From Variovorax sp. PBL-H6 (lineage in GTDB: Bacteria; Pseudomonadota; Gammaproteobacteria; Burkholderiales; Burkholderiaceae_C), in NCBI RefSeq assembly GCF_901827155.1, contig NZ_LR594660.1, forward strand, positions 1 through 64,000: DNA of 64,000 bases, read 5' to 3'. The notes beneath the pieces are model-generated. The model was not told the origin of the DNA, searched no databases, and was given only the letters and a program-made list of their open reading frames with translations. Of the stretch, positions 1 through 64,000 are shown piece after piece. The position numbers were made by a program, and so were the translations under genes. Each line of letters begins with the position of its first letter. Within the stretch, counting starts at the first letter, position 1.

Positions 1-1227
1 ATGCCGCTGTCGCAGTTCGTGCAGAACACGAGGCTTGAGCAGGTCAATAACGCATACCTGGCGGAGGTCCTACGGATGCTCATGACCACCACCGTCGAGT
101 GGGGGGACGCATCGGCAAAGCTTTCTGGCCCGGAATACAAGTGGTCGGCGGCCACCCTTATCTCGCACGCAACGATTCAAAAGCGGGTGGGAGAGGTACC
201 GGTTCTGCTCTACGACTTCGACCCCGACCTCAGACAGAAGATGCTGCGGCCGGAGTTCTACGCAAAAGTGGCTCTAGACGTCGGGCCAAAGATGTCGACT
301 CACGCAGCACACGTCCTGTACGAACTGGGGCAACGGTACTTCAACGACGGCAAGGGATTCCAGAGCCAAGCGCTCCCCTGGCGCCAGTGGGTCGTGCCGC
401 TCACCGGAAACGCCGACAGGCAAGTGGAGGGGCTCGAGTACAAGACATTCATGAGGGACGTTCTCAAGCCGGCGCTCCGGGACGTGAATGACCCGAACGT
501 GCCGCAGATTCCGTTCACCATTGCCATCCATGAGCAACGCCTCGGCCGCCGAGTTGAATTCATCCGCTTCATCGTCCAGCCGAAGCGACAAGGAAGGTCA
601 GCAAAGCTCGGGACTAAGGACGGACTCGAGATGCCGACGGAGGACCTCACCCTCATTGCACGAGCCATCCACCTGGGTATCTCGCAACACGAAGCTGAGG
701 GAATCTACGAAAAGTACGGGCCACGCATGGGGGCCGGCCTTGAAGCCATGGAACGCCGCAAACTGAGCGAACCCATCGCCAACCCGGCAAACTATTTGCG
801 GAAAGTCATTGTGGCCCAGCCGCCCTCAAGGGAGGACGTCCTGGACGTCGAGGTCAAAGCCATCGGCAAGCCCTTGCAGACGGCCGACACGACGACTAAG
901 AACAACCTGGCGGTGCTCCGCAAGAGGCACGAAGAGTCACTTTTGAACGACGCAGAGGCGTTGCTGAATGAGAGTACTGCTCAGATGCGTCGAGCAGAGT
1001 ACGAGTGTTTCGAGCGTGACGTTCTTGAAGACCTTAAGACGCCCCTGCAACGGGCCTGGCGCGAATTCCGCCGCAAGGACGTCAGCTCGGAGGCGAAACT
1101 TCCAATGTTTTTGCGGGACACCTTCCTGCGCTGGTACATCCGGGACAAGGGCTGGAAGGCTCTGGACTCGGATGACCTGCTGCATTGGGGTGCCCAACGG
1201 GGCCTGGTCGAGTTCAGGACGGCCTGA
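1..1227 (+). CDS. Plasmid replication initiator, Rep_3 family (possibly N-terminally incomplete)
   Basis: Replication initiator that in this family binds origin iterons and opens the origin. The frame is open at base 1, so the ATG there may be internal and the N-terminus cut by the window; 408 codons are present. Residues about 88-112 (ALDVGPKM then HVLYELGQRY) match the core of the first winged helix of Rep_3 proteins, and residues about 125-200 (WRQWV, VEFIRFIVQPK) fit the second. The last 120 residues are charged and helical and I cannot assign them. A parS-like palindrome starts at its stop codon and parB-parA lie convergently downstream, a usual rep-par backbone. Iterons are not visible and probably lie upstream. 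Family call is fairly firm; exact origin type is unknown. Confidence 0.8.
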   Translation: MPLSQFVQNTRLEQVNNAYLAEVLRMLMTTTVEWGDASAKLSGPEYKWSAATLISHATIQKRVGEVPVLLYDFDPDLRQKMLRPEFYAKVALDVGPKMSTHAAHVLYELGQRYFNDGKGFQSQALPWRQWVVPLTGNADRQVEGLEYKTFMRDVLKPALRDVNDPNVPQIPFTIAIHEQRLGRRVEFIRFIVQPKRQGRSAKLGTKDGLEMPTEDLTLIARAIHLGISQHEAEGIYEKYGPRMGAGLEAMERRKLSEPIANPANYLRKVIVAQPPSREDVLDVEVKAIGKPLQTADTTTKNNLAVLRKRHEESLLNDAEALLNESTAQMRRAEYECFERDVLEDLKTPLQRAWREFRRKDVSSEAKLPMFLRDTFLRWYIRDKGWKALDSDDLLHWGAQRGLVEFRTA

Positions 1228-1242
1228 TTTCGTCGACAAAAT
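1227..1242. promoter_or_regulatory. Candidate parS centromere site 1
   Basis: The 16-mer ATTTCGTCGACAAAAT is a near-perfect palindrome that begins at the last base of the rep stop codon. The same 16-mer recurs exactly at 3343-3358, so identical copies bracket the parB-parA pair. Position beside parAB and palindromic form are typical of ParB binding sites; binding itself is inferred. Confidence 0.7.
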
Positions 1243-1288
1243 CGGCGTGGGCACCTGACCGACCGAGGGCCGCACCGGATTGTGTAAA

Positions 1289-1310
1289 GGCCGTAAGCGG
1301 ATTTACGGCC
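1289..1310. repeat. Inverted repeat between rep and parB
   Basis: GGCCGTAA at 1289-1296 and TTACGGCC at 1303-1310 form a perfect 8-bp stem with a 6-nt loop between convergent rep and parB. There is no T-run on either strand, so it could be a weak transcription end or a protein site. Confidence 0.5.
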
Positions 1311-1335
1311 CTGCAGCCTACCCCTGAATACCGCG

Positions 1336-1351
1336 ATTTTGGCGACAAAAT
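1336..1351. promoter_or_regulatory. Candidate parS centromere site 2
   Basis: ATTTTGGCGACAAAAT differs by two bases from the copies at 1227 and 3343 and keeps both arms (ATTTT and ACAAAAT). It lies 26 bp past the 3' end of parB. Probably a second ParB site. Confidence 0.6.
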
Positions 1352-1377
1352 CCCGATGTCTGGAGCAGGGGAGGGCG

Positions 1378-2520
1378 CTACTTAGCGCTAGCTTTCCGGC
1401 GCGGAGCCTGCGGCGCCTTGCCGCCCCTCGTCCCTTGCGAGGCCTTTGGCCCGCGGGAGGTCGACTGTGAAGCCGGTGCGCGGGTGCCTGCGGCAGTTGG
1501 CTTGCTCCCGGCCCCGCCAAGCAGGCCTTCTGCCTTGAAGAGCTTTTCCAGTCGGTCAAAGAGTTGGTCGCGCATCGACGGCTCCACGTCTACCAGGCTG
1601 AATTCGAGGCGATTCGGAAACGCCTTCAGCACTCCGTTGCCCGCACCCTTGAGTTCGCAGCGTCGTTCCGGCGACTGCCGCTTGCTTTGCTCGGCCGGCA
1701 TGTCACCAGCCTGAGAACCTTTTGCGATTTCCTGCAGCCGCCGGTTCGACACCCTTCGCGCGCGGATTTGCGGGACCAGCTTTCGCACGAGGTCGAGGCC
1801 CTTATCCTCGTAGCGGTCGGCAATGACCGCCAACCAGTAGCACGCGTCCACACCAAACGCCCCCACCGTCGATGCGAGCTCGTCGAGGATTTCCCGGGGG
1901 AGCGTCCCAATCTTGACCCGCTTGGACACCTCCGATTCGCTCAGCCCCATCGCCTTTGCGAACGACTTGCCGTCCATGCGGTGGGCCTTCATCTGCTCCG
2001 GGAACCTCACGGCATCGTCCAAGTGGTGCTGACCCTTGGCCTGGGCATTCATGTCCCGGGCCTCCCTGAAGAACTGCAGCCCCGCTTTGTGCTCAACGAC
2101 TTCAACCAGGATTGTCGGATGACCGAGGTTCGCGAGCCCGCGACAGCGGCGGTGGCCGGCCTTCAGGACGAACCGTTGCTGCTTCTCGTCGTAGAAGACT
2201 TTGGCCGCTTCCTGCTGGCCGATGGCGGACAGCGACGCCTCCAGTTCTGCCTGCTCCGCAGCGTCAAAGTAGACACGGGGGTTTTCGGGATGCTCCACCA
2301 CCAGGGAGAGCGGCATCGCGACACGGGCGCCAACAGGGTACCGAACCCCTTCGATGAACTCGGCATACCCGCCAGAACCAGCCGCGACCGCGCCCAGGCC
2401 GCGGCGAAGCGCTTGGTCGAGTTGCGCCAGGCCGTTGGAATACTTCCGGCGCGGAGTAGATGCGGCCGCCGCGGCAAGCCCGAACGATTCCTTGGCCAGG
2501 TCGGGGAGAGCTTTAGCCAT
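1378..2520 (-). CDS. parB: ParB/RepB/Spo0J-family partition protein
   Basis: Centromere-binding CTPase-type partner of ParA that loads at parS and spreads. 380 residues. The ParB N-terminal core is visible: PENPRVYF near residue 95, AGHRRCRGL (equivalent of the GERRxRA box, phosphate binding) near 167, then a helix-turn-helix region around GLSESEVSKRVKIGTLP near 230-250. The N-terminal 60 residues and the last 60 (Ser, Ala, Lys, Arg rich tail) are low complexity. Its ATG overlaps the parA stop as TGATG, so the two are translationally coupled in one operon, parA first. Parb-like sites at 1227, 1336 and 3343 surround it. Confidence 0.93.
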   Translation of the reverse strand: MAKALPDLAKESFGLAAAAASTPRRKYSNGLAQLDQALRRGLGAVAAGSGGYAEFIEGVRYPVGARVAMPLSLVVEHPENPRVYFDAAEQAELEASLSAIGQQEAAKVFYDEKQQRFVLKAGHRRCRGLANLGHPTILVEVVEHKAGLQFFREARDMNAQAKGQHHLDDAVRFPEQMKAHRMDGKSFAKAMGLSESEVSKRVKIGTLPREILDELASTVGAFGVDACYWLAVIADRYEDKGLDLVRKLVPQIRARRVSNRRLQEIAKGSQAGDMPAEQSKRQSPERRCELKGAGNGVLKAFPNRLEFSLVDVEPSMRDQLFDRLEKLFKAEGLLGGAGSKPTAAGTRAPASQSTSRGPKASQGTRGGKAPQAPRRKASAK

Positions 2521-3239
2521 CAGAGGAGCTCCTCGAGGAGTTGGTCGACTTCTTCACGCGCGGCCCTGGAACCAGGGATGCGGTACAAGCTTGTCCGGTA
2601 ATTTGGGGCGTTCTCAAACGCGCTCAACTGCTTGAGCTGCGTCGCTAGCACTTTAGCCCGCACTTGACGCAGCTTGCTCCACTTCGCCACGCTCTCCCGT
2701 AAAACCGTAACGAGGCTTACGTTGGTCCGCCGATGGGCCTGCATGAAGTTCACCAGCAAGCGCACATCCAGTCTCGGACGACCGTGAGTGGCCCGCAGCT
2801 CGTTGATTTCTGCAAACAAAGGGAAGAGCTCCTCAAGCGCGTCGACGAACATGCCATTCGGCTTTGCGGGAACAACGACCTGGTCTGCTACAAACAGGGC
2901 CGCCTCAAGGTCGCTACTTGCCAGGTTTGGTGGCGTGTCGATGACGATGAAGTCGAAATCTTCACCGGTCGCCCGCTTCTGCTCCTCGTTGAGCTGATTC
3001 AGGGCTTGCAGGAACTCCAGCGGGCTGAAGCCCGACCGCTTCTCTACGCGAACAGGGAATCGAGGGAAGGACGAGGAGGGACGTGACTCCCACTTGAAGG
3101 CAGTCGCTTGCGGGTCTGCGTCAACCGTAACGACGTAAAGTCCTTTACGGCTGAGGGCGTCAGCCAGGCACATCGCGACCGTGGTCTTACCGGCGCCACC
3201 TTTCTGATTTGCGGTGACGATGATGCGGGTCTTCTTCAT
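2520..3239 (-). CDS. parA: ParA-family partition ATPase
   Basis: Walker-type ATPase that moves plasmid copies by binding the nucleoid in its ATP form and being released by ParB. The deviant Walker A KGGAGKTT sits close to the N-terminus and DFIVIDTPP is the Walker B region; about 239 residues, a short (type Ib-like or chromosomal-like) ParA without an N-terminal DNA-binding domain. An in-frame ATG 69 bases upstream (3308) exists, but the start at 3239 places the first beta strand MKKTRIIVTAN directly at the N-terminus as in homologues and has GAGG upstream. A minus-strand CTATAG box lies just upstream of 3308. ParA and parB overlap by one base. Confidence 0.93.
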   Translation of the reverse strand: MKKTRIIVTANQKGGAGKTTVAMCLADALSRKGLYVVTVDADPQATAFKWESRPSSSFPRFPVRVEKRSGFSPLEFLQALNQLNEEQKRATGEDFDFIVIDTPPNLASSDLEAALFVADQVVVPAKPNGMFVDALEELFPLFAEINELRATHGRPRLDVRLLVNFMQAHRRTNVSLVTVLRESVAKWSKLRQVRAKVLATQLKQLSAFENAPNYRTSLYRIPGSRAAREEVDQLLEELL

Positions 3240-3342
3240 GGATGCCTGAGCCTCGTGTCCTTCGTGCGCTTGGTGAAATTCGGTGGAGAGGATACCAGCT
3301 AAACGCATGATTGAGCCTATAGAGGTTCAGCGCGCATGTTGA

Positions 3343-3358
3343 ATTTCGTCGACAAAAT
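3343..3358. promoter_or_regulatory. Candidate parS centromere site 3 upstream of parA
   Basis: Exact second copy of ATTTCGTCGACAAAAT found at 1227. It sits about 100 bp upstream of the parA start, where it could also let ParB or ParA regulate the operon. Confidence 0.7.
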
Positions 3359-3400
3359 AGCGGCGGAAGTTGTGCCCAGCCAGGCTCCGGCGGCGTTCCT

Positions 3401-3436
3401 AAAAAAAGAGGCCCCGTCCCAGAAGGGAGGAGCCTC
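3401..3436 (-). terminator. Rho-independent terminator after the recJ-like gene
   Basis: On the minus strand GAGGCTCC pairs with GGGGCCTC (one G-U) and is followed by seven T. It lies 49 bp past the recJ-like stop codon. Confidence 0.8.
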
Positions 3437-3484
3437 GGTAGCCGCCGGCCCAAGATTGGGAACGTGGCAGAAGAAGAATGACGG

Positions 3485-5185
3485 TTAACCGAAGGTCTCA
3501 ACCAGCAGCTGGACGTTGGTTTCGTCGTTGAAGCTGTTGGCATCGAGCTTGTATGCCAGCTTGAGCTCCGAGCCCTTTTGCGGCGGCGCGTCAGTATGGC
3601 GAAATTTCACAGCGCGAAACTTTCGGCCGTCCTTTTGGAGCAACATGCTCATGTGCTTGCCGCCACCGATGGAGCGAGCGTCGAGGACCTGGAACGCGTC
3701 GTAGAAGGTGGGTTCCGGGAATGCCTGGCCCCATACTTGCTCCTTGAGAATCGCGACCGTTTCGAGGCTCATCTCGTTCGCCTCGAGCGCACCATCCACC
3801 AGCAGGGTTTGCTGGAGGTCAGCGGCGGTCAACATTTCTCGCGCAACCTTTTCGAAGGCCTCTGCAAACTCAGCCAGGCCGCCGGCGCGTACTGTCACGC
3901 CAGCTGCCATCGCGTGCCCCCCGAACTTCGGGAGGAGGCCCGGATGCCGACGGTCGACCAGGTCGAGCGCGTCGCGCAGGTGGAAGCCGGGGATTGAACG
4001 GCCGGACCCCTTGAGCTCACCGTCCTTGCCTGAGGCGAGGATGAACGTGGGGCGCCAGATACGTTCCTTGAGTCGGCCAGCGACGATTCCGATGACGCCT
4101 TGATGCCAGTCCTCGGCGTGCAGGACGGCCGTATAGCGGTCCGCGCGGACGTCCGTGAGAAGGCGGCGAACGGCTTCGTCCGTCATGTCCCCTTCGATTG
4201 CCTTGCGGCGGTCGTTGATTCCGTGCAGCTCCTCCGCCAGCGCCTGGGCTCGTGCCACAGAATCTGTGGTCAAGCATTCGACGCCGGCGTCCATCGACTC
4301 CAGGCGCCCGGCCGCGTTGATACGCGGGCCGATGCCGAAAGCGATGTCACTGGTAGCCAGCATGCGCGGGTCCTTGCCGGAGACTTTTGCCAGGAAATCA
4401 ACGCCGGGGAACGAGTGGCCGGCGCGAACGCGAAGCAGCCCTTCGTTCACCAGAATGCGATTGTTCGTGTCCAGCGCCACCACGTCCGCCACCGTTCCGA
4501 TGGCGACGATGGGGAGCAGCGAGTCGACCGAGAATTCCGGGTCCGCCGAAACGATACCGCGCTCGAGGAGTTCGTCCTGCAGCGCCCACATTACGTACCA
4601 CATCACCCCGCAGCCCGCGAGGGCCTTGGAGGGGAAAGGGCAGCCGTGCTGGTTCGGATTCACGATGCACAGGGCATCCGGATGGGTCTCGCCCGGCAGA
4701 TGGTGGTCGGTGACCAGCACTGGAACGCCGAGGCGATTGGCTTCCTCGATGCCCGCGTGGGATGCGATGCCATTGTCCACCGTCACCAGGTAGTCAGGCT
4801 TTGGTTCAGCCGAACAGGCAATCCGGGCGATGGCAGGCGTGAGGCCGTACCCGTGCTCGATTCGGTTCGGGATGATGAAGCCGACGTTTGCGCCGAACGC
4901 CCGCAGTGCGCGAACGCCCACCGAGCACGCGGTGGCCCCGTCCGCGTCATAGTCGGCGACGATGAGCAAACGCTTCTTCTCCACGATTGCGTCAGCAAGC
5001 ACTTTGGCCAATGCTTCGGCACCCAGGAGTTGGGAGTAGGGGATGAGCGCGCTTAGGCCGGTCGACACCTCAGCGGTGTCGGTAATGCCCCGCGACGCTA
5101 GGACGCGGGCGAGCACTGGGCTCATGCCGGAGCGGATGAGCTTCAGCACGGTGGAAGGTGGAAACCTTCGTTCTTCGATGTCCAT
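3485..5185 (-). CDS. recJ: RecJ-like single-strand DNA 5'-3' exonuclease (DHH/DHHA1)
   Basis: Degrades single-stranded DNA 5' to 3' in recombination and mismatch repair. 566 residues, the usual RecJ length. Motif I DYDADG is at residues 78-83, VDNGIASH near 137 and the defining DHH at 160-162; a DHHA1 part with FGGHAMAAGV (RNA/DNA binding GGH motif) follows around 425, and an OB-like C-terminal part holds GGKHMSMLL. Start ATG at 5185 has AAGGA eight bases upstream. Monocistronic with its own terminator. As the host chromosome should also encode RecJ, this is likely an additional plasmid copy; it may work with the SbcC/D-like and Rad52-like proteins of this element. Confidence 0.9.
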   Translation of the reverse strand: MDIEERRFPPSTVLKLIRSGMSPVLARVLASRGITDTAEVSTGLSALIPYSQLLGAEALAKVLADAIVEKKRLLIVADYDADGATACSVGVRALRAFGANVGFIIPNRIEHGYGLTPAIARIACSAEPKPDYLVTVDNGIASHAGIEEANRLGVPVLVTDHHLPGETHPDALCIVNPNQHGCPFPSKALAGCGVMWYVMWALQDELLERGIVSADPEFSVDSLLPIVAIGTVADVVALDTNNRILVNEGLLRVRAGHSFPGVDFLAKVSGKDPRMLATSDIAFGIGPRINAAGRLESMDAGVECLTTDSVARAQALAEELHGINDRRKAIEGDMTDEAVRRLLTDVRADRYTAVLHAEDWHQGVIGIVAGRLKERIWRPTFILASGKDGELKGSGRSIPGFHLRDALDLVDRRHPGLLPKFGGHAMAAGVTVRAGGLAEFAEAFEKVAREMLTAADLQQTLLVDGALEANEMSLETVAILKEQVWGQAFPEPTFYDAFQVLDARSIGGGKHMSMLLQKDGRKFRAVKFRHTDAPPQKGSELKLAYKLDANSFNDETNVQLLVETFG

Positions 5186-5267
5186 GGGTGTCCTTGAGTG
5201 GAAATTGGTCTACGCCGTATAGCGCAGCGCGAACCGGCAGACCTGTTTCAGCCAGCAACGGTATGGC

Positions 5268-5296
5268 TTCCGAGTTTTAGCCATACGTGCTAAAAT
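5268..5296 (+). promoter_or_regulatory. Putative extended -10 promoter for the DUF2726-like gene
   Basis: TGCTAAAAT at 5288-5296 is an extended -10; TTCCGA at 5268-5273 is a poor -35 at 17 bp. The transcript would have a leader of about 150 nt before the gene at 5452. I see no strong structure in that leader. Confidence 0.45.
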
Positions 5297-5451
5297 GCAC
5301 GCCATTCTCGCGCAGAACTCCAAGAAAGCCAGCCTCTCCCGTGAGGGCCGTTGGTCCCGCGTAAGGCTCTATCAAATACTAAGTTCTTCTTTTCTTTGTA
5401 TTTTGATGAAGTCTAACTCGAGAGAAAGACTTTAAGTAGAGAACACGTTTT

Positions 5452-5967
5452 ATGCACTTTGGCGTTTTTGTCGGAATCTTGCTCGCGTTGGCCCTCGGCG
5501 CGTTGGTCGCGGTCGGCTACCGCCGACACCTGGCCACTCGCGAACTTCGTGTGGGGCGCCATGGCTTTACCCGCCGGCCGCTTCTGACGGGGAACGAAGT
5601 CGATTTCTTCCGAAAACTGCAGCGTGCGCTTGGCTCGGAGTTCCAGGTTCTTCCCCAGGTGTCCATGGGCGCTGTGATGGCCACTACGCTCACCCCGGAG
5701 CACCCGGACTACTGGGCGGTGCGCGAAAGCTACGCCTCTAAAATCATCGACTTCGTGGTCTGCGACCCAAAACACTTTCAGCCTTTGCTGGTCGTGGAGC
5801 TAGACGACCGGATGCACGACTTCTCAAAAGACCGGACCCGTGACTCCCTCGTCGCTCGCTGCGGCCTCCGGACGGTTCGGTTCTGGTCGCGGAAGAAGCC
5901 GGACATCGCCACGCTGCGCGTGGAACTCCACCGTCATCTTGGCCACGCCGTCTCTAAAACGCATTGA
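5452..5967 (+). CDS. DUF2726-like protein with N-terminal membrane anchor
   Basis: 171 residues. Residues 3-22 are a single hydrophobic segment; the soluble part has FFRKLQRAL, LPQVSM, KIIDFVVCD and LLVVELDDRMHD, a pattern typical of DUF2726 proteins whose fold resembles PD-(D/E)XK nucleases (the D in IIDFVV and VVELDD are candidate metal ligands). Enzymatic activity is inferred only. The stop codon TGA at 5965-5967 lies inside the -35 box of the next operon, so the two transcription units abut. Confidence 0.7.
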   Translation: MHFGVFVGILLALALGALVAVGYRRHLATRELRVGRHGFTRRPLLTGNEVDFFRKLQRALGSEFQVLPQVSMGAVMATTLTPEHPDYWAVRESYASKIIDFVVCDPKHFQPLLVVELDDRMHDFSKDRTRDSLVARCGLRTVRFWSRKKPDIATLRVELHRHLGHAVSKTH

Positions 5968-5992
5968 CGCCTAGTTACGATTTAGCTATAAT
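5964..5992 (+). promoter_or_regulatory. Near-consensus sigma70 promoter of the sbcC/sbcD-like operon
   Basis: TTGACG at 5964-5969, 17-bp spacer, TATAAT at 5987-5992. Predicted start near 5999, 19 nt before the ATG at 6018. It is the strongest promoter match in the window. Confidence 0.85.
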
Positions 5993-6017
5993 CACGTCTC
6001 TCCTTCAGAAACCTAAA

Positions 6018-6434
6018 ATGAACAACAGCCAGAACCAGGAACTGCACGCCGTCCTCAAGCGGTTCGACCCCGACACCCTCGTCGAGACGGTTCGAGAACT
6101 CGGCGAGGACTGGGCGAAGGCCAATTCCTCCGCTTCGTCGCTCGAAGAGACCAGAAAAACACTACTGGCCAAGCTGACCCGCGAGTACATGAACAACGGG
6201 TTGCGGAGCGGTGCCGCCGGCGAGCGAGCGAAGTCGGTGTCCGTTTCGTCAGCCGAGCAATCGGCGCTTGCCGATGAGCGCTACGAGCAGCACCTGGACC
6301 TGATGGTTCAAGCGCGCGAGTACTCCGATATCACCCGGGTCCGATACGACATGGGAAAGATGCGGCTTGAGCTGATGCGCTCGCAAATGGCTACCGTCCG
6401 CCAAGAGATGAGCTTCTCTCGCTTCGCGACCTGA
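6018..6434 (+). CDS. Hypothetical helical protein, first gene of the recombination operon
   Basis: 138 residues, not recognised. Nearly all helical with many charged residues; the second half (DERYEQHLDLMV to MRSQMATVRQEM) looks like a coiled coil. The frame is open from 5964, but that start lies in the promoter, so ATG 6018 is chosen. Only a weak ribosome binding site is present on the very short leader. Being the first gene before two more SMC-related genes, it may be an accessory subunit of the permuted SbcC complex; this is a guess from position. Confidence 0.75.
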   Translation: MNNSQNQELHAVLKRFDPDTLVETVRELGEDWAKANSSASSLEETRKTLLAKLTREYMNNGLRSGAAGERAKSVSVSSAEQSALADERYEQHLDLMVQAREYSDITRVRYDMGKMRLELMRSQMATVRQEMSFSRFAT

Positions 6435-6481
6435 CCAGCCGTTGCCTTCGCCTCCTGCAAAACAAAGACCACTTTTCACTG

Positions 6482-6775
6482 ATGACCGCACAAACCTCTC
6501 TCGAAATCTTTGAAGCCCAGAAGAAGCGCCACGCCGCCCTCCAGCAGCGCCGAGCGCGCGTCGAGGAACGTCGCGACGCCGAGGCGGCGAATCTGGAGCG
6601 CGCCCGCACGGAGGCGAAGCAGCTGCTCGGCACGGACGACGTCGGGAAGCTTCGCGAACTCTACGCAAACGGCGTGGAAGAGAACGACAAGAAAATCATT
6701 GCCACCGTCCAGGCTCTGGACGAAATCGACCAGCGACTTGCTGACATTGAACGCCTGACTGCCACGACGCGCTGA
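6482..6775 (+). CDS. Hypothetical coiled-coil protein upstream of the permuted SbcC-like gene
   Basis: 97 residues, not recognised. Two long charged helices (FEAQKKRHAALQQRRARVEE and later ENDKKIIATVQALDEIDQRL) joined by a short GTDD turn suggest an antiparallel coiled coil, as in the hook-proximal arm of Rad50-like proteins. It ends 15 bases before the ATG of the SbcC-like gene. It may supply coiled-coil length missing from the N-terminal half of that protein; inference from shape and position. Confidence 0.75.
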   Translation: MTAQTSLEIFEAQKKRHAALQQRRARVEERRDAEAANLERARTEAKQLLGTDDVGKLRELYANGVEENDKKIIATVQALDEIDQRLADIERLTATTR

Positions 6776-6790
6776 TTAAGGGTGCCCTCG

Positions 6791-8761
6791 ATGACATTGA
6801 ACGCGCCAGAACTCCGCCAACGGGTCCAGGGTACCAGCCTGCGCGCCGCTCAACTCAACGGCGTGCTGACCGCACAAGCTGCTCGCAAGGCTGAATTGCT
6901 TGAGTCGGTCGCCGCGGCGAAGGCCCGTCAAGGTCTGGGGGACGAGGTCAAGCGCGTCTTCGAGGCGCTTCAAACGAAGGCTCACGAGCGCAGCGTGGGA
7001 ACGTTCGACCGGCTGCTCACCGCAATCCTTCAAGATGTCATGCCTGACGAGGGCAGCATCCGTCTGCTGCCGAAGTACCGGGACAACACGACCTGGCTCG
7101 ACGTGGCCCTGGAGAAGAACGGCCATCTGGAAGACATCCTTGATGGGAATGGCGGCGCGGTCACCAATGTCGTCAGCGCCGGCCTCCGCTTTGCGGCGCT
7201 CACCCGCACCAAGAACCGCGGCCTGATGGTCTTGGATGAACCAGACTGCTGGATTCAGCCGGAGCGCATTCCGGCGTTCATCCGAGTCCTAGCCCAGGTT
7301 GCTGAATCCGCAAAGGTGCAGACCTTTTTCGTCTCCCATTTCGACAAGCCGGAGTCGTATTCCGGCCTGGTGAACGTTGTCCGGCTCGTTCGCGGTGCCG
7401 ATGGCAATCCGGCTGCCGATGTGAACAGCATCGTCAAGCACCAATGGGAGAACGATGAGGTCCCGGGAATCCGGGCCATCGAGCTTTTCAACTTTCGCGC
7501 GCACGTGCACACGACCATCCCGTGCTTCCCGGGCGCTACCGCTCTGGTCGGCGGGAACAACCTCGGCAAGTCCACCGCCATCACAAGCTCGCTGAAGGCA
7601 GTGGCCTATGGCGAGTCGGACGATTCGATGGTGCGCCATGGCTGTGATGAGGCGCGTGTCATCCTGCACCTGGAAAAGGGGCAACGCATCGAGTGGGTGC
7701 GCTCTACCAAGCGCTCTCCCGCCGTCATGTACCGCCTGTACCAGGGCACCGAACTTCTCCACGAGGGTCGCCCCAAGGCCCGGAACACTGCGCCTGAGTG
7801 GGTGACGGAAGTTCTTCGGGTTACGAAGCCGGACGACCTGGACATTCAAATCGGTAGCCAGAAGAACCCGGTCTTCCTCCTCAACGAGACGGCTTCCCGG
7901 CGCGCTCAAATCCTTTCGCTCGGTCGTGAATCCGGCCACCACAAGGCGCTGATGCGCCTCTATGAGGGCATCCGGACCTCGGACGGCGAGACCGTCAAGC
8001 GTGGCGAGCTCGAGCTCACCCGGCTCACGTTCAACCTGGACCGGATGACGCCGGTGCCCGGCCTGGTCGAGAAGCTGGATGCGCTGTCTGCGACGGCCAA
8101 CGAGCTGGCCGACTACCTTGCGAAGCGCGAGCGCATTTCCTCCCTTCTTGGCCGCATCGAAGAGGCCGCCTCGAAGCTGTCTATCGCTCAGCAGGAATTG
8201 TCGGCTCTTGACGGTCTCCCCGAGCTCCCGACGCTTGTTGACACGGCCAAGCGCAAGGCCCTGGCCGACGCCATCGAGCGTAGCCAATTCCTGGTGAACA
8301 CCCTCAAGGTGCCGGAAATGGCAGACCTGCCCGACCTTGCTGACATGTCGAGGGCAAAGACGCTTTTGGACACCATCGAACGTGGCCAATACCTGCTCGA
8401 GAAGATTCAGGTTCCTACGCTCCCGGAGCTACCCGTTTTGACGGACACCGCCTCTATCGCGGCACTGGGCGTGCGGCTCACAGGCAGCATCGCGAAGCTT
8501 GCCGCCATGGAGTCGCTGCCCGAGCTGCCTGCGCTGCCGACGCTCAAGGACTTCAGCGGCATGCACCGCGCCATCGAGACCATCTCGGAGACCGAAAGCC
8601 GGTTGGCTGCTGCTGTGGCCGAAGTTGCTAAGGCGACCGCCGAAGAAACCACCGCTCGCGACGAGTTCGAAAGCCTAAAACAAGCCCTGGGTGTCTGCCC
8701 GCTGTGCGATTCGCACCTGGCCACCCACACAGGAACAGACCATGCACATCACGCCCACTGA
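6791..8761 (+). CDS. Circularly permuted SbcC/Rad50-like ATPase with zinc hook at the C-terminus
   Basis: 656 residues from ATG 6791 (AAGGG eight bases upstream; a GTG at 6782 is the alternative). In normal SbcC/Rad50 the order is Walker A, coil, CxxC hook, coil, signature, Walker B. Here a short coil (about 35-75) comes first, then the Rad50-like signature VVSAGLRF (127-134), Walker B LMVLDEPD (145-152) and H-loop FFVSHFD (His183), and only then a second beta-rich start with Walker A GGNNLGKST (254-262), a long coiled coil with repeated LPELP elements (about 390-625) and CPLC (Cys636, Cys639) next to a His-rich tail. The break point is therefore at the hook. It overlaps the SbcD-like gene by 20 bases, so the pair should form an Mre11-Rad50-type complex. 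Confidence 0.88.
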   Translation: MTLNAPELRQRVQGTSLRAAQLNGVLTAQAARKAELLESVAAAKARQGLGDEVKRVFEALQTKAHERSVGTFDRLLTAILQDVMPDEGSIRLLPKYRDNTTWLDVALEKNGHLEDILDGNGGAVTNVVSAGLRFAALTRTKNRGLMVLDEPDCWIQPERIPAFIRVLAQVAESAKVQTFFVSHFDKPESYSGLVNVVRLVRGADGNPAADVNSIVKHQWENDEVPGIRAIELFNFRAHVHTTIPCFPGATALVGGNNLGKSTAITSSLKAVAYGESDDSMVRHGCDEARVILHLEKGQRIEWVRSTKRSPAVMYRLYQGTELLHEGRPKARNTAPEWVTEVLRVTKPDDLDIQIGSQKNPVFLLNETASRRAQILSLGRESGHHKALMRLYEGIRTSDGETVKRGELELTRLTFNLDRMTPVPGLVEKLDALSATANELADYLAKRERISSLLGRIEEAASKLSIAQQELSALDGLPELPTLVDTAKRKALADAIERSQFLVNTLKVPEMADLPDLADMSRAKTLLDTIERGQYLLEKIQVPTLPELPVLTDTASIAALGVRLTGSIAKLAAMESLPELPALPTLKDFSGMHRAIETISETESRLAAAVAEVAKATAEETTARDEFESLKQALGVCPLCDSHLATHTGTDHAHHAH

Positions 8762-9746
8762 GCAACGCAGCTTCAACGGCATCCTGTTCATAGGTGACCC
8801 TCATGTTACCTCCAAGCGACCTGGGCGCCGCAAGGATGACTATCTGGCATCCGTCCTCGCGAAACTCGAGGAATGCGCCGAAATCTGTGACGACTATGGC
8901 CTGCTGCCGGTCATCCTGGGCGACCTGCTGCATCGCAGCGATGACAACAACCTGCGCATGCTCAACCGCCTGATGACCGTCTTGAAGCGCTTCCCGGTGC
9001 CGCCGCTCACGCTGGAAGGCAACCACGACAAGGAAGAAACCTCGTTGACCGAGAGCGATGCGCTGTACTTGCTGGCGCAGGCCGGCGCCGTGCACGTGCT
9101 GGAAACGGCCGGACTTGTCGGCACATTCGATGTCGCGGGCCAACCTGTGCGGCTCTTTGCGGCACCTTACGGCTCGGCCATTCCACGGAGTGTTCCGGAA
9201 GGGGAGGGCACCGCTGTGCTCATCACGCACCACGACTTGGCCTTCGATGGCGCCTACCCAGGCTCGCTGCCAATCGACCCTGTTGACGGCGTCATGATGG
9301 TCGTGAACGGCCATATGCACGACACGAAGCCCAGCGTGATTGCTGGCGCCACCACTTGGCACAACCCGGGGAACATCGAACCCCTCTCCGTCGACCTGGC
9401 ACATCACGTGCCGAAGGTGTGGCTGTGGTCGCCGGGCACGGGAAATGGCGCCGAACTCACCGGCATCGAACTCAAGCACGGGACTGACCTCTTTGACCTC
9501 ACCGGTCTGCAGGTTGCCCCTTCTGACGCCAACGCGGCAGTTGCGGCCCTGCCGAGCACCAGTAAGTTCGCGGCGCTCATCACGGAAGAGGCGAAGGCAG
9601 ATGTTGATGCGGAGCGCACTGACGACGCCTCCATCCTGCATGGTGACCTGACGCAGATTTTCGGCGCCGGCGCCATCTCGGACGCGACGCAGCAACTGCT
9701 TCTGGGCCTTTTGGGCCAAGTTCGGCAGGACGCCATGTCCTTGTGA
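8742..9746 (+). CDS. SbcD/Mre11-like metallophosphoesterase nuclease
   Basis: 334 residues. Calcineurin-like phosphoesterase motifs are all present: GDPH (Asp19, His21), GDLLHRSD (Asp61), GNHD (Asn94, His95), ITHHD and NGHMH. The two-metal site matches nucleases such as SbcD and Mre11. ATG 8742 follows AGGA and lies inside the end of the SbcC-like gene. The C-terminal 110 residues after the nuclease domain are poorly conserved by eye and could be the capping or ATPase-binding part. Last gene of the operon, followed by a bidirectional terminator. Confidence 0.88.
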   Translation: MHITPTEQRSFNGILFIGDPHVTSKRPGRRKDDYLASVLAKLEECAEICDDYGLLPVILGDLLHRSDDNNLRMLNRLMTVLKRFPVPPLTLEGNHDKEETSLTESDALYLLAQAGAVHVLETAGLVGTFDVAGQPVRLFAAPYGSAIPRSVPEGEGTAVLITHHDLAFDGAYPGSLPIDPVDGVMMVVNGHMHDTKPSVIAGATTWHNPGNIEPLSVDLAHHVPKVWLWSPGTGNGAELTGIELKHGTDLFDLTGLQVAPSDANAAVAALPSTSKFAALITEEAKADVDAERTDDASILHGDLTQIFGAGAISDATQQLLLGLLGQVRQDAMSL

Positions 9747-9798
9747 GCTAGGGCACGGTGGCCGAGCAGATGGGCTTACCTTTGGACGGCCCGGAAAG

Positions 9799-9825
9799 AA
9801 AAAAGCCCCTCGTGGAGGGGCTTTT
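9799..9825. terminator. Bidirectional terminator between the sbcD-like gene and thyA
   Basis: AAGCCCCTC pairs with GAGGGGCTT around a GTG loop, with A-run before and T-run after, so it can serve both convergent genes. Confidence 0.85.
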
Positions 9826-9851
9826 GCGTGAATGACGGCAGGGATGGTGGC

Positions 9852-10844
9852 TTACGCGGCCATATCGAGCTTGATTGCAGGATGGCACTGATAGCCGACC
9901 AACTTGACATCCTCGGGGTCCAAGCGCGCAAACACGCCAGGAATTTCATCGACTGAGTTCAGCCTCGGGATATTGCCCAAGTCCAAGGTTGGCTGGGGAA
10001 AGTGTTCGCGGGACAGCAGCTCCTTGACGCCCGGAATATGCGGCACATAAATGTGGGCGTCACCGATAAATTGGGTCATGGTCCCCGCTTTACGTCCAGA
10101 GAGCCGCGCCATGATTTCCAGAAGCAGTGCGCCAATTACTAAATTAAAGGCCAATGCGGTGTCAAAACTTCGCTGAAAAAAGCACATGTGCAGCGTGTTG
10201 CTTTCCGTGTCGACCAAGAATTGATAAAGAACGTGGCAGACGGGAATTGATGTCTGGTCATGCTCGTCCGGTCGCCAGCCATTTATTATTATGCGGCGGT
10301 CCGTCGGATTGGTCATGATGGCTTTGAGCGCCACCTCCAACTGGTTGATTCCCCGACGCATCACCCAGACGTTGCGAGCGGCGTCATGGGCACGAACCTC
10401 GTAGCCAAGCGCTATCAGCTCGTCGCATTCCTTTTGCGAATTGACCTCCCGCCAATCCCGGCAATCGGTCCATTGTTTTGGGTATGAACGCCCAATATCG
10501 TCTTCGCCAGTTCTGTGCTTGTTTGCTAGCCACGATGGCGTGATATTGGCATTGCCGTCCCACACTTTGCATCCGAGCTCCCTGAATTGAGCAGCGCTCG
10601 TAAAACCTCGGAAGAAACCAAACAGTTCGCCCTTCGCAGTTTTCCACGCGAGCTTCTTGGTGGTAATTGCGGGGAAGCCATCCGCCATGTCGAATTTCAA
10701 TGTGACGCTGGGCACGAACAGCGTGTCGATGCCCGTGCGGTTTGGCCGCAGGACGCCTTCGTCGAGAATGCGCGACAGCATGTCGTGAAACTGCTGCATT
10801 GGGTGGGGCTTCGCAGCCACTGCGGGTGAAGTCGTTTCAGTCAT
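9852..10844 (-). CDS. thyA: Thymidylate synthase (ThyA)
   Basis: Converts dUMP to dTMP with methylenetetrahydrofolate. 330 residues from ATG 10844. Visible motifs: RTGIDTLF (folate/dUMP-binding Arg region), KTAKGELFGFFRG, the catalytic loop SIPVCHVLYQF with Cys203, QRSFDTALAFN and the C-terminal tail ending KLDMAA. Longer than the 264-residue enterobacterial form because of an insert around residues 120-170, as in several proteobacterial ThyA. Weak ribosome binding site. A plasmid copy beside a deaminase-like and a 5'-nucleotidase gene elsewhere in the window suggests local control of the thymidylate pool. Confidence 0.95.
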   Translation of the reverse strand: MTETTSPAVAAKPHPMQQFHDMLSRILDEGVLRPNRTGIDTLFVPSVTLKFDMADGFPAITTKKLAWKTAKGELFGFFRGFTSAAQFRELGCKVWDGNANITPSWLANKHRTGEDDIGRSYPKQWTDCRDWREVNSQKECDELIALGYEVRAHDAARNVWVMRRGINQLEVALKAIMTNPTDRRIIINGWRPDEHDQTSIPVCHVLYQFLVDTESNTLHMCFFQRSFDTALAFNLVIGALLLEIMARLSGRKAGTMTQFIGDAHIYVPHIPGVKELLSREHFPQPTLDLGNIPRLNSVDEIPGVFARLDPEDVKLVGYQCHPAIKLDMAA

Positions 10845-10923
10845 ATATTCGTTGATTTGATGTGGCCTGTTGAGACACAGTGTAGGGAACTGCCATCCGG
10901 CAACCTGCTTTAGCGCCGACCAC

Positions 10924-10959
10924 AAAAAGAAGCTCGGCCGGACGTGAGTCGGGCCGAGC
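10924..10959 (-). terminator. Terminator after the lytic transglycosylase gene
   Basis: Minus strand: GCTCGGCC pairs with GGCCGAGC and is followed by TTCTTTTT. It also supports the later thyA start, because the longer thyA frame would run into it. Confidence 0.8.
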
Positions 10960-10976
10960 GGATGAATGAGCGCGGG

Positions 10977-11591
10977 CTAGGCGTCGAGCAGAGGCTTGCG
11001 GTTCTTCACGGTCTCCAGCTCCTTGCGGAAGTGGAAAACACGTTCTGCATAGCCGCGGGCCTTGCCTGAGTACTTTGCCAGGGTCGACGTGAGCGACCCG
11101 CGTTGCTGCGCGTGGTATTCCGCCAGGATGGTGGTTCCGACGCGGATATTGACCTCCGGCGAGCGCAAGAGGACCTCAGGGTCTTGCTTGGAGCGCATCT
11201 TTTCCATGTGGAAGCGAGGCACGACTTGCATCAGGCCCACGGCGCCGTATCCGCTTCTTGCCGCCGGGTCGAGGCTCGACTCCTTCATGGCGATGGCCAG
11301 AATCAGCAGCGGGGACATGCCGACTTTGACCGCCTCGGAGTAGGCACTGGAGACGATGCGCTTTACGAGCCCTTCAGGCTTCTTGTACTTCGACGCCAGG
11401 TGGTCTACGAGCACTTGCTGCTCCGCAGCCACCGCGGCCACGCGCTTAGCCTCCTGAGCCCTTACTTCGACCAGGGCGGTCGGGAACACCTCAGTTGCGA
11501 CAAATGTGCTGTGCACTGGCGCGTTGGCGAGACATAGAACGAGCGCGAGAGCGAGCATTCCGACGTGAAACGTCAGTTTGATTGACTTCAT
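10977..11591 (-). CDS. Exported lytic transglycosylase (SLT domain)
   Basis: 204 residues. Residues 1-24 form a signal peptide (KLTFHVGMLALALVLCLANA). The SLT lysozyme-like domain carries the catalytic Glu in AMKESSLDP (about residue 104) followed by GYGAVGLMQVVPRFH, the standard second motif. Cleaves the peptidoglycan glycan strand in the periplasm. Plasmid-borne enzymes of this type often open the wall for secretion or conjugation machinery, but no such genes lie in this window. Monocistronic. Confidence 0.88.
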   Translation of the reverse strand: MKSIKLTFHVGMLALALVLCLANAPVHSTFVATEVFPTALVEVRAQEAKRVAAVAAEQQVLVDHLASKYKKPEGLVKRIVSSAYSEAVKVGMSPLLILAIAMKESSLDPAARSGYGAVGLMQVVPRFHMEKMRSKQDPEVLLRSPEVNIRVGTTILAEYHAQQRGSLTSTLAKYSGKARGYAERVFHFRKELETVKNRKPLLDA

Positions 11592-11813
11592 GATTGCCTT
11601 CTAAAACAGATGTAACTCCTGCGTTTAGGCAACGCGGGACGGCAGGGCAGGGCGCCAGCAAAGTGGCGGCCCGATGGCCCGAAGGGCCATTCGCCTCGTA
11701 GGTCGAACAGAGGCGCTCGATAGACGAGGGGAATCGCCGGCCTGGAGTAAGGTGGCCGAACGTGCCGTGCGAAGCAACCTATAGGGATTTCGGTTTATAC
11801 GCGGCAGCGCCTC

Positions 11814-11842
11814 ATAACGATTTTAGGGCCGCATGCTATAAT
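11814..11842 (+). promoter_or_regulatory. Extended -10 promoter of the parE remnant
   Basis: TGCTATAAT at 11834-11842 is an extended -10 with TATAAT at 11837-11842; the -35 region (ATAACG) is poor. Leader to the ATG at 11872 is about 23 nt. The remaining 170 bp back to the transglycosylase gene hold no clear feature. Confidence 0.6.
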
Positions 11843-11871
11843 GTAAATCCAATCTCGCGCCCACATCGCCT

Positions 11872-12508
11872 ATGACGCAACGTCAGTACAACGAATCCGC
11901 AATAAAAATTTTAGAGGGCCTCGAGCCGGTCAAGCTTCGTCCAAGCCAGTTCACCCGCACCGAAGACCCCTTGCACATCGTGCAGGAGTGCATCGACAAC
12001 GCAATCGACGAGGCCATCGCTGGCTACGCGAAGACGGTGAGTGTTGAACTGCTGCCGGAGGGCTTCGTGCGCGTGGCGGACAACGGTCGCGGCATCCCTG
12101 TCGGTCTGCACCCGGAGAAGAAGATTCCGGTCGTCCAGGCCATCTTCACCGTCCTGTACTCTGGCGGCAAGTTCGACAAGACCTCCGGGGGCGCATACAG
12201 CTACGCCGGCGGTCTCCACGGCGTGGGCGTCTCGGTCACCAACGCACTTTGTGAGTCCCTGACCGCCTCAGTGGTTCGTGACGGAAAGCGCCACGAGATT
12301 TCTTTTGCCGACGGCGACGTGGTGAAGCCACTCTATATGGTCGGGAAGGAAGAGGGGACGGGCACGACAATCACGCTGAAGCCCAATCCGAAGTACTTCA
12401 CATCGGCCGAGCTGCCAGTCAAGGTTCTGCGCGAACTGCTCAAGACTAAGGCGGTCTTGCTTCCAGGGCTCGAGGTGCGCTTCACGGACGCTCGCCAGGG
12501 CCCTGATT
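11872..12508 (+). pseudogene. parE: parE/gyrB-type topoisomerase ATPase subunit, 5' fragment cut by IS21-family element
   Basis: About 212 native codons of a topoisomerase IV B subunit. The GHKL ATPase motifs are intact: ECIDNAIDEAIAG (catalytic Glu and Mg-binding Asn), VADNGRGIPVG and GGLHGVGVSVTNALC. At base 12509 the frame enters the terminal repeat of the IS and stops at 12531. The transducer, TOPRIM and C-terminal parts are missing altogether, not displaced, because the sequence on the other side of the IS is parC. The promoter and start are intact, so a truncated ATPase domain could still be made. Confidence 0.85.
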
Positions 12509-12611
12509 TGTTGACGCCGACCGAAAACTGACCATCTAGAGGTCGAAGTGCCTACTGAAAATTGACCAGGGTGTTCCACTGACCTGCTGAAACTTTCAGC
12601 AGGGAAATTAG

Positions 12612-14144
12612 GTGATCACCATGGACATGATTGGCAAGGTCAGGCGCATGAAGCTGCGCGACCAACTCTCCCTGAGCGAGATTTCCAAGCGAACCGGCTT
12701 GGCCCGAAACACGGTCAAGAAATGGCTCAAGGCCCCCGGCCATGAGCCTCCGAAGTACGAGCGACGCGTCGTTGAGCGCAAGCTCACGGCGTTCGAGGGC
12801 ACGCTGCACCAGGCGCTGGCGGCCGATGCGCACCGGCCCAAGCAAAGCCGGCGTTCTGCAAGGGCACTGTTCTCCCAGATCCAGGCGCAGGGTTACCGCG
12901 GTGGCTACAGCGCGGTCACGGACTTCATCCGGGCGTGGCGCACGCGCTCTGACAGCAGTCCGGCCAAGGCGTTCGTGCCCTTGAGCTTTGAGTTGGGCGA
13001 GGCGTTCCAGTTTGACTGGAGCGATGAGGCGATGGTGGTGGGCGGCGTGTTCTACAACGTGCAGGTCGCGCATTTGAAGCTGTGTGCCAGCCGAGCGTTC
13101 TGGCTGGTGGCGTATCCCAGCCAGGGGCACGAGATGCTGTTTGACGCGCACACGCGCTCGTTCCAGGCGCTTGGCGGGGTGGCGCGGCGGGGCATCTACG
13201 ACAACATGAAGACCGCGGTGGACAAGGTCAAGCGGGGCAAGGGGCGCATCGTCAACGCGCGCTTTGCGGCCATGTGCAGCCACTACCTGTTCGACCCGGA
13301 CTTCTGCAACGTGGCCTCGGGTTGGGAGAAAGGGGTGGTGGAGAAGAACGTGCAGGACAGCCGCCGGCGTATCTGGATCGAGGCGAGCACCCGGCGCTTC
13401 GGCTCATTCATCGAACTCAATGCCTGGCTGGCAGAGCGTTGCCGCTCGGTGTGGGCCGACACGTCGCACCCGATCCATCGACAGTTCACCGTGGGTGAGA
13501 TGCTGGAGTTGGAGAGGGGCCACCTCATGTCCATGCCGACGCTCTTTGATGGTTATGTGGAGCGCCTGGCCCGGGTAAGCAGCACCTGCCTGGTGGTGGC
13601 CGCCCGCAACCGTTACTCGGTGCCGTGTGAATGGGCGGGTCACATCGTGAGCACCCGGGTGTATCCGGAGCGGGTGGAGGTGGCTGCCATGGATGCGGTG
13701 GTGGCCAGCCACGCCCGGCTCTCGGGCAGTGGACAGACCGTCTTTGACTGGCAGCACTACATCGACCTGGTGCAGCGCAAGCCGGGTGCGCTTCGCAATG
13801 GAACACCCTTCCTGGATCTGCCGCCTGCGCTGCTGCGGCTGCGGCAGTCTTTGTTGCGCCACGCCGGAGGTGACCGGGTCATGGCGCAGGTGCTGGCGGT
13901 GGTTCCGCAGGCGGGTTTGGAGGCGGTGCTGGTGGCTGTAGAGCTGGTGCTCGAAGGCATGGCCCCCAGCGGCAGCATCAGCGTGGAGCACGTTCGCAAT
14001 GTGCTGGCGCGGTTGAACAACCCGGTGACCCCAATGCAGGCCGAGACCGCGCTGCAATTGACCTTGGCGCCCAAGGCCGACACAGCGCGGTACGACCGGC
14101 TGCGTCCCACCCACCTGGATGATCAGGAGGTGCGTCATGCGTGA
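12612..14144 (+). CDS. istA: IS21-family transposase IstA
   Basis: 510 residues. N-terminal helix-turn-helix ([20 protein letters not shown]), then an RNase H-like DDE core: Asp in FQFDWSD, Asp in [12 protein letters not shown] and Glu in [12 protein letters not shown], followed by a Mu-transposase-like C-terminal beta domain. Start GTG 12612 is used; ATG 12621 with AGGTGA upstream is an alternative. The C-terminus overlaps istB by eight bases, the usual coupled arrangement. The gene appears intact. Confidence 0.95.
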
Positions 14145-14976
14145 TACGACACGGGATGTTCACGCGCAGCTCAAGGCATTGAGGTTGAACGGCATGGCCG
14201 TGGCCTGGGCGGATCTGGTCGAGCAAGGTGGGGACTCGACGCTGGATGCCTCACGCTGGCTGGTGGAGCATCTGCTGCAAGCCGAAGATGCGGACCGGGC
14301 GATGCGCTCGATTGCGCACCAGATGAAGTCGGCCCGCTTCCCCATGCACCGCGACTTGGCCGGGTTCAACTTCGAGGTGTCGCAGGTGGACAAGGCGCTG
14401 ATCCAGAAACTCTCAGACCTGTCCTTCACCGACGATGCGCAGAACGCTGTGCTGATCGGTGGGCCTGGCACGGGCAAGACGCACCTGGCCACCGCACTGG
14501 GCATTGCCGGGTTGAGCCGGCACGCCAAGCGGGTGCGGTTCTACTCCACGGTGGATCTGGTCAACGCGCTGGAGCAGGAGAAAGCCCAAGGTCGCGCAGG
14601 CCGCATTGCCATGAGTTTGGTGCGCATGGACCTGGTGGTTCTGGACGAACTGGGCTACTTGCCGTTCAGCCAGTCCGGTGGTGCCTTGCTGTTCCACCTG
14701 CTGTCCAAGCTCTACGAGCACACCAGCGTGATGATCACGACCAACCTGACCTTCGCGGAATGGTCCAGCGTGTTCGGGGACGCCAAGATGACCACCGCGC
14801 TGCTCGATCGGTTGACGCACCACTGCCACATCATCGAGACCGGAAACGAGTCCTACCGCTTCCGCCACAGCTCCAAGGAGGCCAAGGGCCGCATCAAGTC
14901 CAGGGAGCAGGAGCGCAAGACTTCAGCCAGTCAACCCTTGAATGAAGGGAGCGAGAAACCAGGAACGTCTCTATAG
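14137..14976 (+). CDS. istB: IS21-family helper ATPase IstB
   Basis: 279 residues from ATG 14137, with AGGAGGT five bases upstream (a longer frame from 14119 lacks a site). AAA+ DnaC-like ATPase: Walker [12 protein letters not shown], Walker [13 protein letters not shown], sensor [10 protein letters not shown]. Works as the target-selection partner of IstA. Intact. Confidence 0.95.
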
Positions 14977-15066
14977 TTATCCACAGCTGACCTCCTGCGG
15001 AGGCAGCCTTAGCCCCTGGTCAAAATTCAACCGGCACAGCTGGTCAATATTCCATCGGCGCCAACA

Positions 15067-16875
15067 CCTGCCCGCCTCCCATTCACTTTGCTGAACGGGT
15101 CCAAGGGCGTTGCGGTTGGCCTGGCCAACGACATCCTCCCGCACAATCTGCGAGAGGTCGCCAACGCAGCAGTGGCGGTCATCGAGAATCCGGACGTCAC
15201 AGTCTCGGAGATTCTGAAGCTCATCCCGGGCCCGGACTTTCCGGACGGGGCGCAAGTCATCAGTTCCGCCGCAGACATCGAGGCCGCATACACCTCCGGT
15301 CGCGGAAGCCTGCGTTGCCGTGCCGTGTGGAGTCGAGAGGACCTGGCACGTGGGCAGTGGCAGGTCATCGTCTCGCAGCTCCCCTACCAGGTCTCGGTGA
15401 AGACAATCATGGAGGAAATCGAGACCCTTACCAACCCGCAACCCAAGGCCGGCAAAAAGACCATCGACCAGCGCCAGGCCAACCTGAAACAGGTCGCGCT
15501 TGACTTCCTGGACACGGTTCGCGACGAGTCGGGCAAGCTGGCACCCGTACGCCTGGTGATTGAGCCGAAGAACTCGAAGGTCGACCAGGAACAGATGATG
15601 GCCTTCCTCCTGGCCAACACCAGCCTCGAGGCGTCGGTGACCGTGAACATGACCGTCATCGGCATCGACAACCGGCCTCAGACGAAGGGTATCGATGCAC
15701 TCCTGAAGGAGTGGGCCGAGTTCCGGATGACCACCGTGCGCCGGCGCACGCAGTTCCAACTGGACGGAGCGAACAAGCGTATTCACATCCTCGAGGGCCG
15801 CATGGTGGTCTTCGTGAGTCTGGACCGTGTCATCAAAATCATCCGAGAAGCGGACGACCCGGCGGCTCAACTGAAGGCGGAGCTTGGCCTGAGTGACATC
15901 CAGACCACGGACATCCTGGAGATGCGCTTGCGGCAGCTCAACAAGCTGGAAGGTTTCAAGCTGGAGAGCGAGCTGGACGAGCTCCGCAAGGAACGCACGC
16001 GGCTCGAGGCGCTGTTGGCGTCCGACCCGGCAATGCGCCGCATGGTCATCTCTGAAATCAAGGCCGACGCTGCGAAGTACGGCGACGACCGCCGGACCCT
16101 GCTGCAGCCCGCTGCACGCGCAGAGGCAGGCGTTTCCTCGACGGTGAACCTGCCGGATGAGGAAATCACGGTCGTTCTGTCCCGCAACCTCTGGCTCAAG
16201 GCCTACAAGGGGCACGACGTGCCGCCGGAGGCCTATGTGCTCAAGCAGGGCGATTCGGTTCTCGCGATGGTCAAGACCCGCACGGTTTCGACGCTTTACT
16301 TGCTCGACTCGAACGGCCGCGCCTACAGCCTGCCGGCAGGAGGCGTTCCGAACGGCCGCGGCGAGGGTGCCCCTCTCTCGGCCTCCATTGACCTGCAGGC
16401 CGGCGCACGGGTTGTCACGATGCTGGCTGGTGCCGACGACGACCGCTTCATCTTCGCTGGTGCGCTTGGCAATGGCTACGTTGCACCGCTCAAGAGCCTC
16501 GCCTCGCGCCAGAAGGCCGGCAAGGTGTTCCTGAAACTCGCCGACGGGGAGGCGCCGATGCCACCAGTCGCAATTCCGCAAGACGACACAGGGTTCGTGG
16601 TCTGCGGTTCAACGGACGGGCGGATGCTCGCCTTCCCGCTGGCCGAAGTCAAGACGCTGCCCGCCGGTGGAATGGGTGTCATCCTCATGGTGCTGGGCAA
16701 CGACAAGCTCTCCGCGCTCCTGCATACGGCTGACGCTCCTTTCGAGGGCAAGGGCCTGGCGAACGGAAAAATGGTTGATATCAAGCTGAAGGGGGACGAT
16801 TGGACCCGCCACGTTCTGCACCGGGCTCGCAAGGGGGCCCAGCTGCCGAAAAAGGCGGTTCTCCAGCCCATCTGA
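15067..16875 (+). pseudogene. parC: parC topoisomerase IV A subunit, 3' fragment
   Basis: The native reading resumes exactly at base 15067 with PARLPFTLLNGSKGVAVGL, which aligns with the ParC segment LPARLPHILLNG. About 600 residues remain, covering the tower, coiled coil and beta-pinwheel C-terminal domain (GxGR-like element VPNGRGEGAP). The N-terminal roughly 155 residues with the catalytic Tyr and the winged helix are gone. A TTG at 15088 opens the residual frame, but no activity is expected. IS-driven deletion therefore removed the 3' two thirds of parE and the 5' fifth of parC. An inverted repeat, 16892-16913, follows the stop. Confidence 0.88.
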
Positions 16876-16891
16876 CCCGCAACCTCCCATA

Positions 16892-16913
16892 AAGCCCGGC
16901 TCGAGCCGGGCTT
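16892..16913. repeat. Inverted repeat after parC remnant
   Basis: AAGCCCGGC pairs perfectly with GCCGGGCTT around TCGA. It looks like a terminator stem but the T-run is only two bases, so termination would be weak or Rho-aided. Confidence 0.5.
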
Positions 16914-16954
16914 AGTGGCGCTGCGGTGTTTAAGCGTCGCGAGCTATTCAAACC

Positions 16955-17455
16955 ATGCGATTCCTCCGAACCAATCGATTCCCGCTCGGCGTCCTTGCCG
17001 TCTCCCTCGGTGCCTTGGCGCTCGCCCTCGTGCTGCAATATGGGTTTAGCATGGCTCCCTGCCCCTTGTGCGTACTCCAGCGCCTGGCGCTCGTTGCGAC
17101 TGCCTTGGTCGGCGCTGCCCAAATGGCCTTGCAGAAGCGATTCACGACGCCACTCACCTGGCTTGGATTCGCAGCTTCACTAGGCGGGTTCACCCTCGCC
17201 ACGTGGCACATCTTCAAGATGGTTGCCGCCCCCACGGAGGACGCGGCGTGCGGCCCAGGCCTAGCCACCTGGGTCGACAGCCTTTGGACCGCCGAGCTGC
17301 TGCCGAGCGTTTTTGCACCCATGGGAGATTGCTTTCAGGACGCGGCCAACCTCCTCGGCCTGCCTCTTCCGGTCTATGCCTGCGGCCTTTTTCTGACCGT
17401 CGCAGCTCTTTTTCGTCTAAATGCAATTAACGCAACTAGCACACTAAATTCTTAG
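16955..17455 (+). CDS. dsbB: Disulfide bond formation protein B
   Basis: Four-helix inner membrane protein that reoxidises DsbA and passes electrons to quinone. 166 residues. Helices near 10-30, 45-62, 70-88 and 140-158; the first Cys pair is CPLC (Cys36, Cys39) directly after helix 1, and the second periplasmic pair is Cys96 (AACGPG) and Cys125 (GDCFQD). All four catalytic cysteines are present. The last codons carry one arm of a 17-bp inverted repeat shared with the next gene's leader. A DsbG-like protein is encoded at 34977, so the element brings its own disulfide chemistry. Confidence 0.9.
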   Translation: MRFLRTNRFPLGVLAVSLGALALALVLQYGFSMAPCPLCVLQRLALVATALVGAAQMALQKRFTTPLTWLGFAASLGGFTLATWHIFKMVAAPTEDAACGPGLATWVDSLWTAELLPSVFAPMGDCFQDAANLLGLPLPVYACGLFLTVAALFRLNAINATSTLNS

Positions 17456-17500
17456 TGGCTGTAAACTAGTGGTCCCGCTGGAATTGCGTTAATTGCATTT
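17419..17500. repeat. Perfect 17-bp inverted repeat flanking the dsbB-recombinase junction
   Basis: AAATGCAATTAACGCAA at 17419-17435 is the exact reverse complement of TTGCGTTAATTGCATTT at 17484-17500; spacing 48 bp. One arm is inside the dsbB C-terminus and the other touches the ATG of the recombinase-like gene. The AT-rich arms stand out from the GC-rich surroundings. Confidence 0.85.
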
Positions 17501-17501
17501 T

Positions 17502-18383
17502 ATGGACCTCTTTGAATGGGCATTGAAAGTCTCTCGAAAACGGCTCCGCCAGAGCAGCCTGGCCGTATATCGGTCAATGTGGAACGGCTACACGACACGC
17601 CTTGCCTCGCCCGCCGCGCCGGCGGGGCCCGCAATCCCCGGCGCTGAGTCGGCCGCGCAACTCGTCGGCGCCCTCGAAGGGGCAGGGGACTACTCCGTCC
17701 GCAAGCGTGTTTACGGCCTGGTCCGGTGGACCTACGACACGCTTCAGAAGAGCGGACTTCCGCTGCGCAACGAATGCAAGGAAGTGGAAAAGCTGTTCAT
17801 GCCGGACTTCAGGCCCGAGCACGAGATGCTGGGCAGGTCCTGGGCCGACAGGATGACCGAGGAGGCGCGCGCGAGCTGCTCGGGATGGAAGAGCGTGCGG
17901 TTGGCCGCCATAGTGATGCTCCTCTGTGAAACTGCCCTCAAGAACAGCGAACTCGTCGAGCTCAGGCTCGAGAATCTCAGGGGCACGCCACCGCGGTGGC
18001 TCAACGCCGGCCACAAGGCCAAAGAGCGTGAGTTTGTCCTCAGTGCGAAGGCATCGGCGCTGATGACGGAGTGGCTCGCCGTCCGGCCCGCCGTACCGAC
18101 TGACTTCCTGTTCGTTGCCGATGCGACTGGACGGTGCATGGACCATGCGACGCTTTGGCGTCAACTGAAGCGCGTGACGCTGGCCGCGCAGGGCAGCGAG
18201 GGCGTTCGCCACTTTGGCACTGGGCTCATCCGAGCGACGAAGGCACGGGAGTTGAAGGACATGGGGACGGACGTCGCGGAGATTGCGGATTTTCTCGGCC
18301 ATATGCAGGAAGCCTCGACAGGCGAGTTGCTCGACCGAGTCCGCACCCGACGCGCGGGCAGGGAAGCCGCACCCAGCCGCTGA
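17502..18383 (+). CDS. Degenerate tyrosine-recombinase-like protein
   Basis: 293 residues from ATG 17502. The C-terminal 160 residues follow the phage-integrase fold: box I LLCETALKNSELVELRL, then RHFGTGLIRATKARELKDMG and IADFLGHMQ of box II. However, the first catalytic Arg (usually GLRxxEL) is Lys, the HxxR first His is not in place, and the nucleophile Tyr is absent (GELLDRV where IYxxV is normal). The protein is therefore probably not a recombinase but a DNA-binding derivative, perhaps acting on the inverted repeat that touches its start. Fold call moderate. Confidence 0.65.
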   Translation: MDLFEWALKVSRKRLRQSSLAVYRSMWNGYTTRLASPAAPAGPAIPGAESAAQLVGALEGAGDYSVRKRVYGLVRWTYDTLQKSGLPLRNECKEVEKLFMPDFRPEHEMLGRSWADRMTEEARASCSGWKSVRLAAIVMLLCETALKNSELVELRLENLRGTPPRWLNAGHKAKEREFVLSAKASALMTEWLAVRPAVPTDFLFVADATGRCMDHATLWRQLKRVTLAAQGSEGVRHFGTGLIRATKARELKDMGTDVAEIADFLGHMQEASTGELLDRVRTRRAGREAAPSR

Positions 18384-18394
18384 TTTCGCTCCGT

Positions 18395-18423
18395 TTTAGG
18401 CAGTTTGTCCGACTCGCTATAGG
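18395..18423 (+). promoter_or_regulatory. Putative promoter of the small gene at 18456
   Basis: TTTAGG at 18395-18400, 17-bp spacer, TATAGG at 18418-18423; start would fall near 18430. TATAG-type boxes recur upstream of many genes in this window. Confidence 0.45.
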
Positions 18424-18455
18424 AGCTAGGACAACCTGCCTCATAGGAGCAAATC

Positions 18456-18662
18456 ATGGCAAAACGCATCCCCAAGAAAGAGAACCAGCTTTTCGCAGAC
18501 CGCGCAAAGGCCGAGAACGAACGGGAGTTCTCCCTCGATGGTGACGACGAAGGCGCTGAGACCGAGAAGCTAGACCTCGCCGTTCTCCACGGACAGGGAA
18601 CCTCTTCGCGTGCAGGTCGCGGTATGGACTCGGACGAATACCGAGGCTTCGCCGGCTTCTGA
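18456..18662 (+). CDS. Small hydrophilic hypothetical protein
   Basis: 68 residues, not recognised, highly charged (KKENQLFADRAKAENERE, then an acidic DGDDEGAETEK stretch) and probably disordered. GGAG lies eight bases before ATG, a promoter lies 35 bp upstream and a strong terminator starts 14 bp after the stop, so it is a complete single-gene unit. Confidence 0.65.
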   Translation: MAKRIPKKENQLFADRAKAENEREFSLDGDDEGAETEKLDLAVLHGQGTSSRAGRGMDSDEYRGFAGF

Positions 18663-18675
18663 CCCATTCTTCCAA

Positions 18676-18703
18676 ACGCCTGCATCACAGCAGGCGTTTT
18701 TCA
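18676..18703 (+). terminator. Strong rho-independent terminator
   Basis: AACGCCTGC pairs with GCAGGCGTT, loop of six bases, followed by TTTTC. Confidence 0.88.
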
Positions 18704-18767
18704 TTGTCCGACGGCGCCCAGACGGCGAAAAAGCCTGGGGTGCCAGGCTCCTGTGCGGTGAGTTGGC

Positions 18768-19082
18768 TCAGGCCGCCAATCTGGCCAGGTCCATCACGCG
18801 GCTCTGGACGGCTGCGCCGCCGATGAACGCCACGGAAGGCAACTTACTCGTGGCCTGCACCAGGTTCCACGCAGAGCGGCCCGCCTGGGCGATGCGATAG
18901 CCGAAGTTCCCGCTTTCGCCCTGTCGCTCAACCAGGCCTTGCTCGACCAGCTTACGCAGGGTCATGGCGTGGTGACTTGAGCGGAACGCCCCCAGGTCCC
19001 GGGGCCGCCAGTAGCGCCCATCTCGCAATTGCTGCTCCAGTTCATAGAGCGTCTTCAGAAGCTCCGCTTGAGGCGTGGTCAT
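18768..19082 (-). CDS. Winged-helix-like small protein
   Basis: 104 residues from ATG 19082 (an upstream ATG at 19112 has no ribosome site). Residues 10-65 read as a winged helix: two helices, then SSHHAMTLRKLVEQGLVERQG as recognition helix plus wing start and GYRIAQAGR as the second strand. It could be a transcription regulator. No cofactor motif seen. Confidence 0.6.
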   Translation of the reverse strand: MTTPQAELLKTLYELEQQLRDGRYWRPRDLGAFRSSHHAMTLRKLVEQGLVERQGESGNFGYRIAQAGRSAWNLVQATSKLPSVAFIGGAAVQSRVMDLARLAA

Positions 19083-19123
19083 CAAACCCAGCACCTTGCA
19101 ACTCTGTCTCATCTGTTTAGGCG

Positions 19124-19152
19124 TTGAAAATGTACGTCGGCAGTGTTATAAT
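19124..19152 (+). promoter_or_regulatory. Near-consensus promoter with long leader for the gene at 19312
   Basis: TTGAAA at 19124-19129, 17-bp spacer, TATAAT at 19147-19152. The start near 19159 gives a leader of about 150 nt that contains a GC-rich hairpin at 19245-19272 (CGACC/GGTCG with ACCC/GGGT inside) and GGAG just before the ATG. Confidence 0.75.
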
Positions 19153-19311
19153 CGAGGCCGCCCGTAGCAGCACTTCACCCCTATAGCACTCCGTATTTAG
19201 GTCTGCCCATAGCGGCAGCACCCTCCGTCGCAAGTGCCATATAACGACCGACACCCTGGGAAGGGGTGGTCGCTACATCCGGTATAGGTCAACAACATTT
19301 TTGGAGCTCAC

Positions 19312-19653
19312 ATGGATTGGAAGATACTCGCGCTCATCGCCACCCCCATCCTCTTCGCCATCTTCGCCCAGGGGATTCTCGACGCGCTTCATCCCAACGA
19401 AGTCGAAGAGAAAGAATGCGAACGACGCCAGAAGAGGTCGAAATCGGTCGAGCAGATGGCTGACGCACACCCCGCAACTCCCAGCGGAGTGGTGGCGGCA
19501 ACAGGAGTGCCCGTGAACCACGCCGCCCAACTGGCTCAGAGCAATGTAGAACGTCAGAGGCGCCGCAAGCTCGAAGAGGCGCATGACTACGACGCACCAG
19601 CGGACTTCGCGATGCCAGACGACTTCGACTTGGCAGCTGCGAGGCAACTCTAA
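19312..19653 (+). CDS. Small membrane-anchored hypothetical protein
   Basis: 113 residues, not recognised. Residues 4-24 form one transmembrane helix (ILALIATPILFAIFAQGIL), followed by a charged cytoplasmic region with Arg/Lys-rich helices. GGAG seven bases before ATG. Long structured leader upstream and a strong terminator 20 bp after the stop make this a well-defined single gene that may be regulated in its leader. Confidence 0.7.
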   Translation: MDWKILALIATPILFAIFAQGILDALHPNEVEEKECERRQKRSKSVEQMADAHPATPSGVVAATGVPVNHAAQLAQSNVERQRRRKLEEAHDYDAPADFAMPDDFDLAAARQL

Positions 19654-19672
19654 CCCGGTTCCCCCTCCTTCG

Positions 19673-19709
19673 AGGCCTTCCAATGCAACTGCATTGGAAG
19701 GCCTTTTCT
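19673..19709 (+). terminator. Strong rho-independent terminator
   Basis: AGGCCTTCCAATGC pairs with GCATTGGAAGGCCT around AACT, followed by TTTCTTT. Confidence 0.9.
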
Positions 19710-19757
19710 TTGGCGATGGCGTCTCAGTCCTATTCGGGTCGACGGCTGCCCAACGGC

Positions 19758-19791
19758 AAAAAGCCCTCCGGGCAAGAGCCAGAAGGGCTTT
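19758..19791 (-). terminator. Terminator for the minus-strand gene at 19906
   Basis: Minus strand: AAAGCCCT pairs with AGGGCTTT followed by TTTG. It lies 115 bp past the stop; the interval holds no other gene I can support. Confidence 0.6.
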
Positions 19792-19905
19792 AAGAGACGA
19801 CAGAAGAGGACTAGTGCAGCCTTGCGCGCGTTGAACTCAGCGCTGCGACCAACGGAACAGGGCCAGGCGAAACCGGAGCCTGAACGGGGCTCTCTTGCCC
19901 AACGT

Positions 19906-20205
19906 TCATGGCCACACCGCGTAAACAATGCCAACCGCGAGGGCTGCGGAGAGCGCACTGATAGACGCCAAGTGGTTGTAGTACGACCCCATCGCCTTGC
20001 GTTTGGAATAGTCTTCACGCCGCGGGGCAAGCGTGAAATGGGTGACCACCGTTTCCAGGCTCGAAGCAGCCGCCGCCATCACGATGCACATCCAGCTCGT
20101 CGGCTCTATGCCAATGGCGAATGCCGCCGCAACGATGATGGCAAGGGGTACGGCCGTCTTGATGGCTGCGTCTGCCCCACTGGGGGCTTTAAGAGTGGTT
20201 GTCAT
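19906..20205 (-). CDS. Small integral membrane hypothetical protein
   Basis: 99 residues, not recognised. Three hydrophobic segments (about 18-33, 36-52 and 78-96) separated by a basic loop PRREDYSKRKAMG. GAGG eight bases before the ATG. Stands alone between two + strand units. Confidence 0.6.
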   Translation of the reverse strand: MTTTLKAPSGADAAIKTAVPLAIIVAAAFAIGIEPTSWMCIVMAAAASSLETVVTHFTLAPRREDYSKRKAMGSYYNHLASISALSAALAVGIVYAVWP

Positions 20206-20399
20206 TCTCGGGTCCTCGTCTTACCGAAACTCCTTTCGAACTGCGTCCTGGGCAGGGCAGTATGCTCGGCCATTATAGGCCCTTTTAGGGAGCCGGGTCA
20301 ATACCTAAATCGACAGAAGCGTTATAGCTCGACGCGGCTGGGGCGAGGACTAAAAGGCCTGGCTAGATTTGCCATTAACCTGAACCTCTCAGCCATCAA

Positions 20400-20753
20400 A
20401 TGCCCATGACCCCAGTCAAATTCCCGCCCGTCTACCTGCTCGAAATCCTCAGCAGCCCCGGTGGCGGTACCGACGAGTGCGACAACTTCGGGAAACTGGA
20501 ACTGGCCGTGCAGCGAGCGGTCGACGCTCTCAGCGAGGCTTCCGGGCCGATTGAGGTCGATGTCTCGTTGGATGTGAGCGATGAAATCGAGGGCATCAGC
20601 TTTCTGAACGAGGAGCAAGAAGTTCTTGCTCTCATCTCGGTCTACCACCTCGACCGCGACACAGGCGAAGCAACGGACCCCGCCATTGCGATGGCCTGCC
20701 GTGGCGACAAGAACGCTCTGCAGTCCGCCATGAATCGCATCGTCCGAGCCTGA
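20400..20753 (+). CDS. Hypothetical protein in operon with secA
   Basis: 117 residues, not recognised; acidic, with an alternating helix-strand pattern (LELAVQRAVDALSEA, IEVDVSLDVSDEIEG, EQEVLALISVYHLD). ATG 20400 or 20406; neither has a clear ribosome site. The stop is two bases before the secA ATG, so the two are co-transcribed and probably coupled. Confidence 0.65.
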   Translation: MPMTPVKFPPVYLLEILSSPGGGTDECDNFGKLELAVQRAVDALSEASGPIEVDVSLDVSDEIEGISFLNEEQEVLALISVYHLDRDTGEATDPAIAMACRGDKNALQSAMNRIVRA

Positions 20754-20755
20754 AC

Positions 20756-23320
20756 ATGGACTTCTCGAGTCTGTATACGCGAGTGCGCTCGCAGTCCGCG
20801 CTCAACCGCTTCACGGCAGACGCCAAGCGCATTTCCGAGGGGGAGTCATCTCTCACTTCCCTGCCCGCAGAGGAGCTCAAGGCGCGGTTCCTGGCCCTGC
20901 GCGACCTTCCCGAGCCCAAGCGCACTGTGCCCGGGTTCGCGCTCGCGCGAGAAGCCGCACGCCGCGCGCTGGGTTTGCGGCCGTTCGACGTCCAACTGAT
21001 TGGGGGCTTGGCCCTTTTGCAAGGCAAGCTTGCTGAAATGCGCACGGGTGAGGGGAAGACCCTCACACTCGTGGCGCCCGCGGCACTGCTTGCCCTGCAG
21101 GGCAAAGGCGTCCATGTCGTGACTGCGAACAGCTATCTGGCCCGCCGGGATGCGGAACTGATGCGTCCAGTCTTCGAAGCCCTGGGCCTTTCTGTAGCGT
21201 TCATCGAGACCTCGCAGACGTCGGCTGCGAAGCGGGAAGCCTATGCAGCGGACGTCACGTACGGGGTGGGCTTTGAGTTCGGCTTCGACTACCTTCGCGA
21301 CAACATGGTGAGCGACGCCGGTGACAAGGTACAACGCCCGCTGTCGTTTGCTATCGTGGACGAAGTCGACTCGGTTCTCATCGACGAGGCACGAACGCCG
21401 CTCATCATTTCCGGCTCGGGAGACTCGCAGGATGCCATCGTTCGCGCGCTCAACCTGACCGCTCGCCAGCTCAAGAGCGGCGTCGACTACGTGGTGGACC
21501 CCAAGGAGCGCAACGCCACGCTCACCGAGCGCGGCTACGACGAGGCCGAAGCGAGCCTTGCGAAGCAAGGCATCATCGCGGGCCAAGGCGAGCTCTACGC
21601 TGCCCACAACCTGCACATTGCGCGTCGCCTGCATTCCGCTGTGCGCGCCCATGGCGTGTACCGCCTTGACCGAGACTACGTCGTCTCTGCCGGTGAGGTG
21701 GTCCTGGTCGACCAGGGGACCGGTCGAAAGATGCCGGGCCGTCGCTTGGAGGATGGGCTGCACGAAGCAATTGAGGCGAAGGAAGGGCTGGAAATCCACG
21801 CTGGTTCCGTCACGCGTGCGACTATCACGTATCAGAGCTTTTTCGGCCTCTACGAGCGCCTGGCCGGCTTGACCGGCACCGCGCTCACGGAAGCTGAGGA
21901 GTTCACCGAGTTTTACGGCCTCGAGACCGTGGTCGTTCCTACCAACCGACCTGTGGCCCGCATTCTCAAGGAGGACCTGGTCTACCTTGGGAAGTCTGCC
22001 AAGTTCGTCGCTGTGGCGGACGAAATTGTTCGCAGGCAAGCGTCAGGCCAGCCCGTGCTTGCGGGGTGCGCGTCCGTTCGCGACGCGGAAGTGCTCAGCC
22101 GCCTGCTTGAGAGCAAAGGCGTGGTGCACGAAGTGCTCACGGCGAAGCACCTCGAGCGAGAGGCCCACATCATCGCCCAAGCCGGGCGTCCTGGCGCCGT
22201 TACGGTAGCGACGAACATGGCCGGGCGGGGAACCGACATCATCCTGGGTGGCGAAAAGCCATCAGAGGGCGACTTCACTGACCCTGCGGCCTACGCACAC
22301 GGTAAGGCGCAGTGGGAGTCCGCCCGTGCTGCCGTTCTTGCAGCGGGCGGCCTGTTCGTCCTCGGTACCGAGCGCTCAGGCATCCGCCGGGTGGACAACC
22401 AACTGGCCGGCCGCTCCGGGCGCCAGGGCGACCCTGGCGAGGTTCAGTTCTTCCTGAGCTTGGAAGACGAGCTCCTGCGGGTGTTCGGGCAGTCCAGGCA
22501 GCTGAAAGTCGTCGCCAAGCTCATCGACGGCGCCGGCGGCGTCCTTAGCGGCAAAACCATCGCGAAGCTTGTGACTACCGCGCAGCGAAGCCTTGAAGGG
22601 CAGGGCTTCGAGGCTCGCCGGAATGTCATGAAGTACGACAGCTCGATGTCGGAACAACGCAAGGCCGTTTACGCCCTCCGTGACAGCCTGCTCGCTGACG
22701 GCGTCATGGAGTACTGCGAGGCAGCGGTTGACGCGGCTGTCGCCAATTGGGCAAACGTTCGGCTTGGCGTGCACGACATGCCTGAGCAGTGGGACCTGCC
22801 CGCGCTAAAGCGCGAACTGGAAGCTGATTTCAACATCCAGCCCGGCCTGGTCGGCTGGGTTCACAGCGAGGACCTGGGTCGCGACGAGGTGGTCGAGCGC
22901 ATCCGCGCCGCTGTCCAGGCACGGCTCGCAGCCAACCCGCTCGACACCGCCGCGCGCCGCCGGCTGGTACTCAGGGTGCTGACAGACCTCTGGACCGAGC
23001 ACCTGACTGCACTTGACGAGCTGCGCCAAGCTGTTTCTCTTAAGGGCGCGACCGGACAGAACCCGCTCTTCCAGTTTCACAACGACGCGTTCGCGCTTTT
23101 CAAGTCGTTCGAGGAAGCGCTCTGCGCAGAAATCTCGCGGCAACTTCTTTCCTCGGCCCTGCAAGAGGAGCGCGAGGCGAAATCTGCGGACGCCGACGAG
23201 CAGGCTCGCAAGGCCGCCCGGGTAGCCGTGGAGCTCGAGCAACGGTGGGTCAAGCGCAATGAACCCTGCCCCTGCGGCTCGGGAAAGCGCTTTAAGCACT
23301 GCCACGGAAAACTGCGGTAA
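20756..23320 (+). CDS. secA: SecA preprotein translocase ATPase
   Basis: Motor that pushes unfolded preproteins through SecYEG. 854 residues, slightly short of the 901-residue enterobacterial form. Walker A MRTGEGKTL near 95, DEAD-type Walker B IVDEVDSVLIDEARTPLIISG near 198-217, the NBD2 motifs TNMAGRGTDI and QLAGRSGRQGDPG near 488-555, and the C-terminal SEC-C zinc motif NEPCPCGSGKRFKHCHG. All key motifs are intact, so it is likely active. A plasmid-encoded SecA is unusual; it may be a second SecA for plasmid-specific exported proteins, of which this window has many. The IR AGCGGCCCGC (23320-23329) and its inverse at 23369-23378 follow the stop. Confidence 0.95.
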   Translation: MDFSSLYTRVRSQSALNRFTADAKRISEGESSLTSLPAEELKARFLALRDLPEPKRTVPGFALAREAARRALGLRPFDVQLIGGLALLQGKLAEMRTGEGKTLTLVAPAALLALQGKGVHVVTANSYLARRDAELMRPVFEALGLSVAFIETSQTSAAKREAYAADVTYGVGFEFGFDYLRDNMVSDAGDKVQRPLSFAIVDEVDSVLIDEARTPLIISGSGDSQDAIVRALNLTARQLKSGVDYVVDPKERNATLTERGYDEAEASLAKQGIIAGQGELYAAHNLHIARRLHSAVRAHGVYRLDRDYVVSAGEVVLVDQGTGRKMPGRRLEDGLHEAIEAKEGLEIHAGSVTRATITYQSFFGLYERLAGLTGTALTEAEEFTEFYGLETVVVPTNRPVARILKEDLVYLGKSAKFVAVADEIVRRQASGQPVLAGCASVRDAEVLSRLLESKGVVHEVLTAKHLEREAHIIAQAGRPGAVTVATNMAGRGTDIILGGEKPSEGDFTDPAAYAHGKAQWESARAAVLAAGGLFVLGTERSGIRRVDNQLAGRSGRQGDPGEVQFFLSLEDELLRVFGQSRQLKVVAKLIDGAGGVLSGKTIAKLVTTAQRSLEGQGFEARRNVMKYDSSMSEQRKAVYALRDSLLADGVMEYCEAAVDAAVANWANVRLGVHDMPEQWDLPALKRELEADFNIQPGLVGWVHSEDLGRDEVVERIRAAVQARLAANPLDTAARRRLVLRVLTDLWTEHLTALDELRQAVSLKGATGQNPLFQFHNDAFALFKSFEEALCAEISRQLLSSALQEEREAKSADADEQARKAARVAVELEQRWVKRNEPCPCGSGKRFKHCHGKLR

Positions 23321-23378
23321 GCGGCCCGCCTTGCCCGACGAGCCACGACAGCCTCTCCGATGACACCTGCGGGCCGCT
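23320..23378. repeat. Perfect 10-bp inverted repeat downstream of secA
   Basis: AGCGGCCCGC at 23320-23329 and GCGGGCCGCT at 23369-23378, loop of 39 bp, no T-run. Possible transcript-end structure. Confidence 0.5.
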
Positions 23379-23544
23379 AAAGGCGCGCAGCGTGCTTTAG
23401 GGCCGTCGCGCGCCCCTCGAATTTCCTCTAAGTTATTGTCGCGCAACGGAAATTTGCTTGAACGAACGTTGGAGAAATTTCTGGGGAGCGTTGGGAGGTC
23501 CGGTCGCTAGACAGGTCAGAACTACTTTTCTGAGGTCAAACCAC

Positions 23545-24513
23545 ATGCTAACAATCGCAGTTTCCAGTCGCGCCCTCTTTCACATCGAAGATGGCGATGA
23601 AATCTTCCAGACCCAGGGCCAAAAGGCCTTCGACGAGTACATGCGCTCCAAGGCTGACGTCCCACTTCGTCGGGGAACGGCCTTCCCGCTCATTCGCAAG
23701 CTGCTCACTCTGAATCGGCCCGGTGCCAAGCGCTTGGTCGATGTGGTCATGCTGTCGCGCAACAGCCCGGTCGCCGGGGTGCGCATAGCGAACAGCATCG
23801 TTCACCACGGCCTTGACATCAAGGGCGCGGTGTTCACCAAGGGTTCGGACCGCTTCCGCTTCGCTGCCGGCATGGGCGTCCAGCTTTTTCTGTCTGCAAA
23901 TTCAGCGGACGTGCAGAACGCCATCGCCAATGGCATCGCCGCGGCAACCATGCTTCCAAGCGAACGAGACGACGACGCCAGCGACGACGACATCCGCATC
24001 GCTTTCGACGGCGACAGCGTGTTGTTCAGTTCCGAAGGGGATGAGTGCTACCGCGAGCACGGTCTGGAGGTCTTCCATCAGACCGAGCACCAGAAGGCCG
24101 CTATTCCGCTGGGCGCTGGCCCCTTCAAGCTTGTCCTGGAGGAACTGCATCGGATTCAACACGAGTTCCCCGTGAACGAGTGCCCTCTGAAACTTGCCCT
24201 TGTGACCGCGCGCGCAATTCCAAGTCACGGTCGCGTCATGACAACGCTCGACTCCTGGGGCGTTGTGCTCGACGTGGCCACCTTCGCGAACGGTGCCCCG
24301 AAAGGCCCCATTCTGAAGGCGTTCGGTGCCGACATGTTCTTTGACGACGCTTCGAAGAATATCGACAGCGCACGAAGCAGCGATGTGACCTCCGGCCATG
24401 TTCCTTACGGTACCGGGCACGGAATCACAGAGCCGCTCCTCACGCGCGGGGACGTCCCCAGTGCCTCCCGCAGGTCCGCTGCGGCGGGCGTTCAAGAGGC
24501 TTGTGCCGCCTAG
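23545..24513 (+). CDS. 5'-nucleotidase, cytosolic NT5C1-like family
   Basis: Predicted to dephosphorylate nucleoside 5'-monophosphates. 322 residues from ATG 23545 (GAGG upstream; the longer frame from 23458 is not needed). HAD-like motifs: IAVSSRALFHIEDG at the N-terminus, VVMLSRNSPVAGVRIANSI, IAFDGDSVLFSSEGDE as the Asp-x-Asp nucleophile loop, CPLKLALVTARA and FGADMFFDDASKN near the C-terminus. Family resemblance is good. Together with ThyA and the deaminase-like protein it points to nucleotide pool control. Followed by a terminator. Confidence 0.75.
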   Translation: MLTIAVSSRALFHIEDGDEIFQTQGQKAFDEYMRSKADVPLRRGTAFPLIRKLLTLNRPGAKRLVDVVMLSRNSPVAGVRIANSIVHHGLDIKGAVFTKGSDRFRFAAGMGVQLFLSANSADVQNAIANGIAAATMLPSERDDDASDDDIRIAFDGDSVLFSSEGDECYREHGLEVFHQTEHQKAAIPLGAGPFKLVLEELHRIQHEFPVNECPLKLALVTARAIPSHGRVMTTLDSWGVVLDVATFANGAPKGPILKAFGADMFFDDASKNIDSARSSDVTSGHVPYGTGHGITEPLLTRGDVPSASRRSAAAGVQEACAA

Positions 24514-24534
24514 TCTGCTCATTCGAGACGCCGC

Positions 24535-24561
24535 CACTTCATGTGTCGGCGTCTCTTTCTT
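24535..24561 (+). terminator. Rho-independent terminator after the 5'-nucleotidase
   Basis: GAGACGCCG pairs with CGGCGTCTC followed by TTTCTTT. Confidence 0.85.
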
Positions 24562-24593
24562 TCTCTGCGCTAAAGGGCAGGGCTATAAGGCTC

Positions 24594-25163
24594 ATGAGCA
24601 ACCCGACCGCCTGGCTGTGCCCCCTTGAGCTCGAACTCCGCCCTACGGCGGATGCCGAGTCCTTCCGAAGCATGCCCCCTGGCGTCACCGGGCTCCCGAT
24701 TGGCAGCCACCCGGGCGCCTTCGGCGTGGTGCGGCGTAACCATATCCACGAGGGCGTCGACCTCTATACCGAGGAGGGCTGCCCTGTGCTAGCCGTTGAG
24801 GAAGGTCTCGTGGTCGGCGTGATGCCGTTCACGGGCCCGGGCGCGGGCCTGCCTTGGTGGCGAGACACCAAGGCCGTACTGGTCGAAGGCCGGTCAGGCG
24901 TCGTCGCCTACGGGGAGGTTTCTCCTCTGGTCTCTTGCGGAGACCGTGTCCAACCTGGGGAGGTTGTGGCGCGGGTCGTGCGAGTTCTTCGCCAAGACAA
25001 GGGGCGGCCGACGTCCATGCTTCACATTGAACTCCACGAGCCTGGCGCGCGGCAGTGCCCAGCCTGGCTCAGCTCGGATACGCGTCCGCACACCCTGCGC
25101 GACCCGACGCCTTACCTGCTCGAGGCGTCTCACCGCCTCTACCGGCTCCCGCGGAAAAGCTAA
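24594..25163 (+). CDS. M23-like (LytM) peptidase domain protein without signal peptide
   Basis: 189 residues from ATG 24594, directly after a TATAAGG box. The zinc-peptidase core is visible: HIHEGVDLY (His and Asp ligands), ALAVEEGLVVGV, GDRVQPGEVVARV and LHIELHEPG (HxH). M23 enzymes cut peptidoglycan cross-bridges. No signal peptide or membrane helix is seen, which is odd for a wall enzyme; it could be a cytoplasmic orphan or exported by another route. Precedes the exported BACON-like gene by 20 bases. Confidence 0.7.
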   Translation: MSNPTAWLCPLELELRPTADAESFRSMPPGVTGLPIGSHPGAFGVVRRNHIHEGVDLYTEEGCPVLAVEEGLVVGVMPFTGPGAGLPWWRDTKAVLVEGRSGVVAYGEVSPLVSCGDRVQPGEVVARVVRVLRQDKGRPTSMLHIELHEPGARQCPAWLSSDTRPHTLRDPTPYLLEASHRLYRLPRKS

Positions 25164-25183
25164 ATCCGGCGGCTACACGCCGG

Positions 25184-25867
25184 ATGACCCTTTTGCCGAG
25201 ATACCTCGCCGCCACGCTGGTAGCCCTGGCCTGCACAGGTGGTGCACTTGCCGCCGAGGTTGAGCGGAATCCGTTCAACCCCTCGCCATCCGCGAATACA
25301 CCGCAGTCCGAGTCGCAGGCTCCAGCCGGTAAAGGCACGCTACCTCAGGGCCTTCCAGCTTTGCGCCTGCCGCCCCCAATCCCCACGGTCGAGGGGCGAG
25401 CGGTACTGCCTCCCGTTTTGCCTCCCTCGCTTCCTCCTCCGCCGCTACCAACTGCCAATGCGGCCCCGGCTGGTGCCGACCAACCGTCGCCAGGCAGTGG
25501 CTCGCGCCGCGTGTTCCTGAATCAACAGGAACTTCAGGCCCAGCGCAGCCAGTGCGACATCTCGCGCAAGGCGAGCGGCACGGAGGCTGTTTCCCCTGCC
25601 GGCGGCACGGTGACGCTGCGCTATGTCGTGAGCAATGGCCGGGTATGCCTTTCAGGCGCAGCTTCCGACTCGACCTGGGCCAACGTGAGCCGCGCTGACG
25701 AGAGCCAGGCGTCCGTGGTCATCGAACCCAACGACAGCGCTACGCCTCGCGAAACCACGGTCACCGTCGTCTCCCGCAATGGTCGTAGTGCCGCTTTTCG
25801 GATTTCTCAACCCGCCGGCAACGGCTTCCGCGCAATCGAGCCGCAACGCACGGCTACCTCGCCATGA
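25184..25867 (+). CDS. Exported Pro-rich protein with BACON-like domain
   Basis: 227 residues from ATG 25184; the frame is open upstream but that part reads as noise. Signal peptide at 1-20 (ATLVALACTGGALAA). A Pro/Ala-rich linker (about 40-110) leads to an immunoglobulin-like beta domain with CLSGAASDSTWANVSR, SVVIEPNDSATPRETTVTV and AFRISQPAG, the strand pattern of BACON domains. Two Cys (in QCDIS and RVCLSG) could form a disulfide. Function unknown; periplasmic or surface. Its last four bases ATGA overlap the next gene. Confidence 0.65.
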   Translation: MTLLPRYLAATLVALACTGGALAAEVERNPFNPSPSANTPQSESQAPAGKGTLPQGLPALRLPPPIPTVEGRAVLPPVLPPSLPPPPLPTANAAPAGADQPSPGSGSRRVFLNQQELQAQRSQCDISRKASGTEAVSPAGGTVTLRYVVSNGRVCLSGAASDSTWANVSRADESQASVVIEPNDSATPRETTVTVVSRNGRSAAFRISQPAGNGFRAIEPQRTATSP

Positions 25868-26412
25868 AGGTTATCAACCTGTTCGCAGCACCCGGGATTG
25901 GCAAGTCCACCTCCGCACAGATTCTCACTGGCCTCCTGTCCATCGGTGGCTACCGAGTCGAGTACGTTCCGGAGTTCGCCAAATTCCAGACCTTCTCGGG
26001 GAACCAGGCCGCCTTGAGCGACCAGGTGTACATGTTCGCCAAGCAGGAGAACCGGCTCCACGTGTTCAAGGACCAAGAGTTCGATTTTGTGGTCATGGAC
26101 GGTCCGCTGCCTATCGCGCTGCTGTACACGCCCGAGACCTACTTCAAGTACTACGAGCCGCTCGTCATGGAGGTCTTCAGCTCCTTCGACAACGTCAATT
26201 TCTTCCTGGACCGAAACCCCTCATACGAGCACAAGAAGCACGGCCGCATCCAGGACCGTGCGCAGTCCGACGCTCTCTCTCTCCGGCTCGAGGCCATCCT
26301 GTCACGCCACAAGGTTCCGCTCACCCGCGAGATGGTGCGCCCCCAACTACCGCTTGTGCTCTACGAAGCCTTGACAGGGGCAAAGCCGCCCTCACTTGAA
26401 GACCTGGCCTGA
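25864..26412 (+). CDS. P-loop NTPase/kinase-like protein
   Basis: 182 residues. Walker A FAAPGIGKSTSA at the very N-terminus, then VEYVPEFAKFQTF and FVVMDGPLPIALLY as a Walker B-like strand, and a late LDRNPSYEHKKHGR Arg-rich lid. The layout resembles small nucleotide or cofactor kinases and AAA_28-type proteins known from large phages. Substrate unknown. Coupled to the exported gene by an ATGA overlap; terminator follows. Confidence 0.65.
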   Translation: MKVINLFAAPGIGKSTSAQILTGLLSIGGYRVEYVPEFAKFQTFSGNQAALSDQVYMFAKQENRLHVFKDQEFDFVVMDGPLPIALLYTPETYFKYYEPLVMEVFSSFDNVNFFLDRNPSYEHKKHGRIQDRAQSDALSLRLEAILSRHKVPLTREMVRPQLPLVLYEALTGAKPPSLEDLA

Positions 26413-26433
26413 GGACAGGTCCAGTCATCCGAA

Positions 26434-26465
26434 GGCCCTCCGGACCATCAGGTTGGAGGGCTTTG
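26434..26465 (+). terminator. Rho-independent terminator
   Basis: AGGCCCTCC pairs with GGAGGGCTT followed by TTGTTC. Confidence 0.75.
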
Positions 26466-26503
26466 TTCTGGCCGCGCGTTCGCGAAGCGACGAGCTGGGG
26501 GCC

Positions 26504-26716
26504 TCAGCTGACGAAGTTCAGATGCCCTTCCTTCGCCTTCCAGCTAATGTGGACCCAGCCACCGAGGGCGTAGTGGCTCACGCCCTCCGCGTCGAGCAGC
26601 CGATGGCCACTGCTTTCGCTGGCCGACAGGAGGGTGGCCGAACCCGAAGACGGATAACAACGGCCGCAGGCCTGGCGCGCATTCGGGTTCGGCTGCGCCA
26701 AGAGAAACGCCGGCAA
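26504..26716 (-). CDS. Possible small protein
   Basis: 70 codons on the minus strand with a protein-like stretch (SGHRLLDAEGVSHYALGGWVHISW) and one CGRC pair. No clear start or ribosome site and not recognised. It is the best candidate in the 318-bp interval 26413-26730, which otherwise holds only terminators. Confidence 0.3.
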   Translation of the reverse strand: MPAFLLAQPNPNARQACGRCYPSSGSATLLSASESSGHRLLDAEGVSHYALGGWVHISWKAKEGHLNFVS

Positions 26717-26730
26717 GGCCGGCGTTTGTT
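26705..26730. terminator. Bidirectional terminator-like hairpin
   Basis: AAACGCCGG pairs with CCGGCGTTT; it ends at the stop of the minus-strand gene at 26731. Confidence 0.6.
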
Positions 26731-27654
26731 CTAGTTCACCGCGCGTAGGTTGCGCTTCTCGCCGCCCACCAGGGCCGGCCGAACGAAGAGTTTGAGCTCT
26801 TCGGGCTGCAGCGGCTCCGAGGGCACTGCAACCGGGGACGGCGCCGGGGGAGGAGGCACCACCGCGGCAGGTGCCTGAATGGGCGGGGCGGCAGCGGCGA
26901 CGGGCGCCGGTGCGACGTGGGCGGCTGGCACGGCGGCGGTCGACTGGCGTGCACTCGTCGCTTCAGTGAGCGCAGGCAGGGGTACGCCGCTCGTGACGAC
27001 GAGTGCGTTCGCGACTTGCTCAGCCAGGATGCCGCGAGCATTGGCAACTTCGCGCAGGCGCTCCCATTGGGCCATCTCGGACGTGTACGTGATGTACTGA
27101 GTCAGATTGCGGACCTTCATCGCACCAGGTTGCAGCCGGTCGTACTGGGCATCCGGCAGTAGCACGCCCATCGTGTCGGGAACCCACTCCACGTCGGTCA
27201 TCGAGTCGGGGTCGAACGAGACGCTGCGCAGCGGATGCACCGAGACCTCGAGAATCGCCTGGAAGTTGGCGAACTTCAAGGCGAAGCACGACTTTGCTTG
27301 GAACGTCAGGGCGGGGTCCGATTCGCGGGCGAGGTAGGCCACTTGAGCCTTGCCGAAGGCACGGAGCATCACGCCGAGCGGCTGGTACGTTTTCTCTGCA
27401 CGCGAGAAGAACGGCTCTTCGATGCGCCAGTAGTGCACGACGTCGGCGCGCGGGCTCTCGCCGTGGATGCCGAGGAATCGCAGAATCTCGAGCTGGGTCT
27501 CGAACTCCACCTGCTCGCCGCTCTCACCGCCCTGGTCGTAGAGCCAGTTGTGCATGTCCTCGCTGGACACATGAGCAAGGGTGCAGAGCGTTTCAGTGGA
27601 GATGCCGCGCAGGCTCATCAGGGCGCGGACGACGGCGGTATTGACGTGAGACAT
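26731..27654 (-). CDS. Hypothetical protein with HTH-like N-terminus and Pro/Ala-rich tail
   Basis: 307 residues, not recognised. Residues 8-45 (ALMSLRGISTETLCTLAHVS) look like a helix-turn-helix; the middle 150 residues are a folded mixed domain with VSVHPLRSVSFDPD; residues about 215-290 are low-complexity Ala/Pro/Val repeats. First of a three-gene minus-strand series reading toward lower coordinates after 27667 and 27994. Confidence 0.65.
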   Translation of the reverse strand: MSHVNTAVVRALMSLRGISTETLCTLAHVSSEDMHNWLYDQGGESGEQVEFETQLEILRFLGIHGESPRADVVHYWRIEEPFFSRAEKTYQPLGVMLRAFGKAQVAYLARESDPALTFQAKSCFALKFANFQAILEVSVHPLRSVSFDPDSMTDVEWVPDTMGVLLPDAQYDRLQPGAMKVRNLTQYITYTSEMAQWERLREVANARGILAEQVANALVVTSGVPLPALTEATSARQSTAAVPAAHVAPAPVAAAAPPIQAPAAVVPPPPAPSPVAVPSEPLQPEELKLFVRPALVGGEKRNLRAVN

Positions 27655-27666
27655 TGAACTGGTTCC

Positions 27667-27978
27667 TTAGCGAGCGATGACGACCGCAGCGAGCGTGGCC
27701 AGGAAGAACACGCAGTACGGCAGGGCGACTTGGGACTGAGGCACTTTCCAGGGCGTCTTGGCGCGCTGGAGGTGGCGCTGCATGGCGAATGCGCCAAACA
27801 GTGCGCCGGCCATGAACAGCCCTGCACAGACCTGGCGCCTGTGCGGGATGTCCACAAACTGGGAGAAGGGCGGCATCGGCACGTTGCTGATAACCAGCGA
27901 CACGAGCAGGATGAAGCCGATGCCGGCTGCGTACAGCATGTTCGGGCGGCTCATATCAACAATGGACTTCGTCATCAT
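27667..27978 (-). CDS. Small membrane hypothetical protein
   Basis: 103 residues, not recognised. Three hydrophobic segments at about 14-32, 50-67 and 83-101. Ends 12 bases before the ATG of the gene at 26731-27654 and starts 15 bases after the stop of the Ala/Pro-rich gene, so it is in one operon with both. Confidence 0.65.
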   Translation of the reverse strand: MMTKSIVDMSRPNMLYAAGIGFILLVSLVISNVPMPPFSQFVDIPHRRQVCAGLFMAGALFGAFAMQRHLQRAKTPWKVPQSQVALPYCVFFLATLAAVVIAR

Positions 27979-27993
27979 GGGAACTTTCCTTTT

Positions 27994-29229
27994 TTACGGG
28001 TTGATGGGCAGGTAGCCCGAATCGAACTTGGCTCCCTTGCCTTCAGCGCCATGGAAGACGCCCAGACCGGGAACTGACTGACCTTTACTCACAATCACGG
28101 TGCGCTGGTCACCAATGCGCACCCAGGCCTTGTCGCCAGTCGGACTGGCGGCGACGACCGTTGCCGGGTTGCCGCGGACCTGTGCGTCGGCGAGTACCGG
28201 CTTCTGGATACGCACAGGCTCCTTGGCCGCAGGGCGTTCTGCTTGCACTGCCTGGCGCTCCGCCGGCCCAGCGATTTGCTCAGCCGGGGCGGGCGCTGCG
28301 GGGGCGGGGGAGGCTGCTACCACCTTGATGGTCGGCTTCTCGGACGCCGGCGAGACGGCCACGGGCTTGTCCGCCACAGGCGCCGAAGCCGGCACAGGGT
28401 GAACAGGAGGCGGCGGTGGAAGCGCTGTCGGCCCAGCAAGGTTGTCGCGCTTTGCCAGGACGGCAGCGGCAGCTCGTGCAGCGTCTGGAAGCAGCTCTGA
28501 ACGCTCTGGAGCGACGGGCGCCGCGAGGGTCGCAGTCGTTTTCAGCCCTACCTGCGGGGCCCTCGCTTCCTGCACGGGTTTGCGCACCACAGGCTGTCGG
28601 GCGACGGGGGCCTGCACGACCTTCTTTGCGACCGGACGGCGCGCAGGCTCTACGGGCTTCGCAGGCGCGGCAACCGACGCGTCGGCGGGGACAGCCGCCG
28701 ACACCGGGGCGGGCGCGGAAGCGATGGAAACTTGAGCGGAAGGCGCGGGGGACGCTGCAGACGCGACCGCCAGCGGCGGCGTATCTGCCTTCCTCGCGTC
28801 CGCGGCAGGCGCGGCTTGCACATGGACCGTAGTCGCCGCAGTTGGGGCTTCGCTCGAAACAACGGGCTGAGCCGCAGCGGTGTGGTCAAGTGCCTTTACC
28901 GGAGCTTGAACGGCCGCCACCGGCGCGGCGTGTGCGGCGACGAGGGGCAGCGCTTCGAGGGGCGTTGACTCACCATCCCCCGCGGACGCGTGTTCTGCGA
29001 CCACGGGTGCCTGCTCAAGCTTGATTGCCGGGGCAGCAACAGGAGTTACAGAGGCGGCGAGCGGCACGGCGGCCGTGGGCGGCGTGGCGCGCGACTCAAC
29101 CGCAACGGGGTGTTCCGCACCTCCGAACATGACAACAGACGCCGACCCCGCACCGAACAACAGAATGACGCCTGTCAGGAGCATCGACACGGTGGAGGAT
29201 GAGCCGTTAGGTTTGGGTTTCTGCTTCAT
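27994..29229 (-). CDS. Membrane-anchored Ala/Pro-rich protein with folded C-terminus
   Basis: 411 residues from ATG 29229. One N-terminal transmembrane helix (about 15-35, MLLTGVILLFGAGSASVVMF) with short cytoplasmic Lys-rich leader, then roughly 300 residues of Ala/Pro/Val/Lys low complexity as in TonB-like or periplasm-spanning linkers, then a small folded C-terminus (AWVRIGDQRTVIVSKGQSV, FDSGYLPIN) resembling the C-terminal domain of PilP/GspC-type pilus or secretion proteins. That comparison is by eye only. The frame stays open to 29742, but the upstream part reads as noise. Confidence 0.65.
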   Translation of the reverse strand: MKQKPKPNGSSSTVSMLLTGVILLFGAGSASVVMFGGAEHPVAVESRATPPTAAVPLAASVTPVAAPAIKLEQAPVVAEHASAGDGESTPLEALPLVAAHAAPVAAVQAPVKALDHTAAAQPVVSSEAPTAATTVHVQAAPAADARKADTPPLAVASAASPAPSAQVSIASAPAPVSAAVPADASVAAPAKPVEPARRPVAKKVVQAPVARQPVVRKPVQEARAPQVGLKTTATLAAPVAPERSELLPDAARAAAAVLAKRDNLAGPTALPPPPPVHPVPASAPVADKPVAVSPASEKPTIKVVAASPAPAAPAPAEQIAGPAERQAVQAERPAAKEPVRIQKPVLADAQVRGNPATVVAASPTGDKAWVRIGDQRTVIVSKGQSVPGLGVFHGAEGKGAKFDSGYLPINP

Positions 29230-29324
29230 GAGGTTAAGAAGTTGGAGCACATCAGGAGACGGACGGTCCCCAGGCTTATCGCATCGGGCTCGAAAACCAG
29301 ATGCCTGACCTGTAGAAAGCTGAT

Positions 29325-30632
29325 TTAGCCTTCCAACGCGTGCGCTTCGAACAGAAAGCCCGATGGATGCCGACCGCCATTGGGGTTGCGCTTCTGAGCC
29401 CGCGAGGCGCTGTACGACATGCGCAGGAAATCGCGCGCGCGAGTCATCGCTACGTAGAAGAGGCGGCGCTCCTCCTCCTTCACGCCCAGGGGATGCGGAA
29501 ACAGCGATGCCTCGCAGCCCATCACCCACACTTCCGGCCACTCGAGGCCCTTCGACTCGTGCACGGTGTAGGCTTGCAGGTTCAGTTCGCGCAGCGGTGA
29601 AATCACGGCTTGGGTGCGAGCCAGAACTGCCCGGCTCTTGGGAGAAGCCTCCAGCCAGTCCTTCGCTGCCTGCAACTCCCCGGCAGCGTCGTCGTAGTGG
29701 TTGATGACGACCTCTCCGATGTCCGTGCGGTGCGCCTTCCACTGGATGGGGAAGCGGTCGGGGTTGACCGAGATGACGTTGTTGGCATGTTCGACGATGC
29801 TCAACGCGCTGCGGTAGTTCACAGAAAGGACGTGCGTGTCATCGCACTCCTTCTGGAGCTGATGCATCACGCCGCCATGGGCCCCGCGGAACGCATAGAT
29901 GGCCTGGTCGGCATCTCCGATGTACCAATACTTGGCGTTCGGCCGCCCGAGCTTGCGCAGGAAGGTCTTTTGGAGCGAACTCAGGTCCTGTGACTCGTCG
30001 ACCAGGATGTGGTCGAAACAGGGGTTCAGCTTTTCGGCCCCAAGTTTTAGAAGGCCCGTGAAGTCAACGACCTCTTCCTCCTGGAGCATCTCCTCGAACC
30101 GATAGGCGATGATGCCCATGGTCGTGGTGTGCTTCTCCTCCTCGCGGGACCGGTTCAGCGCGAGCAACAGCTCGGAGTCGGAAAAGTCCTCGTAGTCCTC
30201 CGGCAGCTCAGTGCGCAGATTGTCCAGAAAATAGACGAGCTCATCGTCGTTCGCGATGACGACCTGCAGTTTCTGGCTGGAAAGCTTGGACAGGGCCAGG
30301 GAGTGGACGGTGCCGCACACCGGAATCTTGGAACGGTCGCCGAAGCGAGCCAGCATACGAGACTGGATTTCCTTGGCGGCCTTGCGCGTAAAGGTGACCA
30401 CCGCGACCCGGGCAGGGTCCGCGCCAGCCTGGATGAGGGCCACGGCTCGCTCGACGAGCAACCGGGTCTTTCCAGCGCCAGCACCGGCGCAGATGACAGC
30501 ATTTCGATTGAACGACGATTCGAGTGCGCTTCGCTGCTCGGGCGAGAGCGTCCCGCCTTCCGCGCGCAGGGCGGAGGAACGAGGCGCATCGGACGTCTCG
30601 CGGACGTCGGCAAAAAGGTCAGCGTAATTCAA
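29325..30632 (-). CDS. Compact UvrD/Rep-like SF1A DNA helicase
   Basis: 435 residues, against about 720 for UvrD. Motifs: Q-motif LSPEQRSAL, Walker A CAGAGAGKTRLL, Ia TFTRKAAKEI, II ILVDESQDLS, III YWYIGDADQAIYAFRGA, IV VNYRS, V VHESKGLEWPEVWV, VI RRLFYVAMTRARD. All catalytic motifs are intact while the 1B and 2B insertions are minimal. Start is TTG 30632 with AAAGGG seven bases upstream; no ATG is available nearby. ATP-dependent 3'-5' helicase activity is expected; role probably plasmid repair or replication. Confidence 0.9.
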   Translation of the reverse strand: MNYADLFADVRETSDAPRSSALRAEGGTLSPEQRSALESSFNRNAVICAGAGAGKTRLLVERAVALIQAGADPARVAVVTFTRKAAKEIQSRMLARFGDRSKIPVCGTVHSLALSKLSSQKLQVVIANDDELVYFLDNLRTELPEDYEDFSDSELLLALNRSREEEKHTTTMGIIAYRFEEMLQEEEVVDFTGLLKLGAEKLNPCFDHILVDESQDLSSLQKTFLRKLGRPNAKYWYIGDADQAIYAFRGAHGGVMHQLQKECDDTHVLSVNYRSALSIVEHANNVISVNPDRFPIQWKAHRTDIGEVVINHYDDAAGELQAAKDWLEASPKSRAVLARTQAVISPLRELNLQAYTVHESKGLEWPEVWVMGCEASLFPHPLGVKEEERRLFYVAMTRARDFLRMSYSASRAQKRNPNGGRHPSGFLFEAHALEG

Positions 30633-30701
30633 GATAAAACCCTTTAGGAAGATAACATTTTAAGCTATACAAGCACTAAAATCAAACCCAATCTAAAACG
30701 T

Positions 30702-31496
30702 ATGAAGCCACTTGCTCGTCTGGGTCTAAATACTCTTTTGGTTGCCGCCTGTACCGCGCTGGGCGGCTACGCGTTCTTCCACGTGGGCACCTCTACAGGC
30801 GTCCTGAAGCGCACCCCAGAGCATGCGAGGCTGGCACCCACGGCAGTGACGGCCGCGGTGTCCTACCTGGAATCGCTGGGGCAGGGTGAGGTGGCGGTCA
30901 CCGTGCAGCCGGGCCCAAAAATTCAGGAAGCTGCGCCTGTCGAATTCCTTTTCGTGAGTGCCAGCTCGGCGGTCAGTGCGGCAGACGGGGCAACCGTGAA
31001 GTTGGAGGTTGTCGGACGAGGCCCGACCTGCGAGGGCACGTACGAGGCCGGCACGCGACGTTTTCAGACGTGGGCAGAGGGCGTGACGGCCGCCGCAGGC
31101 GCCCAGGTAATTGCCGATTGGTGCCTCGTCGCTGCGCCGGGGACCGAGGTCGCCTACCGCACGATGGACCAGCCTTGGAAGACCGAAGCAGGTGAACTCG
31201 AAGCTGATTTCGCAACCCGCTACATTCGCTTCCTTGCCCCCGGCGGAGCGCCTGCCGCCATCAAGGCCACAGCCCTTGCGGTCTGCGACGACGACAAGGG
31301 CTGTGGCTATCTGGCAAGCATCACTGTTGGCGATGACGACCGTCAAATCTCTGAGCTGGTCACCCAAGGTGACGCCGAGCTCGTGCAGGCCAGAACTATC
31401 GCCGACGACGATGAGATTCAGGCCGTGACTGTCCCTGCCCACCCTCCTGCCGGACTGCACGGGTTTCACCCAGTTCTCGTTCACTCGATTCGGTGA
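30702..31496 (+). CDS. Exported or anchored hypothetical protein
   Basis: 264 residues, not recognised. Hydrophobic N-terminus (LNTLLVAACTALGGYAFF) is a signal peptide or anchor. Beta-rich body with several Cys (PTCEGTYE, DWCLVA, VCDDDKGCGYL) that could form disulfides. Its last 101 bases overlap the convergent gene at 31396. Divergent from the helicase gene. Confidence 0.65.
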   Translation: MKPLARLGLNTLLVAACTALGGYAFFHVGTSTGVLKRTPEHARLAPTAVTAAVSYLESLGQGEVAVTVQPGPKIQEAAPVEFLFVSASSAVSAADGATVKLEVVGRGPTCEGTYEAGTRRFQTWAEGVTAAAGAQVIADWCLVAAPGTEVAYRTMDQPWKTEAGELEADFATRYIRFLAPGGAPAAIKATALAVCDDDKGCGYLASITVGDDDRQISELVTQGDAELVQARTIADDDEIQAVTVPAHPPAGLHGFHPVLVHSIR

Positions 31497-31911
31497 CCGG
31501 CTGCAAGGCGGCGCCATCGTCCGAGCCTTCAACGGCGACGGAGGCCCCGACGTTGCGCTTCGCGCTTTCTTCAAATTTCTTTTCGAGCTGGGCCAGCATG
31601 TCACTTGAGGCCGCCCGCCGCTCGATTTCGATGAAGCGGTCCAAGAAGGCGATGGCCGGCTTGAACTCGTCTTGCACCTCCAGCTGTCCTCCTTGCAGCG
31701 AAGCGATGACCTCACCGTCAATGAGCTTGAGCATGAAGGGCTTCGCGGCCAGGATGTGATACCAGACGTGGTAGGTCGCGCCGATGAATTCAAGTTGCAG
31801 GGGAGCGCCTGTTGGTCCGTGAAAGACAAACTGCGTCCGCATCCATGCCGTCGGCGACTCGGAGGGCTCATTGGCGCGGGATAGTCCGCCATTCCAGGAT
31901 TTTGTTTTCAT
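31396..31911 (-). CDS. Hypothetical cytoplasmic protein
   Basis: 171 residues, not recognised. The first 110 residues look folded (MRTQFVFHGPTGAPLQLEF, YHVWYHILAAKPFMLKLID); the C-terminal 45 are charged and lie antisense to the end of the convergent gene at 30702, so the true end may be functionally unimportant. ATG overlaps the preceding stop as ATGA: translationally coupled to the exported gene at 31908. Confidence 0.6.
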   Translation of the reverse strand: MKTKSWNGGLSRANEPSESPTAWMRTQFVFHGPTGAPLQLEFIGATYHVWYHILAAKPFMLKLIDGEVIASLQGGQLEVQDEFKPAIAFLDRFIEIERRAASSDMLAQLEKKFEESAKRNVGASVAVEGSDDGAALQPVTESSERELGETRAVRQEGGQGQSRPESHRRRR

Positions 31912-32297
31912 TTCTTGGTCGCGGTGCTGGGTTTTGCTTTGCTCGGCTGGCTCTTCTGTGGTGCGAACACCTGCTGCGACCCGTCGTTGTAGGTCAGGGT
32001 CAGCTTCCCCTTTGACAGCACGTAGGTGTTGTCGACCGAGCCGTGGGGCGGCATCTCAAAAGTTAGCGTACCGGCGCTTGACTCCGCCGTGCTGCCCGTC
32101 GTCCAGGTACCAATGAGCGGCGCAAAGCCGTTGGGGCCGAGCTTCGCCGAGCCATCCGCCCCCAACTCCATCACGCCCGTCAAGGCGCGGTCACTGCCGG
32201 ACACGGTCTCCCACTTGCCCACGAGCTTGGGGTTGGCCATCGCCATGGCCGGCACTGCAAACGCGAGCAGCAGCGCGGATTTGAGAAGAGATTTCAT
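31908..32297 (-). CDS. Exported lipocalin-like small protein
   Basis: 129 residues. Signal peptide 1-21 (SALLLAFAVPAMAMA). LVGKWETVSGSD followed by repeated beta strands is a lipocalin-like opening (GKW motif), ending in a Lys/Ser-rich tail. Start lies at the edge of an inverted repeat (GTTTAGCC and GGCTAAAC, 32302-32338 region). The 15-mer covering its start codon recurs at the start of the gene at 40176. Confidence 0.65.
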   Translation of the reverse strand: MKSLLKSALLLAFAVPAMAMANPKLVGKWETVSGSDRALTGVMELGADGSAKLGPNGFAPLIGTWTTGSTAESSAGTLTFEMPPHGSVDNTYVLSKGKLTLTYNDGSQQVFAPQKSQPSKAKPSTATKK

Positions 32298-32434
32298 GCG
32301 CCGTTTAGCCAGGCTCCTTTATCCGCCTGGCGGCTAAACACGTTGGATAGACAGCGGGCAACCCCCTCCGGGGAGCCTGCCAACGCCTCCTGCGTCTCGT
32401 CGGCTCTCCGGAACTCGTTTTTCGGAGACCCTTC

Positions 32435-33712
32435 TTGAGTTCAACCGCCGTCGAGACTGTCATGCTGGTGTGCACGGACGCACTAAATAACAACAACAAA
32501 TTCTGGGAGGGCACGCTTCAGGCAAACGGTGACGTCCATTGCAGGTGGGGCCGCGTCGGCGCGACGGGGCAAACCAAGGTGTTCGCCAGCGCAGGCAAGT
32601 CGTTCCTCACGAGCAAGGCCAACGAGAAGCGACGTGGCGGCTACACCGAAGTGGCCGTGCTAGGCAGCCCGAAATCACAGGTTGTCGCGACGACAACCGA
32701 GGCCGTGAAGAGACAGATATCGAGCGCAGGAAACCCAGTCATCGAGGCGCTGCTCGAGCGCCTGGTCAAGGAGAACCGCCACGAAATCTTCGTGATGTCC
32801 GGCGGGCAAATCAATGTGTCCGCTGACGGCGTCGTGACGACCGCCGTCGGGGTCATCGATGGCGAGTCGGTCCGCTCCGCCAGGCAGGTGCTGGCCACTA
32901 TCGCGTTATCCCACGCGACCAAGGACTTCAACTCCACGGTGTTCATCGACTACCTGCAGCAGTACCTCACGCTGGTTCCCCAAAAGGTATCGGCGAAGCG
33001 CGGCTGGCACACCACCTTCCTCGCCGCGGACGATGCCATCATCAAGCAGAGCGCGTTCCTCGACCAGCTCGAGGGCTCCATCGAACTGGCTCTTGCCAAC
33101 GCAAAGAGCTCAGGCCCAGAGCCGGCCAAGGTGTTCGACGTCGAACTGGAGCTCATCGAAGACGGAGCGGAGTGGACCAGCATCGAGCGCTTCTTCAAGC
33201 AGTCCATCAACCTTCGGCACGCGTCCTCAGGCCTCAAGCCCGTTCGGGCCTTCCGCGTGACCATCGGCTCGATGGCGCGGGCGTTCGAGAACGATGGGAT
33301 GAAGGTAGGTAATGTTCAGCGGCTCTGGCACGGCACCCGGGCCTACAACGTGCTGTCCATCCTCAAGCAGGGCCTCATTGTTCCCAAGAGCGGCGGTTCG
33401 TACAACATCACCGGGCGCATGTTCGGCGACGGACTCTACTTCAGCGACCAGTCGACGAAGTCCCTGGCGTACTCGCGGGGCGACTGGAGCCGCTCGCAGG
33501 GCATCGACAACCGTTGTTTCATGTTTCTCGCGGACGTCGCCATGGGCCGCGCCATGACGCCGAGCGGACCCAACGCACGCGCGCAGTATCCGGCCAAAGG
33601 CTACGACTCCACGTTCGCAAAGGGAGGGGAGAGCGGTGTCCTGAACAACGAGATGATTGTCTACCGTACGAGCCAGGCGAACCTGACAACGCTCGTTGAA
33701 TTCAGCGGCTGA
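32435..33712 (+). CDS. Bacterial poly(ADP-ribose) polymerase with WGR domain
   Basis: 425 residues. An N-terminal WGR domain (about 10-80: DALNNNNKFWEG, CRWGRVGATGQ) as in PARP1/2 DNA-break sensing, a helical middle region (about 100-225) in the place of the PARP regulatory domain, and a PARP catalytic domain with the complete H-Y-E triad: His299 in RLWHGT, Tyr335 in GDGLYFSD and Glu406 in LNNEMIVY. Glu in the third position predicts chain-forming activity. TTG 32435 with GGAG seven bases upstream is used; ATG 32462 is an alternative just before the WGR. Stands alone. Very likely a DNA-damage-activated ADP-ribosyl transferase. Confidence 0.88.
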   Translation: MSSTAVETVMLVCTDALNNNNKFWEGTLQANGDVHCRWGRVGATGQTKVFASAGKSFLTSKANEKRRGGYTEVAVLGSPKSQVVATTTEAVKRQISSAGNPVIEALLERLVKENRHEIFVMSGGQINVSADGVVTTAVGVIDGESVRSARQVLATIALSHATKDFNSTVFIDYLQQYLTLVPQKVSAKRGWHTTFLAADDAIIKQSAFLDQLEGSIELALANAKSSGPEPAKVFDVELELIEDGAEWTSIERFFKQSINLRHASSGLKPVRAFRVTIGSMARAFENDGMKVGNVQRLWHGTRAYNVLSILKQGLIVPKSGGSYNITGRMFGDGLYFSDQSTKSLAYSRGDWSRSQGIDNRCFMFLADVAMGRAMTPSGPNARAQYPAKGYDSTFAKGGESGVLNNEMIVYRTSQANLTTLVEFSG

Positions 33713-33963
33713 CCCCTGGGTATCAATGACGACGCTCTAGCGTTCAGCGGAAAGGTCCATCCTGGACCGCCGTCAGACGGGGTACGAACTCGGTAAGCCT
33801 GCGGACCTCGGGTCTGAAATTCGGGGTCGTACGAGGCGGCCGCCGGGGCACGTCCTTTCGAGCACGGAGCGGCTGCCGGCCGACCGTACGACCAGAAAGA
33901 CAAGACACGGAACCGCAACCACCTTGCTGCCGACACGGCTAGGCCAGCGCCAACTGAGCGGGC

Positions 33964-33998
33964 AAAAAGAAATCCCCGGAACCAATGGCTCCGGGGAT
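33964..33998 (-). terminator. Terminator after ssb-like gene
   Basis: Minus strand ATCCCCGGA pairs with TCCGGGGAT followed by TTCTTTTT. The 250 bp from 33713 to here hold nothing else I can support. Confidence 0.88.
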
Positions 33999-34065
33999 GT
34001 TAATCACGGTATCTGGAGTGGCGCGATGTAGCTCGCGCGCGGGCAAGGGAGCTTCCAGCCTTCGG

Positions 34066-34386
34066 TCACTTGTGGCCGAGTAGCTCGGGCATGGAGATGG
34101 CGACAATGGCGTTGTCCAGACCTGGTGTTCCGTCCTTCTTGAGGTACGCCTCCACCTGGGGGCGACCTTCGACGAGAACTTGTCGGCCTTTGGTGTAGTT
34201 CGCCAAAGCCTCGGGCTTCTGCGCCATCGCGCCGAATAGCAAGACCTTGTACCAAACGGTCTGCTTGGCGCCACCAATGCCTCTGTCGGTTGCCACACTC
34301 ATCTCGAAGTACGGGTTCCCTGCACCTGACTTTCGGGTTTCTGAAGACCCGATATTTCCTACTACCTGAATTCGCTCGTAAGCCAT
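34066..34386 (-). CDS. ssb: Short single-stranded DNA-binding protein
   Basis: 106 residues from ATG 34386 with AGGT nine bases upstream. OB-fold pattern of SSB: RIQVVGNIGS, YFEMSVATDR, TVWYKVLLFG, YTKGRQVLVEGRP and a final strand. The Gln/Pro linker and acidic DDDIPF-type tail of normal SSB are absent (ends LLGHK), so it should bind DNA but not recruit the usual partners. Similar short SSBs are typical of mobile elements. Single gene with terminator and a palindrome (34489-34503) upstream. Confidence 0.82.
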   Translation of the reverse strand: MAYERIQVVGNIGSSETRKSGAGNPYFEMSVATDRGIGGAKQTVWYKVLLFGAMAQKPEALANYTKGRQVLVEGRPQVEAYLKKDGTPGLDNAIVAISMPELLGHK

Positions 34387-34488
34387 GAGAAAACTACCTG
34401 AAACGCGGATGACCTCGATTGCCAGCCCCAAGACGTTGAGCGCATAGGGCCCCTTTCCGGCGAGCGGCGAAAAGGTTAGGCAAGAACA

Positions 34489-34503
34489 TATACGAGTCGT
34501 ATA
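34489..34503. promoter_or_regulatory. Palindromic operator candidate upstream of ssb
   Basis: TATACGA-G-TCGTATA is a perfect 15-bp palindrome about 105 bp upstream of the ssb start and contains a TATA box on each strand. Confidence 0.45.
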
Positions 34504-34555
34504 GCTCACGGCCCAAACTTGGGCCCTGGCTGGCGTTAGTCTGAGAAGGAAAGCG

Positions 34556-34804
34556 TCAACTTGACGGCAAACGCCTATAGAGTCGGCCCGTCTCCGTGCG
34601 AAGAAGGCCGCTTTCCTCCAGCTCGCTGACCGTGGCGCACGATTGATGTGCATCCAGGTGAGGCTCGACCGTCTCCACCTCGAAGGGCGTGAACCGGAGC
34701 CCTCCGTGATAGAGGCTGTAGCCGTCGTAGTCGTAGCCAAGGCGCATGGCCTCGAGGGCCTCGACATATCCGCCCTTGCCGTTCTTGACGAGGAACGACG
34801 TCAT
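34556..34804 (-). CDS. Small hypothetical protein
   Basis: 82 residues, not recognised. FLVKNGKGGYVEALEAM and GYDYDGYSLYHGGLRFTPFE give a compact alpha/beta look. ATG 34804 has AAGGA eight bases upstream. Upstream of ssb in the same direction, with 170 bp and a palindrome between, so probably separate. Confidence 0.6.
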   Translation of the reverse strand: MTSFLVKNGKGGYVEALEAMRLGYDYDGYSLYHGGLRFTPFEVETVEPHLDAHQSCATVSELEESGLLRTETGRLYRRLPSS

Positions 34805-34888
34805 GGAGGTATTCCTTCCTATTGTGCTAGTTAGTGCCTTTGCGGTGTAGGGACTTCGGAGCCTGAGGGGATGATGCCCGTGCCAACG

Positions 34889-34917
34889 AAAAGGCCTGCC
34901 TCGAGAGGCAGGCCTTT
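34889..34917. terminator. Terminator after dsbG-like gene
   Basis: AAAGGCCTGCCTC pairs with GAGGCAGGCCTTT; on the minus strand a TTTTC run follows. Serves the minus-strand gene ending at 34977. Confidence 0.8.
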
Positions 34918-34976
34918 GCAGGAAGGGCGGTCTGTGCTGGGTCCGGTTGAGCCCCATGCTCCGCGCGTGCGCCTGC

Positions 34977-35816
34977 TCAGCGACGGAAGCGCTGCAGCTC
35001 CGGGTCGGTGATGGCCTGTTCGGGAAGGCCAGTGATGCCTGGCAGGTCCCTCAGGCCTGGCATACCGTCGACCTTTTGCACCTTGCCCTTGGCATCCTTG
35101 TAGAAGATGCCAGGCGTACCGCTCACGCCGAGCTCGACCATGAGGCTGCTGTTTGCGTCGAGGGTTTTCTTAGCAGACATGGGGATGCTCGCCAGCGGCG
35201 TGATGCCAACCTGGTTCTTCTTCGGGTCCCAGGTGCGTTGGTGCTCTGCAAAGGCCGCGACCGGGTCCTTCGACGTGAGGAGCGCCGCGGCCTGGCCGGG
35301 CGAGTTGCCGCCAAGGATGGCCACCGGCACCCAGCGGACTTGCAGCCCAACCTTTTCGTAAGGCTGCAGGGCCTTCCAAGCAAAGTGGCAGTAGATGCAA
35401 TTCGGGTCCATGAAGGCATAGATGACCGACTTCGCAGCGCTGCCTTGCGCGCCCTCGTTGATGGTTTGCGTGCTCTCCAGGCGGGACCAGAACTTGTCGT
35501 AGTCCGGCTTCGGGGCGTACTTGTCGAGGTATTGCTTCGTCAGGTCTTCGCCCTTGGCGTTGCGCAGCATGCCCGCGAGCACGACTTCACCACCCGGCGG
35601 GGTGTAAGCCACCAGGTACTTGCCGACACCTTGCGACAGAATCCAACCGGTGAGGCCACCTGCGGCGTCGAACTTGTTCTCGACCTTCATGCCGCCCTGG
35701 ATGGCCAGCTGCAAGGGAGCGGGGATTGCCGCCGGCGAGGTGGGCGTCGCATCTTGTGCGTGACCGGCCGCAACGAAACCGAAGGCGAGGGCGAGGGCGA
35801 TGAGGGACTTCTTCAT
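34977..35816 (-). CDS. dsbG: DsbG/DsbC-like periplasmic thiol:disulfide protein
   Basis: 279 residues. Signal peptide 1-20, N-terminal dimerisation-like part (about 30-110), thioredoxin domain with DPNCIYCH as the CxxC active site near residue 140 and GVSGTPG carrying the cis-Pro near 232. DsbG and DsbC isomerise or protect disulfides in the periplasm. Choice between DsbG and DsbC is by overall look (long linker, LQPYEK). With dsbB at 16955 the plasmid carries two parts of the disulfide system. Confidence 0.85.
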   Translation of the reverse strand: MKKSLIALALAFGFVAAGHAQDATPTSPAAIPAPLQLAIQGGMKVENKFDAAGGLTGWILSQGVGKYLVAYTPPGGEVVLAGMLRNAKGEDLTKQYLDKYAPKPDYDKFWSRLESTQTINEGAQGSAAKSVIYAFMDPNCIYCHFAWKALQPYEKVGLQVRWVPVAILGGNSPGQAAALLTSKDPVAAFAEHQRTWDPKKNQVGITPLASIPMSAKKTLDANSSLMVELGVSGTPGIFYKDAKGKVQKVDGMPGLRDLPGITGLPEQAITDPELQRFRR

Positions 35817-35845
35817 TTGCTTGTTCAGGAAATTTCAGGGAAGTG

Positions 35846-35872
35846 AAAGCCCGCACCGGTTAAGGTGCGGGC
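35846..35872 (-). terminator. Terminator after the Rad52-like gene
   Basis: Minus strand GCCCGCACC pairs with GGTGCGGGC followed by TTTC. Confidence 0.7.
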
Positions 35873-35882
35873 CGAATGAGGG

Positions 35883-36935
35883 TTAAGCGGCCTTCTTGCG
35901 GGCGTTCTCTTCGTCAAGGCACTTCAGCAGCCACTTCATGGCGGTCTCGTTGACCTTCTGCTTTGCCTTGTCGCCGTCGAGGTACTTCTTCAGCACTTCA
36001 TACGGGAACTTCGGCACCTTCACGAGGATGTCCTTCACGAAGCCTTCTTCAGCGTCGCTCAGGGTCAGGTGCCCGTAGTCGAAGCCTGCAACGACCTTCG
36101 CGCCGGCCGGTGCCGTGCTGGCCGTGCCGCTGTCGTTCGCAGCGCCGTTGCCAGCCGCGCTGTCGTTCGCGGCAGCGGCCTTCGAGCCGGTGTCCTGGCC
36201 TGCAGCGCTGTCAGCAAGTGCATCTGCGCGTGCGCGGCGCTCGTCGTCAGCGCTGGTGTCCGGCACCGGGGCGGAGGTCTTTTGGACCTTCGTTTCCTTG
36301 GGCTTCGTCTCGGCAACCTTGACGGATTCCGTTACGGGCGGCATTGCCTTCACCTCGGCGACCGGAGTCACCTTGGCCTCAGCAACGGGGTTGGCTTGGG
36401 CGGGGACCTCGGCTGCGGTGTCCGTCGTCTTGCTCGACGTCGCACCGGCTTGGGCCTGTGCAATGGCAGCTTCGCGGTCGGCTTCCGGCAGGAACTGCGG
36501 CGGCAAGGTCGGTGTCGACACCAGTTCGCCGTTTTCGTCCAGGTCGACCACCGGCGCCTCGAAGGCGTAGAGGTAGCGACCGATGCCCCACATCACGGCG
36601 GCGCGCTTGAAACCGTCGCTGAACGCACCCTTGATGGCGAGTTCCTTGGCGTCGTTGTCCTTGAAGCTGTCGAACTGGGCGCCGTCTTCCTTCAGGACCC
36701 AGTGGCCGTCCAGGAGAATCTTGATGCCGGCGATGACGCCAACCGAGGACGGCTTCATCGTGACTTCCCAGCCCTGGGCGCCAACGACGGCATCCAGGCG
36801 GGCCTGAACGTCGCGCGCATCGATGTAGGGGAGGGCGAGGCCGCGGCGCTCGCTTTCCTTCTTGCCGGCGCGCCACTTGATGGCCGATGCAGGGAAGAAT
36901 GCCTGGAGGTTTGCGATGATTTGCTTGGTATCCAT
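35883..36935 (-). CDS. Rad52/Rad22-family single-strand annealing protein
   Basis: 350 residues. The N-terminal 130 residues match the Rad52/Rad22 (phage Sak-type) core: FFPASAIKWRAGK, LALPYIDARDVQARLDAVVG, GWEVTMKPSS, then KGAFSDGFKRAAVMWGIGRYLY. A long Ala/Pro/Thr/Lys-rich linker (about 155-285) leads to a helical C-terminal 60 residues (DAEEGFVKDILVKVPKFPYEVLK) of unknown role. Anneals complementary single strands, so it can recombine plasmid DNA without RecA; natural partners here are RecJ, the SbcC/D-like pair and the short SSB. Confidence 0.87.
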   Translation of the reverse strand: MDTKQIIANLQAFFPASAIKWRAGKKESERRGLALPYIDARDVQARLDAVVGAQGWEVTMKPSSVGVIAGIKILLDGHWVLKEDGAQFDSFKDNDAKELAIKGAFSDGFKRAAVMWGIGRYLYAFEAPVVDLDENGELVSTPTLPPQFLPEADREAAIAQAQAGATSSKTTDTAAEVPAQANPVAEAKVTPVAEVKAMPPVTESVKVAETKPKETKVQKTSAPVPDTSADDERRARADALADSAAGQDTGSKAAAANDSAAGNGAANDSGTASTAPAGAKVVAGFDYGHLTLSDAEEGFVKDILVKVPKFPYEVLKKYLDGDKAKQKVNETAMKWLLKCLDEENARKKAA

Positions 36936-37061
36936 ATTGCCTTTGTGTGTGTTGAACCTGTTGGGAGAAGAGAAGCTCTACCAGCCACCTATAGCTAGCG
37001 GAAGAGGACCGTCTGTCTAGAAGACGCCCTTTAAATTCGGAAAGGCTAAAAATTTGGTGGG

Positions 37062-37313
37062 TTGGTTGCTAGACGGTTTATCGAAACAGAGAATCTGTCG
37101 AGGAACCACCTCCGGCAACTGGGTTCGGCGCCCCTTCGCGTCCGCCCGATGCCCTTCCAGGCGCGCCTGCTGCACTGCGGACGCAACATTTCAAGCCCGG
37201 CCGGCCTGCGTGAGTTCCTCCTTCGTGGCGGAGTGGTGGGCGGTCGACCCCTAAACCTCCTAGAACGCGTCTCGGACGGTTACGAGCCGCCGCTGCTGAG
37301 TTGCGCGCCATGA
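37062..37313 (+). CDS. Possible small protein coupled to the membrane metalloprotease
   Basis: 83 codons from TTG 37062 (or 54 from ATG 37149), not recognised. LHCGRNISSPAGLREFLLR and LNLLERVSDGYEPPLLSC read like protein. Its stop overlaps the next ATG as ATGA, which favours a real coupled gene. The rest of 36936-37310 shows only a TAAAAAT box near 37046. Confidence 0.4.
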   Translation: MVARRFIETENLSRNHLRQLGSAPLRVRPMPFQARLLHCGRNISSPAGLREFLLRGGVVGGRPLNLLERVSDGYEPPLLSCAP

Positions 37314-37771
37314 ACCTCAGCCATATCGTCGCCGGGCTCATCTGCCTGCATTTCCTGACCACCAGGCGCATTGCGATGCTTGCGGTGCAGTCGCTGCCCT
37401 CCACGGTCGCGCACGAGCTTTCGCATTTCGTCGTTGCGTTGCTCCTTGGCTGCCGGCCAGCGGGCTTTTCGCTCATCCCGAAGCGGGTTCGCGACAACTA
37501 CTGGGAACTCGGCTCTGTCACATTCACCCCAGGAAAACTTTCGACTGGATTCGTGGCACTGGCCCCCTTGTGGGTGCTTGGCGCCGCGAGCTATTGGATT
37601 CTCTGGCTCCGCCCATCGTCCGCCGCAATAGGAGAGGAACTCCTTTGGGGGATGGTGGGTGGAATCACCGCCTGGGCGGCCATTCCTTCCTCGACGGACG
37701 TGGCGGTTGCCCTGCGGTACCCCGCTGGTACAGCGCTCCTTGCTTGCATTTGTGCGCTGTTACTGGTTTAG
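37310..37771 (+). CDS. Small integral membrane zinc metalloprotease-like protein (M50-like)
   Basis: 153 residues. HELSHF near residue 33 gives an HExxH motif inside a hydrophobic segment (STVAHELSHFVVALLLG), and further helices lie near 82-100, 108-125 and 135-152. This is the layout of small M50-type intramembrane proteases, although a clear second NxxPxxxxDG motif is not visible (the nearest, AIPSSTDVAVAL, is weak). Protease activity is therefore uncertain. Confidence 0.6.
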   Translation: MNLSHIVAGLICLHFLTTRRIAMLAVQSLPSTVAHELSHFVVALLLGCRPAGFSLIPKRVRDNYWELGSVTFTPGKLSTGFVALAPLWVLGAASYWILWLRPSSAAIGEELLWGMVGGITAWAAIPSSTDVAVALRYPAGTALLACICALLLV

Positions 37772-37827
37772 CCCGGGCTCCGCCCGCCAGATGAACCTCC
37801 ACGGCTAACGCCTATGGAAAGACCGCA

Positions 37828-38211
37828 ATGACCGCAACCATCGTTCGAGCAACTGAGAAGCTCACTGAAACCGACCGCCGCCGCCTTGAGAGCTTCGCAC
37901 CCCTCTTTGACATCAACATCGACCGCACCGCAGCCCCGGATACGTTCGTGGACGTTCGCGTTCTTGACCGTGGCGGCTGGCGGACTTCCCGCATCCCGGC
38001 CGCGCGCCTGCATACGCGTCTCCTGGCCGAAATCTGCGCCAAGACGCTGCGCTGGGTCTACTACCCGGTGGGACAGCCCTGCCAGGAAGCGCTGCTCAAG
38101 CTCACGGATGAGCGGGTCACCCGCATCTCGGTCTTGTACCAGCAGCAAAAAACGGTTCTTCTGGACCTCAGCGCCGACACGGACGACAGCCCGGCCCTTC
38201 TGGCCGCCTAG
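37828..38211 (+). CDS. Hypothetical protein
   Basis: 127 residues, not recognised. Mixed alpha/beta, with FVDVRVLDRGGWRTSRIPAA and LRWVYYPVGQPCQEALL; no membrane segment. Convergent with the exonuclease gene, sharing the hairpin at 38221-38242. Confidence 0.6.
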   Translation: MTATIVRATEKLTETDRRRLESFAPLFDINIDRTAAPDTFVDVRVLDRGGWRTSRIPAARLHTRLLAEICAKTLRWVYYPVGQPCQEALLKLTDERVTRISVLYQQQKTVLLDLSADTDDSPALLAA

Positions 38212-38220
38212 TGAAAGAAA

Positions 38221-38242
38221 AACGCCGGCATTGCCGGCGTTT
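38221..38242. terminator. Bidirectional terminator at the end of the exonuclease gene
   Basis: AACGCCGGCA pairs with TGCCGGCGTT; on the minus strand TTTTTCTTTC follows. It lies 13 bp past the stop of the -1 frame (38255) of the exonuclease gene, but 130 bp past the zero-frame stop, which supports the longer product. Confidence 0.8.
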
Positions 38243-38254
38243 CGAATTGTCGCT

Positions 38255-39225
38255 TCAGGTGGGCTTTCGAGAGCTCCAGTCCATGCCCATGCTACTGAGG
38301 GCCACGCGCAGCTGCACGTAGTCCAGCAGCACGCCTTCAGGCTTGCCGGACGCCAAGGCCTCGTACAGAGGCTTCAGCTTGCCGCCAGTGACGAGCTCAC
38401 CGTTGACTTCAACAAGTGCTTCAGCAAGCCAATGCTGCGTGTCCGCGGCCGCGAAGATGGTCGGGTCGACCAGGCGCTCGTCGATGGCCCGGCGAGCTCG
38501 AAGCTCACCTTTTTTTCGTCCGTGACAAAGGCCTTGGCGAGTTGCGGGAGCGAGACCTGGGTCTTGTTCTTGACGAACTTCGCGATGGCTTGAGCTGTCA
38601 GCTTGTCGTAGGCCCCATCGGCCTTCGGGAGAATTCGGTCGAGGACCGCCTGCATCCCGTAGAGGTCGATGATTTTGTCCAGGGTCTCCACCGTCAGGAT
38701 AACGTCGGCCTTGGCCCTGTGCGCTGCGCCTTTGGGGGTCACGCCGTACATCGCGGCCACCTCGACGAGCGTTCCCTTTTTGTTTTCAGCGCACGACAGG
38801 TTCAGGTGAAGGTCCCGGACGTCGAAGACGAACTTGAACTCGTCGATGGGGAATCCGTACCGCTCGTTCATGTCTTTGACGGCATGAAGGTCGAAGGTCT
38901 TGATGTTGTACCCGGTGAGCCAGGTGTCGCCGGCCATTCGACGGTAGTCGGCGGCGTAGCGCGCACCCCAAAGCTCTTTGTCGGCGACCATGCTCTGTGT
39001 GATGCCGGTCAGCTTTTGAGCTTCACGCGAGATTTCTCGCTCGGGGTTGATGAGGTGGCTGTAGATGGCGCCGGAGTCCTTGTCAGGCCAGACCCGGAAG
39101 CCGGCAACCTCGGTGATGCCAAAGTTCGCCATGCCGCGAAAGGTGGTGCACTCCAGGTCGAAGATGTGGATGCTGCGCCCCAAGCGGGCTGCCAGCTTGA
39201 TGACGTGGTTGAATGAGATTTCCAT
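38255..39225 (-). CDS. DnaQ-like 3'-5' exonuclease with -1 frameshift at A AAA AAG
   Basis: DEDDh exonuclease: FDLECTTF (Asp23, Glu25), TGYNIKTFDLHAV (Asp) and AHRAKADV (His, Asp). In the zero frame from ATG 39225 the protein ends at 38374 (283 residues) with a Ser/Arg-rich noise-like tail. At 38515-38509 lies A AAA AAG in the right phase; a -1 shift there continues into 84 clearly protein-like codons (RRAIDERLVDPTIF, HWLAEALVEVNGELV, VLLDYVQLRVAL) that stop at 38255 beside the terminator, giving 323 residues. A short hairpin GAGCT-TCG-AGCTC follows the slip site. One missing A in the sequence (8 instead of 7) would give the same continuous frame. Confidence 0.8.
38509..38515 (-). promoter_or_regulatory. 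Candidate -1 ribosomal frameshift site
   Basis: A AAA AAG in the same phase as the slip site of dnaX, with a 5-bp hairpin (38506-38494) immediately downstream. Alternative: sequencing error in the A7 run. Confidence 0.5.
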
Positions 39226-39372
39226 GAACAGGGGGGGTTGGTTGTCCTGTTCACGTCTAGCGATTGCCCCCGCAAGGGGCGCTGGGCGTCTCAAATGAAA
39301 CGGCGCTTGCCCATAGAAACTGTCATGGCCGTCCAGCCGAAGTAGGCCTATTGGGCCCGGCCATCCGTACCC

Positions 39373-40176
39373 CTAGCCTTTCCAGCTGCGCAGGCGCCCT
39401 GTATCGAGGTGCACGAAGCCTCTTTGCGGGTAGAAGCCCACACCCCCGCGCTGGAAGTGCATGCCAAGTTGGCCGAGGTGGGCGACCGGGATGCGTTGCA
39501 TGTAGAGGTCGACCGCGCGCCCGTAAAGGTGCATCGAGTTCTTCGCTGCTCCTTCGGACTTCAGGCCATTGTTGGTCCCAACCGTCCGGTAGCCGGAGGT
39601 GATGATGATGGGGTAGTTCCAGTTCCAGGCCTCGTAGTAGCCAAGGATGCCGCGCAGAATGTCCAGGACCGCTGGGTCCATGTAGGTCATCATCTTGGCT
39701 TTGACGTCCCGTAGCAGGTTGCAGGCGGCCCAGTAGCCCTCAGGGACCAGCTTCCCGTCGCGCCAGTAGACGATTCGCATCCGCTCGGACGTGCCTTGAC
39801 GTTGGAGGTGCAGCTCGCGGGGGCGCTCCCAGAAGTCTCCTGGGATTTCGCCAATCGCAAGGCGACGCATCGCCTGTTGCCGGGGAGCCTGAGGCAGCAC
39901 CAGCTCCGCCTTGCCCTCTTCGACCGCCTGCGGGGCAGGGGCGTCTTCTTTCGCGGGCTCCGAGCCCACATCCGTATTGAACACCATCGCGCTGTTTGCC
40001 GGAGGGAGGAAGCCGGCAGCGGCCGCGCCGGCGGCCGCGCGCAGGAAACTTCGACGACCTTGGTCAAGGCCTAGTTCGTCGGGGTCGGGGTGGGCGAGGC
40101 TCGCATGCGGAGCATTCGCAAGGTTGAATGCACTCGGGTCAAGCCGCGCGAGCAGGTCGGGCGGGGGAATTCGCAT
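39373..40176 (-). CDS. Tat-exported YcbK/DUF882-like (M15-type) peptidoglycan peptidase
   Basis: 267 residues. Twin-arginine signal RRSFLRAAAGAAAAGF at about 41-56. The C-terminal domain has TSGYRT, then KNSMHLYGRAVDL (His and Asp zinc ligands) and RGFVHLDTG (His), the M15_2/DUF882 pattern; family members (MepK) cleave peptidoglycan cross-links. Long N-terminal region (1-40) before the RR motif is unusual, so the true start may be further in. The 15-mer at its start codon is identical to that of the gene at 32297. Confidence 0.85.
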   Translation of the reverse strand: MRIPPPDLLARLDPSAFNLANAPHASLAHPDPDELGLDQGRRSFLRAAAGAAAAGFLPPANSAMVFNTDVGSEPAKEDAPAPQAVEEGKAELVLPQAPRQQAMRRLAIGEIPGDFWERPRELHLQRQGTSERMRIVYWRDGKLVPEGYWAACNLLRDVKAKMMTYMDPAVLDILRGILGYYEAWNWNYPIIITSGYRTVGTNNGLKSEGAAKNSMHLYGRAVDLYMQRIPVAHLGQLGMHFQRGGVGFYPQRGFVHLDTGRLRSWKG

Positions 40177-40206
40177 GCGCCGTTTAGCGCACCCGCTTTA
40201 GCCACA

Positions 40207-40243
40207 GAAAAGCTCCTGCAGGCAAATGCCGGCAGGAGCTTTT
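40207..40243. terminator. Terminator after the tandem deaminase gene
   Basis: AAAAGCTCCTGC pairs with GCAGGAGCTTTT; T-run on both strands. Confidence 0.82.
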
Positions 40244-40264
40244 GAAATCAGCGGGAGCGCGGGC

Positions 40265-41197
40265 CTACAGCGCGAACTCCAGCTTTGCGGGGGCGAGCTC
40301 ATCGCGGGGTACGAAAGTCAGCGAGATGCCAAGCTCGTCCGCCATTGCGCGCGTACGCTCGAGCTGTTCGGCCCAACGGGCCTGGAACTCGGCCGAAGGA
40401 GGCGTCGTGACGACCTCCGAGGCGCCGACTGCAGCGATGGCGCGCAAGCATTCCGAGCAGGGCATTTCAGTGACGACAGCGACGCTGCCGGTCAGCAAGG
40501 GCCGTGCCTTGTTGTAGATGGCATTGCGCACCGAGTCCTCGACCCAGAACTGTCGTTCCTCGCCGTCGTAGCGGTGGCTCGCGCCATCATTGGAGCCGCG
40601 TGGCATACCACTGTAGCCTTCGGCGAGCTGGGTGTAGGTGCCCGGTTCGAGGAAGAGCGTAGCGCCGGCGCGAGGGTCCTTGGCCAGGTTTGCTGCCAAG
40701 GAGCGTGCATGCGCCAGGTATGCGGTCAGCTTGCGGGTGTGCCGTTCTGGGTCGCCGGCGACGACGCCTCCGCGGTACGACTGCACCTTGACCCCCGTTT
40801 CTGCGAACAGGGCGAGGGCTCGCTTGAGCCCATCTGTCGGCAGTTGGGTGTACGGGAACCAGAGCTCGCTGGCGCCCACCGCAATGACGGCGCGCGCGGT
40901 GCTCATCCCCGGCACTTCGGTTGTCAGGCAAATCGAGCCTCGAAGGAGCGGGCGGACGGCATTGAAGACACCGTTTCGCTCGCCGTGCTCGAAATACTCG
41001 TATTTCAGAGGCCGCTCGTGGCGCTCGGGAGCATCGTCGTCAGCCCCACGGGGCATGCCGTTGTAGCCGGCGGTCAGGATGGTGAAATCCGTTGGGTGCA
41101 GGAACAGGGCGCCGACCTTAGTCGAACGGTCCTTGGAGAACTCTCGGGCAAAGCTTGCGGCGTGCCGCAAGTACTTGATGGCTTTGTCTTGACGCAT
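40265..41197 (-). CDS. Tandem dCMP-deaminase-like protein with split zinc ligands
   Basis: 310 residues from ATG 41197. Two repeats of a ComEB/dCMP deaminase-like domain (about 25-145 and 175-300), each with GYNGMPRG or GYSGMPRG. Domain 1 keeps HGERN (His71, Glu73) but has VPGMST where PCxxC is expected; domain 2 keeps MPCSEC (Cys247, Cys250) but has DSVRN where HAExN is expected. Each domain alone lacks half of the zinc site, so either the site is shared between domains or the protein is an inactive, perhaps regulatory, deaminase. Fits the ThyA and 5'-nucleotidase theme. Confidence 0.78.
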   Translation of the reverse strand: MRQDKAIKYLRHAASFAREFSKDRSTKVGALFLHPTDFTILTAGYNGMPRGADDDAPERHERPLKYEYFEHGERNGVFNAVRPLLRGSICLTTEVPGMSTARAVIAVGASELWFPYTQLPTDGLKRALALFAETGVKVQSYRGGVVAGDPERHTRKLTAYLAHARSLAANLAKDPRAGATLFLEPGTYTQLAEGYSGMPRGSNDGASHRYDGEERQFWVEDSVRNAIYNKARPLLTGSVAVVTEMPCSECLRAIAAVGASEVVTTPPSAEFQARWAEQLERTRAMADELGISLTFVPRDELAPAKLEFAL

Positions 41198-41292
41198 GGT
41201 CTTTCTGGTTTGGTTTCCTTGACCGCGTATAGGGAGTTGCGCCGGCGCGGGCCCACGCCCTAAACCGGCCGCCAAGCCAGCCAGCAATCTAG

Positions 41293-41324
41293 AAAAAAGC
41301 CTTGCCGCGGAGCGACAAGGCTTT
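41293..41324 (-). terminator. Terminator after the zincin-VWA gene
   Basis: Minus strand AAAGCCTTG pairs with CAAGGCTTT followed by TTTCT; 14 bp past the stop. Confidence 0.85.
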
Positions 41325-41337
41325 GAAGAAAGGCTAG

Positions 41338-43029
41338 CTACTTTGTCTGCGCTAGCATGGCGTCGACCAAGTCCTCTGCGCAGGTGCGCAGCACGGCCTT
41401 ATCGAAGTACGCCAGGAGGCCCGCCAGGAGCGACTGGTCGAAACCCGCATAGAGGCCCCAGGTGTAAACACCCTGCGCGTGCAGTTCCGACTTCTTGATG
41501 CGGTGGTCCGTGATGTGTCCGTCCGTGTAGACGAACACGTAGTCCGCCTCCTTGCACAGCTTCATGTTTGCGCGAATGGCCGCTTCCAGCCCCTCGGCCC
41601 CAAACTCGGCACCGATTCTGGACGTGGTCTCGACCTGCATCGGAAGCTCATAGGTCTCGTGGATTGGCCCTTTTTCGACACCCGTGAGGACGACGTGTCC
41701 GGAAAGGAGCCCCTTGCGTGCCAGCTCCGAGAGCGCGGCGACCAGGATGCGTGCCTCATTGATGTGGAGGCCGTCATTCATGCCCATAGAGCCGGAGCAA
41801 TCCACCACAATCACGATTTTCTTCTTGGCGCGGCCCTGCAACTCCACCTTTCGGTAGGGCGCGCGGCCGACCGCGAAGTGCCTCGCCGAAACCCGCCGCT
41901 GTGGCGTCAAGGTCGAAATATGGCGGCTCTTCGATTCGAAGAACTTCCTCAGCTTTTGGAACACCGCATCCACCCTTGACGGGTCCACGTAGTGCTCCGC
42001 GTCACCGAGAACGGTGCCTTTTTGCGACACCGGGACGTCCTTAGACGCGTCGTCTTCTGCCTCGGTGCCCTTCCCCCCGCTTCCTCGAGGTGTTTCGCCG
42101 CCCATCATGGGCTTGGCATCCTTGTCGAACTCCGCGAGTGCTTCGGGGCTCGCTTGCAGCCCCTCACCCAGTTGGAGGTCCGAAGAAATTCCCGGAAACT
42201 GGCCACTGCCAGGCGGACGCTCAGGCGGCAGGCCAAACTCGGCAATCCACGCCTTGATGATGGGCATAAGGTCCATCGAGCCGCTTACGGCGACAGCTCG
42301 CGCATAGAACAATGCAACCTTCGGCAGCCAGACCTTGAGCGCCGACTTGACGTCGGGCTCCAGGCGCAGACCCGTTGCGTCGATGGCAATGGGTCCGTCG
42401 GGCCGTCCTGCCTTCTTTGCGTTGTAGGTCCAGGCGTCGAGGTCAGCAGTCACGTCGTCCAGTGCGCCTTCGCGCTGTATCAACGCGAACAGGACGCTTT
42501 CCGGTCGGCTGTTGAAGTCGCCGTCCTCCATGAGGCGCCATTCGAACTGGTAACTTGCCTCACGGCGATACCGGTCCTCGATATACGCATCTTCGAACAG
42601 ATTCCAGAGCGAGAACGGGGCCTTCATCTTCGCCAGAGCCTTCTTCGGGACCGTTAGGTCTCGAATCGTGTACAGGGCGTGTGCCCGCTCGTGGTGATAG
42701 TGGTTGGCGATGTACTTTTCTTGCAGCTCGCTCGAGAGCTTCAGCTTGACCATGTCCTTCTCGAACAGGTCCGCCCCGATGTAGATTCGATGCGGCGGCA
42801 GATGCACCCAGCATGCCGTGTCGAACGCAGGCTTCATTTTCACCACCTGCTTCTCGCCCAGCGTTATCGGGCCGAAGATTGCCGCCTGAATGGCGCGGTC
42901 GATGCATCCTTTGAAGAACTGGTCGGACAGCGTGTACCGCCGAGGTGGCGGGGGTGGCGGCGGAGGCGAAGGCGCTACCGGCGCGCCACGTGGTCGCGGG
43001 GAGAGCCCTGCGAAGGAAAGCGCGTGCAT
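41338..43029 (-). CDS. VWA-domain protein with HExxH zincin-like region, partner of MoxR
   Basis: 563 residues. A Pro-rich start (17-29) precedes a helical domain with HERAH (113-117) and a downstream LFEDAYIED (146-152) that fits the glutzincin pattern HExxH plus Glu; the C-terminal third is a von Willebrand A domain with a complete MIDAS, DCSGSMG at 410-416, TGVEKG and YTDGH. The arrangement recalls CobT of cobaltochelatase and the vWA-zincin proteins encoded beside MoxR ATPases in large phages and bacteria. Starts 15 bases after the MoxR gene, same operon. Probably the substrate-binding or proteolytic arm of an AAA+ remodelling machine. Confidence 0.82.
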   Translation of the reverse strand: MHALSFAGLSPRPRGAPVAPSPPPPPPPPRRYTLSDQFFKGCIDRAIQAAIFGPITLGEKQVVKMKPAFDTACWVHLPPHRIYIGADLFEKDMVKLKLSSELQEKYIANHYHHERAHALYTIRDLTVPKKALAKMKAPFSLWNLFEDAYIEDRYRREASYQFEWRLMEDGDFNSRPESVLFALIQREGALDDVTADLDAWTYNAKKAGRPDGPIAIDATGLRLEPDVKSALKVWLPKVALFYARAVAVSGSMDLMPIIKAWIAEFGLPPERPPGSGQFPGISSDLQLGEGLQASPEALAEFDKDAKPMMGGETPRGSGGKGTEAEDDASKDVPVSQKGTVLGDAEHYVDPSRVDAVFQKLRKFFESKSRHISTLTPQRRVSARHFAVGRAPYRKVELQGRAKKKIVIVVDCSGSMGMNDGLHINEARILVAALSELARKGLLSGHVVLTGVEKGPIHETYELPMQVETTSRIGAEFGAEGLEAAIRANMKLCKEADYVFVYTDGHITDHRIKKSELHAQGVYTWGLYAGFDQSLLAGLLAYFDKAVLRTCAEDLVDAMLAQTK

Positions 43030-43044
43030 TGATAGCTCCTTTTG

Positions 43045-44406
43045 TTAAGGGAAGTCTTTGTCCAAAGTCGCCGTCACGAACGTCACCTGCTCTGCGACAG
43101 GTTTGCCCTCGCTGGTGCGCGCAACCCACAGAAGAATCTGCGAGCGCAGCCCCTTGACGACGTCCTCATCGACCACCGCCAGCTCGAACGCGCGAGCCAT
43201 GGTTCGGGTCGTCGGGATGTTTTTCACCAGCCCGTTGTTCATCGCCTCACCCATGTGCTTGAAGAACTTGAGAGCCTTCGTCACCTCGGTAGCGGAGAGC
43301 CCGTTCTTGACCGCAATCCCCGTGAGGATGCGCTTCAGTTCAGCCTCGTTCGTGTCCTTGCGCAGCACGATGAATCGCTCGGCCAACGCCGGGTCACAGT
43401 CATCCACCGCATATTCGGAGCCCACGTTGGTGGTCGCCACGACACAGAGGTTTTCGACCGGGCATTCGAGCGTTTCTTCGCTCGCGATGCCGTCTTCCAC
43501 AGATACGATTCGACCGGTGCGCAGCCGGTACACCCCGTTGTCCGGCGAGAACGCCGTCAGCAGGATGGAAAGCTCGCGATTGGGGATGCGCAGAATTTCG
43601 TCCAGCACCAGCACCGTCTTGCCCTTCTGAGCTTTGCGGAACGCCTCGGAAAGCGGTCCGTCCTTCCACACCATCTGGCCAGGGCCGTATGGCACAAGAA
43701 AGCCGAGCAGGTCGGGCGCCTCGATACCTTCGTGCCCCGGGCATTCCACGTACGGCAGCTTTCGGCTGCGCGCGAACGCGCGAGCTTCGAAGGTCTTACC
43801 TGCGCCGCGGTCACCCTCGTAGAGCACCGGCACTCGGAAGGCCAGGTCGGCAAGGGTGTAGTGCTTCGAGGACGCGGCGGCCGTTGGCGGGACGCCGCTC
43901 GCAACGGCCTTGTAGTCCGTTGCCAGCTCGGTCGCGAAGTCCGGGTTGTTCGTCTTCAGGTGAAACAGGAACGTTTCGACGTGCTTGCAAATCTTGTTGC
44001 TTCGCATCAGCCGCCAGAAGTTGCAGCCCGTCGACTCCGGCATTTTCGCGAAGCCTTCGGACATCATTTGGGCAATCAGCGTCCTCGGGTCGGAAGTTCC
44101 TTCCGCCGCCTTTTTGCAGCGCTCCTTCGCTTGCGCGTCGGTGAGGTCCTTGCCTTCGGAGAACTTGTCGCCACACCACAGGTTGTAGGTCGGCGCTCCG
44201 GCCAGTTCCCGATAGGATACGAAGACCGTGTGGTCGCCTGTCGGGGTCGTCACGCGCGCGCGGTAGGCCGCAGCCAGCGAGACGGACTTGTCGGTTATGT
44301 CTTCAAATGGGTAAAACAGCTTCTCGAGCTGGGTCACCGTGCCGTCCACGTGAGTGGAGCTGTTCACGAAGAGGTCGAGCTCGAGAGCCGTCTTGTTGTA
44401 TTGCAT
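43045..44406 (-). CDS. MoxR/CobS-type AAA+ ATPase
   Basis: 453 residues. The first 180 residues are an N-terminal domain I do not recognise; then a MoxR-type AAA+ core: Walker A GDRGAGKT at 198-205, Walker B VLVLDEILR at 265-272, PVENLCVVATTN as sensor 1 and LAERFIVLR as the arginine-finger region. In MoxR-VWA pairs the ATPase remodels or activates a target bound by the VWA protein, here the gene directly downstream. AAGGA-type site before ATG 44406. No accompanying substrate gene is obvious. Confidence 0.85.
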   Translation of the reverse strand: MQYNKTALELDLFVNSSTHVDGTVTQLEKLFYPFEDITDKSVSLAAAYRARVTTPTGDHTVFVSYRELAGAPTYNLWCGDKFSEGKDLTDAQAKERCKKAAEGTSDPRTLIAQMMSEGFAKMPESTGCNFWRLMRSNKICKHVETFLFHLKTNNPDFATELATDYKAVASGVPPTAAASSKHYTLADLAFRVPVLYEGDRGAGKTFEARAFARSRKLPYVECPGHEGIEAPDLLGFLVPYGPGQMVWKDGPLSEAFRKAQKGKTVLVLDEILRIPNRELSILLTAFSPDNGVYRLRTGRIVSVEDGIASEETLECPVENLCVVATTNVGSEYAVDDCDPALAERFIVLRKDTNEAELKRILTGIAVKNGLSATEVTKALKFFKHMGEAMNNGLVKNIPTTRTMARAFELAVVDEDVVKGLRSQILLWVARTSEGKPVAEQVTFVTATLDKDFP

Positions 44407-44550
44407 GGTTTTCCTTGGTTATGTCCTGCGCCGTATAGCTAGCGGGGCAGGGCAGCCGAGGAAGGGTTTAGGAGAGCCCGCCGGCGGGTCCGCCAGGCTG
44501 CAGGCCGGCGGCCTAAGACCGGTCCTGAGCGCCCCTTTCGGGCGCCAATG

Positions 44551-44579
44551 TTCACTGGGCGAGGGCAGGGCGCTATACC
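44551..44579 (+). promoter_or_regulatory. Putative promoter of the gene at 44610
   Basis: TTCACT, 17-bp spacer, TATACC at 44574-44579; start near 44586, 24 nt before ATG. Confidence 0.5.
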
Positions 44580-44609
44580 TCTCAGGCCAACCAGACAAAA
44601 GGACAAGTC

Positions 44610-44861
44610 ATGCCGAACCAAGAAAGTCAGCACTCCGATTGGCACCGCAAGGGGCATTTCGCCGTCGTGACCCCGCGGCCCCACAATGCCGTCCTCTACG
44701 ACACCTTCAGCGACACGGCCTACGGCGCCCGCGCGGCCTTCGTTCGCGAGCACGCCCTCATTTGGTCGAACGCCCTGAAGAAGGGCTACACCATGGCCGA
44801 GTTCGCCAAGGCCGGTGTGGTCGTCGACACGCGCCAGGCTCAGGCCGTCGAAGAGGGCTGA
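44610..44861 (+). CDS. Small hypothetical protein
   Basis: 83 residues, not recognised; AVLYDTFSDTAYGARAAFVR and LKKGYTMAEFAKAGVVVDT look like a folded alpha/beta unit. AAGGA nine bases before ATG and its own promoter upstream. First of a short + strand series with the genes at 44928 and 45317. Confidence 0.65.
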   Translation: MPNQESQHSDWHRKGHFAVVTPRPHNAVLYDTFSDTAYGARAAFVREHALIWSNALKKGYTMAEFAKAGVVVDTRQAQAVEEG

Positions 44862-44927
44862 GGGGCGGCGTCCCCTCCCAAGACCCAGCGGACATTGCTA
44901 CAGGGAAGACCTCACGTTCACCAAACG

Positions 44928-45179
44928 ATGCACCAAATCAACAAGCAGATATTCAAGACGCCCAGCGGAACCGTCCGCGGGATGGCCCAGCTCGAGGTCG
45001 GGCTCAAGGGCAAGACCGAGACGGTCATCAAGGCTACGTTGCTGACGGACAAGACGCCTGACATCAGCATCAAGCTGCCGTCGCGTCTCACACCCAGCGA
45101 TTTGCGCGCTCTCGGCGCCGGCGTCCTGGCTTTTGCTGACAAGCTCGACGAGCTCGACGCGCTCCGGACCGCTGTCTAG
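44928..45179 (+). CDS. Small hypothetical protein
   Basis: 83 residues from ATG 44928, not recognised. Beta-rich first half (GTVRGMAQLEVGLKGKTE), helical second half (LGAGVLAFADKLDELDAL). A strong terminator begins 19 bp after its stop, closing the unit that starts at 44551. Confidence 0.6.
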   Translation: MHQINKQIFKTPSGTVRGMAQLEVGLKGKTETVIKATLLTDKTPDISIKLPSRLTPSDLRALGAGVLAFADKLDELDALRTAV

Positions 45180-45197
45180 ATTCGTTTCGCTCATTCC

Positions 45198-45228
45198 AAA
45201 GCCCTGTGACCTGTTCACAGGGCTTTTT
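45198..45228 (+). terminator. Strong rho-independent terminator
   Basis: AAAGCCCTGTGA pairs with TCACAGGGCTTT, four-base loop, followed by TT. Confidence 0.9.
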
Positions 45229-45316
45229 CCACGCTGGCCCGCACGAACGGTGGCGGCCGCGGGCTTGCCGCGCCGGCAGAACGGTGGGACCATCCGCGTC
45301 CCAGGAGGTACCCCTG

Positions 45317-45889
45317 ATGCCAAACCCGACGCCATTCGTTGCCGCGAAAAAGAAGGTCCACAACCGAGGGGTCGCACCAGATGCCTTCCTGGACGAAATC
45401 GTCGCATGGGCCAAAACCGCTCCCGACGACATCTTCGCACCTCGACCGCAGCACGAAATCTATTCCGACGTTGCCCCGGTGCTCGGCCCCTTCACGCCTG
45501 GCGATATGCGCCAGAGGAGGGCGGTCATGCTTGAGGTGTTACGGGTGCTCGCCGGCTACGAGAGTTCCTGGAAGTGGACCGCAGGCGTCGATACGACGAA
45601 CCCGGACTCGAACACGCCGTGCACCATCGAGGCTGGAATCTTCCAGGTCTCGGGTAACTCCATGAATTTCGACCAGTCCCTCAAGGACCTGGTGCGAGCC
45701 GCCGCCGGCACTCTCGATTGCGAGGCGTTCCAGGCAGTCACCAAGGCCAACCATGCGTTCGCCATCGAGTACTGTGCCCGGCTCCTGCGGTTCACCCTGG
45801 AGCACCACGGCCCCATCCGAGACAAGCACATCCACCAATGGCTGAGCAAGGAAGCTGTCGCCGAGTTCGAAAAGGCTCTCGCGTCTTGA
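45317..45889 (+). CDS. Putative lysozyme-like cytoplasmic or endolysin-type protein
   Basis: 190 residues from ATG 45317 with AGGAGGT eight bases upstream. VLAGYESSWKWTAGVDTT followed by IEAGIFQVSGNSM resembles the catalytic Glu and the following motif of transglycosylase/lysozyme-fold domains. No signal peptide, which would fit a phage-type endolysin or a non-enzymatic relative. Fold assignment by eye, moderate to low. Confidence 0.5.
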   Translation: MPNPTPFVAAKKKVHNRGVAPDAFLDEIVAWAKTAPDDIFAPRPQHEIYSDVAPVLGPFTPGDMRQRRAVMLEVLRVLAGYESSWKWTAGVDTTNPDSNTPCTIEAGIFQVSGNSMNFDQSLKDLVRAAAGTLDCEAFQAVTKANHAFAIEYCARLLRFTLEHHGPIRDKHIHQWLSKEAVAEFEKALAS

Positions 45890-45908
45890 AGCTTGCCCCC
45901 AGGGCGGG

Positions 45909-46742
45909 CTACCGCCCGCGCTGCTGCTCGGCAAACGCGTGAATGGCAGCCAGCACCTCCTCGGCGCTCGTCGCGGCCCGAAAACGGCCCGCTTCGTGCG
46001 GCGTCAAGACTTCAGGCGCCTGGCCTGGCAACAGGAATTGGATGCACAGCAGCCCCGCGTCCAAGGCTGCCCGGACACCGGGAGGGCTGTCTTCCACCGC
46101 AACGATGACGAGCGGGCCGGATTTTGTCGACAAAAACTTATCGGCCAACAGCGCGGCCCCTCGCAAATACCCCTCAGGGTGCGGCTTTGACTGCGTCACA
46201 TCGTCTGCCGTCAGCACGAAGGCGAAGTGCTCGCTGGCCGGGCCCACGGCTTTGAGGTTGGCAGTCACCTGGGCAGGGATGCCGCTCGTAACCACGCCCT
46301 GGAGAGCTTTGGCGGATTCGAGCTGTCTGACCACCTCTGGTATCGAGCCTCGGGCTTCGATGCGGTGTGCTTGCGCCAGGTAGTGGTCGAGGAGCAGAGC
46401 GAGCCACTGGTCCAGCGAGAGTACCTGCTTGATTTCAGGGCGAATGCTCACCAGCCAGTGGTAGACGTTCTTGTCGCCAGCGCCGTATAGCGGCATTTGG
46501 GCCTCCACAGGCGCGCCTTCCGCTCCAGGCACGGTGAAGCGCTGTACCGTCGAGAAAGCAGCTGCGGGAATCTCGACGCCGCAGCGGCGCGCCACCGCGA
46601 CCAACTTCTCCATGTGAAGTGGCTCGCTGCGCACAAGGACGCCGTCGACGTCCCAAAGGATACCTACGCCGGGGAGGGCGGGTAAGACGGGGAGGTCACT
46701 CCTGGCGGGAGCGGCTTGACGCAAAGCAGATAGTTGGGGCAT
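45909..46742 (-). CDS. HAD-superfamily phosphatase (beta-phosphoglucomutase-like)
   Basis: 277 residues from ATG 46742. HAD motifs: DVDGVLVRSE (nucleophile Asp and acid Asp), GVVTSGIP (motif II), SKPHPEGYL (motif III Lys) and VEDSPPGVRAAL (motif IV). A helical cap between motifs I and II makes it subclass IA. Substrate unknown. A parS-like palindrome lies inside the gene at 46121-46136. A decayed copy of its middle part occurs at about 50385-50475. Confidence 0.85.
   Translation of the reverse strand: MPQLSALRQAAPARSDLPVLPALPGVGILWDVDGVLVRSEPLHMEKLVAVARRCGVEIPAAAFSTVQRFTVPGAEGAPVEAQMPLYGAGDKNVYHWLVSIRPEIKQVLSLDQWLALLLDHYLAQAHRIEARGSIPEVVRQLESAKALQGVVTSGIPAQVTANLKAVGPASEHFAFVLTADDVTQSKPHPEGYLRGAALLADKFLSTKSGPLVIVAVEDSPPGVRAALDAGLLCIQFLLPGQAPEVLTPHEAGRFRAATSAEEVLAAIHAFAEQQRGR
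46121..46136. promoter_or_regulatory. Candidate parS-like site inside the HAD gene
   Basis: ATTTTGTCGACAAAAA contains the perfect 14-bp palindrome TTTTGTCGACAAAA and matches the three sites near parAB with one or two differences. Distance to rep-par is about 43 kb in this window. Confidence 0.5.
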
Positions 46743-46933
46743 GCACCGTCTAGCAAGGAGCCCCTGAAAGCCGCACCTCGCGATACACTCCGGAATAGTG
46801 GGTAGCAGCCCCGCCGTTCGCGCCTCCTCCAGGCTTGGTGAATCTGCTCTTCGAACTCTTGTCGCCACCTTGGTTTTCCCAGGCCGGCGTAATGCGAACA
46901 ACGCCTGTTGATGTGCCTGGATATGGAGAAACC

Positions 46934-47623
46934 ATGGAATTCAAATCGACGCATACGCATGACTCGCTTTACAGCCTCAAGGCTCAGGCGGAGGCATTGC
47001 AGGTGCAAGCCAACGCCTCAGGGCACCCGCTCAAGCGAGCCGACGCATTGGAGGCCGTCGCAAAGCAGAACGGCTTCAGGGACTGGAATGCGGCCGCGGC
47101 GGCCGGCAAGGCCGGAAGGCTCGTCGCAGGCTCGGATGCCGCGCCCTGGACAACCATCGACGCACCGTTGCCCCAGCTTCGGTTGCGCGTGCAACGACCA
47201 GGGGACCAGAGCCATGCAGCGGTGGTTGAGCTCATGCGTTGGGCCAAGCAATTGGATTACATCGGCGACCACGTATCGGACGACCCAGGCGTGGGCGACC
47301 TGATGGCCCACATCGGAGGTGACATCCCGTACGTGTTCGTCCGTGACCCTGGGCGATTCGAGGACGACCTGTTCCACCTTTGCGACCGGGGTTACGACGA
47401 CATTGAAGGCGTGGTGTTCACGCGGGAGCAACTCGAGGAGTCGGGGGTCGTCGCATGGCAGAAGCTTCGTGGCTCCCACGACGGCGACAGGATGTTCTCA
47501 GTCGTGGACGACAACTTGCGAATGCACTCCGACCGCGTGGAGCTCAAACAAGCCGCGCGTGTTGTCGCGAGCATCGCAATGATGGCGGACCAACTGAGCG
47601 ACGCGTCAAGGGCTCGCCCTTAG
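46934..47623 (+). CDS. Hypothetical protein with Glyoxalase_8-like N-terminal helix pair
   Basis: 229 residues from ATG 46934 with GGAG eight bases upstream. LKAQAEALQVQANASGHPL followed by DALEAVAKQNGFRDWNAA is the recurrent motif found at the termini of many plasmid and toxin-associated proteins labelled glyoxalase superfamily. The remaining 160 residues (IPYVFVRDPGRFEDDLFHL, GVVFTREQLEESGV) are not recognised. Confidence 0.6.
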   Translation: MEFKSTHTHDSLYSLKAQAEALQVQANASGHPLKRADALEAVAKQNGFRDWNAAAAAGKAGRLVAGSDAAPWTTIDAPLPQLRLRVQRPGDQSHAAVVELMRWAKQLDYIGDHVSDDPGVGDLMAHIGGDIPYVFVRDPGRFEDDLFHLCDRGYDDIEGVVFTREQLEESGVVAWQKLRGSHDGDRMFSVVDDNLRMHSDRVELKQAARVVASIAMMADQLSDASRARP

Positions 47624-47650
47624 AGGGCCGAGCCGAACTGGACCAAAGAT

Positions 47651-48007
47651 ATGGACGATGAGAACCTAGCACTGGCCGCAGTAGCTCGCGCGGTGCACTC
47701 GCTTTCTGTTCCGGAGAAGAGGCTCCTAAGGCTTGCCCTCGAAGGGGCCCCTGGGCGGCGTATCACGCCATCGGAGTACGGTGCAAGGTTCGGGCTCAGC
47801 CAAGGCCCCGCCGCCGCGGACCTGAGAACTGCGGCTGATGGGCTGTTTGACGCAACCGTGAAGTTCCCGGGAAGCCGACCCGGCTCTTACGAGATGCGGC
47901 GCCTGCTCACTGCCTGCGACCAGAAGGGTCCGGGGTCGGTACGGCTAACCATTGCCTCTGTCGTCCGGGAGCTCCTGGTGCGAATCCCTGAGTACCTCGA
48001 GGAATAG
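47651..48007 (+). CDS. Rep_3-like protein reduced to the first winged helix
   Basis: 118 residues. LSVPEKRLLRLALEGAPG, ITPSEYGARFGLSQGPAAADL and a helix-wing that ends IPEYLEE match the first winged-helix domain of Rep_3 initiators; the second DNA-binding winged helix is absent. It is not a copy of the rep gene at the left edge. It could be a relic of another plasmid or a Rep-like regulator. Starts 27 bases after the previous stop. Confidence 0.6.
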   Translation: MDDENLALAAVARAVHSLSVPEKRLLRLALEGAPGRRITPSEYGARFGLSQGPAAADLRTAADGLFDATVKFPGSRPGSYEMRRLLTACDQKGPGSVRLTIASVVRELLVRIPEYLEE

Positions 48008-48070
48008 GGGTCCGCGCGCTAGCGCGCGGAACAGGGAAGGTCGGCGTCGAATCAGCCGCCGGAGACTTCG

Positions 48071-48754
48071 GATAACCGGTATTTCGATGGCCAAGAGGAG
48101 TTCCGTAAGGCACTTCAGGCACTTGCGTCACTTCAGGCTCGCGAGGATTGACCCTGCGCGAAAGGGCCAGGGACCAGGCCCCCCGCTTATCGGCTATGGC
48201 CTCGGGCTACGAGCATGGCAGCTTCCTCAGCCAACCCACAGGATGCGGCAGCTGCTGCAAATTCCCTTTGGCCCGCGGTCGTGTTCGGCCACCAGCGAAA
48301 CGCTGGCGGGGAGTGGTCGGGTCCTTCCAAAGACCTCAGGGCCGCCTTCCAGACATCGTCTTCCCGTAGCGAATCTGGAGCCGGAAGGGGGTCGAGGCAG
48401 TCGAGCACGTCCCCCAGCGACCCGCCACATGCAGTTGCGAGCTGCATCTCCGCTAGCTGAACCACTTCGTCCCTAGTCGCCGAAATTACCCGGTACGAGG
48501 CCCAAGGCTTGTCTTTAACGATGCACAACACTTCACGGTCCTGCATCTGCTGCATGAGCTTCCGAGCGGCGGGTTCCAGCGCCTGGCTACACCGACGGCG
48601 CTCGTCGTAGTGGTCGAGGGATTGCTTGCTAGCTCGTTGCATGCTGGAGGAATCTCGGGGTTCGGACAGGCGGGGTAGGCGGGGTAGGCGGGCCCAAAAT
48701 AGTAGCCGACGAAACCACTCGAAGTCCAACCTCCTGCTTCTGATAACCGGTATT
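48071..48754. repeat. 13-bp direct repeat pair flanking one gene
   Basis: GATAACCGGTATT occurs at 48071-48083 and at 48742-48754, bracketing the minus-strand gene at 48187-48642. The core ACCGGT is palindromic. Could be a regulator site pair or small duplication. Confidence 0.4.
48187..48642 (-). CDS. Hypothetical protein
   Basis: 151 residues from ATG 48642, not recognised. LCIVKDKPWASYRVISATRDEV and a Trp-rich SPPAFRWWPNTT element look folded; acidic-helical C-terminus. The frame is open upstream to 48879, but that part is Arg-rich noise. No clear ribosome site. Confidence 0.55.
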   Translation of the reverse strand: MQRASKQSLDHYDERRRCSQALEPAARKLMQQMQDREVLCIVKDKPWASYRVISATRDEVVQLAEMQLATACGGSLGDVLDCLDPLPAPDSLREDDVWKAALRSLEGPDHSPPAFRWWPNTTAGQREFAAAAASCGLAEEAAMLVARGHSR

Positions 48755-49026
48755 AGCAGAACTGGCGCCCCGGAGCTCAGCAGGAGCTCAGCCCTTAGTC
48801 GCGAGCTCTGCGGCGAACGTCTCGCAATAAAGGGGCCATGGTGCCGATTCCGGGGTAAGCCAGACTCGGGCTCGACCAATGGCGCCGAGGCGGAGCACGC
48901 CGGGTGAAAGGCGCAGCCGAAGGGTCACAACGGCCGTAGGTAGGACCCAAACGGGCGTTTCGCCTGCGTATAAATCGCGACCCCTAGACGCGCTATAGCC
49001 GCCGCAAGCGCGGCCCTCAACAACAC

Positions 49027-49126
49027 CAGCACCCACAAGGATATTCACTCGTAGCACCGCCTTCTGCACAAGCAGGCGGAAAGGTCGACTCACGCTTGCT
49101 ACGGGTGCTGCTCTTTCTTGGAGCAG
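49027..49126 (+). ncRNA. Structured cis-regulatory leader, copy 1, upstream of methyltransferase 1
   Basis: P1 CAGCACCC (49027-49034) with GGGTGCTG (49103-49110); P2 GTAGCA (49051-49056) with TGCTAC (49097-49102); P3 CCGCC with GGCGG (49079 side) capped by TGC-ACAA-GCA. An invariant 16-nt 5' bulge ACAAGGATATTCACTC lies between P1 and P2. Immediately after, CTGCTC (49108-49113) pairs with GAGCAG (49121-49126) and hides the GGAG ribosome site; it shares bases 49108-49110 with P1, so the two folds exclude each other. A TATAGC box lies at 49 bases upstream of copy-conserved P1. The element is duplicated at 50733. Confidence 0.7.
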
Positions 49127-49129
49127 ACC

Positions 49130-50158
49130 TTGGCCAGTGCCAGTGCAATCCGCGCTACCAGCGCAAACAATAACTCACTCGCCGCGGCGAAACGCGCAAA
49201 AAACGACGAGTTCTACACCCAGCTTTCCGACATCGAGAAAGAGCTACGGCAGTACAAGGACCACTTTAAGGACAAGGTCGTCTTCTGCAACTGCGACGAC
49301 CCTGAGTGGTCGAGTTTCTGGAAGTACTTCACGCTAAATTTCACGCATCTTCGGTTGGCCAAAGTTGTCGCGACTCATTACGCTCGAGGCGAAGTCTCCT
49401 ACAAGCGTGAATACACCGGTGGCAGCGACATGGCGGGTGTCAGGACTTCCCTCGAGGGGGACGGAGATTTTCGGAGTGCTGAGTGCATCGAGTTGCTCTG
49501 CGAAGCCGACATCGTGGTGACTAATCCCCCCTTCTCCCTTTTCAGGGAATACGTCGCCCAATTGATAGAGCATCAGAAGAAATTTGTGATTATTGGCAAC
49601 AATAACGCCATTACCTACAAAGACATCTTCAGGCTGCTCAGGGATGGCCAACTATGGCTTGGTCATTCTGCGAACAAGACGATGGAGTTTAAGTTGTCGG
49701 CCGACTATGAAAAGTGGGATAGGCTGGACGAAGCTGGCAACAAGTTCGGCAAGGTTCCTGCCATTTCTTGGTTCACGAATCTTCCGCACGAGAAGCGCAA
49801 CGAAGAAATCATTCTTGTTAAGGAGTACCGTGGCCACGAATATGCGTACCCCAGTTATGCCAATTACGACGCCATCGAGGTGTCGCAGGTAAAGGACCTG
49901 CCAAAAGACTATTCTGGAGACATGGGCGTACCTATTACGTTCCTGGATAAACATAGCCCTCATCAGTTCGAAATAATAGGACTAGGGATTGCCAGCTCTG
50001 GGCTTGAAATTGGCGTCAAACCCTATCTAGCTGAGCACAAGGCTTATAGGAAAACCGTACAACAGAGAGGAGCGGTCGACGGCGACCTCTACATGTTGCG
50101 GGAGAGCGAGGTTGTCGTGCCGTATGCGCGAATCATCATCAGGTCCAAGACTTTATAA
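49130..50158 (+). CDS. EcoRI-type adenine-specific DNA methyltransferase 1
   Basis: 342 residues from TTG 49130; GGAG (49120-49123) is six bases upstream and the TTG and site are conserved in the second copy. Matches the EcoRI modification methylase family: KNDEFYTQLSDIEKEL, VVFCNCDDPEWSSFWKYF as the cofactor-binding region, FRSAECIELL and catalytic TNPPFSLFREYV (NPPF at 132-135). It should methylate adenine at a short palindrome. Base composition is lower in GC than the neighbours, a sign of transfer. Its expression should depend on the leader described at 49027. Confidence 0.9.
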   Translation: MASASAIRATSANNNSLAAAKRAKNDEFYTQLSDIEKELRQYKDHFKDKVVFCNCDDPEWSSFWKYFTLNFTHLRLAKVVATHYARGEVSYKREYTGGSDMAGVRTSLEGDGDFRSAECIELLCEADIVVTNPPFSLFREYVAQLIEHQKKFVIIGNNNAITYKDIFRLLRDGQLWLGHSANKTMEFKLSADYEKWDRLDEAGNKFGKVPAISWFTNLPHEKRNEEIILVKEYRGHEYAYPSYANYDAIEVSQVKDLPKDYSGDMGVPITFLDKHSPHQFEIIGLGIASSGLEIGVKPYLAEHKAYRKTVQQRGAVDGDLYMLRESEVVVPYARIIIRSKTL

Positions 50159-50384
50159 GAGGCTCGCCTTTAAACATTTGCCCGCAACAAAATGCTTATC
50201 GGCGACCTTTAAGCAGAGTGGTTTAAGCCCGGCCGTCTGTTCGAGGGCGTCCGGAACGCAAGGCCGGCTTACCTGCGTGAGTTCGCTTACAAGGATTAGC
50301 ACCGAACGTGACGGCCCTCCGGAGGGCAAAGCACCCGTTGGACGGGCCGGCTGCTTCGAGGGTAGCTGACACTTGGGGGAGGGA

Positions 50385-50475
50385 TGCCTCTGATAACGAC
50401 GCCCTGGAGCGCCCCAGCTAGTGAGAGTTGTCTCCATGTCAGGTATCGAGCCGCCCACTTCGATACGTTGCACTG
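50385..50475 (-). pseudogene. Decayed fragment of a HAD phosphatase gene
   Basis: Reading the minus strand in two frames gives QRIEVGGSIPDMETTLTS and then LAGALQGVVIRGIP, which parallel HRIEARGSIPEVVRQLES and SAKALQGVVTSGIP of the HAD protein at 45909. A frame break separates the parts. The rest of 50159-50690 holds nothing else I can support. Confidence 0.55.
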
Positions 50476-50732
50476 GTCAGGGGCTGGCCGCGGAGCTATC
50501 GCTTCGGGGTCGGCGGCCTTACGGTATCCCACCCTCCGACAACCGCGAGGGTCTCAATGAGCGTCCGCGCCACCTCCTCAAATCTTTGGGGGCCTAGCAC
50601 GGCCGCGCTGGCCGGCTGCAGCCATGCTCGCTCCATCTGGTGGTCGCGCCCGAGGCGCAGACTCATCGCGGATTTAAAACGCGGCCTTTATACGCGTTAT
50701 AGCCGCCGAAAGTGCGGCGCTTAACCCATCGC

Positions 50733-50833
50733 CAGCACCCACAAGGATATTCACTCGTAGCACCGCCTCACTGCGATAGCAGGCGGAAAAGTTGACTCGC
50801 GCTTGCTACGGGTGCTGCTCTCTCTTGGAGCAG
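50733..50833 (+). ncRNA. Structured cis-regulatory leader, copy 2, upstream of methyltransferase 2
   Basis: Same architecture as copy 1: P1 50733-50740 with 50810-50817, P2 50757-50762 with 50804-50809, P3 CCGCC with GGCGG and terminal TGC-GATA-GCA, and the ribosome-site hairpin CTGCTC (50815-50820) with GAGCAG (50828-50833). Loops differ (ACAA against GATA, TTC against TCAC) while stems are kept, and the 5' bulge is unchanged, the pattern expected of a selected RNA rather than of plain duplication. Confidence 0.7.
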
Positions 50834-50836
50834 ACT

Positions 50837-51853
50837 TTGACACGTGCCGCCACCTCACCAACCAATTCAAGCACTAGCAACACTTCACTGCATGCCGCCA
50901 AGCGTGGCAAAAACGACGAGTTTTATACCCAGCTTACTGACATTGAAAAGGAGCTGCGGCACTACAAGGGCCACTTTGCAGGGAAAACTGTCTTTTGCAA
51001 CTGCGATGACCCCGAGTGGTCCAACTTCTGGAAGTACTTCACCCTGAACTTTGAGCACCTTGGTTTGGCTAAGTTAGTTGCCACGCATTACGCAAGCGGG
51101 GGGCCATCCTACAAACTGGAGTTCACTGGCGCCGATAAGTCTCTGGTCAAGACGGACCTTACAGGCGACGGTGACTTCCGTAGCGCAGAGTGCGTAGAAA
51201 TCCTGCAAGAAGCGGATATCGTTGTCACGAATCCGCCGTTTTCCCTCTTCAGAGAATACGTGGCTCAGCTCATCGAGCACAAGAAGCAGTTCTTGATAAT
51301 CGGAAATCAAAACGCGCTTACGTACAAGGAAATCTTCACGCTTATCAAGGAAAACGTCGTCTGGGCGGGGACCGACAACGGAGGAACGAAATGGTTTGAG
51401 GTGCCCACGCATTATGAGATACAGACGCAATCAAGAGTTCAAATTATTGATGGAGTGAAGTACTTCAGCATGGGCAGCGTATATTGGTTCACCAACCTTT
51501 TCCATAGCAAACGGAAGGCGGAGCTGGTCCTTTTCAAAGTTTACGCGGGGAGCGAAAGTTCCTACCCGCGATACGACAACTTTGATGCCATTGAAGTGTC
51601 CAAAGTCAGCGATATTCCATGTGACTATGCCGGGTGCATGGGTGTCCCCATCACGTTCCTAGACAAATACAACCCGTCCCAATTCGAAATCGTGGGGAGT
51701 TTTAATGCTGGCGCTCACGGCGAGGAACTAGGCGCCACTAAAACCGCAATTGTCACGAAGGGCAAGTCCATGTTGTGGAACGGCCCGGTAGTGAACAAGG
51801 CCCCCCTCTACAAACGCATAATCGTAAAATTGAAGAAGCAAAATGAAAATTGA
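50837..51853 (+). CDS. EcoRI-type adenine-specific DNA methyltransferase 2
   Basis: 338 residues from TTG 50837, GGAG six bases upstream. Same family and same key motifs as methyltransferase 1 (NDEFYTQLTDIEKELR, CNCDDPEWSNFWKYF, TNPPFSLFREYVAQLIEHKK), clearly homologous but well diverged in the C-terminal half, so target recognition may differ. Its last 11 bases overlap the DUF262-HNH gene, coupling the nuclease to this copy. Reduced GC relative to the flanks. Confidence 0.9.
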   Translation: MTRAATSPTNSSTSNTSLHAAKRGKNDEFYTQLTDIEKELRHYKGHFAGKTVFCNCDDPEWSNFWKYFTLNFEHLGLAKLVATHYASGGPSYKLEFTGADKSLVKTDLTGDGDFRSAECVEILQEADIVVTNPPFSLFREYVAQLIEHKKQFLIIGNQNALTYKEIFTLIKENVVWAGTDNGGTKWFEVPTHYEIQTQSRVQIIDGVKYFSMGSVYWFTNLFHSKRKAELVLFKVYAGSESSYPRYDNFDAIEVSKVSDIPCDYAGCMGVPITFLDKYNPSQFEIVGSFNAGAHGEELGATKTAIVTKGKSMLWNGPVVNKAPLYKRIIVKLKKQNEN

Positions 51854-52967
51854 ACCAAGACAGATATCCATCGGGGAGCTGGTAAGTGGATACGCAGACA
51901 GCGGCGACGCCGGCGTAGTTGGCTTCGGGGGGAGACTAAACATCCGTCCGCCGTACCAGCGTGAGTTCGTCTACAAGGACGTGCAACGCAACAAGGTTCT
52001 CGATACTGTTCGCAAAGGATACCCACTCAATGTAATGTACTGGGTTCGAAACCCAGACCCAGATGCTCCTGACGATGAAAAGCTTGCCAGTTTCGAAGTG
52101 CTGGACGGCCAGCAGCGCACGCTGAGTATTTGCAAGTACGTGAAGGGTGACTTTTCAATTGACGAGGTGTATTTTCATAACTTGCCCCAAGACCAAATGG
52201 ACAAGATTCTTGAATACCCGCTGACAGTGTACGTGTGCGAAGGCCCTGAGAGTGAGAAGCTGGATTGGTTTCAAACTATCAACATTGCCGGTGAAAAGCT
52301 TACCGACCAAGAACTCCTGAACTCAATATTTGTTGGCCCGTGGCTGCTATCGGCCAAGGCCTATTTCAGCAAACCGAACTGCCCGGCCTACCAAATCGGT
52401 TCCGACTACATGACGGGCTCGCCTATCCGGCAGGAATACCTGGAGACAGCCCTCAACTGGATTGAGGGGGGTAACCCGCGCCGTTACATGTCTGGCCACC
52501 AACACGACAAGACTGCCTTTGAACTCTGGAATTACTTTAGCAGCGTCATAAATTGGGTAAAGGCTACATTCCCCGTGGTCCGCAGGGAAATGAAGTCCGT
52601 CCCTTGGGGAGAGCTCTATAACAAGCACAAAGACGACGACTTGGACCCGGCCGAGTTAGAAACGCGCGTCGTGGCACTAATGAAGGATGAGGACGTCTCG
52701 AGGAAGTCTGGCATCTACTCGTACCTCATCACAAAACAAGAGCGTCACCTCAACTTGCGGGCCTTCACTGACAAGGTTAAGGCAGAGGCTTACGCTCGGC
52801 AGGCCGGGGCGTGCGCCGACGTGACGTGCCCAGACAAGGGCCGAATCTTCAAGCTTGACGAGATGGAGGGGGACCACGTCGACCCTTGGCACGCCGGCGG
52901 CAAGTCCATCCTGGCCAACTGCAAGATGCTCTGCAAGTCCTGCAACCGAAGGAAAGGCGGGGTGTAG
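51843..52967 (+). CDS. DUF262-HNH nuclease, probable restriction partner
   Basis: 374 residues. N-terminal DUF262 (ParB/sulfiredoxin-like) domain with RPPYQREFV (36-42) and the diagnostic FEVLDGQQRTLS (84-95), the fold used by GmrS, BrxU and SspE-type nucleases; C-terminal HNH with GDHVDPWHAGG (Asp344, His345), NCKMLC and CKSCNRRK (Asn359, Cys364, Cys367). The ATG lies inside the end of methyltransferase 2. With two EcoRI-type methylases upstream and no separate EcoRI-type endonuclease, this is the natural candidate for DNA cleavage. Low GC as for the methylases. Confidence 0.88.
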   Translation: MKIEPRQISIGELVSGYADSGDAGVVGFGGRLNIRPPYQREFVYKDVQRNKVLDTVRKGYPLNVMYWVRNPDPDAPDDEKLASFEVLDGQQRTLSICKYVKGDFSIDEVYFHNLPQDQMDKILEYPLTVYVCEGPESEKLDWFQTINIAGEKLTDQELLNSIFVGPWLLSAKAYFSKPNCPAYQIGSDYMTGSPIRQEYLETALNWIEGGNPRRYMSGHQHDKTAFELWNYFSSVINWVKATFPVVRREMKSVPWGELYNKHKDDDLDPAELETRVVALMKDEDVSRKSGIYSYLITKQERHLNLRAFTDKVKAEAYARQAGACADVTCPDKGRIFKLDEMEGDHVDPWHAGGKSILANCKMLCKSCNRRKGGV

Positions 52968-53028
52968 GACATCGGTTCGTCAACGCCTACCGAACACCTG
53001 CTTCGCGCCGCGGCAGGTGTTCATCCAT

Positions 53029-54252
53029 TCAGGCTTTCGAGGCAATCCAGGGGAGGGTGACTTTTTGGCTCTCTTCGTGCCACGCCTCATCCTGTGAGTG
53101 GGTATATCGCTCGGTGGTACGCGCGTCCGCGTGACGCGCGTCCTTTTGCACGATTCGCAGGTCCATCTTGGCATCAACGCGAGCGGTAACTGCCGTGTGC
53201 CGCACCCAGTGAGCTGAGGCCGCCAGAAGCTTCTCCTTCTTGTGCGCAGACTCGGATGGCAGAAGGTCCGCGGCTGCGGAAAAAAGCTTTTTCAGTATCT
53301 GGTTCAGCCGGCGCGCGGTGATAGAGCTGCCGTCCTTCAACGACACCAAAAGAGGGGAGTCGTCTTTCTTGGTTGGCACCGCGGAGAGCTTGCGGTGCTT
53401 GCGGTATCTCACTAGGGCCTGAAGCATGTCGTCGGGCACGGCGACCTTCACGAACTTGTCTCCCTTGCCGAGCACGTGCCACCACCAATGGCCGCGGACC
53501 TCCCGGAATGAGCTCATCCGCATACTCTCAAGCTCTCCCGCCCGGGGGCCCAGAAGGTACAGGATGGCGCAGATGAATCGTGCGCGCTCCTTTTCGTCGA
53601 GCTGCCGCTCGGAGTCTTCCGGCAGACTTTCTACTGCCTGGGACACGGCCATCCACATCTCTGGGTCGAGAAATCGCTCAATCTTGGCGTCTTCGTCGAG
53701 CTGCCGCTCGCCGCGCTTGGCAGCAGTCTTCGAGACCTGCTTACGGACCTGCTTGCGCTTCTGCTTAATCAGACCCAAGGGGTTGCCGTAGAGGTAGCCA
53801 CTGTTGGCCAGATAGCCTAAAAATGAGTCTAGGCCTGCGAACGCAGTCATCAGCGCGCTTTCACCGACTGGTCCCACAAACGGGCGCCACCGGTCGGTTT
53901 CTCGGGGAGCCTTGACCCCGCACCATGTCTCGGCGGGCTGCGGGTCTGCCATGAACCGCAGGTAGGCCTCGTAGTCGTCGGTCATTAGCGCGGATACAGG
54001 CTTGTCTCGCTCGTGCCAGGACCAGAGGAACAGCCTCTCCGCCTCCCGGCCGTACTTGCGATGCGTCTCCGGAGACGAATCGAACTGCGCTAAGAACGAC
54101 TTCAACGCTTCGAGGTCGTTGTCAGCTCGGATGAGAAGCCGCTCTGGTGGTGCACGGTTGGGCCCGGAAGCTCCAAGCAGATGCGCCGGCGGCTTGAGCT
54201 GGTCGAGAGGGCGAAGGGGTAGTGGAAGTGCCATAGCCTCGACTGTATCCAT
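53029..54252 (-). CDS. Tyrosine site-specific recombinase (integrase)
   Basis: 407 residues from ATG 54252 (54234 and 54294 are alternatives). Core-binding SAM-like domain about 40-170, catalytic domain with Arg in LLGPRAGELESMRM, HWVRHTAVTA (His, Arg) and RHADARTTERYTH with the nucleophile Tyr. All catalytic residues are present, in contrast to the homologue at 17502. Convergent with the DUF262-HNH gene, so it may have mobilised the island; no attachment repeats were found by eye. 54253-54629 holds no other gene. Confidence 0.9.
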   Translation of the reverse strand: MDTVEAMALPLPLRPLDQLKPPAHLLGASGPNRAPPERLLIRADNDLEALKSFLAQFDSSPETHRKYGREAERLFLWSWHERDKPVSALMTDDYEAYLRFMADPQPAETWCGVKAPRETDRWRPFVGPVGESALMTAFAGLDSFLGYLANSGYLYGNPLGLIKQKRKQVRKQVSKTAAKRGERQLDEDAKIERFLDPEMWMAVSQAVESLPEDSERQLDEKERARFICAILYLLGPRAGELESMRMSSFREVRGHWWWHVLGKGDKFVKVAVPDDMLQALVRYRKHRKLSAVPTKKDDSPLLVSLKDGSSITARRLNQILKKLFSAAADLLPSESAHKKEKLLAASAHWVRHTAVTARVDAKMDLRIVQKDARHADARTTERYTHSQDEAWHEESQKVTLPWIASKA

Positions 54253-54629
54253 CCGCCCTATTTCTGGGAAGAGGAATTCCCAGAAACGGCGCATGCAGCC
54301 GCCGGCCCATGACGTGCGCTCTCGCGATATGACAGTTCAGCCGTCACATCGCGAGCGCCGCGTCGTGATTCGGAGCCGGTTCCGCCGGCAAGTCGGAGGC
54401 CCTGTGCCCGTGCATGCCGCCTAGTGGCACATCGCGACCGTGACAATCTGCCTGCAAGCGCTCACCCGGAGGTTCGCCCTGGGCCAATCTTTTGGCTGGG
54501 CTCGCTCGCGACATGGACTCAGCGCGGCATGTTCTGGTCGGTAGCCTCTCCACCCCTCCGCCCGCCGCAAGACTACGTCCGATTACGTAGAAGAAGTACA
54601 ATTACGCAAGCACGACATAATTGACCATA

Positions 54630-55781
54630 ATGTCACCACTTCAACCCCTTTGGCACTGCCCGCGCCCAGACCTCGCTAAAGCCTACCTGGCCCAATTGGG
54701 GGCTGGCGTCGTCACGAGCACATCCATCTTTGCGCCCCGTCGTACGGGAAAGACCGTCTTCTTGCGTAAGGACTTGACGCCGGCCGCTCAGGCGGCGGGA
54801 TACCGCGTCGCCTACGTCGACCTCTGGCAAACCACGGTCTCGCCGGCGCTCGCCATCGTGAGGGGTCTGGAGGAGGCCCACGAGCCCAAGAGCCTGCGCG
54901 AGCGCGCCGCTGCGAAGCTGCGCGAGCCTATCAAGAAGTTGAAGATGAAGGGCAGCGTTGGAGAGCTCAAGGGCGAGGCGGAGCTCGAGTTCGCCGATGC
55001 GAAGACGGCCACGGCCGAATTAGGGCTGCGCATTGACGAGCTCGTGGGGAAGCTGTCGTCGAAGCACCCGCTGCTGCTCTTGGTGGACGAAGCACAAGAA
55101 CTCGCCCGCACCGAGGCGAATGAAGACGTGGCCAAGAGCTTGCGTACCGCACTGACGAAGCACCGAGACTGCGTGCGAGTTGTTTACACGGGCTCCTCCC
55201 GGTCACGCCTGTCGCACATGTTCTCCGACCCCCAAGCGCCGCTGTACGCCCCGGGACTCGGCATCATCGACTTCCCCCTACTGGGCCGGGACCTAGTGGA
55301 GTTTGCCGCTGCCAAATTCATCGCGGCGACAGGTGGCACGCGGGTGTTGGACATCGAAGCGGGCGTCGCAGTGCTCGACAGGATGCAGCACCGTCCCGAG
55401 CCCTTCTTGACCGCGGTGATGCACCTGCTGGCCACGCCGGAGCTGACGCTCGAGCAAGCTGCAGAAAATGTTGTCAAAGCGGCTGCCGGGCAGGATGACT
55501 ACGAGGGCACCTGGCGCAGCCTCACCGAGCTTCAGCGCGAAGTGCTCAAGCTGAGCCTGGCCCCCGATTTCAAGCCATTCGCGCGTGCCACCGCACACGC
55601 AATCGCGGCGAAGCTGGGGCTCAAGCAGCTGCCGCTATCGACTTTGCAGTCAGTCATGCGCGCCTTGGATGACAGCAACCTGCTCTCAAAATCGCCACGC
55701 GGACCCTACGAGTTTGACGACCACCTTTTCAAGCGATGGGTGGAGACGCGGGCAGACGACACCCCTGTCAAGAAGCGCTAG
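54630..55781 (+). CDS. AAA/STAND-type ATPase
   Basis: 383 residues from ATG 54630. Walker A FAPRRTGKTVFL near 37-47, Walker B LLLLVDEAQELART near 155-165, then VVYTGSSRSRLSHMF as sensor, and a winged-helix C-terminus (TLQSVMRALDDSNLLSKSP). A charged helical insert (about 85-130) follows the first strand. Orc1/Cdc6-like or STAND-like ATPases of this type often accompany mobile elements. Partner and role unknown. 55782-56052 downstream has only a hairpin CTGTCGCC/GGCGACAG at 55848-55868. Confidence 0.7.
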   Translation: MSPLQPLWHCPRPDLAKAYLAQLGAGVVTSTSIFAPRRTGKTVFLRKDLTPAAQAAGYRVAYVDLWQTTVSPALAIVRGLEEAHEPKSLRERAAAKLREPIKKLKMKGSVGELKGEAELEFADAKTATAELGLRIDELVGKLSSKHPLLLLVDEAQELARTEANEDVAKSLRTALTKHRDCVRVVYTGSSRSRLSHMFSDPQAPLYAPGLGIIDFPLLGRDLVEFAAAKFIAATGGTRVLDIEAGVAVLDRMQHRPEPFLTAVMHLLATPELTLEQAAENVVKAAAGQDDYEGTWRSLTELQREVLKLSLAPDFKPFARATAHAIAAKLGLKQLPLSTLQSVMRALDDSNLLSKSPRGPYEFDDHLFKRWVETRADDTPVKKR

Positions 55782-56052
55782 GGCAGAGTTCCGAGGGCTT
55801 GCACGTGGCAGGGAGTCCAGGTTCCGCGAGGAGGTCCAGAACGCCATCTGTCGCCTTTCTGGCGACAGCTGTTGCCGCCCTGTGCCCGCCGATGTGCCGC
55901 TCCGCGGTACGGCGCCTCGGTGGCACCCTCCTCCCCAGCCCTGGAATGCGCGCCACAAATCACGTCAGCAAGCATTGACGGGGACCTAGCTTGCGCTCGA
56001 CACTTTGCGACGTCTGCCCTGCCTTCGAGTCCTGCGTGACAAGGAGAACCCC

Positions 56053-56808
56053 ATGAGAACAGCCACCCTCCTCTTGCCCCTCTGCGCGCTTGGGGCAAGT
56101 GCTTCCGTATTCGCCGAGGCGACCGAATACGCGGTGCGCTGGGACCCGGACAAAGGGGGGCCCCAGTCGGCTGCAGATGCGGCGACCAAGCTGGAAATCG
56201 ATGATGACAAACCGAAGAAGTTCGAGGTGCGCTACCTGACCGTCAAGCAGCCGCCCGGGCTGCCGGGCCCGGGCTTCGAGGTCATTGCTCGAGAGCGCAC
56301 CGACAAGAAGGGACCAGAGGCCATGTACAAGCTGCGCGGACCTAACACCCCCACGGCGAGGCAGACGCTACCGAACTGGCAATGCCCCCTGCAAGGTACG
56401 CAGGATGCGAAGGTGGAAGTCGACGTCGCATGGGTCCTGGAGGACGAAACGAAGCCCCATCTTCCGCCCGTCATCCGCGAAGCGATTTCTTACAGCTGCT
56501 CGGTCGCGGCGCCCGCAAGCGCAGCCTATCCAAGGTCCTTCAACATGGTGCCGAAGCCGTGCTCCAACCTCGTGAGCCGGCTCAAGGAGGACGTGTCAAA
56601 GAAAGTTGCTTGGAAGGTCGAAGAGTGGACTCTCCCTACAAAGAGCCGAATGGTCGAGCTCTCGTATGCTGTCGACGCCGGAAGCGACGAGCACAGGGCC
56701 GCTTTCCAGAAGAAGGTGGATGCCCTGCTTAAGGCAGGCGCTATTCCTTTGCCGAGCTCCAAGACCACGATGGGTGGCACCTGTCCGCGGAAGGCGCGGC
56801 GCGCCTAG
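56053..56808 (+). CDS. Exported hypothetical protein
   Basis: 251 residues from ATG 56053 with AAGGAG seven bases upstream. Signal peptide 1-21 (TLLLPLCALGASASVFA). Mixed beta-rich body with four Cys (WQCPLQG, SYSCSV, PKPCSN, GGTCP) that may form two disulfides. Not recognised. Its stop overlaps the convergent CoiA-like stop. Confidence 0.65.
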   Translation: MRTATLLLPLCALGASASVFAEATEYAVRWDPDKGGPQSAADAATKLEIDDDKPKKFEVRYLTVKQPPGLPGPGFEVIARERTDKKGPEAMYKLRGPNTPTARQTLPNWQCPLQGTQDAKVEVDVAWVLEDETKPHLPPVIREAISYSCSVAAPASAAYPRSFNMVPKPCSNLVSRLKEDVSKKVAWKVEEWTLPTKSRMVELSYAVDAGSDEHRAAFQKKVDALLKAGAIPLPSSKTTMGGTCPRKARRA

Positions 56809-57596
56809 CGGCGAACCGTAAGCTTAGCCAGTCCTCCCCGAGGAAACGACATCCCACCTACACGCAGTTCAACGGAGCGCCAGCTGCGCTCCAGCTGCAG
56901 GCACTCCAAAGGTAAATAGGCTTCGCAAAACAGGTCTGCATACCTCCGTGAGGATTTTTCATAGCCGCCAGCGGACCGTTGGGCGCCTCCGCGCTCCGTC
57001 CACTCGCTCACGGGCACAGACGTCCTATAAGCACGTAGCTTTCCGCAGAGCACTCCCCCGAGCAGGGGGTTGAACATGGGCACCTGCCCGAAGCTGAAAA
57101 CCTCAATCCACCGCTCGAAAGGCCGCGGCGAATACCGCATCGGTATCGGAATATCGCTCGGCCGCAGAAAGCAACGGTAGTCGATGTCCACCAGGCTGAC
57201 CCAAGCCACGTGCAGACCCATGTCGACGTACCCGCGCGTGCGCCGCTCAATTTCCCTCGGGTCGATGGGCGTGTGCTGGAGTTCTACGACGAAGCGCTCT
57301 CCATCCCGTTCCGCGTACACATCGGCGCGCTGCGCGCCCAGTGGGACCTCTGGCTCCGCGTCATAGCCCGAGTTTCTCAGGGCGTCCGCCATCGCCTGCT
57401 TGGCTTGCAGATGAGCTTGCGACTCTCCGACCGTCCAGGCGCACGCAATGGTCGAGCGGTGTGCGAAATGAGCGACGCGGACCGTGCCCTGGCGAAGAAT
57501 CACCGTTTCCTGGCAATTTGGGCACAGGAACGGCGCCTGGCTCTTCGAGGCCTTGGCGGCTTGTAGTCGGGACCCCTGCACCGTTGCAACCAACAT
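56805..57596 (-). CDS. CoiA-like competence-family protein
   Basis: 263 residues. N-terminal zinc-binding-like part (FLCPNCQETVILR, AHFAH) and a nuclease-like core with QAKQAMADAL, GAQRADVYAE and FVVELQHTPID, the CoiA/restriction-endonuclease-like pattern with Asp and Glu-x-Gln metal ligands. CoiA proteins act with RecA and Dpr proteins on incoming single strands in competence; here the role is unknown but suits the DNA-handling theme. Confidence 0.75.
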   Translation of the reverse strand: MLVATVQGSRLQAAKASKSQAPFLCPNCQETVILRQGTVRVAHFAHRSTIACAWTVGESQAHLQAKQAMADALRNSGYDAEPEVPLGAQRADVYAERDGERFVVELQHTPIDPREIERRTRGYVDMGLHVAWVSLVDIDYRCFLRPSDIPIPMRYSPRPFERWIEVFSFGQVPMFNPLLGGVLCGKLRAYRTSVPVSEWTERGGAQRSAGGYEKSSRRYADLFCEAYLPLECLQLERSWRSVELRVGGMSFPRGGLAKLTVRR

Positions 57597-57680
57597 CCTG
57601 GGCGCCTCCTGGTGAGCCGGATTCTAGGCGGCCTGAGACGGCGGCGTGCCGCATCCAGCACGGGCCGGCCGCGCGACGCG

Positions 57681-57953
57681 CTAAAGGTCAGGCGTCGGAT
57701 AGAAGAACTCGGTTTTCGAAGTGTTGTGACGTGAGGGATGCAGACTGCCGGCAATCTCGGCGAGCATGGCGGCCGCAGCCCGGTTGGCGGCACGCGCGTC
57801 GTCGATGTCGTCCATCCGCACGCCCAGCTCGGTCGTCCACGCGTTGCGCTTGGCGTCGAAGTCCCCCAGGCGGCGGGTTTCGAGACATGCGGTTCCGCTC
57901 GGGAACAGCCGCAGCTCCTGCACTTCCCGCACGTCCGCCGAGTCATGGAACAT
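57681..57953 (-). CDS. Hypothetical protein with uncertain start
   Basis: At least 90 residues from ATG 57953, not recognised (LRLFPSGTACLETRRLGDFD, MLAEIAGSLHPSRHN). Protein-like reading continues upstream in the same frame (CAIVTNRDAIKARSLRKFGS) to about 58070 without an ATG, GTG or TTG; CTG 58031 is the only near-standard candidate. A minus-strand TATAGG box lies at 58085-58080. The start is therefore unresolved. Confidence 0.5.
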   Translation of the reverse strand: MFHDSADVREVQELRLFPSGTACLETRRLGDFDAKRNAWTTELGVRMDDIDDARAANRAAAAMLAEIAGSLHPSRHNTSKTEFFYPTPDL

Positions 57954-58117
57954 CTGGATTGCAGGGCTTCCGAACTTGCGCAGGCTCCGGGCCTTGATGG
58001 CATCGCGGTTGGTGACAATCGCGCAGGTCAGCTGGGTAGGTTGCGTGGTTTTAAGTATGAACGCTTCGCCCGCGAGACTTCCTATACGTGGCAGTTTTCA
58101 CCACAAAGGACATCTCA

Positions 58118-58468
58118 ATGGGCTACGACTTCGAAGGATACAAGCGCCTCACCCATCGGTTCCGCCAAGGCTGGGCCTCCGAGGACGAACATGAGCACGT
58201 GGGTCGGTTTCGCGTCCTGAATGTGCGCCACCAGGCGCCATCGGACCATGAGGCCGAGTACGGGTCCGGCGGCCAAAGCTTCATCACCGTACGTGCCCCT
58301 CGTGCCGTCTCCGCGGACATCGTTGCGCAGGTTCTGCGCGACAACTTCGCTACTGGCTGCCGCTGCGAGCACGACTGCTGTGGGCACACGTCGAGCTACC
58401 CGGGCACACCCGTCCGGGTTAAGCAGCGTCGCTGGGTTGTTCCTGTACAGCTGCGTCAGAACATCTAA
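58118..58468 (+). CDS. Small Cys/His-containing hypothetical protein
   Basis: 116 residues from ATG 58118, AGGA eight bases upstream. A CRCEHDCCGH cluster near residue 83-92 is a possible metal site; the rest is beta-rich and not recognised. Complete unit with a strong terminator after the stop. Confidence 0.65.
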   Translation: MGYDFEGYKRLTHRFRQGWASEDEHEHVGRFRVLNVRHQAPSDHEAEYGSGGQSFITVRAPRAVSADIVAQVLRDNFATGCRCEHDCCGHTSSYPGTPVRVKQRRWVVPVQLRQNI

Positions 58469-58471
58469 TTC

Positions 58472-58506
58472 AAAGGAGCTCCAACTGTGCTGGAGCTCCT
58501 TTTTCT
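58472..58506 (+). terminator. Strong rho-independent terminator
   Basis: AAAGGAGCTCCA pairs with TGGAGCTCCTTT, followed by TTC. Confidence 0.9.
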
Positions 58507-58570
58507 CATTTGGCGGGGGAAGAGGACCAGCCCGCGGGTAATCGGAGGGTCGGGGCGGCCAAGGCGACGC

Positions 58571-58849
58571 TCAGGAGCGCCGGCTTGGCACCTTTCCTGG
58601 CTTCCGCGTTTGTGACCGGACGGCTACCCAGCGGCTACCCAACCTCGGGTCGACAGCTGCATACACCTCCGCGAACACGTAGACCGCATCACGGTTGCAT
58701 GCGCAGGGCACGGCGGCGCCTCCGCACTCGCAGCCGCTGTCGCTTACGAGCGCTGATGGCCGGTCAGGGTGGTCTTCGCAGACCCATCCGCTATCAAGAC
58801 AGGTTACGCAGTTCACCTGGGCGAGCTCTCTCGGCGGTTCCGCCTTCAT
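58571..58849 (-). CDS. Small Cys-rich zinc-ribbon-like protein
   Basis: 92 residues from ATG 58849. CVTCLDSGWVCEDHPDRP and CECGGAAVPCACN form the CxxC..C..H..CxCGG..CxC pattern common in small proteins of proteobacterial genomes and phages. Likely binds zinc. The longer frame to 59197 is Pro/Arg noise. Confidence 0.65.
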   Translation of the reverse strand: MKAEPPRELAQVNCVTCLDSGWVCEDHPDRPSALVSDSGCECGGAAVPCACNRDAVYVFAEVYAAVDPRLGSRWVAVRSQTRKPGKVPSRRS

Positions 58850-58942
58850 GGCTAAAGGATACTGCCTTACTGCTCTGGCGTCAGAACGCAGCGGCTGAGG
58901 AAGGCGGCGGGGTGGCAGGACGAATCCACCCACATCCGCTAC

Positions 58943-59152
58943 GATGACAGCATTAACAAAGCCGCCGTTCCACTGCCGACCAACGACGAAGAGTTCCAGG
59001 CGCTGGCTAGGGAGGTCAGCTACCTGCAAATGCAAAAGCAGGCGCAGCTCGTCAAGAATCCGCCCATCGACGCGCGCTGGTGGTTCCCCTGGGCCGTCAC
59101 CGCCATTGGCGCCTCGGTTGGCGCACTGGCAGTGATGCTGCTGAAGCCGTGA
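58943..59152 (+). CDS. Possible small membrane protein lacking a standard start
   Basis: Protein-like frame (VPLPTNDEEFQALAREVSYL then RWWFPWAVTAIGASVGALAVML) ending at 59152 with one C-terminal transmembrane helix. The frame opens at 58856 but has no ATG, GTG or TTG before ATG 59030; CTG 58895 is possible. Either an unusual start or a decayed gene. Confidence 0.35.
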   Translation, partial: DDSINKAAVPLPTNDEEFQALAREVSYLQMQKQAQLVKNPPIDARWWFPWAVTAIGASVGALAVMLLKP

Positions 59153-59212
59153 CCAGGGCCGGTGGCACGACCCCGGCCGGCTACGTCGGGGGCTCATCGC
59201 TCGACGCTACGG

Positions 59213-59977
59213 CTAGAGCTCAGCGCCGGCGCGCCCAACCACCCGCCCGAGTACCTGCACGTTCGCGCTCTCTGCCAGGTCGATGACATCCTTTGCTTCG
59301 ATAGGCGAGACCAACAGCACAACGGAGTCACCTTTGCATTGTGCTTTTCGCACTGTGAGCTGACCAGCTCTCCACAGGCAGTAGAGCTTCCCCTCCTCCG
59401 GGGCCGTATCTCGATAGTTCAGGGCGAAGGCCTCCCCGGGCATCAGGTACGGAGACATTGACCCGTCCGGCATCTCGGCGAAGACAAGGCTGCCGGCGCT
59501 GCCGCCAGTTGACGGGCTACGCAACGCTCCAAACTCCCTTCGTTCGCCGCTCAGGTCGGGACAAACCTCGAGCTTTGTGCCGCCGCTGAAGGTCGTCTTG
59601 AGTGCAATCGGAGGGATGCTGAGCGATGGGCTCTGGCTGGAAGCAGCTGGGGCCTCCGTAGTGGTTGGCGAAGCTTCGCTGTCGAAGTCGAACGCTGTTG
59701 CTTGTTTCTGGGGTCGCGGGAAGCCTCGCCCCTCTCCCAAGCGCACCCAGCTATGGCTTACGAGGTGGTCTGGAAGGAGTGAGAGAACGGGCTCAAAGTA
59801 CTCACTGTGCGCACTGCCGCGACGGAGCGCCGCTAAAAGGCTCTGGGCCTCCCGGAGACCAGCACGCCGCGCAAGTGCCGCGCGATTGCGGACGCCTAAC
59901 GCGTCGAGCGCAAAGTCCAAGCGACCTCCAAACGTTGCAAGCTTCTGTTCTGGTGACTTTGAATCTCCGGCGCTCAT
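59213..59977 (-). CDS. S24/LexA-type repressor
   Basis: 254 residues. N-terminal helix-turn-helix (about 20-60, NRAALARRAGLREAQSLLAAL), a Ser/Thr/Pro linker, and an S24 peptidase domain: MPDGSMSPYLMPGEAF with the catalytic Ser and GQLTVRKAQCKGD with the Lys. SAGS just before the peptidase domain is a candidate self-cleavage site. RecA-dependent self-cleavage would link its targets to DNA damage. A perfect palindrome at 60073-60087, 95 bp upstream, is the likely operator. Confidence 0.8.
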   Translation of the reverse strand: MSAGDSKSPEQKLATFGGRLDFALDALGVRNRAALARRAGLREAQSLLAALRRGSAHSEYFEPVLSLLPDHLVSHSWVRLGEGRGFPRPQKQATAFDFDSEASPTTTEAPAASSQSPSLSIPPIALKTTFSGGTKLEVCPDLSGERREFGALRSPSTGGSAGSLVFAEMPDGSMSPYLMPGEAFALNYRDTAPEEGKLYCLWRAGQLTVRKAQCKGDSVVLLVSPIEAKDVIDLAESANVQVLGRVVGRAGAEL

Positions 59978-60072
59978 CGGTTCGTTCGTGAAGGGTTATC
60001 GAACCGCTGATGGTAGCAATATAGGTGACAGCAGTGCAACTAAAGTAATTGTATCCGGCTACGATTGTTTAA

Positions 60073-60087
60073 TTGTCGCCGCGACAA
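60073..60087. promoter_or_regulatory. Palindromic operator candidate upstream of the S24 repressor
   Basis: TTGTCGC-C-GCGACAA, a perfect palindrome, lies 10 bp downstream of a minus-strand TATAAT (60102-60097), the place of an autoregulatory operator. The inverted GCGAC/GTCGC pair at 60081-60095 overlaps it. Confidence 0.5.
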
Positions 60088-60097
60088 AGCGTCGCGA

Positions 60098-60733
60098 TTA
60101 TAAGTACGGCTTGCGTGCACACATCGTGAGCCACACCGTACCGTCTGCCGCCAGATAGCTGTCCGCAGCGAAGCTCTCGAACTGGCCGAGACCCGCCCGG
60201 GCGACCACGCGAGCGAACTTTTCAGTCGTCGTGTAGTTGAAGAATCTGCCGTCACTGGCGACGGACGTGCCCTCTCCCCGCTCCATCACCGCGCAGAGCA
60301 CACCGCCAGGCCTCAAGCTGCGCGCGAGGCGCTGCAGCGCATCCACCTGGGCCGAGTCATCGAGGTGGAGCAGGCTGCCGGATGCCCAGACACCGTCAAA
60401 TGCGCCCTGCCAGACGACCTCGTCGAAGCGCAGGTGCAGGACCTCCTGGCCACAAGTCGCGCTGGCGAGCTCCGCCATCTCCTTGCAACCGTCGAATGCC
60501 ACGACCTCCAGGCCAAGCCGGCGGAACTCCAATGCGTCCCGCGCGCTACCGCACCCTGCGTCGAGCACAGTGCTGCCTGCGATGCCGTTGGGAAGTCTTT
60601 GCACGAAGAACCCCCGTTCGCGGGACATGTCGACCCCGGCAGTGCGCTGTGCATAAACACCGGCAGTAGCGGCGTAGGCGTCCAGGGTGCGGTTGACAGG
60701 CTGACGGGCGAGACGTCCGTTGAAGAGGTTCAT
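60098..60733 (-). CDS. SAM-dependent methyltransferase (class I)
   Basis: 211 residues from ATG 60733. Motif I VLDAGCGSARDALEF, FDGCKEM as the acidic loop, FDGVWASGSLLHLD and LRPGGVLCAVMERGEG complete the Methyltransf_11/25 pattern. Small-molecule substrate unknown. The TATAAT box of the next gene overlaps its stop. Confidence 0.8.
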   Translation of the reverse strand: MNLFNGRLARQPVNRTLDAYAATAGVYAQRTAGVDMSRERGFFVQRLPNGIAGSTVLDAGCGSARDALEFRRLGLEVVAFDGCKEMAELASATCGQEVLHLRFDEVVWQGAFDGVWASGSLLHLDDSAQVDALQRLARSLRPGGVLCAVMERGEGTSVASDGRFFNYTTTEKFARVVARAGLGQFESFAADSYLAADGTVWLTMCARKPYL

Positions 60734-60816
60734 TTGAGACACAGAAGAGTTGCGGGAGCGTGTGCCTCGTACAGGCACGGGCGTTTAAACAGCGGCCGCG
60801 CGGGATTCGCCAGTCA

Positions 60817-60847
60817 AGAAAAAGCCCCGGGTAAATCCCCGGGGCTT
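60817..60847 (-). terminator. Terminator after the secreted nuclease gene
   Basis: Minus strand AAGCCCCGGGG pairs with CCCGGGGCTT followed by TTTCTTG. Confidence 0.85.
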
Positions 60848-60861
60848 GTAAAAGCACGTTC

Positions 60862-61641
60862 TTAGCTGGAAGGTCGAACGCCTGGCAGGAAGTCGATGCC
60901 GGTGCGCCTGACAAGCTCCTCGTAGGAGATTGGCCGGCCGGCACGCGCGGTGTCGGTGTTCTCCAGCCAATGTGCCCATGCCCGGTTAGACGTCTGGTCA
61001 TAAACTAGCTTGTATAGGTGGCTCGGAACCCAAACCTGCCCCGTCGCTAACGTCCGAACAGGGCCGGCGAAGACGGGCCCGGTGAAGACGAATACATCAC
61101 CGGTCGCGCGCATGGCGTACTTCCGCGTCGCGGATTCGATGTCCTTCCAAGTCCTGCGATTGTTCTGCGGCGCCTGCGGCATCATGTTCGCTAAGCTGAA
61201 ACTTTGAGCCATCGCTCGGGCGTTGGGCATGTCCCCTGCCGCAATCACGTGCCCGCGGTCGACCTTAACTCGGACCTGCTTGGTCGAGTCGTCCGGGTCC
61301 TGGACGAGTAACCCTGCCTTGTAGTCCTCCAGCGCGGCCCGCTCCGCTCGAGGCAAGCGCGCCTCTTCGTAGAACCGGTCTGTTCGCTCCTCGCCTTTGG
61401 CGTCGAGCAGCAGGCTACGGTTCAGCCTCTCCGCGCCAAAGAGCGGGGTCTTGGACTGCCCGGAGTGCAGGATTGCGAATGAATCGAAGCAGAGCTCCCG
61501 TCGCAACTCGGGCGCGCGGGAGACGACTGGCACCTTGCCGCCGACAAAGAACTGCGGGCAAGCCGCAAAGCCTGGCTGCGCCGCACCGGTGGACGCCAGC
61601 GCGGTGGCCAGCAGGCCGCCCAGTAGTACGTTCCTCCACAT
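60862..61641 (-). CDS. Secreted DNA/RNA non-specific endonuclease (NUC family)
   Basis: 259 residues. Signal peptide 1-27. The beta-beta-alpha-metal motif is visible: VDRGHVIAAGDM (catalytic DRGH His) and LANMMPQAPQNNRRTW (Asn magnesium ligand). Degrades DNA and RNA outside the cytoplasm. The ribosome site AGGAGGT, four bases before the ATG, pairs with ACCTCCT 18 bases upstream, so translation should be restrained by a hairpin. Confidence 0.88.
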   Translation of the reverse strand: MWRNVLLGGLLATALASTGAAQPGFAACPQFFVGGKVPVVSRAPELRRELCFDSFAILHSGQSKTPLFGAERLNRSLLLDAKGEERTDRFYEEARLPRAERAALEDYKAGLLVQDPDDSTKQVRVKVDRGHVIAAGDMPNARAMAQSFSLANMMPQAPQNNRRTWKDIESATRKYAMRATGDVFVFTGPVFAGPVRTLATGQVWVPSHLYKLVYDQTSNRAWAHWLENTDTARAGRPISYEELVRRTGIDFLPGVRPSS

Positions 61642-61645
61642 ATTT

Positions 61646-61670
61646 ACCTCCTTGGTTGTGTCCAGGAGGT
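61646..61670 (-). promoter_or_regulatory. Hairpin hiding the nuclease ribosome binding site
   Basis: On the minus strand ACCTCCTGG pairs with CCAAGGAGGT (one bulged A) around ACACAA. The 3' arm is the Shine-Dalgarno itself, so access requires melting, a trans-acting factor or a temperature effect. Confidence 0.6.
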
Positions 61671-61795
61671 GTAGGGAGCAAGGTTTTGACGCGTGCCTAA
61701 GGCGCCTTCAAGAAATTGCGATACGCAGCGCGCGGACTTCAAGACTGCTGCGGGATGCCGATAACCCGCTTACGCAGGACACGCATTGCTGAGTT

Positions 61796-63823
61796 TTGAG
61801 CCGCCTTCCCCCTCCCTTCCGGCAGAGCCTTACTGCTCGCCTCACGACCGTATGCACGGTTGTCGCGGCATCATTGGTCGCCGCCTTGCTCTTTGTTCAG
61901 TACCAGGGCTCCCGTGTCGCCCTTCGCGCCTCAGTGGAGAGGCACCACGCGCGGCTCACTGAGCGCACTGCTGCCGTGTTCGAAGACCGCCTGCAAGCGC
62001 TAAGCGAGCTTGCAGACGGCGTTGCAGCGTCGCTCGACGAGGCAGCCCTGCGTGACAAGCCCCGGCTTCAACAGCGGCTTGCGCAACTGACCTTGGTTGC
62101 CCCGCACGCATTCAGGACGCTGAGCGTCACGGATTTGAACGGATACCCACTCGCATGGGTGCCAGCGACCACCGGACCACAGGCCGACGCTTCAGTGGCC
62201 GACCGGAGCTACTTCAGCGGCGTCCTCGCCACACAATCGCGAGTCATCGTGGGTCCGGTGCTCAGTCGGTCCCTTCGCACGCACGTCACGATTTTCTCTT
62301 CGCCCATTTACGGAGCAGAAGGCAAGGTGGTCGGCGTGGTCGTGGGGTCTATCGAGAATATCGCGCTTGCCGCCACCGCCGGCCTTGGCGACTTCGCAGG
62401 TGGCCCTGCGTCCCTGGTGACCGTCGCCTCCGAGGAGGGAACCATCATTGCCCAACGGAACGCCGACCGGATGGGGGAATCCGTGCGCACGCTGGGCCCG
62501 ATGGCAAAGCTCTTTACGGAAGCTGAGGCCCCAAGCGGTCTCGTTTACGGCATGAATGCGGATGGCGTGCCGAGCCTAATGTACGTAACCACCATCTCGG
62601 GCCCGTCCAGCCCCTGGCGACTGGTCATGGAGGCCCCGGTGTCTAAAATCTTCACTGACGAAGCTGAGCTTAGATGGCACTTCTTGGTCGTGCTTTCCGC
62701 GGGGACCGCACTTCTCCCCCTGCTTTGGCTCACCATCCGCGCGGTGCTGCAGCCGTTGCGCGTTCTCCACCGCCAGGTGGCGGCGGTGAGCCTTGGCAAT
62801 ACTGTCCCAGCCATGGACACGTCCGGACTGCACACCTCTGATGAGCTGGAACTCGCGGAGGCGGTGCGCACCATCTCGCGCGCGAGTACAAAAAGTCTCT
62901 CCGTCGAGGAGGCGGAGACCACGCGCTTGCGAACAGCCCTGCACAACGTCGACGCCGGCGTCCTCGTCGTCGACTGCGAATCTCGAATCACTACCATCAA
63001 CCAGGTGGCGGCGAGGCTGCTGGGCTGGCGAGTTTCCGACGCGCTGAACCGGCCCTTGGACCAGGTCTACCAACCGCGGCTACGGGCTTCGGGGGAAACC
63101 ATGCCGAGCCTGCATCCTGCGCTGCTGAGCGCCAAGACTGCGCTAAGACGAGTCAACACTTTGGAGGCGGTGAGCCGTGACGGCAAGGCGGTACCCCTCT
63201 CGGAAGCGTCTGTCCCAGTTTTCCTTGCGGACGGAAGCACGGCCGGCGCCGTCATCGTCATCCGAGGTCCAAGCGCGGCCGAGGTGCCCGCCGTGGCAGG
63301 GGTGCACCTCAGAGACGAAACCACGGGGCTGCGGCGGCACTGCGAGTTGCAGTCCGTTCTGACAAAGCTCTTCAACGCCAATGGGCCCGCCGACGGGCAC
63401 CACGCCGTCATCACCATGGACATGGCAGGTTGCGGGGACCAGGGTCCGAACCTTGGGCAGCTGAGAAATGCGGGCAAGGCGGTTCGCGAGACCCTTCGCA
63501 TGGGCGACAGGGGGTTCCGCTGGACGGAGGCGAGCCTCCTCCTCGTTCTCAAGAACTGCGACCTGCCGGAGGCCGCTTTCCTCGCGGAGGACGTTTTGGG
63601 GAAGCTGCGCGCGTCGGACGCCCAAACCGCTCCGCAGGTCAGCGTCGGGGTCCTCGCCTTCGGCCCCGGCCCGGCCACATGGACCGAGGTCGTGCAGGCA
63701 GCCACGCGGGTGACTGACGCGGCCAGAAGGCAACCGGGGGCGGTGTATATCGCTCCGGAATCCAACGGGGCCGGCATGCTCGACGCCCTGGGCGACCTCT
63801 TCGGCCAGGCGCCGGCGGCTTAG
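61796..63823 (+). CDS. Membrane sensor: Cache, HAMP, PAS and degenerate GGDEF
   Basis: 675 residues from TTG 61796 (no earlier start available). Transmembrane helices near 17-37 and 298-318 bracket a dCACHE periplasmic sensor (FRTLSVTDLNGYPLAWVP, RSYFSGVL, PVSKIFTDEA); HAMP-like segment about 320-375; PAS about 380-480 (HNVDAGVLVVD, TINQVAARLLGW, ASVPVFLADG); C-terminal GGDEF-like fold (DETTGLRRHCELQ, then GDRGFRWTEASLLLVL) where the GGDEF active motif and the Asp ligands are lost. It should sense but not make cyclic di-GMP; perhaps a regulator of another cyclase. Confidence 0.78.
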   Translation: MSRLPPPFRQSLTARLTTVCTVVAASLVAALLFVQYQGSRVALRASVERHHARLTERTAAVFEDRLQALSELADGVAASLDEAALRDKPRLQQRLAQLTLVAPHAFRTLSVTDLNGYPLAWVPATTGPQADASVADRSYFSGVLATQSRVIVGPVLSRSLRTHVTIFSSPIYGAEGKVVGVVVGSIENIALAATAGLGDFAGGPASLVTVASEEGTIIAQRNADRMGESVRTLGPMAKLFTEAEAPSGLVYGMNADGVPSLMYVTTISGPSSPWRLVMEAPVSKIFTDEAELRWHFLVVLSAGTALLPLLWLTIRAVLQPLRVLHRQVAAVSLGNTVPAMDTSGLHTSDELELAEAVRTISRASTKSLSVEEAETTRLRTALHNVDAGVLVVDCESRITTINQVAARLLGWRVSDALNRPLDQVYQPRLRASGETMPSLHPALLSAKTALRRVNTLEAVSRDGKAVPLSEASVPVFLADGSTAGAVIVIRGPSAAEVPAVAGVHLRDETTGLRRHCELQSVLTKLFNANGPADGHHAVITMDMAGCGDQGPNLGQLRNAGKAVRETLRMGDRGFRWTEASLLLVLKNCDLPEAAFLAEDVLGKLRASDAQTAPQVSVGVLAFGPGPATWTEVVQAATRVTDAARRQPGAVYIAPESNGAGMLDALGDLFGQAPAA

Positions 63824-63968
63824 GACGAAATACGGAGGAGACCGCATCAGGCGGGCCCCTCCGTCAAATTCCGCTCATCACTTCGGAGTTTTGCGACCTA
63901 GTCGCTTGCTATGGTATAGGCGCTATGCTAAATCTGCCCCAGCGCCGCTGCTAATGAAGCGATACTGG

Positions 63969-63998
63969 TTGACCGTAAAGTGGTTCTGATGGTATACT
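63969..63998 (+). promoter_or_regulatory. Promoter reading out of the window
   Basis: TTGACC at 63969-63974, 18-bp spacer, TATACT at 63993-63998. It should drive a gene beyond the right edge. 63824-63968 shows nothing else. Confidence 0.6.
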
Positions 63999-64000
63999 TT

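Follow-up and report, generated by a model that had tools for sequence, protein, structure and literature searches.

A Variovorax restriction-modification locus with two EcoRI-type methylases and a single DUF262-HNH nuclease suggests that exchangeable methylase cassettes direct a shared cutter

Several described systems lie close to the locus reported here. Type II restriction endonucleases of unrelated specificity generally lack sequence similarity (PMC4081073), the TRDs of Type III systems have been reported to move between genes (PMC3983042), and the DUF262 proteins GmrSD, BrxU and SspE act on modified DNA or on its phosphorothioate state (PMC12707154, PMC8713573); these statements, like all others taken here from the literature, are based on the accessible parts of the papers. 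Within those parts, four papers on DUF262 proteins (PMC8713573, PMC4978471, PMC7230728, PMC7785942) do not describe a pair formed by a DUF262-HNH nuclease and an EcoRI-type methylase, and no description of this pairing was found in the accessible literature searched, a body of text that included neither REBASE nor most subscription journals. The tandem restriction-modification (R-M) systems described for a plasmid from Psychrobacter (PMC3346939), also considered, are unrelated; the accessible text describes cytosine methylases combined with a PD-(D/E)XK nuclease.

In the window analysed (64,000 nucleotides of the soil bacterium Variovorax sp. PBL-H6), the cargo of a megaplasmid holds two EcoRI-type adenine methylases, M1 and M2, and a single DUF262-HNH nuclease, R (Table 1); the SRS16 locus is identical. 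Variovorax sp. WDL1 (L169) carries a different cargo at the same spot. Measured per 1 kb, GC content is 51-58% between 49 and 53 kb and mostly 60-65% in the rest of the window, and a tyrosine recombinase is encoded on the minus strand. The sequence-only reading, which had pointed to low GC, an integrase and a duplicated leader in proposing restriction-modification on an acquired island, is supported; the leader duplication is likewise real and includes a 42-bp core at 95% identity. Matches in a promoter and terminator scan stayed below the shuffle average.

Table 1. Features of the M1-M2-R locus, in positions of the window.
Feature	Position	Strand	Basis or remark
Acquired cargo	48762..54259	.	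Flanks common to Variovorax sp. WDL1 (blastn of 44-60 kb vs L169; L169 annotation)
M1 leader	48971..49129	+	3' end able to fold into GGAG-holding hairpin
M1, EcoRI-type adenine methylase, 342 aa, TTG start	49130..50158	+	Pfam PF13651; start as in SRS16
M1 cassette TRD1	49643..49774	+	
M1 cassette TRD2	49961..50152	+	
Remnant of first R gene (R1)	50240..50305	+	tblastn match to R residues 28-49, inner stop
M2 leader, copy of M1 leader	50675..50836	+	161 bp at 86%
M2, EcoRI-type adenine methylase, 338 aa, TTG start	50837..51853	+	Pfam PF13651; start as in SRS16
M2 cassette TRD1	51350..51490	+	
M2 cassette TRD2	51677..51838	+	
R, DUF262-HNH nuclease, 374 aa	51843..52967	+	Pfam, PADLOC PDLC03418, invariant residues
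Tyrosine recombinase of cargo	53029..54294	-	Pfam PF00589; 61% identity to WDL1 integrase

The assignment of all three proteins, made earlier from the letters alone, is borne out by Pfam: PF13651 (EcoRI_methylase) matches M1 with 397.8 and M2 with 415.5 bits (curated cut-off 26.4), and R combines PF03235 (GmrSD_N; 69.1 bits, with DUF262 at residues 34-163) with PF01844 (HNH; 39.9 bits, residues 329-372). The likely TTG starts of M1 (49130) and M2 (50837) are each preceded by GGAG and are the same in the SRS16 annotation, and the coupling of M2 and R proposed before takes the form of an 11-nt gene overlap between the R start codon (ATG at 51843) and the M2 stop codon (51851-51853). M1 retains the invariant columns of alignment A2, in which the NPPF motif is invariant (M1 and M2 included), and DGQQR (R residues 88-92) is invariant in 16 sequences. 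Pfam finds only GmrSD_N and HNH in R, hence no helicase domain, and no DUF1524 match at E 0.01. The PADLOC model REase_II PDLC03418 covers R residues 1-371 of 374 (407 bits), and matches four further R relatives and the fusion protein P0241 as well; MTase_II PDLC03297 matches both methylases (14-292 of 346; 28-350 of 353). R is weakly matched by the PDB DUF262 protein 7p9k. AlphaFold models of R (pLDDT 75.6, pTM 0.53) and M2 (mean pLDDT 76.4) play no part in the argument.

Pfam analysis of the ten proteins encoded between 43 and 56 kb agrees that R is the only nuclease. Between M1 and M2 lies what is left of an earlier R gene (R1), overlooked in the sequence-only reading; its score is 61, compared with maxima of 44 in 300 shuffles and of 52 in 229 other stretches of the window. 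Since this remnant is collinear and stands behind M1, the most fitting description of the locus is M1-(dead R1)-M2-R.

M1 and M2 are, as had been noticed, divergent: identity is 56% overall and only 21% and 20% in two variable segments. Across 137 M-R pairs, these two hypervariable cassettes (TRD1 and TRD2) recombine among themselves as well as with R. The cassette samples are the closest R relatives and comprise 117 locus pairs (60 GTDB, 56 viral and L084) filtered by adjacency (<200 nt) and length, along with 19 further pairs whose M and R were matched by equal length of the longest contig instead of by adjacency; the result is the same with the locus pairs by themselves. Among 37 disjoint pairs whose R proteins share at least 75% identity, both cassettes differ in 25, one in 8 and none in 4. 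In the almost identical modules L009 and L017, the R proteins have 8 differences in 360 residues and the methylase core together with TRD1 is 98% identical, while TRD2 is only 28% identical and has been replaced with sharp edges in the DNA. R itself does not follow the cassettes: its block similarity is equal where the cassettes agree (54 comparisons) and where both differ (184), and no R segment tracks them in 15-residue windows (largest excess 0.05), although two single columns, residues 187 and 120, differ more often when the cassettes differ (excess 0.25 and 0.24). Both cassettes of M.EcoRI occur together in L019 (81% and 88%, with a DUF262-HNH R alongside) and singly elsewhere.

That putative DNA-reading parts of the methylase are swapped while the cutter stays nearly constant suggests that the methylase directs the position of the cut. 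Our main reading, to which we assign a probability of roughly 0.6, is that M is both the specificity and the modifying subunit, and that R is a shared nuclease which makes no target choice of its own and follows its M.

An ordinary Type II system, in which R has its own fixed site protected by M2 and M1 is an orphan from a decayed first system, is the alternative that survives best, although we regard it as unlikely. PADLOC classes R and M as Type II, the R1 remnant shows a first system to have decayed, and cassette classes remain associated to some extent with R lineage, being non-randomly distributed on the R tree (70 changes versus 87.4 when shuffled for TRD1; 87 versus 100.4 for TRD2). Yet in 61 of the 89 comparisons in which R is 80-97% identical, both cassettes fall below 45% identity, unlike what is seen in our Type II control, the one classical family BsuBI/PstI, of which 38 of 46 loci gave usable pairs. 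The worst 40-residue stretch of M falls below 30% identity in 9% of 66 control comparisons versus 93% of 483 here when R is 70-80% identical, and in 0% of 43 versus 83% of 92 when R is 80-90% identical; at R 50-60%, the control M also diverges (91% of 65). For disjoint pairs, which are few in the control (10 at R 60%, 8 at 70%), M divergence at R of at least 70% is seen in 1 of 8 versus 32 of 40 here (Fisher p 0.0006). The earlier suggestion of an ordinary Type II pair is contradicted by the cassette data and this contrast. A query with Type III Res found no relatives in the viral contigs.

Somewhat more doubtful still is the notion that the hypervariable segments have no role in specificity, so that the whole family reads one common site and the variation reflects, for example, escape from phage inhibitors. 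M.EcoRI is the sole member with a motif here, the function of the cassettes is itself deduced, and, as a point against the main reading too, unlike cassettes might read like sites. Against this, discrete cassette classes reappear beside R proteins from distant lineages and are recombined: among classes with several members, 13 of 14 and 28 of 31 are each linked to at least two classes of the other segment.

The pair of genes is widespread. M adjoins R in 157 of 160 sampled R relatives (the best 80 of at least 568 from GTDB and, of 100 from viruses, again the best 80), a count in which the viral part includes duplicate loci (e.g. L152-L154), which leaves out L001-L003 and L085 as own or identical loci, and for which L166-L169 gave no R on the scanned strand. 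Hence, the same genes are indeed linked in other genomes, as the sequence-only reading had proposed to check, and its reservation that they might never be linked falls away. Its label of a candidate new locus is not upheld: with PADLOC models matching all three proteins and the M-R pair near-universal among sampled relatives, the locus is not new. Methylase and DUF262 are moreover joined in one chain in P0241, P0242, P0244, P0250, P0255 and P0265. M-HNH proteins without DUF262 also exist (P0247, P0248, P0262, P0267, P0269, P0278, P0294), but their fusion point in R varies and thus resembles separate deletions, so that we draw no support from them.

A further proposal was that R senses methylation state, as a Type IV-like nuclease dependent on modification would, and R does have in common with GmrSD and BrxU, which in the available text act on modified DNA (PMC12707154), a DUF262 domain; nothing found here beyond that domain speaks for it, and since R is rarely found apart from an adenine methylase and occurs in M-R fusions, neither of which a modified-DNA nuclease needs, we consider this very improbable. 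Equally improbable is that M1 and M2 methylate opposite strands of one asymmetric site cut by R: tandem and fused M-M proteins exist, but R as a rule has just one M beside it (a single adjacent M in 62/80 and 59/80 loci versus 1 and 1 M-M-R), and the presence of R1 behind M1 suggests two full M-R pairs.

The reading of M as specificity subunit and R as shared nuclease is built on the following observations: near-obligate linkage, cassettes in M and none in R, the R1 remnant, M-M-R loci and single-chain fusions. Each EcoRI-type methylase would modify DNA and read its sequence via TRD1 and TRD2, the cassettes presumably setting the recognition site; M and R would form a complex, and R, probably using NTP, would cut where M meets an unmethylated site. 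One R could then serve both methylases, which would mark two different sites restricted by the surviving R, and loss of R1 would be possible because R can replace it. Neither cassette is common to M1 and M2, which, at the level of sequence, agrees with the earlier idea that they may protect two sites, and all 7 tandem or fused M-M cases differ in both cassettes. If M directs R, this would explain how M-M-R loci such as L028 and L122 get by with a single R, as well as the decay of R1 beside an intact M1, and many loci now classed as Type II (the homology searches gave at least 8000 proteins each) would be two-gene enzymes that are retargetable by nature. The cassette classes would make a code of part-sites per cassette testable, with GAATTC of M.EcoRI as the first anchor for predicting the others.

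It is an evenly balanced question whether this family, filed as Type II, constitutes a separate R-M class, in which a two-cassette EcoRI-type methylase would specify a helicase-free DUF262-HNH nuclease, exchange of either cassette would retarget modification and cutting, one R could serve several Ms, and M.EcoRI would be a member with an independent nuclease. The PADLOC models that match here are plain Type II and silent on site choice, whereas the window has two Ms and one R. Linked endonuclease and methylase genes, as in classical Type II systems, were found in 157/160 loci, but an endonuclease with its own recognition accompanied by methylases of like recognition part does not, judged indirectly from sequence, appear to be what this family has. 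With the EcoRI system the locus shares the methylase family (PF13651), and both M.EcoRI cassettes recur beside a DUF262-HNH nuclease; R.EcoRI, in contrast, is described in the available text as an unrelated nuclease with its own GAATTC recognition (PMC4081073). GmrSD, BrxU and SspE have DUF262 with DGQQR in common with R (PMC4619093, accessible part), but their nuclease part is DUF1524 or related, where R has PF01844 HNH and an adenine methylase as its neighbour. Two exchangeable recognition domains giving new sites are likewise present in Type I and Type IIB systems (PMC4081073, same limits), although these reside in the S subunit or the enzyme's own recognition part and not inside an EcoRI-type methylase. 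The proposed logic would resemble that of Type III (Mod-Res) in parts that look like Type II, with variable reading domains in the methylase and a conserved separate nuclease subunit, a layout with which the sequence pattern is compatible, except that R consists of DUF262 and HNH instead of having a helicase-like ATPase.

The EcoRI-type adenine methylases (M) and the DUF262-HNH nuclease (R) of the window belong to a family in which the two enzymes nearly always travel together: in a sample of the best 80 of at least 568 GTDB relatives of R and the best 80 of 100 viral ones, an M is present at 157 of 160 loci. The sequence-only reading correctly recognized two methylases and one nuclease, as domain content confirms (see table), and looking for the same genes elsewhere did reveal their linkage; its suggestion of a candidate new locus was not upheld, since PADLOC files R and both methylases as Type II proteins and M-R linkage is near-universal in the sample. 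M directly adjoins R upstream in 62 GTDB and 59 viral loci (of 80 each, here and below), while an M-M-R order occurs in 1 and 1, adjacent M fragments or split frames in 4 and 11, an M separated by a gap in 10 and 3 (at least two of these ten GTDB loci, L020 and L067, being split frames adjoining R), and an M downstream of R in 1 and 4, respectively. A split M lies ~240 nt from R in locus L134, and the exceptions among the 160 are two R genes at contig ends and L056, with an M fragment only, ~7.7 kb off. Of 64 clean pairs, 37 have overlapping M and R genes. Many viral-collection contigs (L086-L165; 80 of 100 relatives fetched), some of them >300 kb, carry the module, either as phage cargo or as host DNA.

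Features of the M-R locus in the window
Feature	Coordinates
M1, EcoRI-type methylase	49130-50158
M2, EcoRI-type methylase	50837-51853
R, DUF262 plus HNH	51843-52967
Cargo with M1, M2, R and tyrosine recombinase	48762-54259

The contig bearing this R is 839 kb long according to the protein's own database listing, and plasmids of the Variovorax strains SRS16 and PBL-E5 (~801 kb each) are 100% identical across 11 kb around R. The PBL-H6 genome holds these two M and this one R, with no further match to either. The system is patchy in distribution, R being present in only 2 of 299 genomes of the family and 4 of 398 of the phylum, own genome included in each count. That the genes form an acquired island, as had been proposed, is supported by the tyrosine recombinase in their cargo and by the corresponding position in Variovorax sp. 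WDL1 (L169 2495-10000). Different cargo occupies it there, with a related integrase (61%) accompanied by an Eco57I-type R-M gene and by a GIY-YIG gene; the position thus appears to be a hotspot for cargo of this kind.

M comprises two hypervariable cassettes, TRD1 and TRD2, and a core. Across 137 M-R pairs (that of the window, 117 locus pairs and a further 19 from metagenomes, joined by equal size of contig), TRD1 and TRD2 average 33% and 30% pairwise identity, compared with 58% in the M core and 60% in R. At 50% identity, 138 M fall into 24 TRD1 and 50 TRD2 classes. Among classes with more than one member, 13 of 14 for TRD1 and 28 of 31 for TRD2 combine with at least two classes of the other segment. 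Place, variability and reuse suggest the role of target recognition domain that the label implies. Both cassettes differ in 7 of 7 tandem or fused M-M cases (window, L028, L122, P0122, P0131, P0243, P0245; TRD1 13-40%, TRD2 16-35%).

R is largely indifferent to these exchanges. In samples that favour close R relatives, both cassettes are <45% identical in 335 of 455 comparisons at 70-80% R identity (locus pairs alone, 235 of 306), in 57 of 83 at 80-90% (36 of 54) and in 4 of 6 at 90-97% (4 of 5). Among 37 disjoint pairs with R at least 75% identical, 9 of which include metagenome pairs joined by equal size of contig, both cassettes differ in 25, one in 8 and none in 4. In the cleanest case, L009 versus L017, 8 of 360 R residues differ and M core plus TRD1 are 98% identical, whereas TRD2, of another length and with sharp DNA borders, is 28% identical. 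Blocks of 25 R residues are about equally similar when TRD1 agrees (n=54) and when both cassettes differ (n=184); the largest excess with cassette difference is 0.05 in any 15-residue window, although two single columns reach 0.24-0.25. Some tie of cassettes to R lineage remains, since class changes on the R tree are rarer than shuffled (TRD1 70 versus 87.4, TRD2 87 versus 100.4), although both counts stay well above their minima (13 and 30).

As a control we used BsuBI/PstI loci (PF06616), a classical Type II system representing one family and not all of Type II, and scored how often the worst 40-residue M stretch is <30% identical. This holds for 0% of 43 control comparisons versus 83% of 92 in the M-R family at 80-90% R identity, 9% of 66 versus 93% of 483 at 70-80%, 28% of 32 versus 96% of 4247 at 60-70%, and 91% of 65 versus 99% of 4126 at 50-60%; because the control diverges too in the last bin, the contrast holds only for close R. 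Disjoint pairs give 2/10 versus 43/53 for R of at least 60% (Fisher p 0.0004) and 1/8 versus 32/40 for at least 70% (p 0.0006).

Between M1 and M2, 22 residues (50240-50305) match R 28-49, 13 of them identically and with an inner stop. Their ungapped score of 61 compares with maxima of 44 in 300 shuffles and 52 in 229 other window stretches, and they end 147 nt past the M1 stop, the same R residue ending 136 nt past the M2 stop. The leaders before M1 and M2 are indeed duplicated (86% over 161 bp). With an R remnant behind M1 and duplicated leaders, the best interpretation is a tandem of two M-R pairs, the first now without its R (R1). In the same interval, 74 bp (50336-50409) are 77% identical to 46232-46304, in the region of a HAD-family gene, and may derive from the event that deleted R1. 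Each leader (49100-49140, 50807-50847) could fold into a 7-pair hairpin enclosing GGAG ahead of a TTG start; compared with shuffles these are not clearly stronger (z -1.5 and -1.2).

Searching with a joined M2-R query yielded putative single chains of methylase and DUF262 (P0241, P0242, P0244, P0250, P0255, P0265). P0241, P0242, P0250 and P0265 comprise methylase, DUF262 and HNH; P0244 is without the first part of M, and P0255 gave no HNH match. Tandem fusions join two EcoRI-type methylases with unlike cassettes (P0122, P0131, P0243, P0245). Further chains join a methylase at varied points to a C-terminal R part without DUF262 (P0247, P0248, P0262, P0267, P0269, P0278, P0294), and may be deletion products or small single-chain enzymes.

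The M of L019 (7022-9080, Bacteroidetes MAG), whose partner is a DUF262-HNH R, is 81% identical in TRD1 and 88% in TRD2 to M.EcoRI, the methylase adjoining an E. coli plasmid gene with the annotation EcoRI. Since both cassettes match, GAATTC is the predicted site of this M-R pair. Elsewhere cassettes resembling those of M.EcoRI occur singly: TRD1 (65-67%) with other TRD2 in L127, L126, L052, L101 and L072, and TRD2 (62-71%) with other TRD1 in P0014, L034 and P0005.

From linkage, cassette exchange without trace in R, the R1 remnant and the fusions, we infer the following mechanism. M would read the recognition site through TRD1 and TRD2 together; where the adenine at the site is unmethylated, the M-R assembly would cut with the HNH domain, and adenine methylation would prevent cutting. 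M1 and M2 might thereby offer two targets to one R. The sequence pattern is odd for Type II, since in classical pairs endonuclease and methylase recognize their site in different ways, and Type II endonucleases of unrelated specificity generally lack similarity (PMC4081073). For the DUF262 domain of R we propose the role of an NTP switch, as described for GmrSD and BrxU (PMC12707154, PMC4619093).
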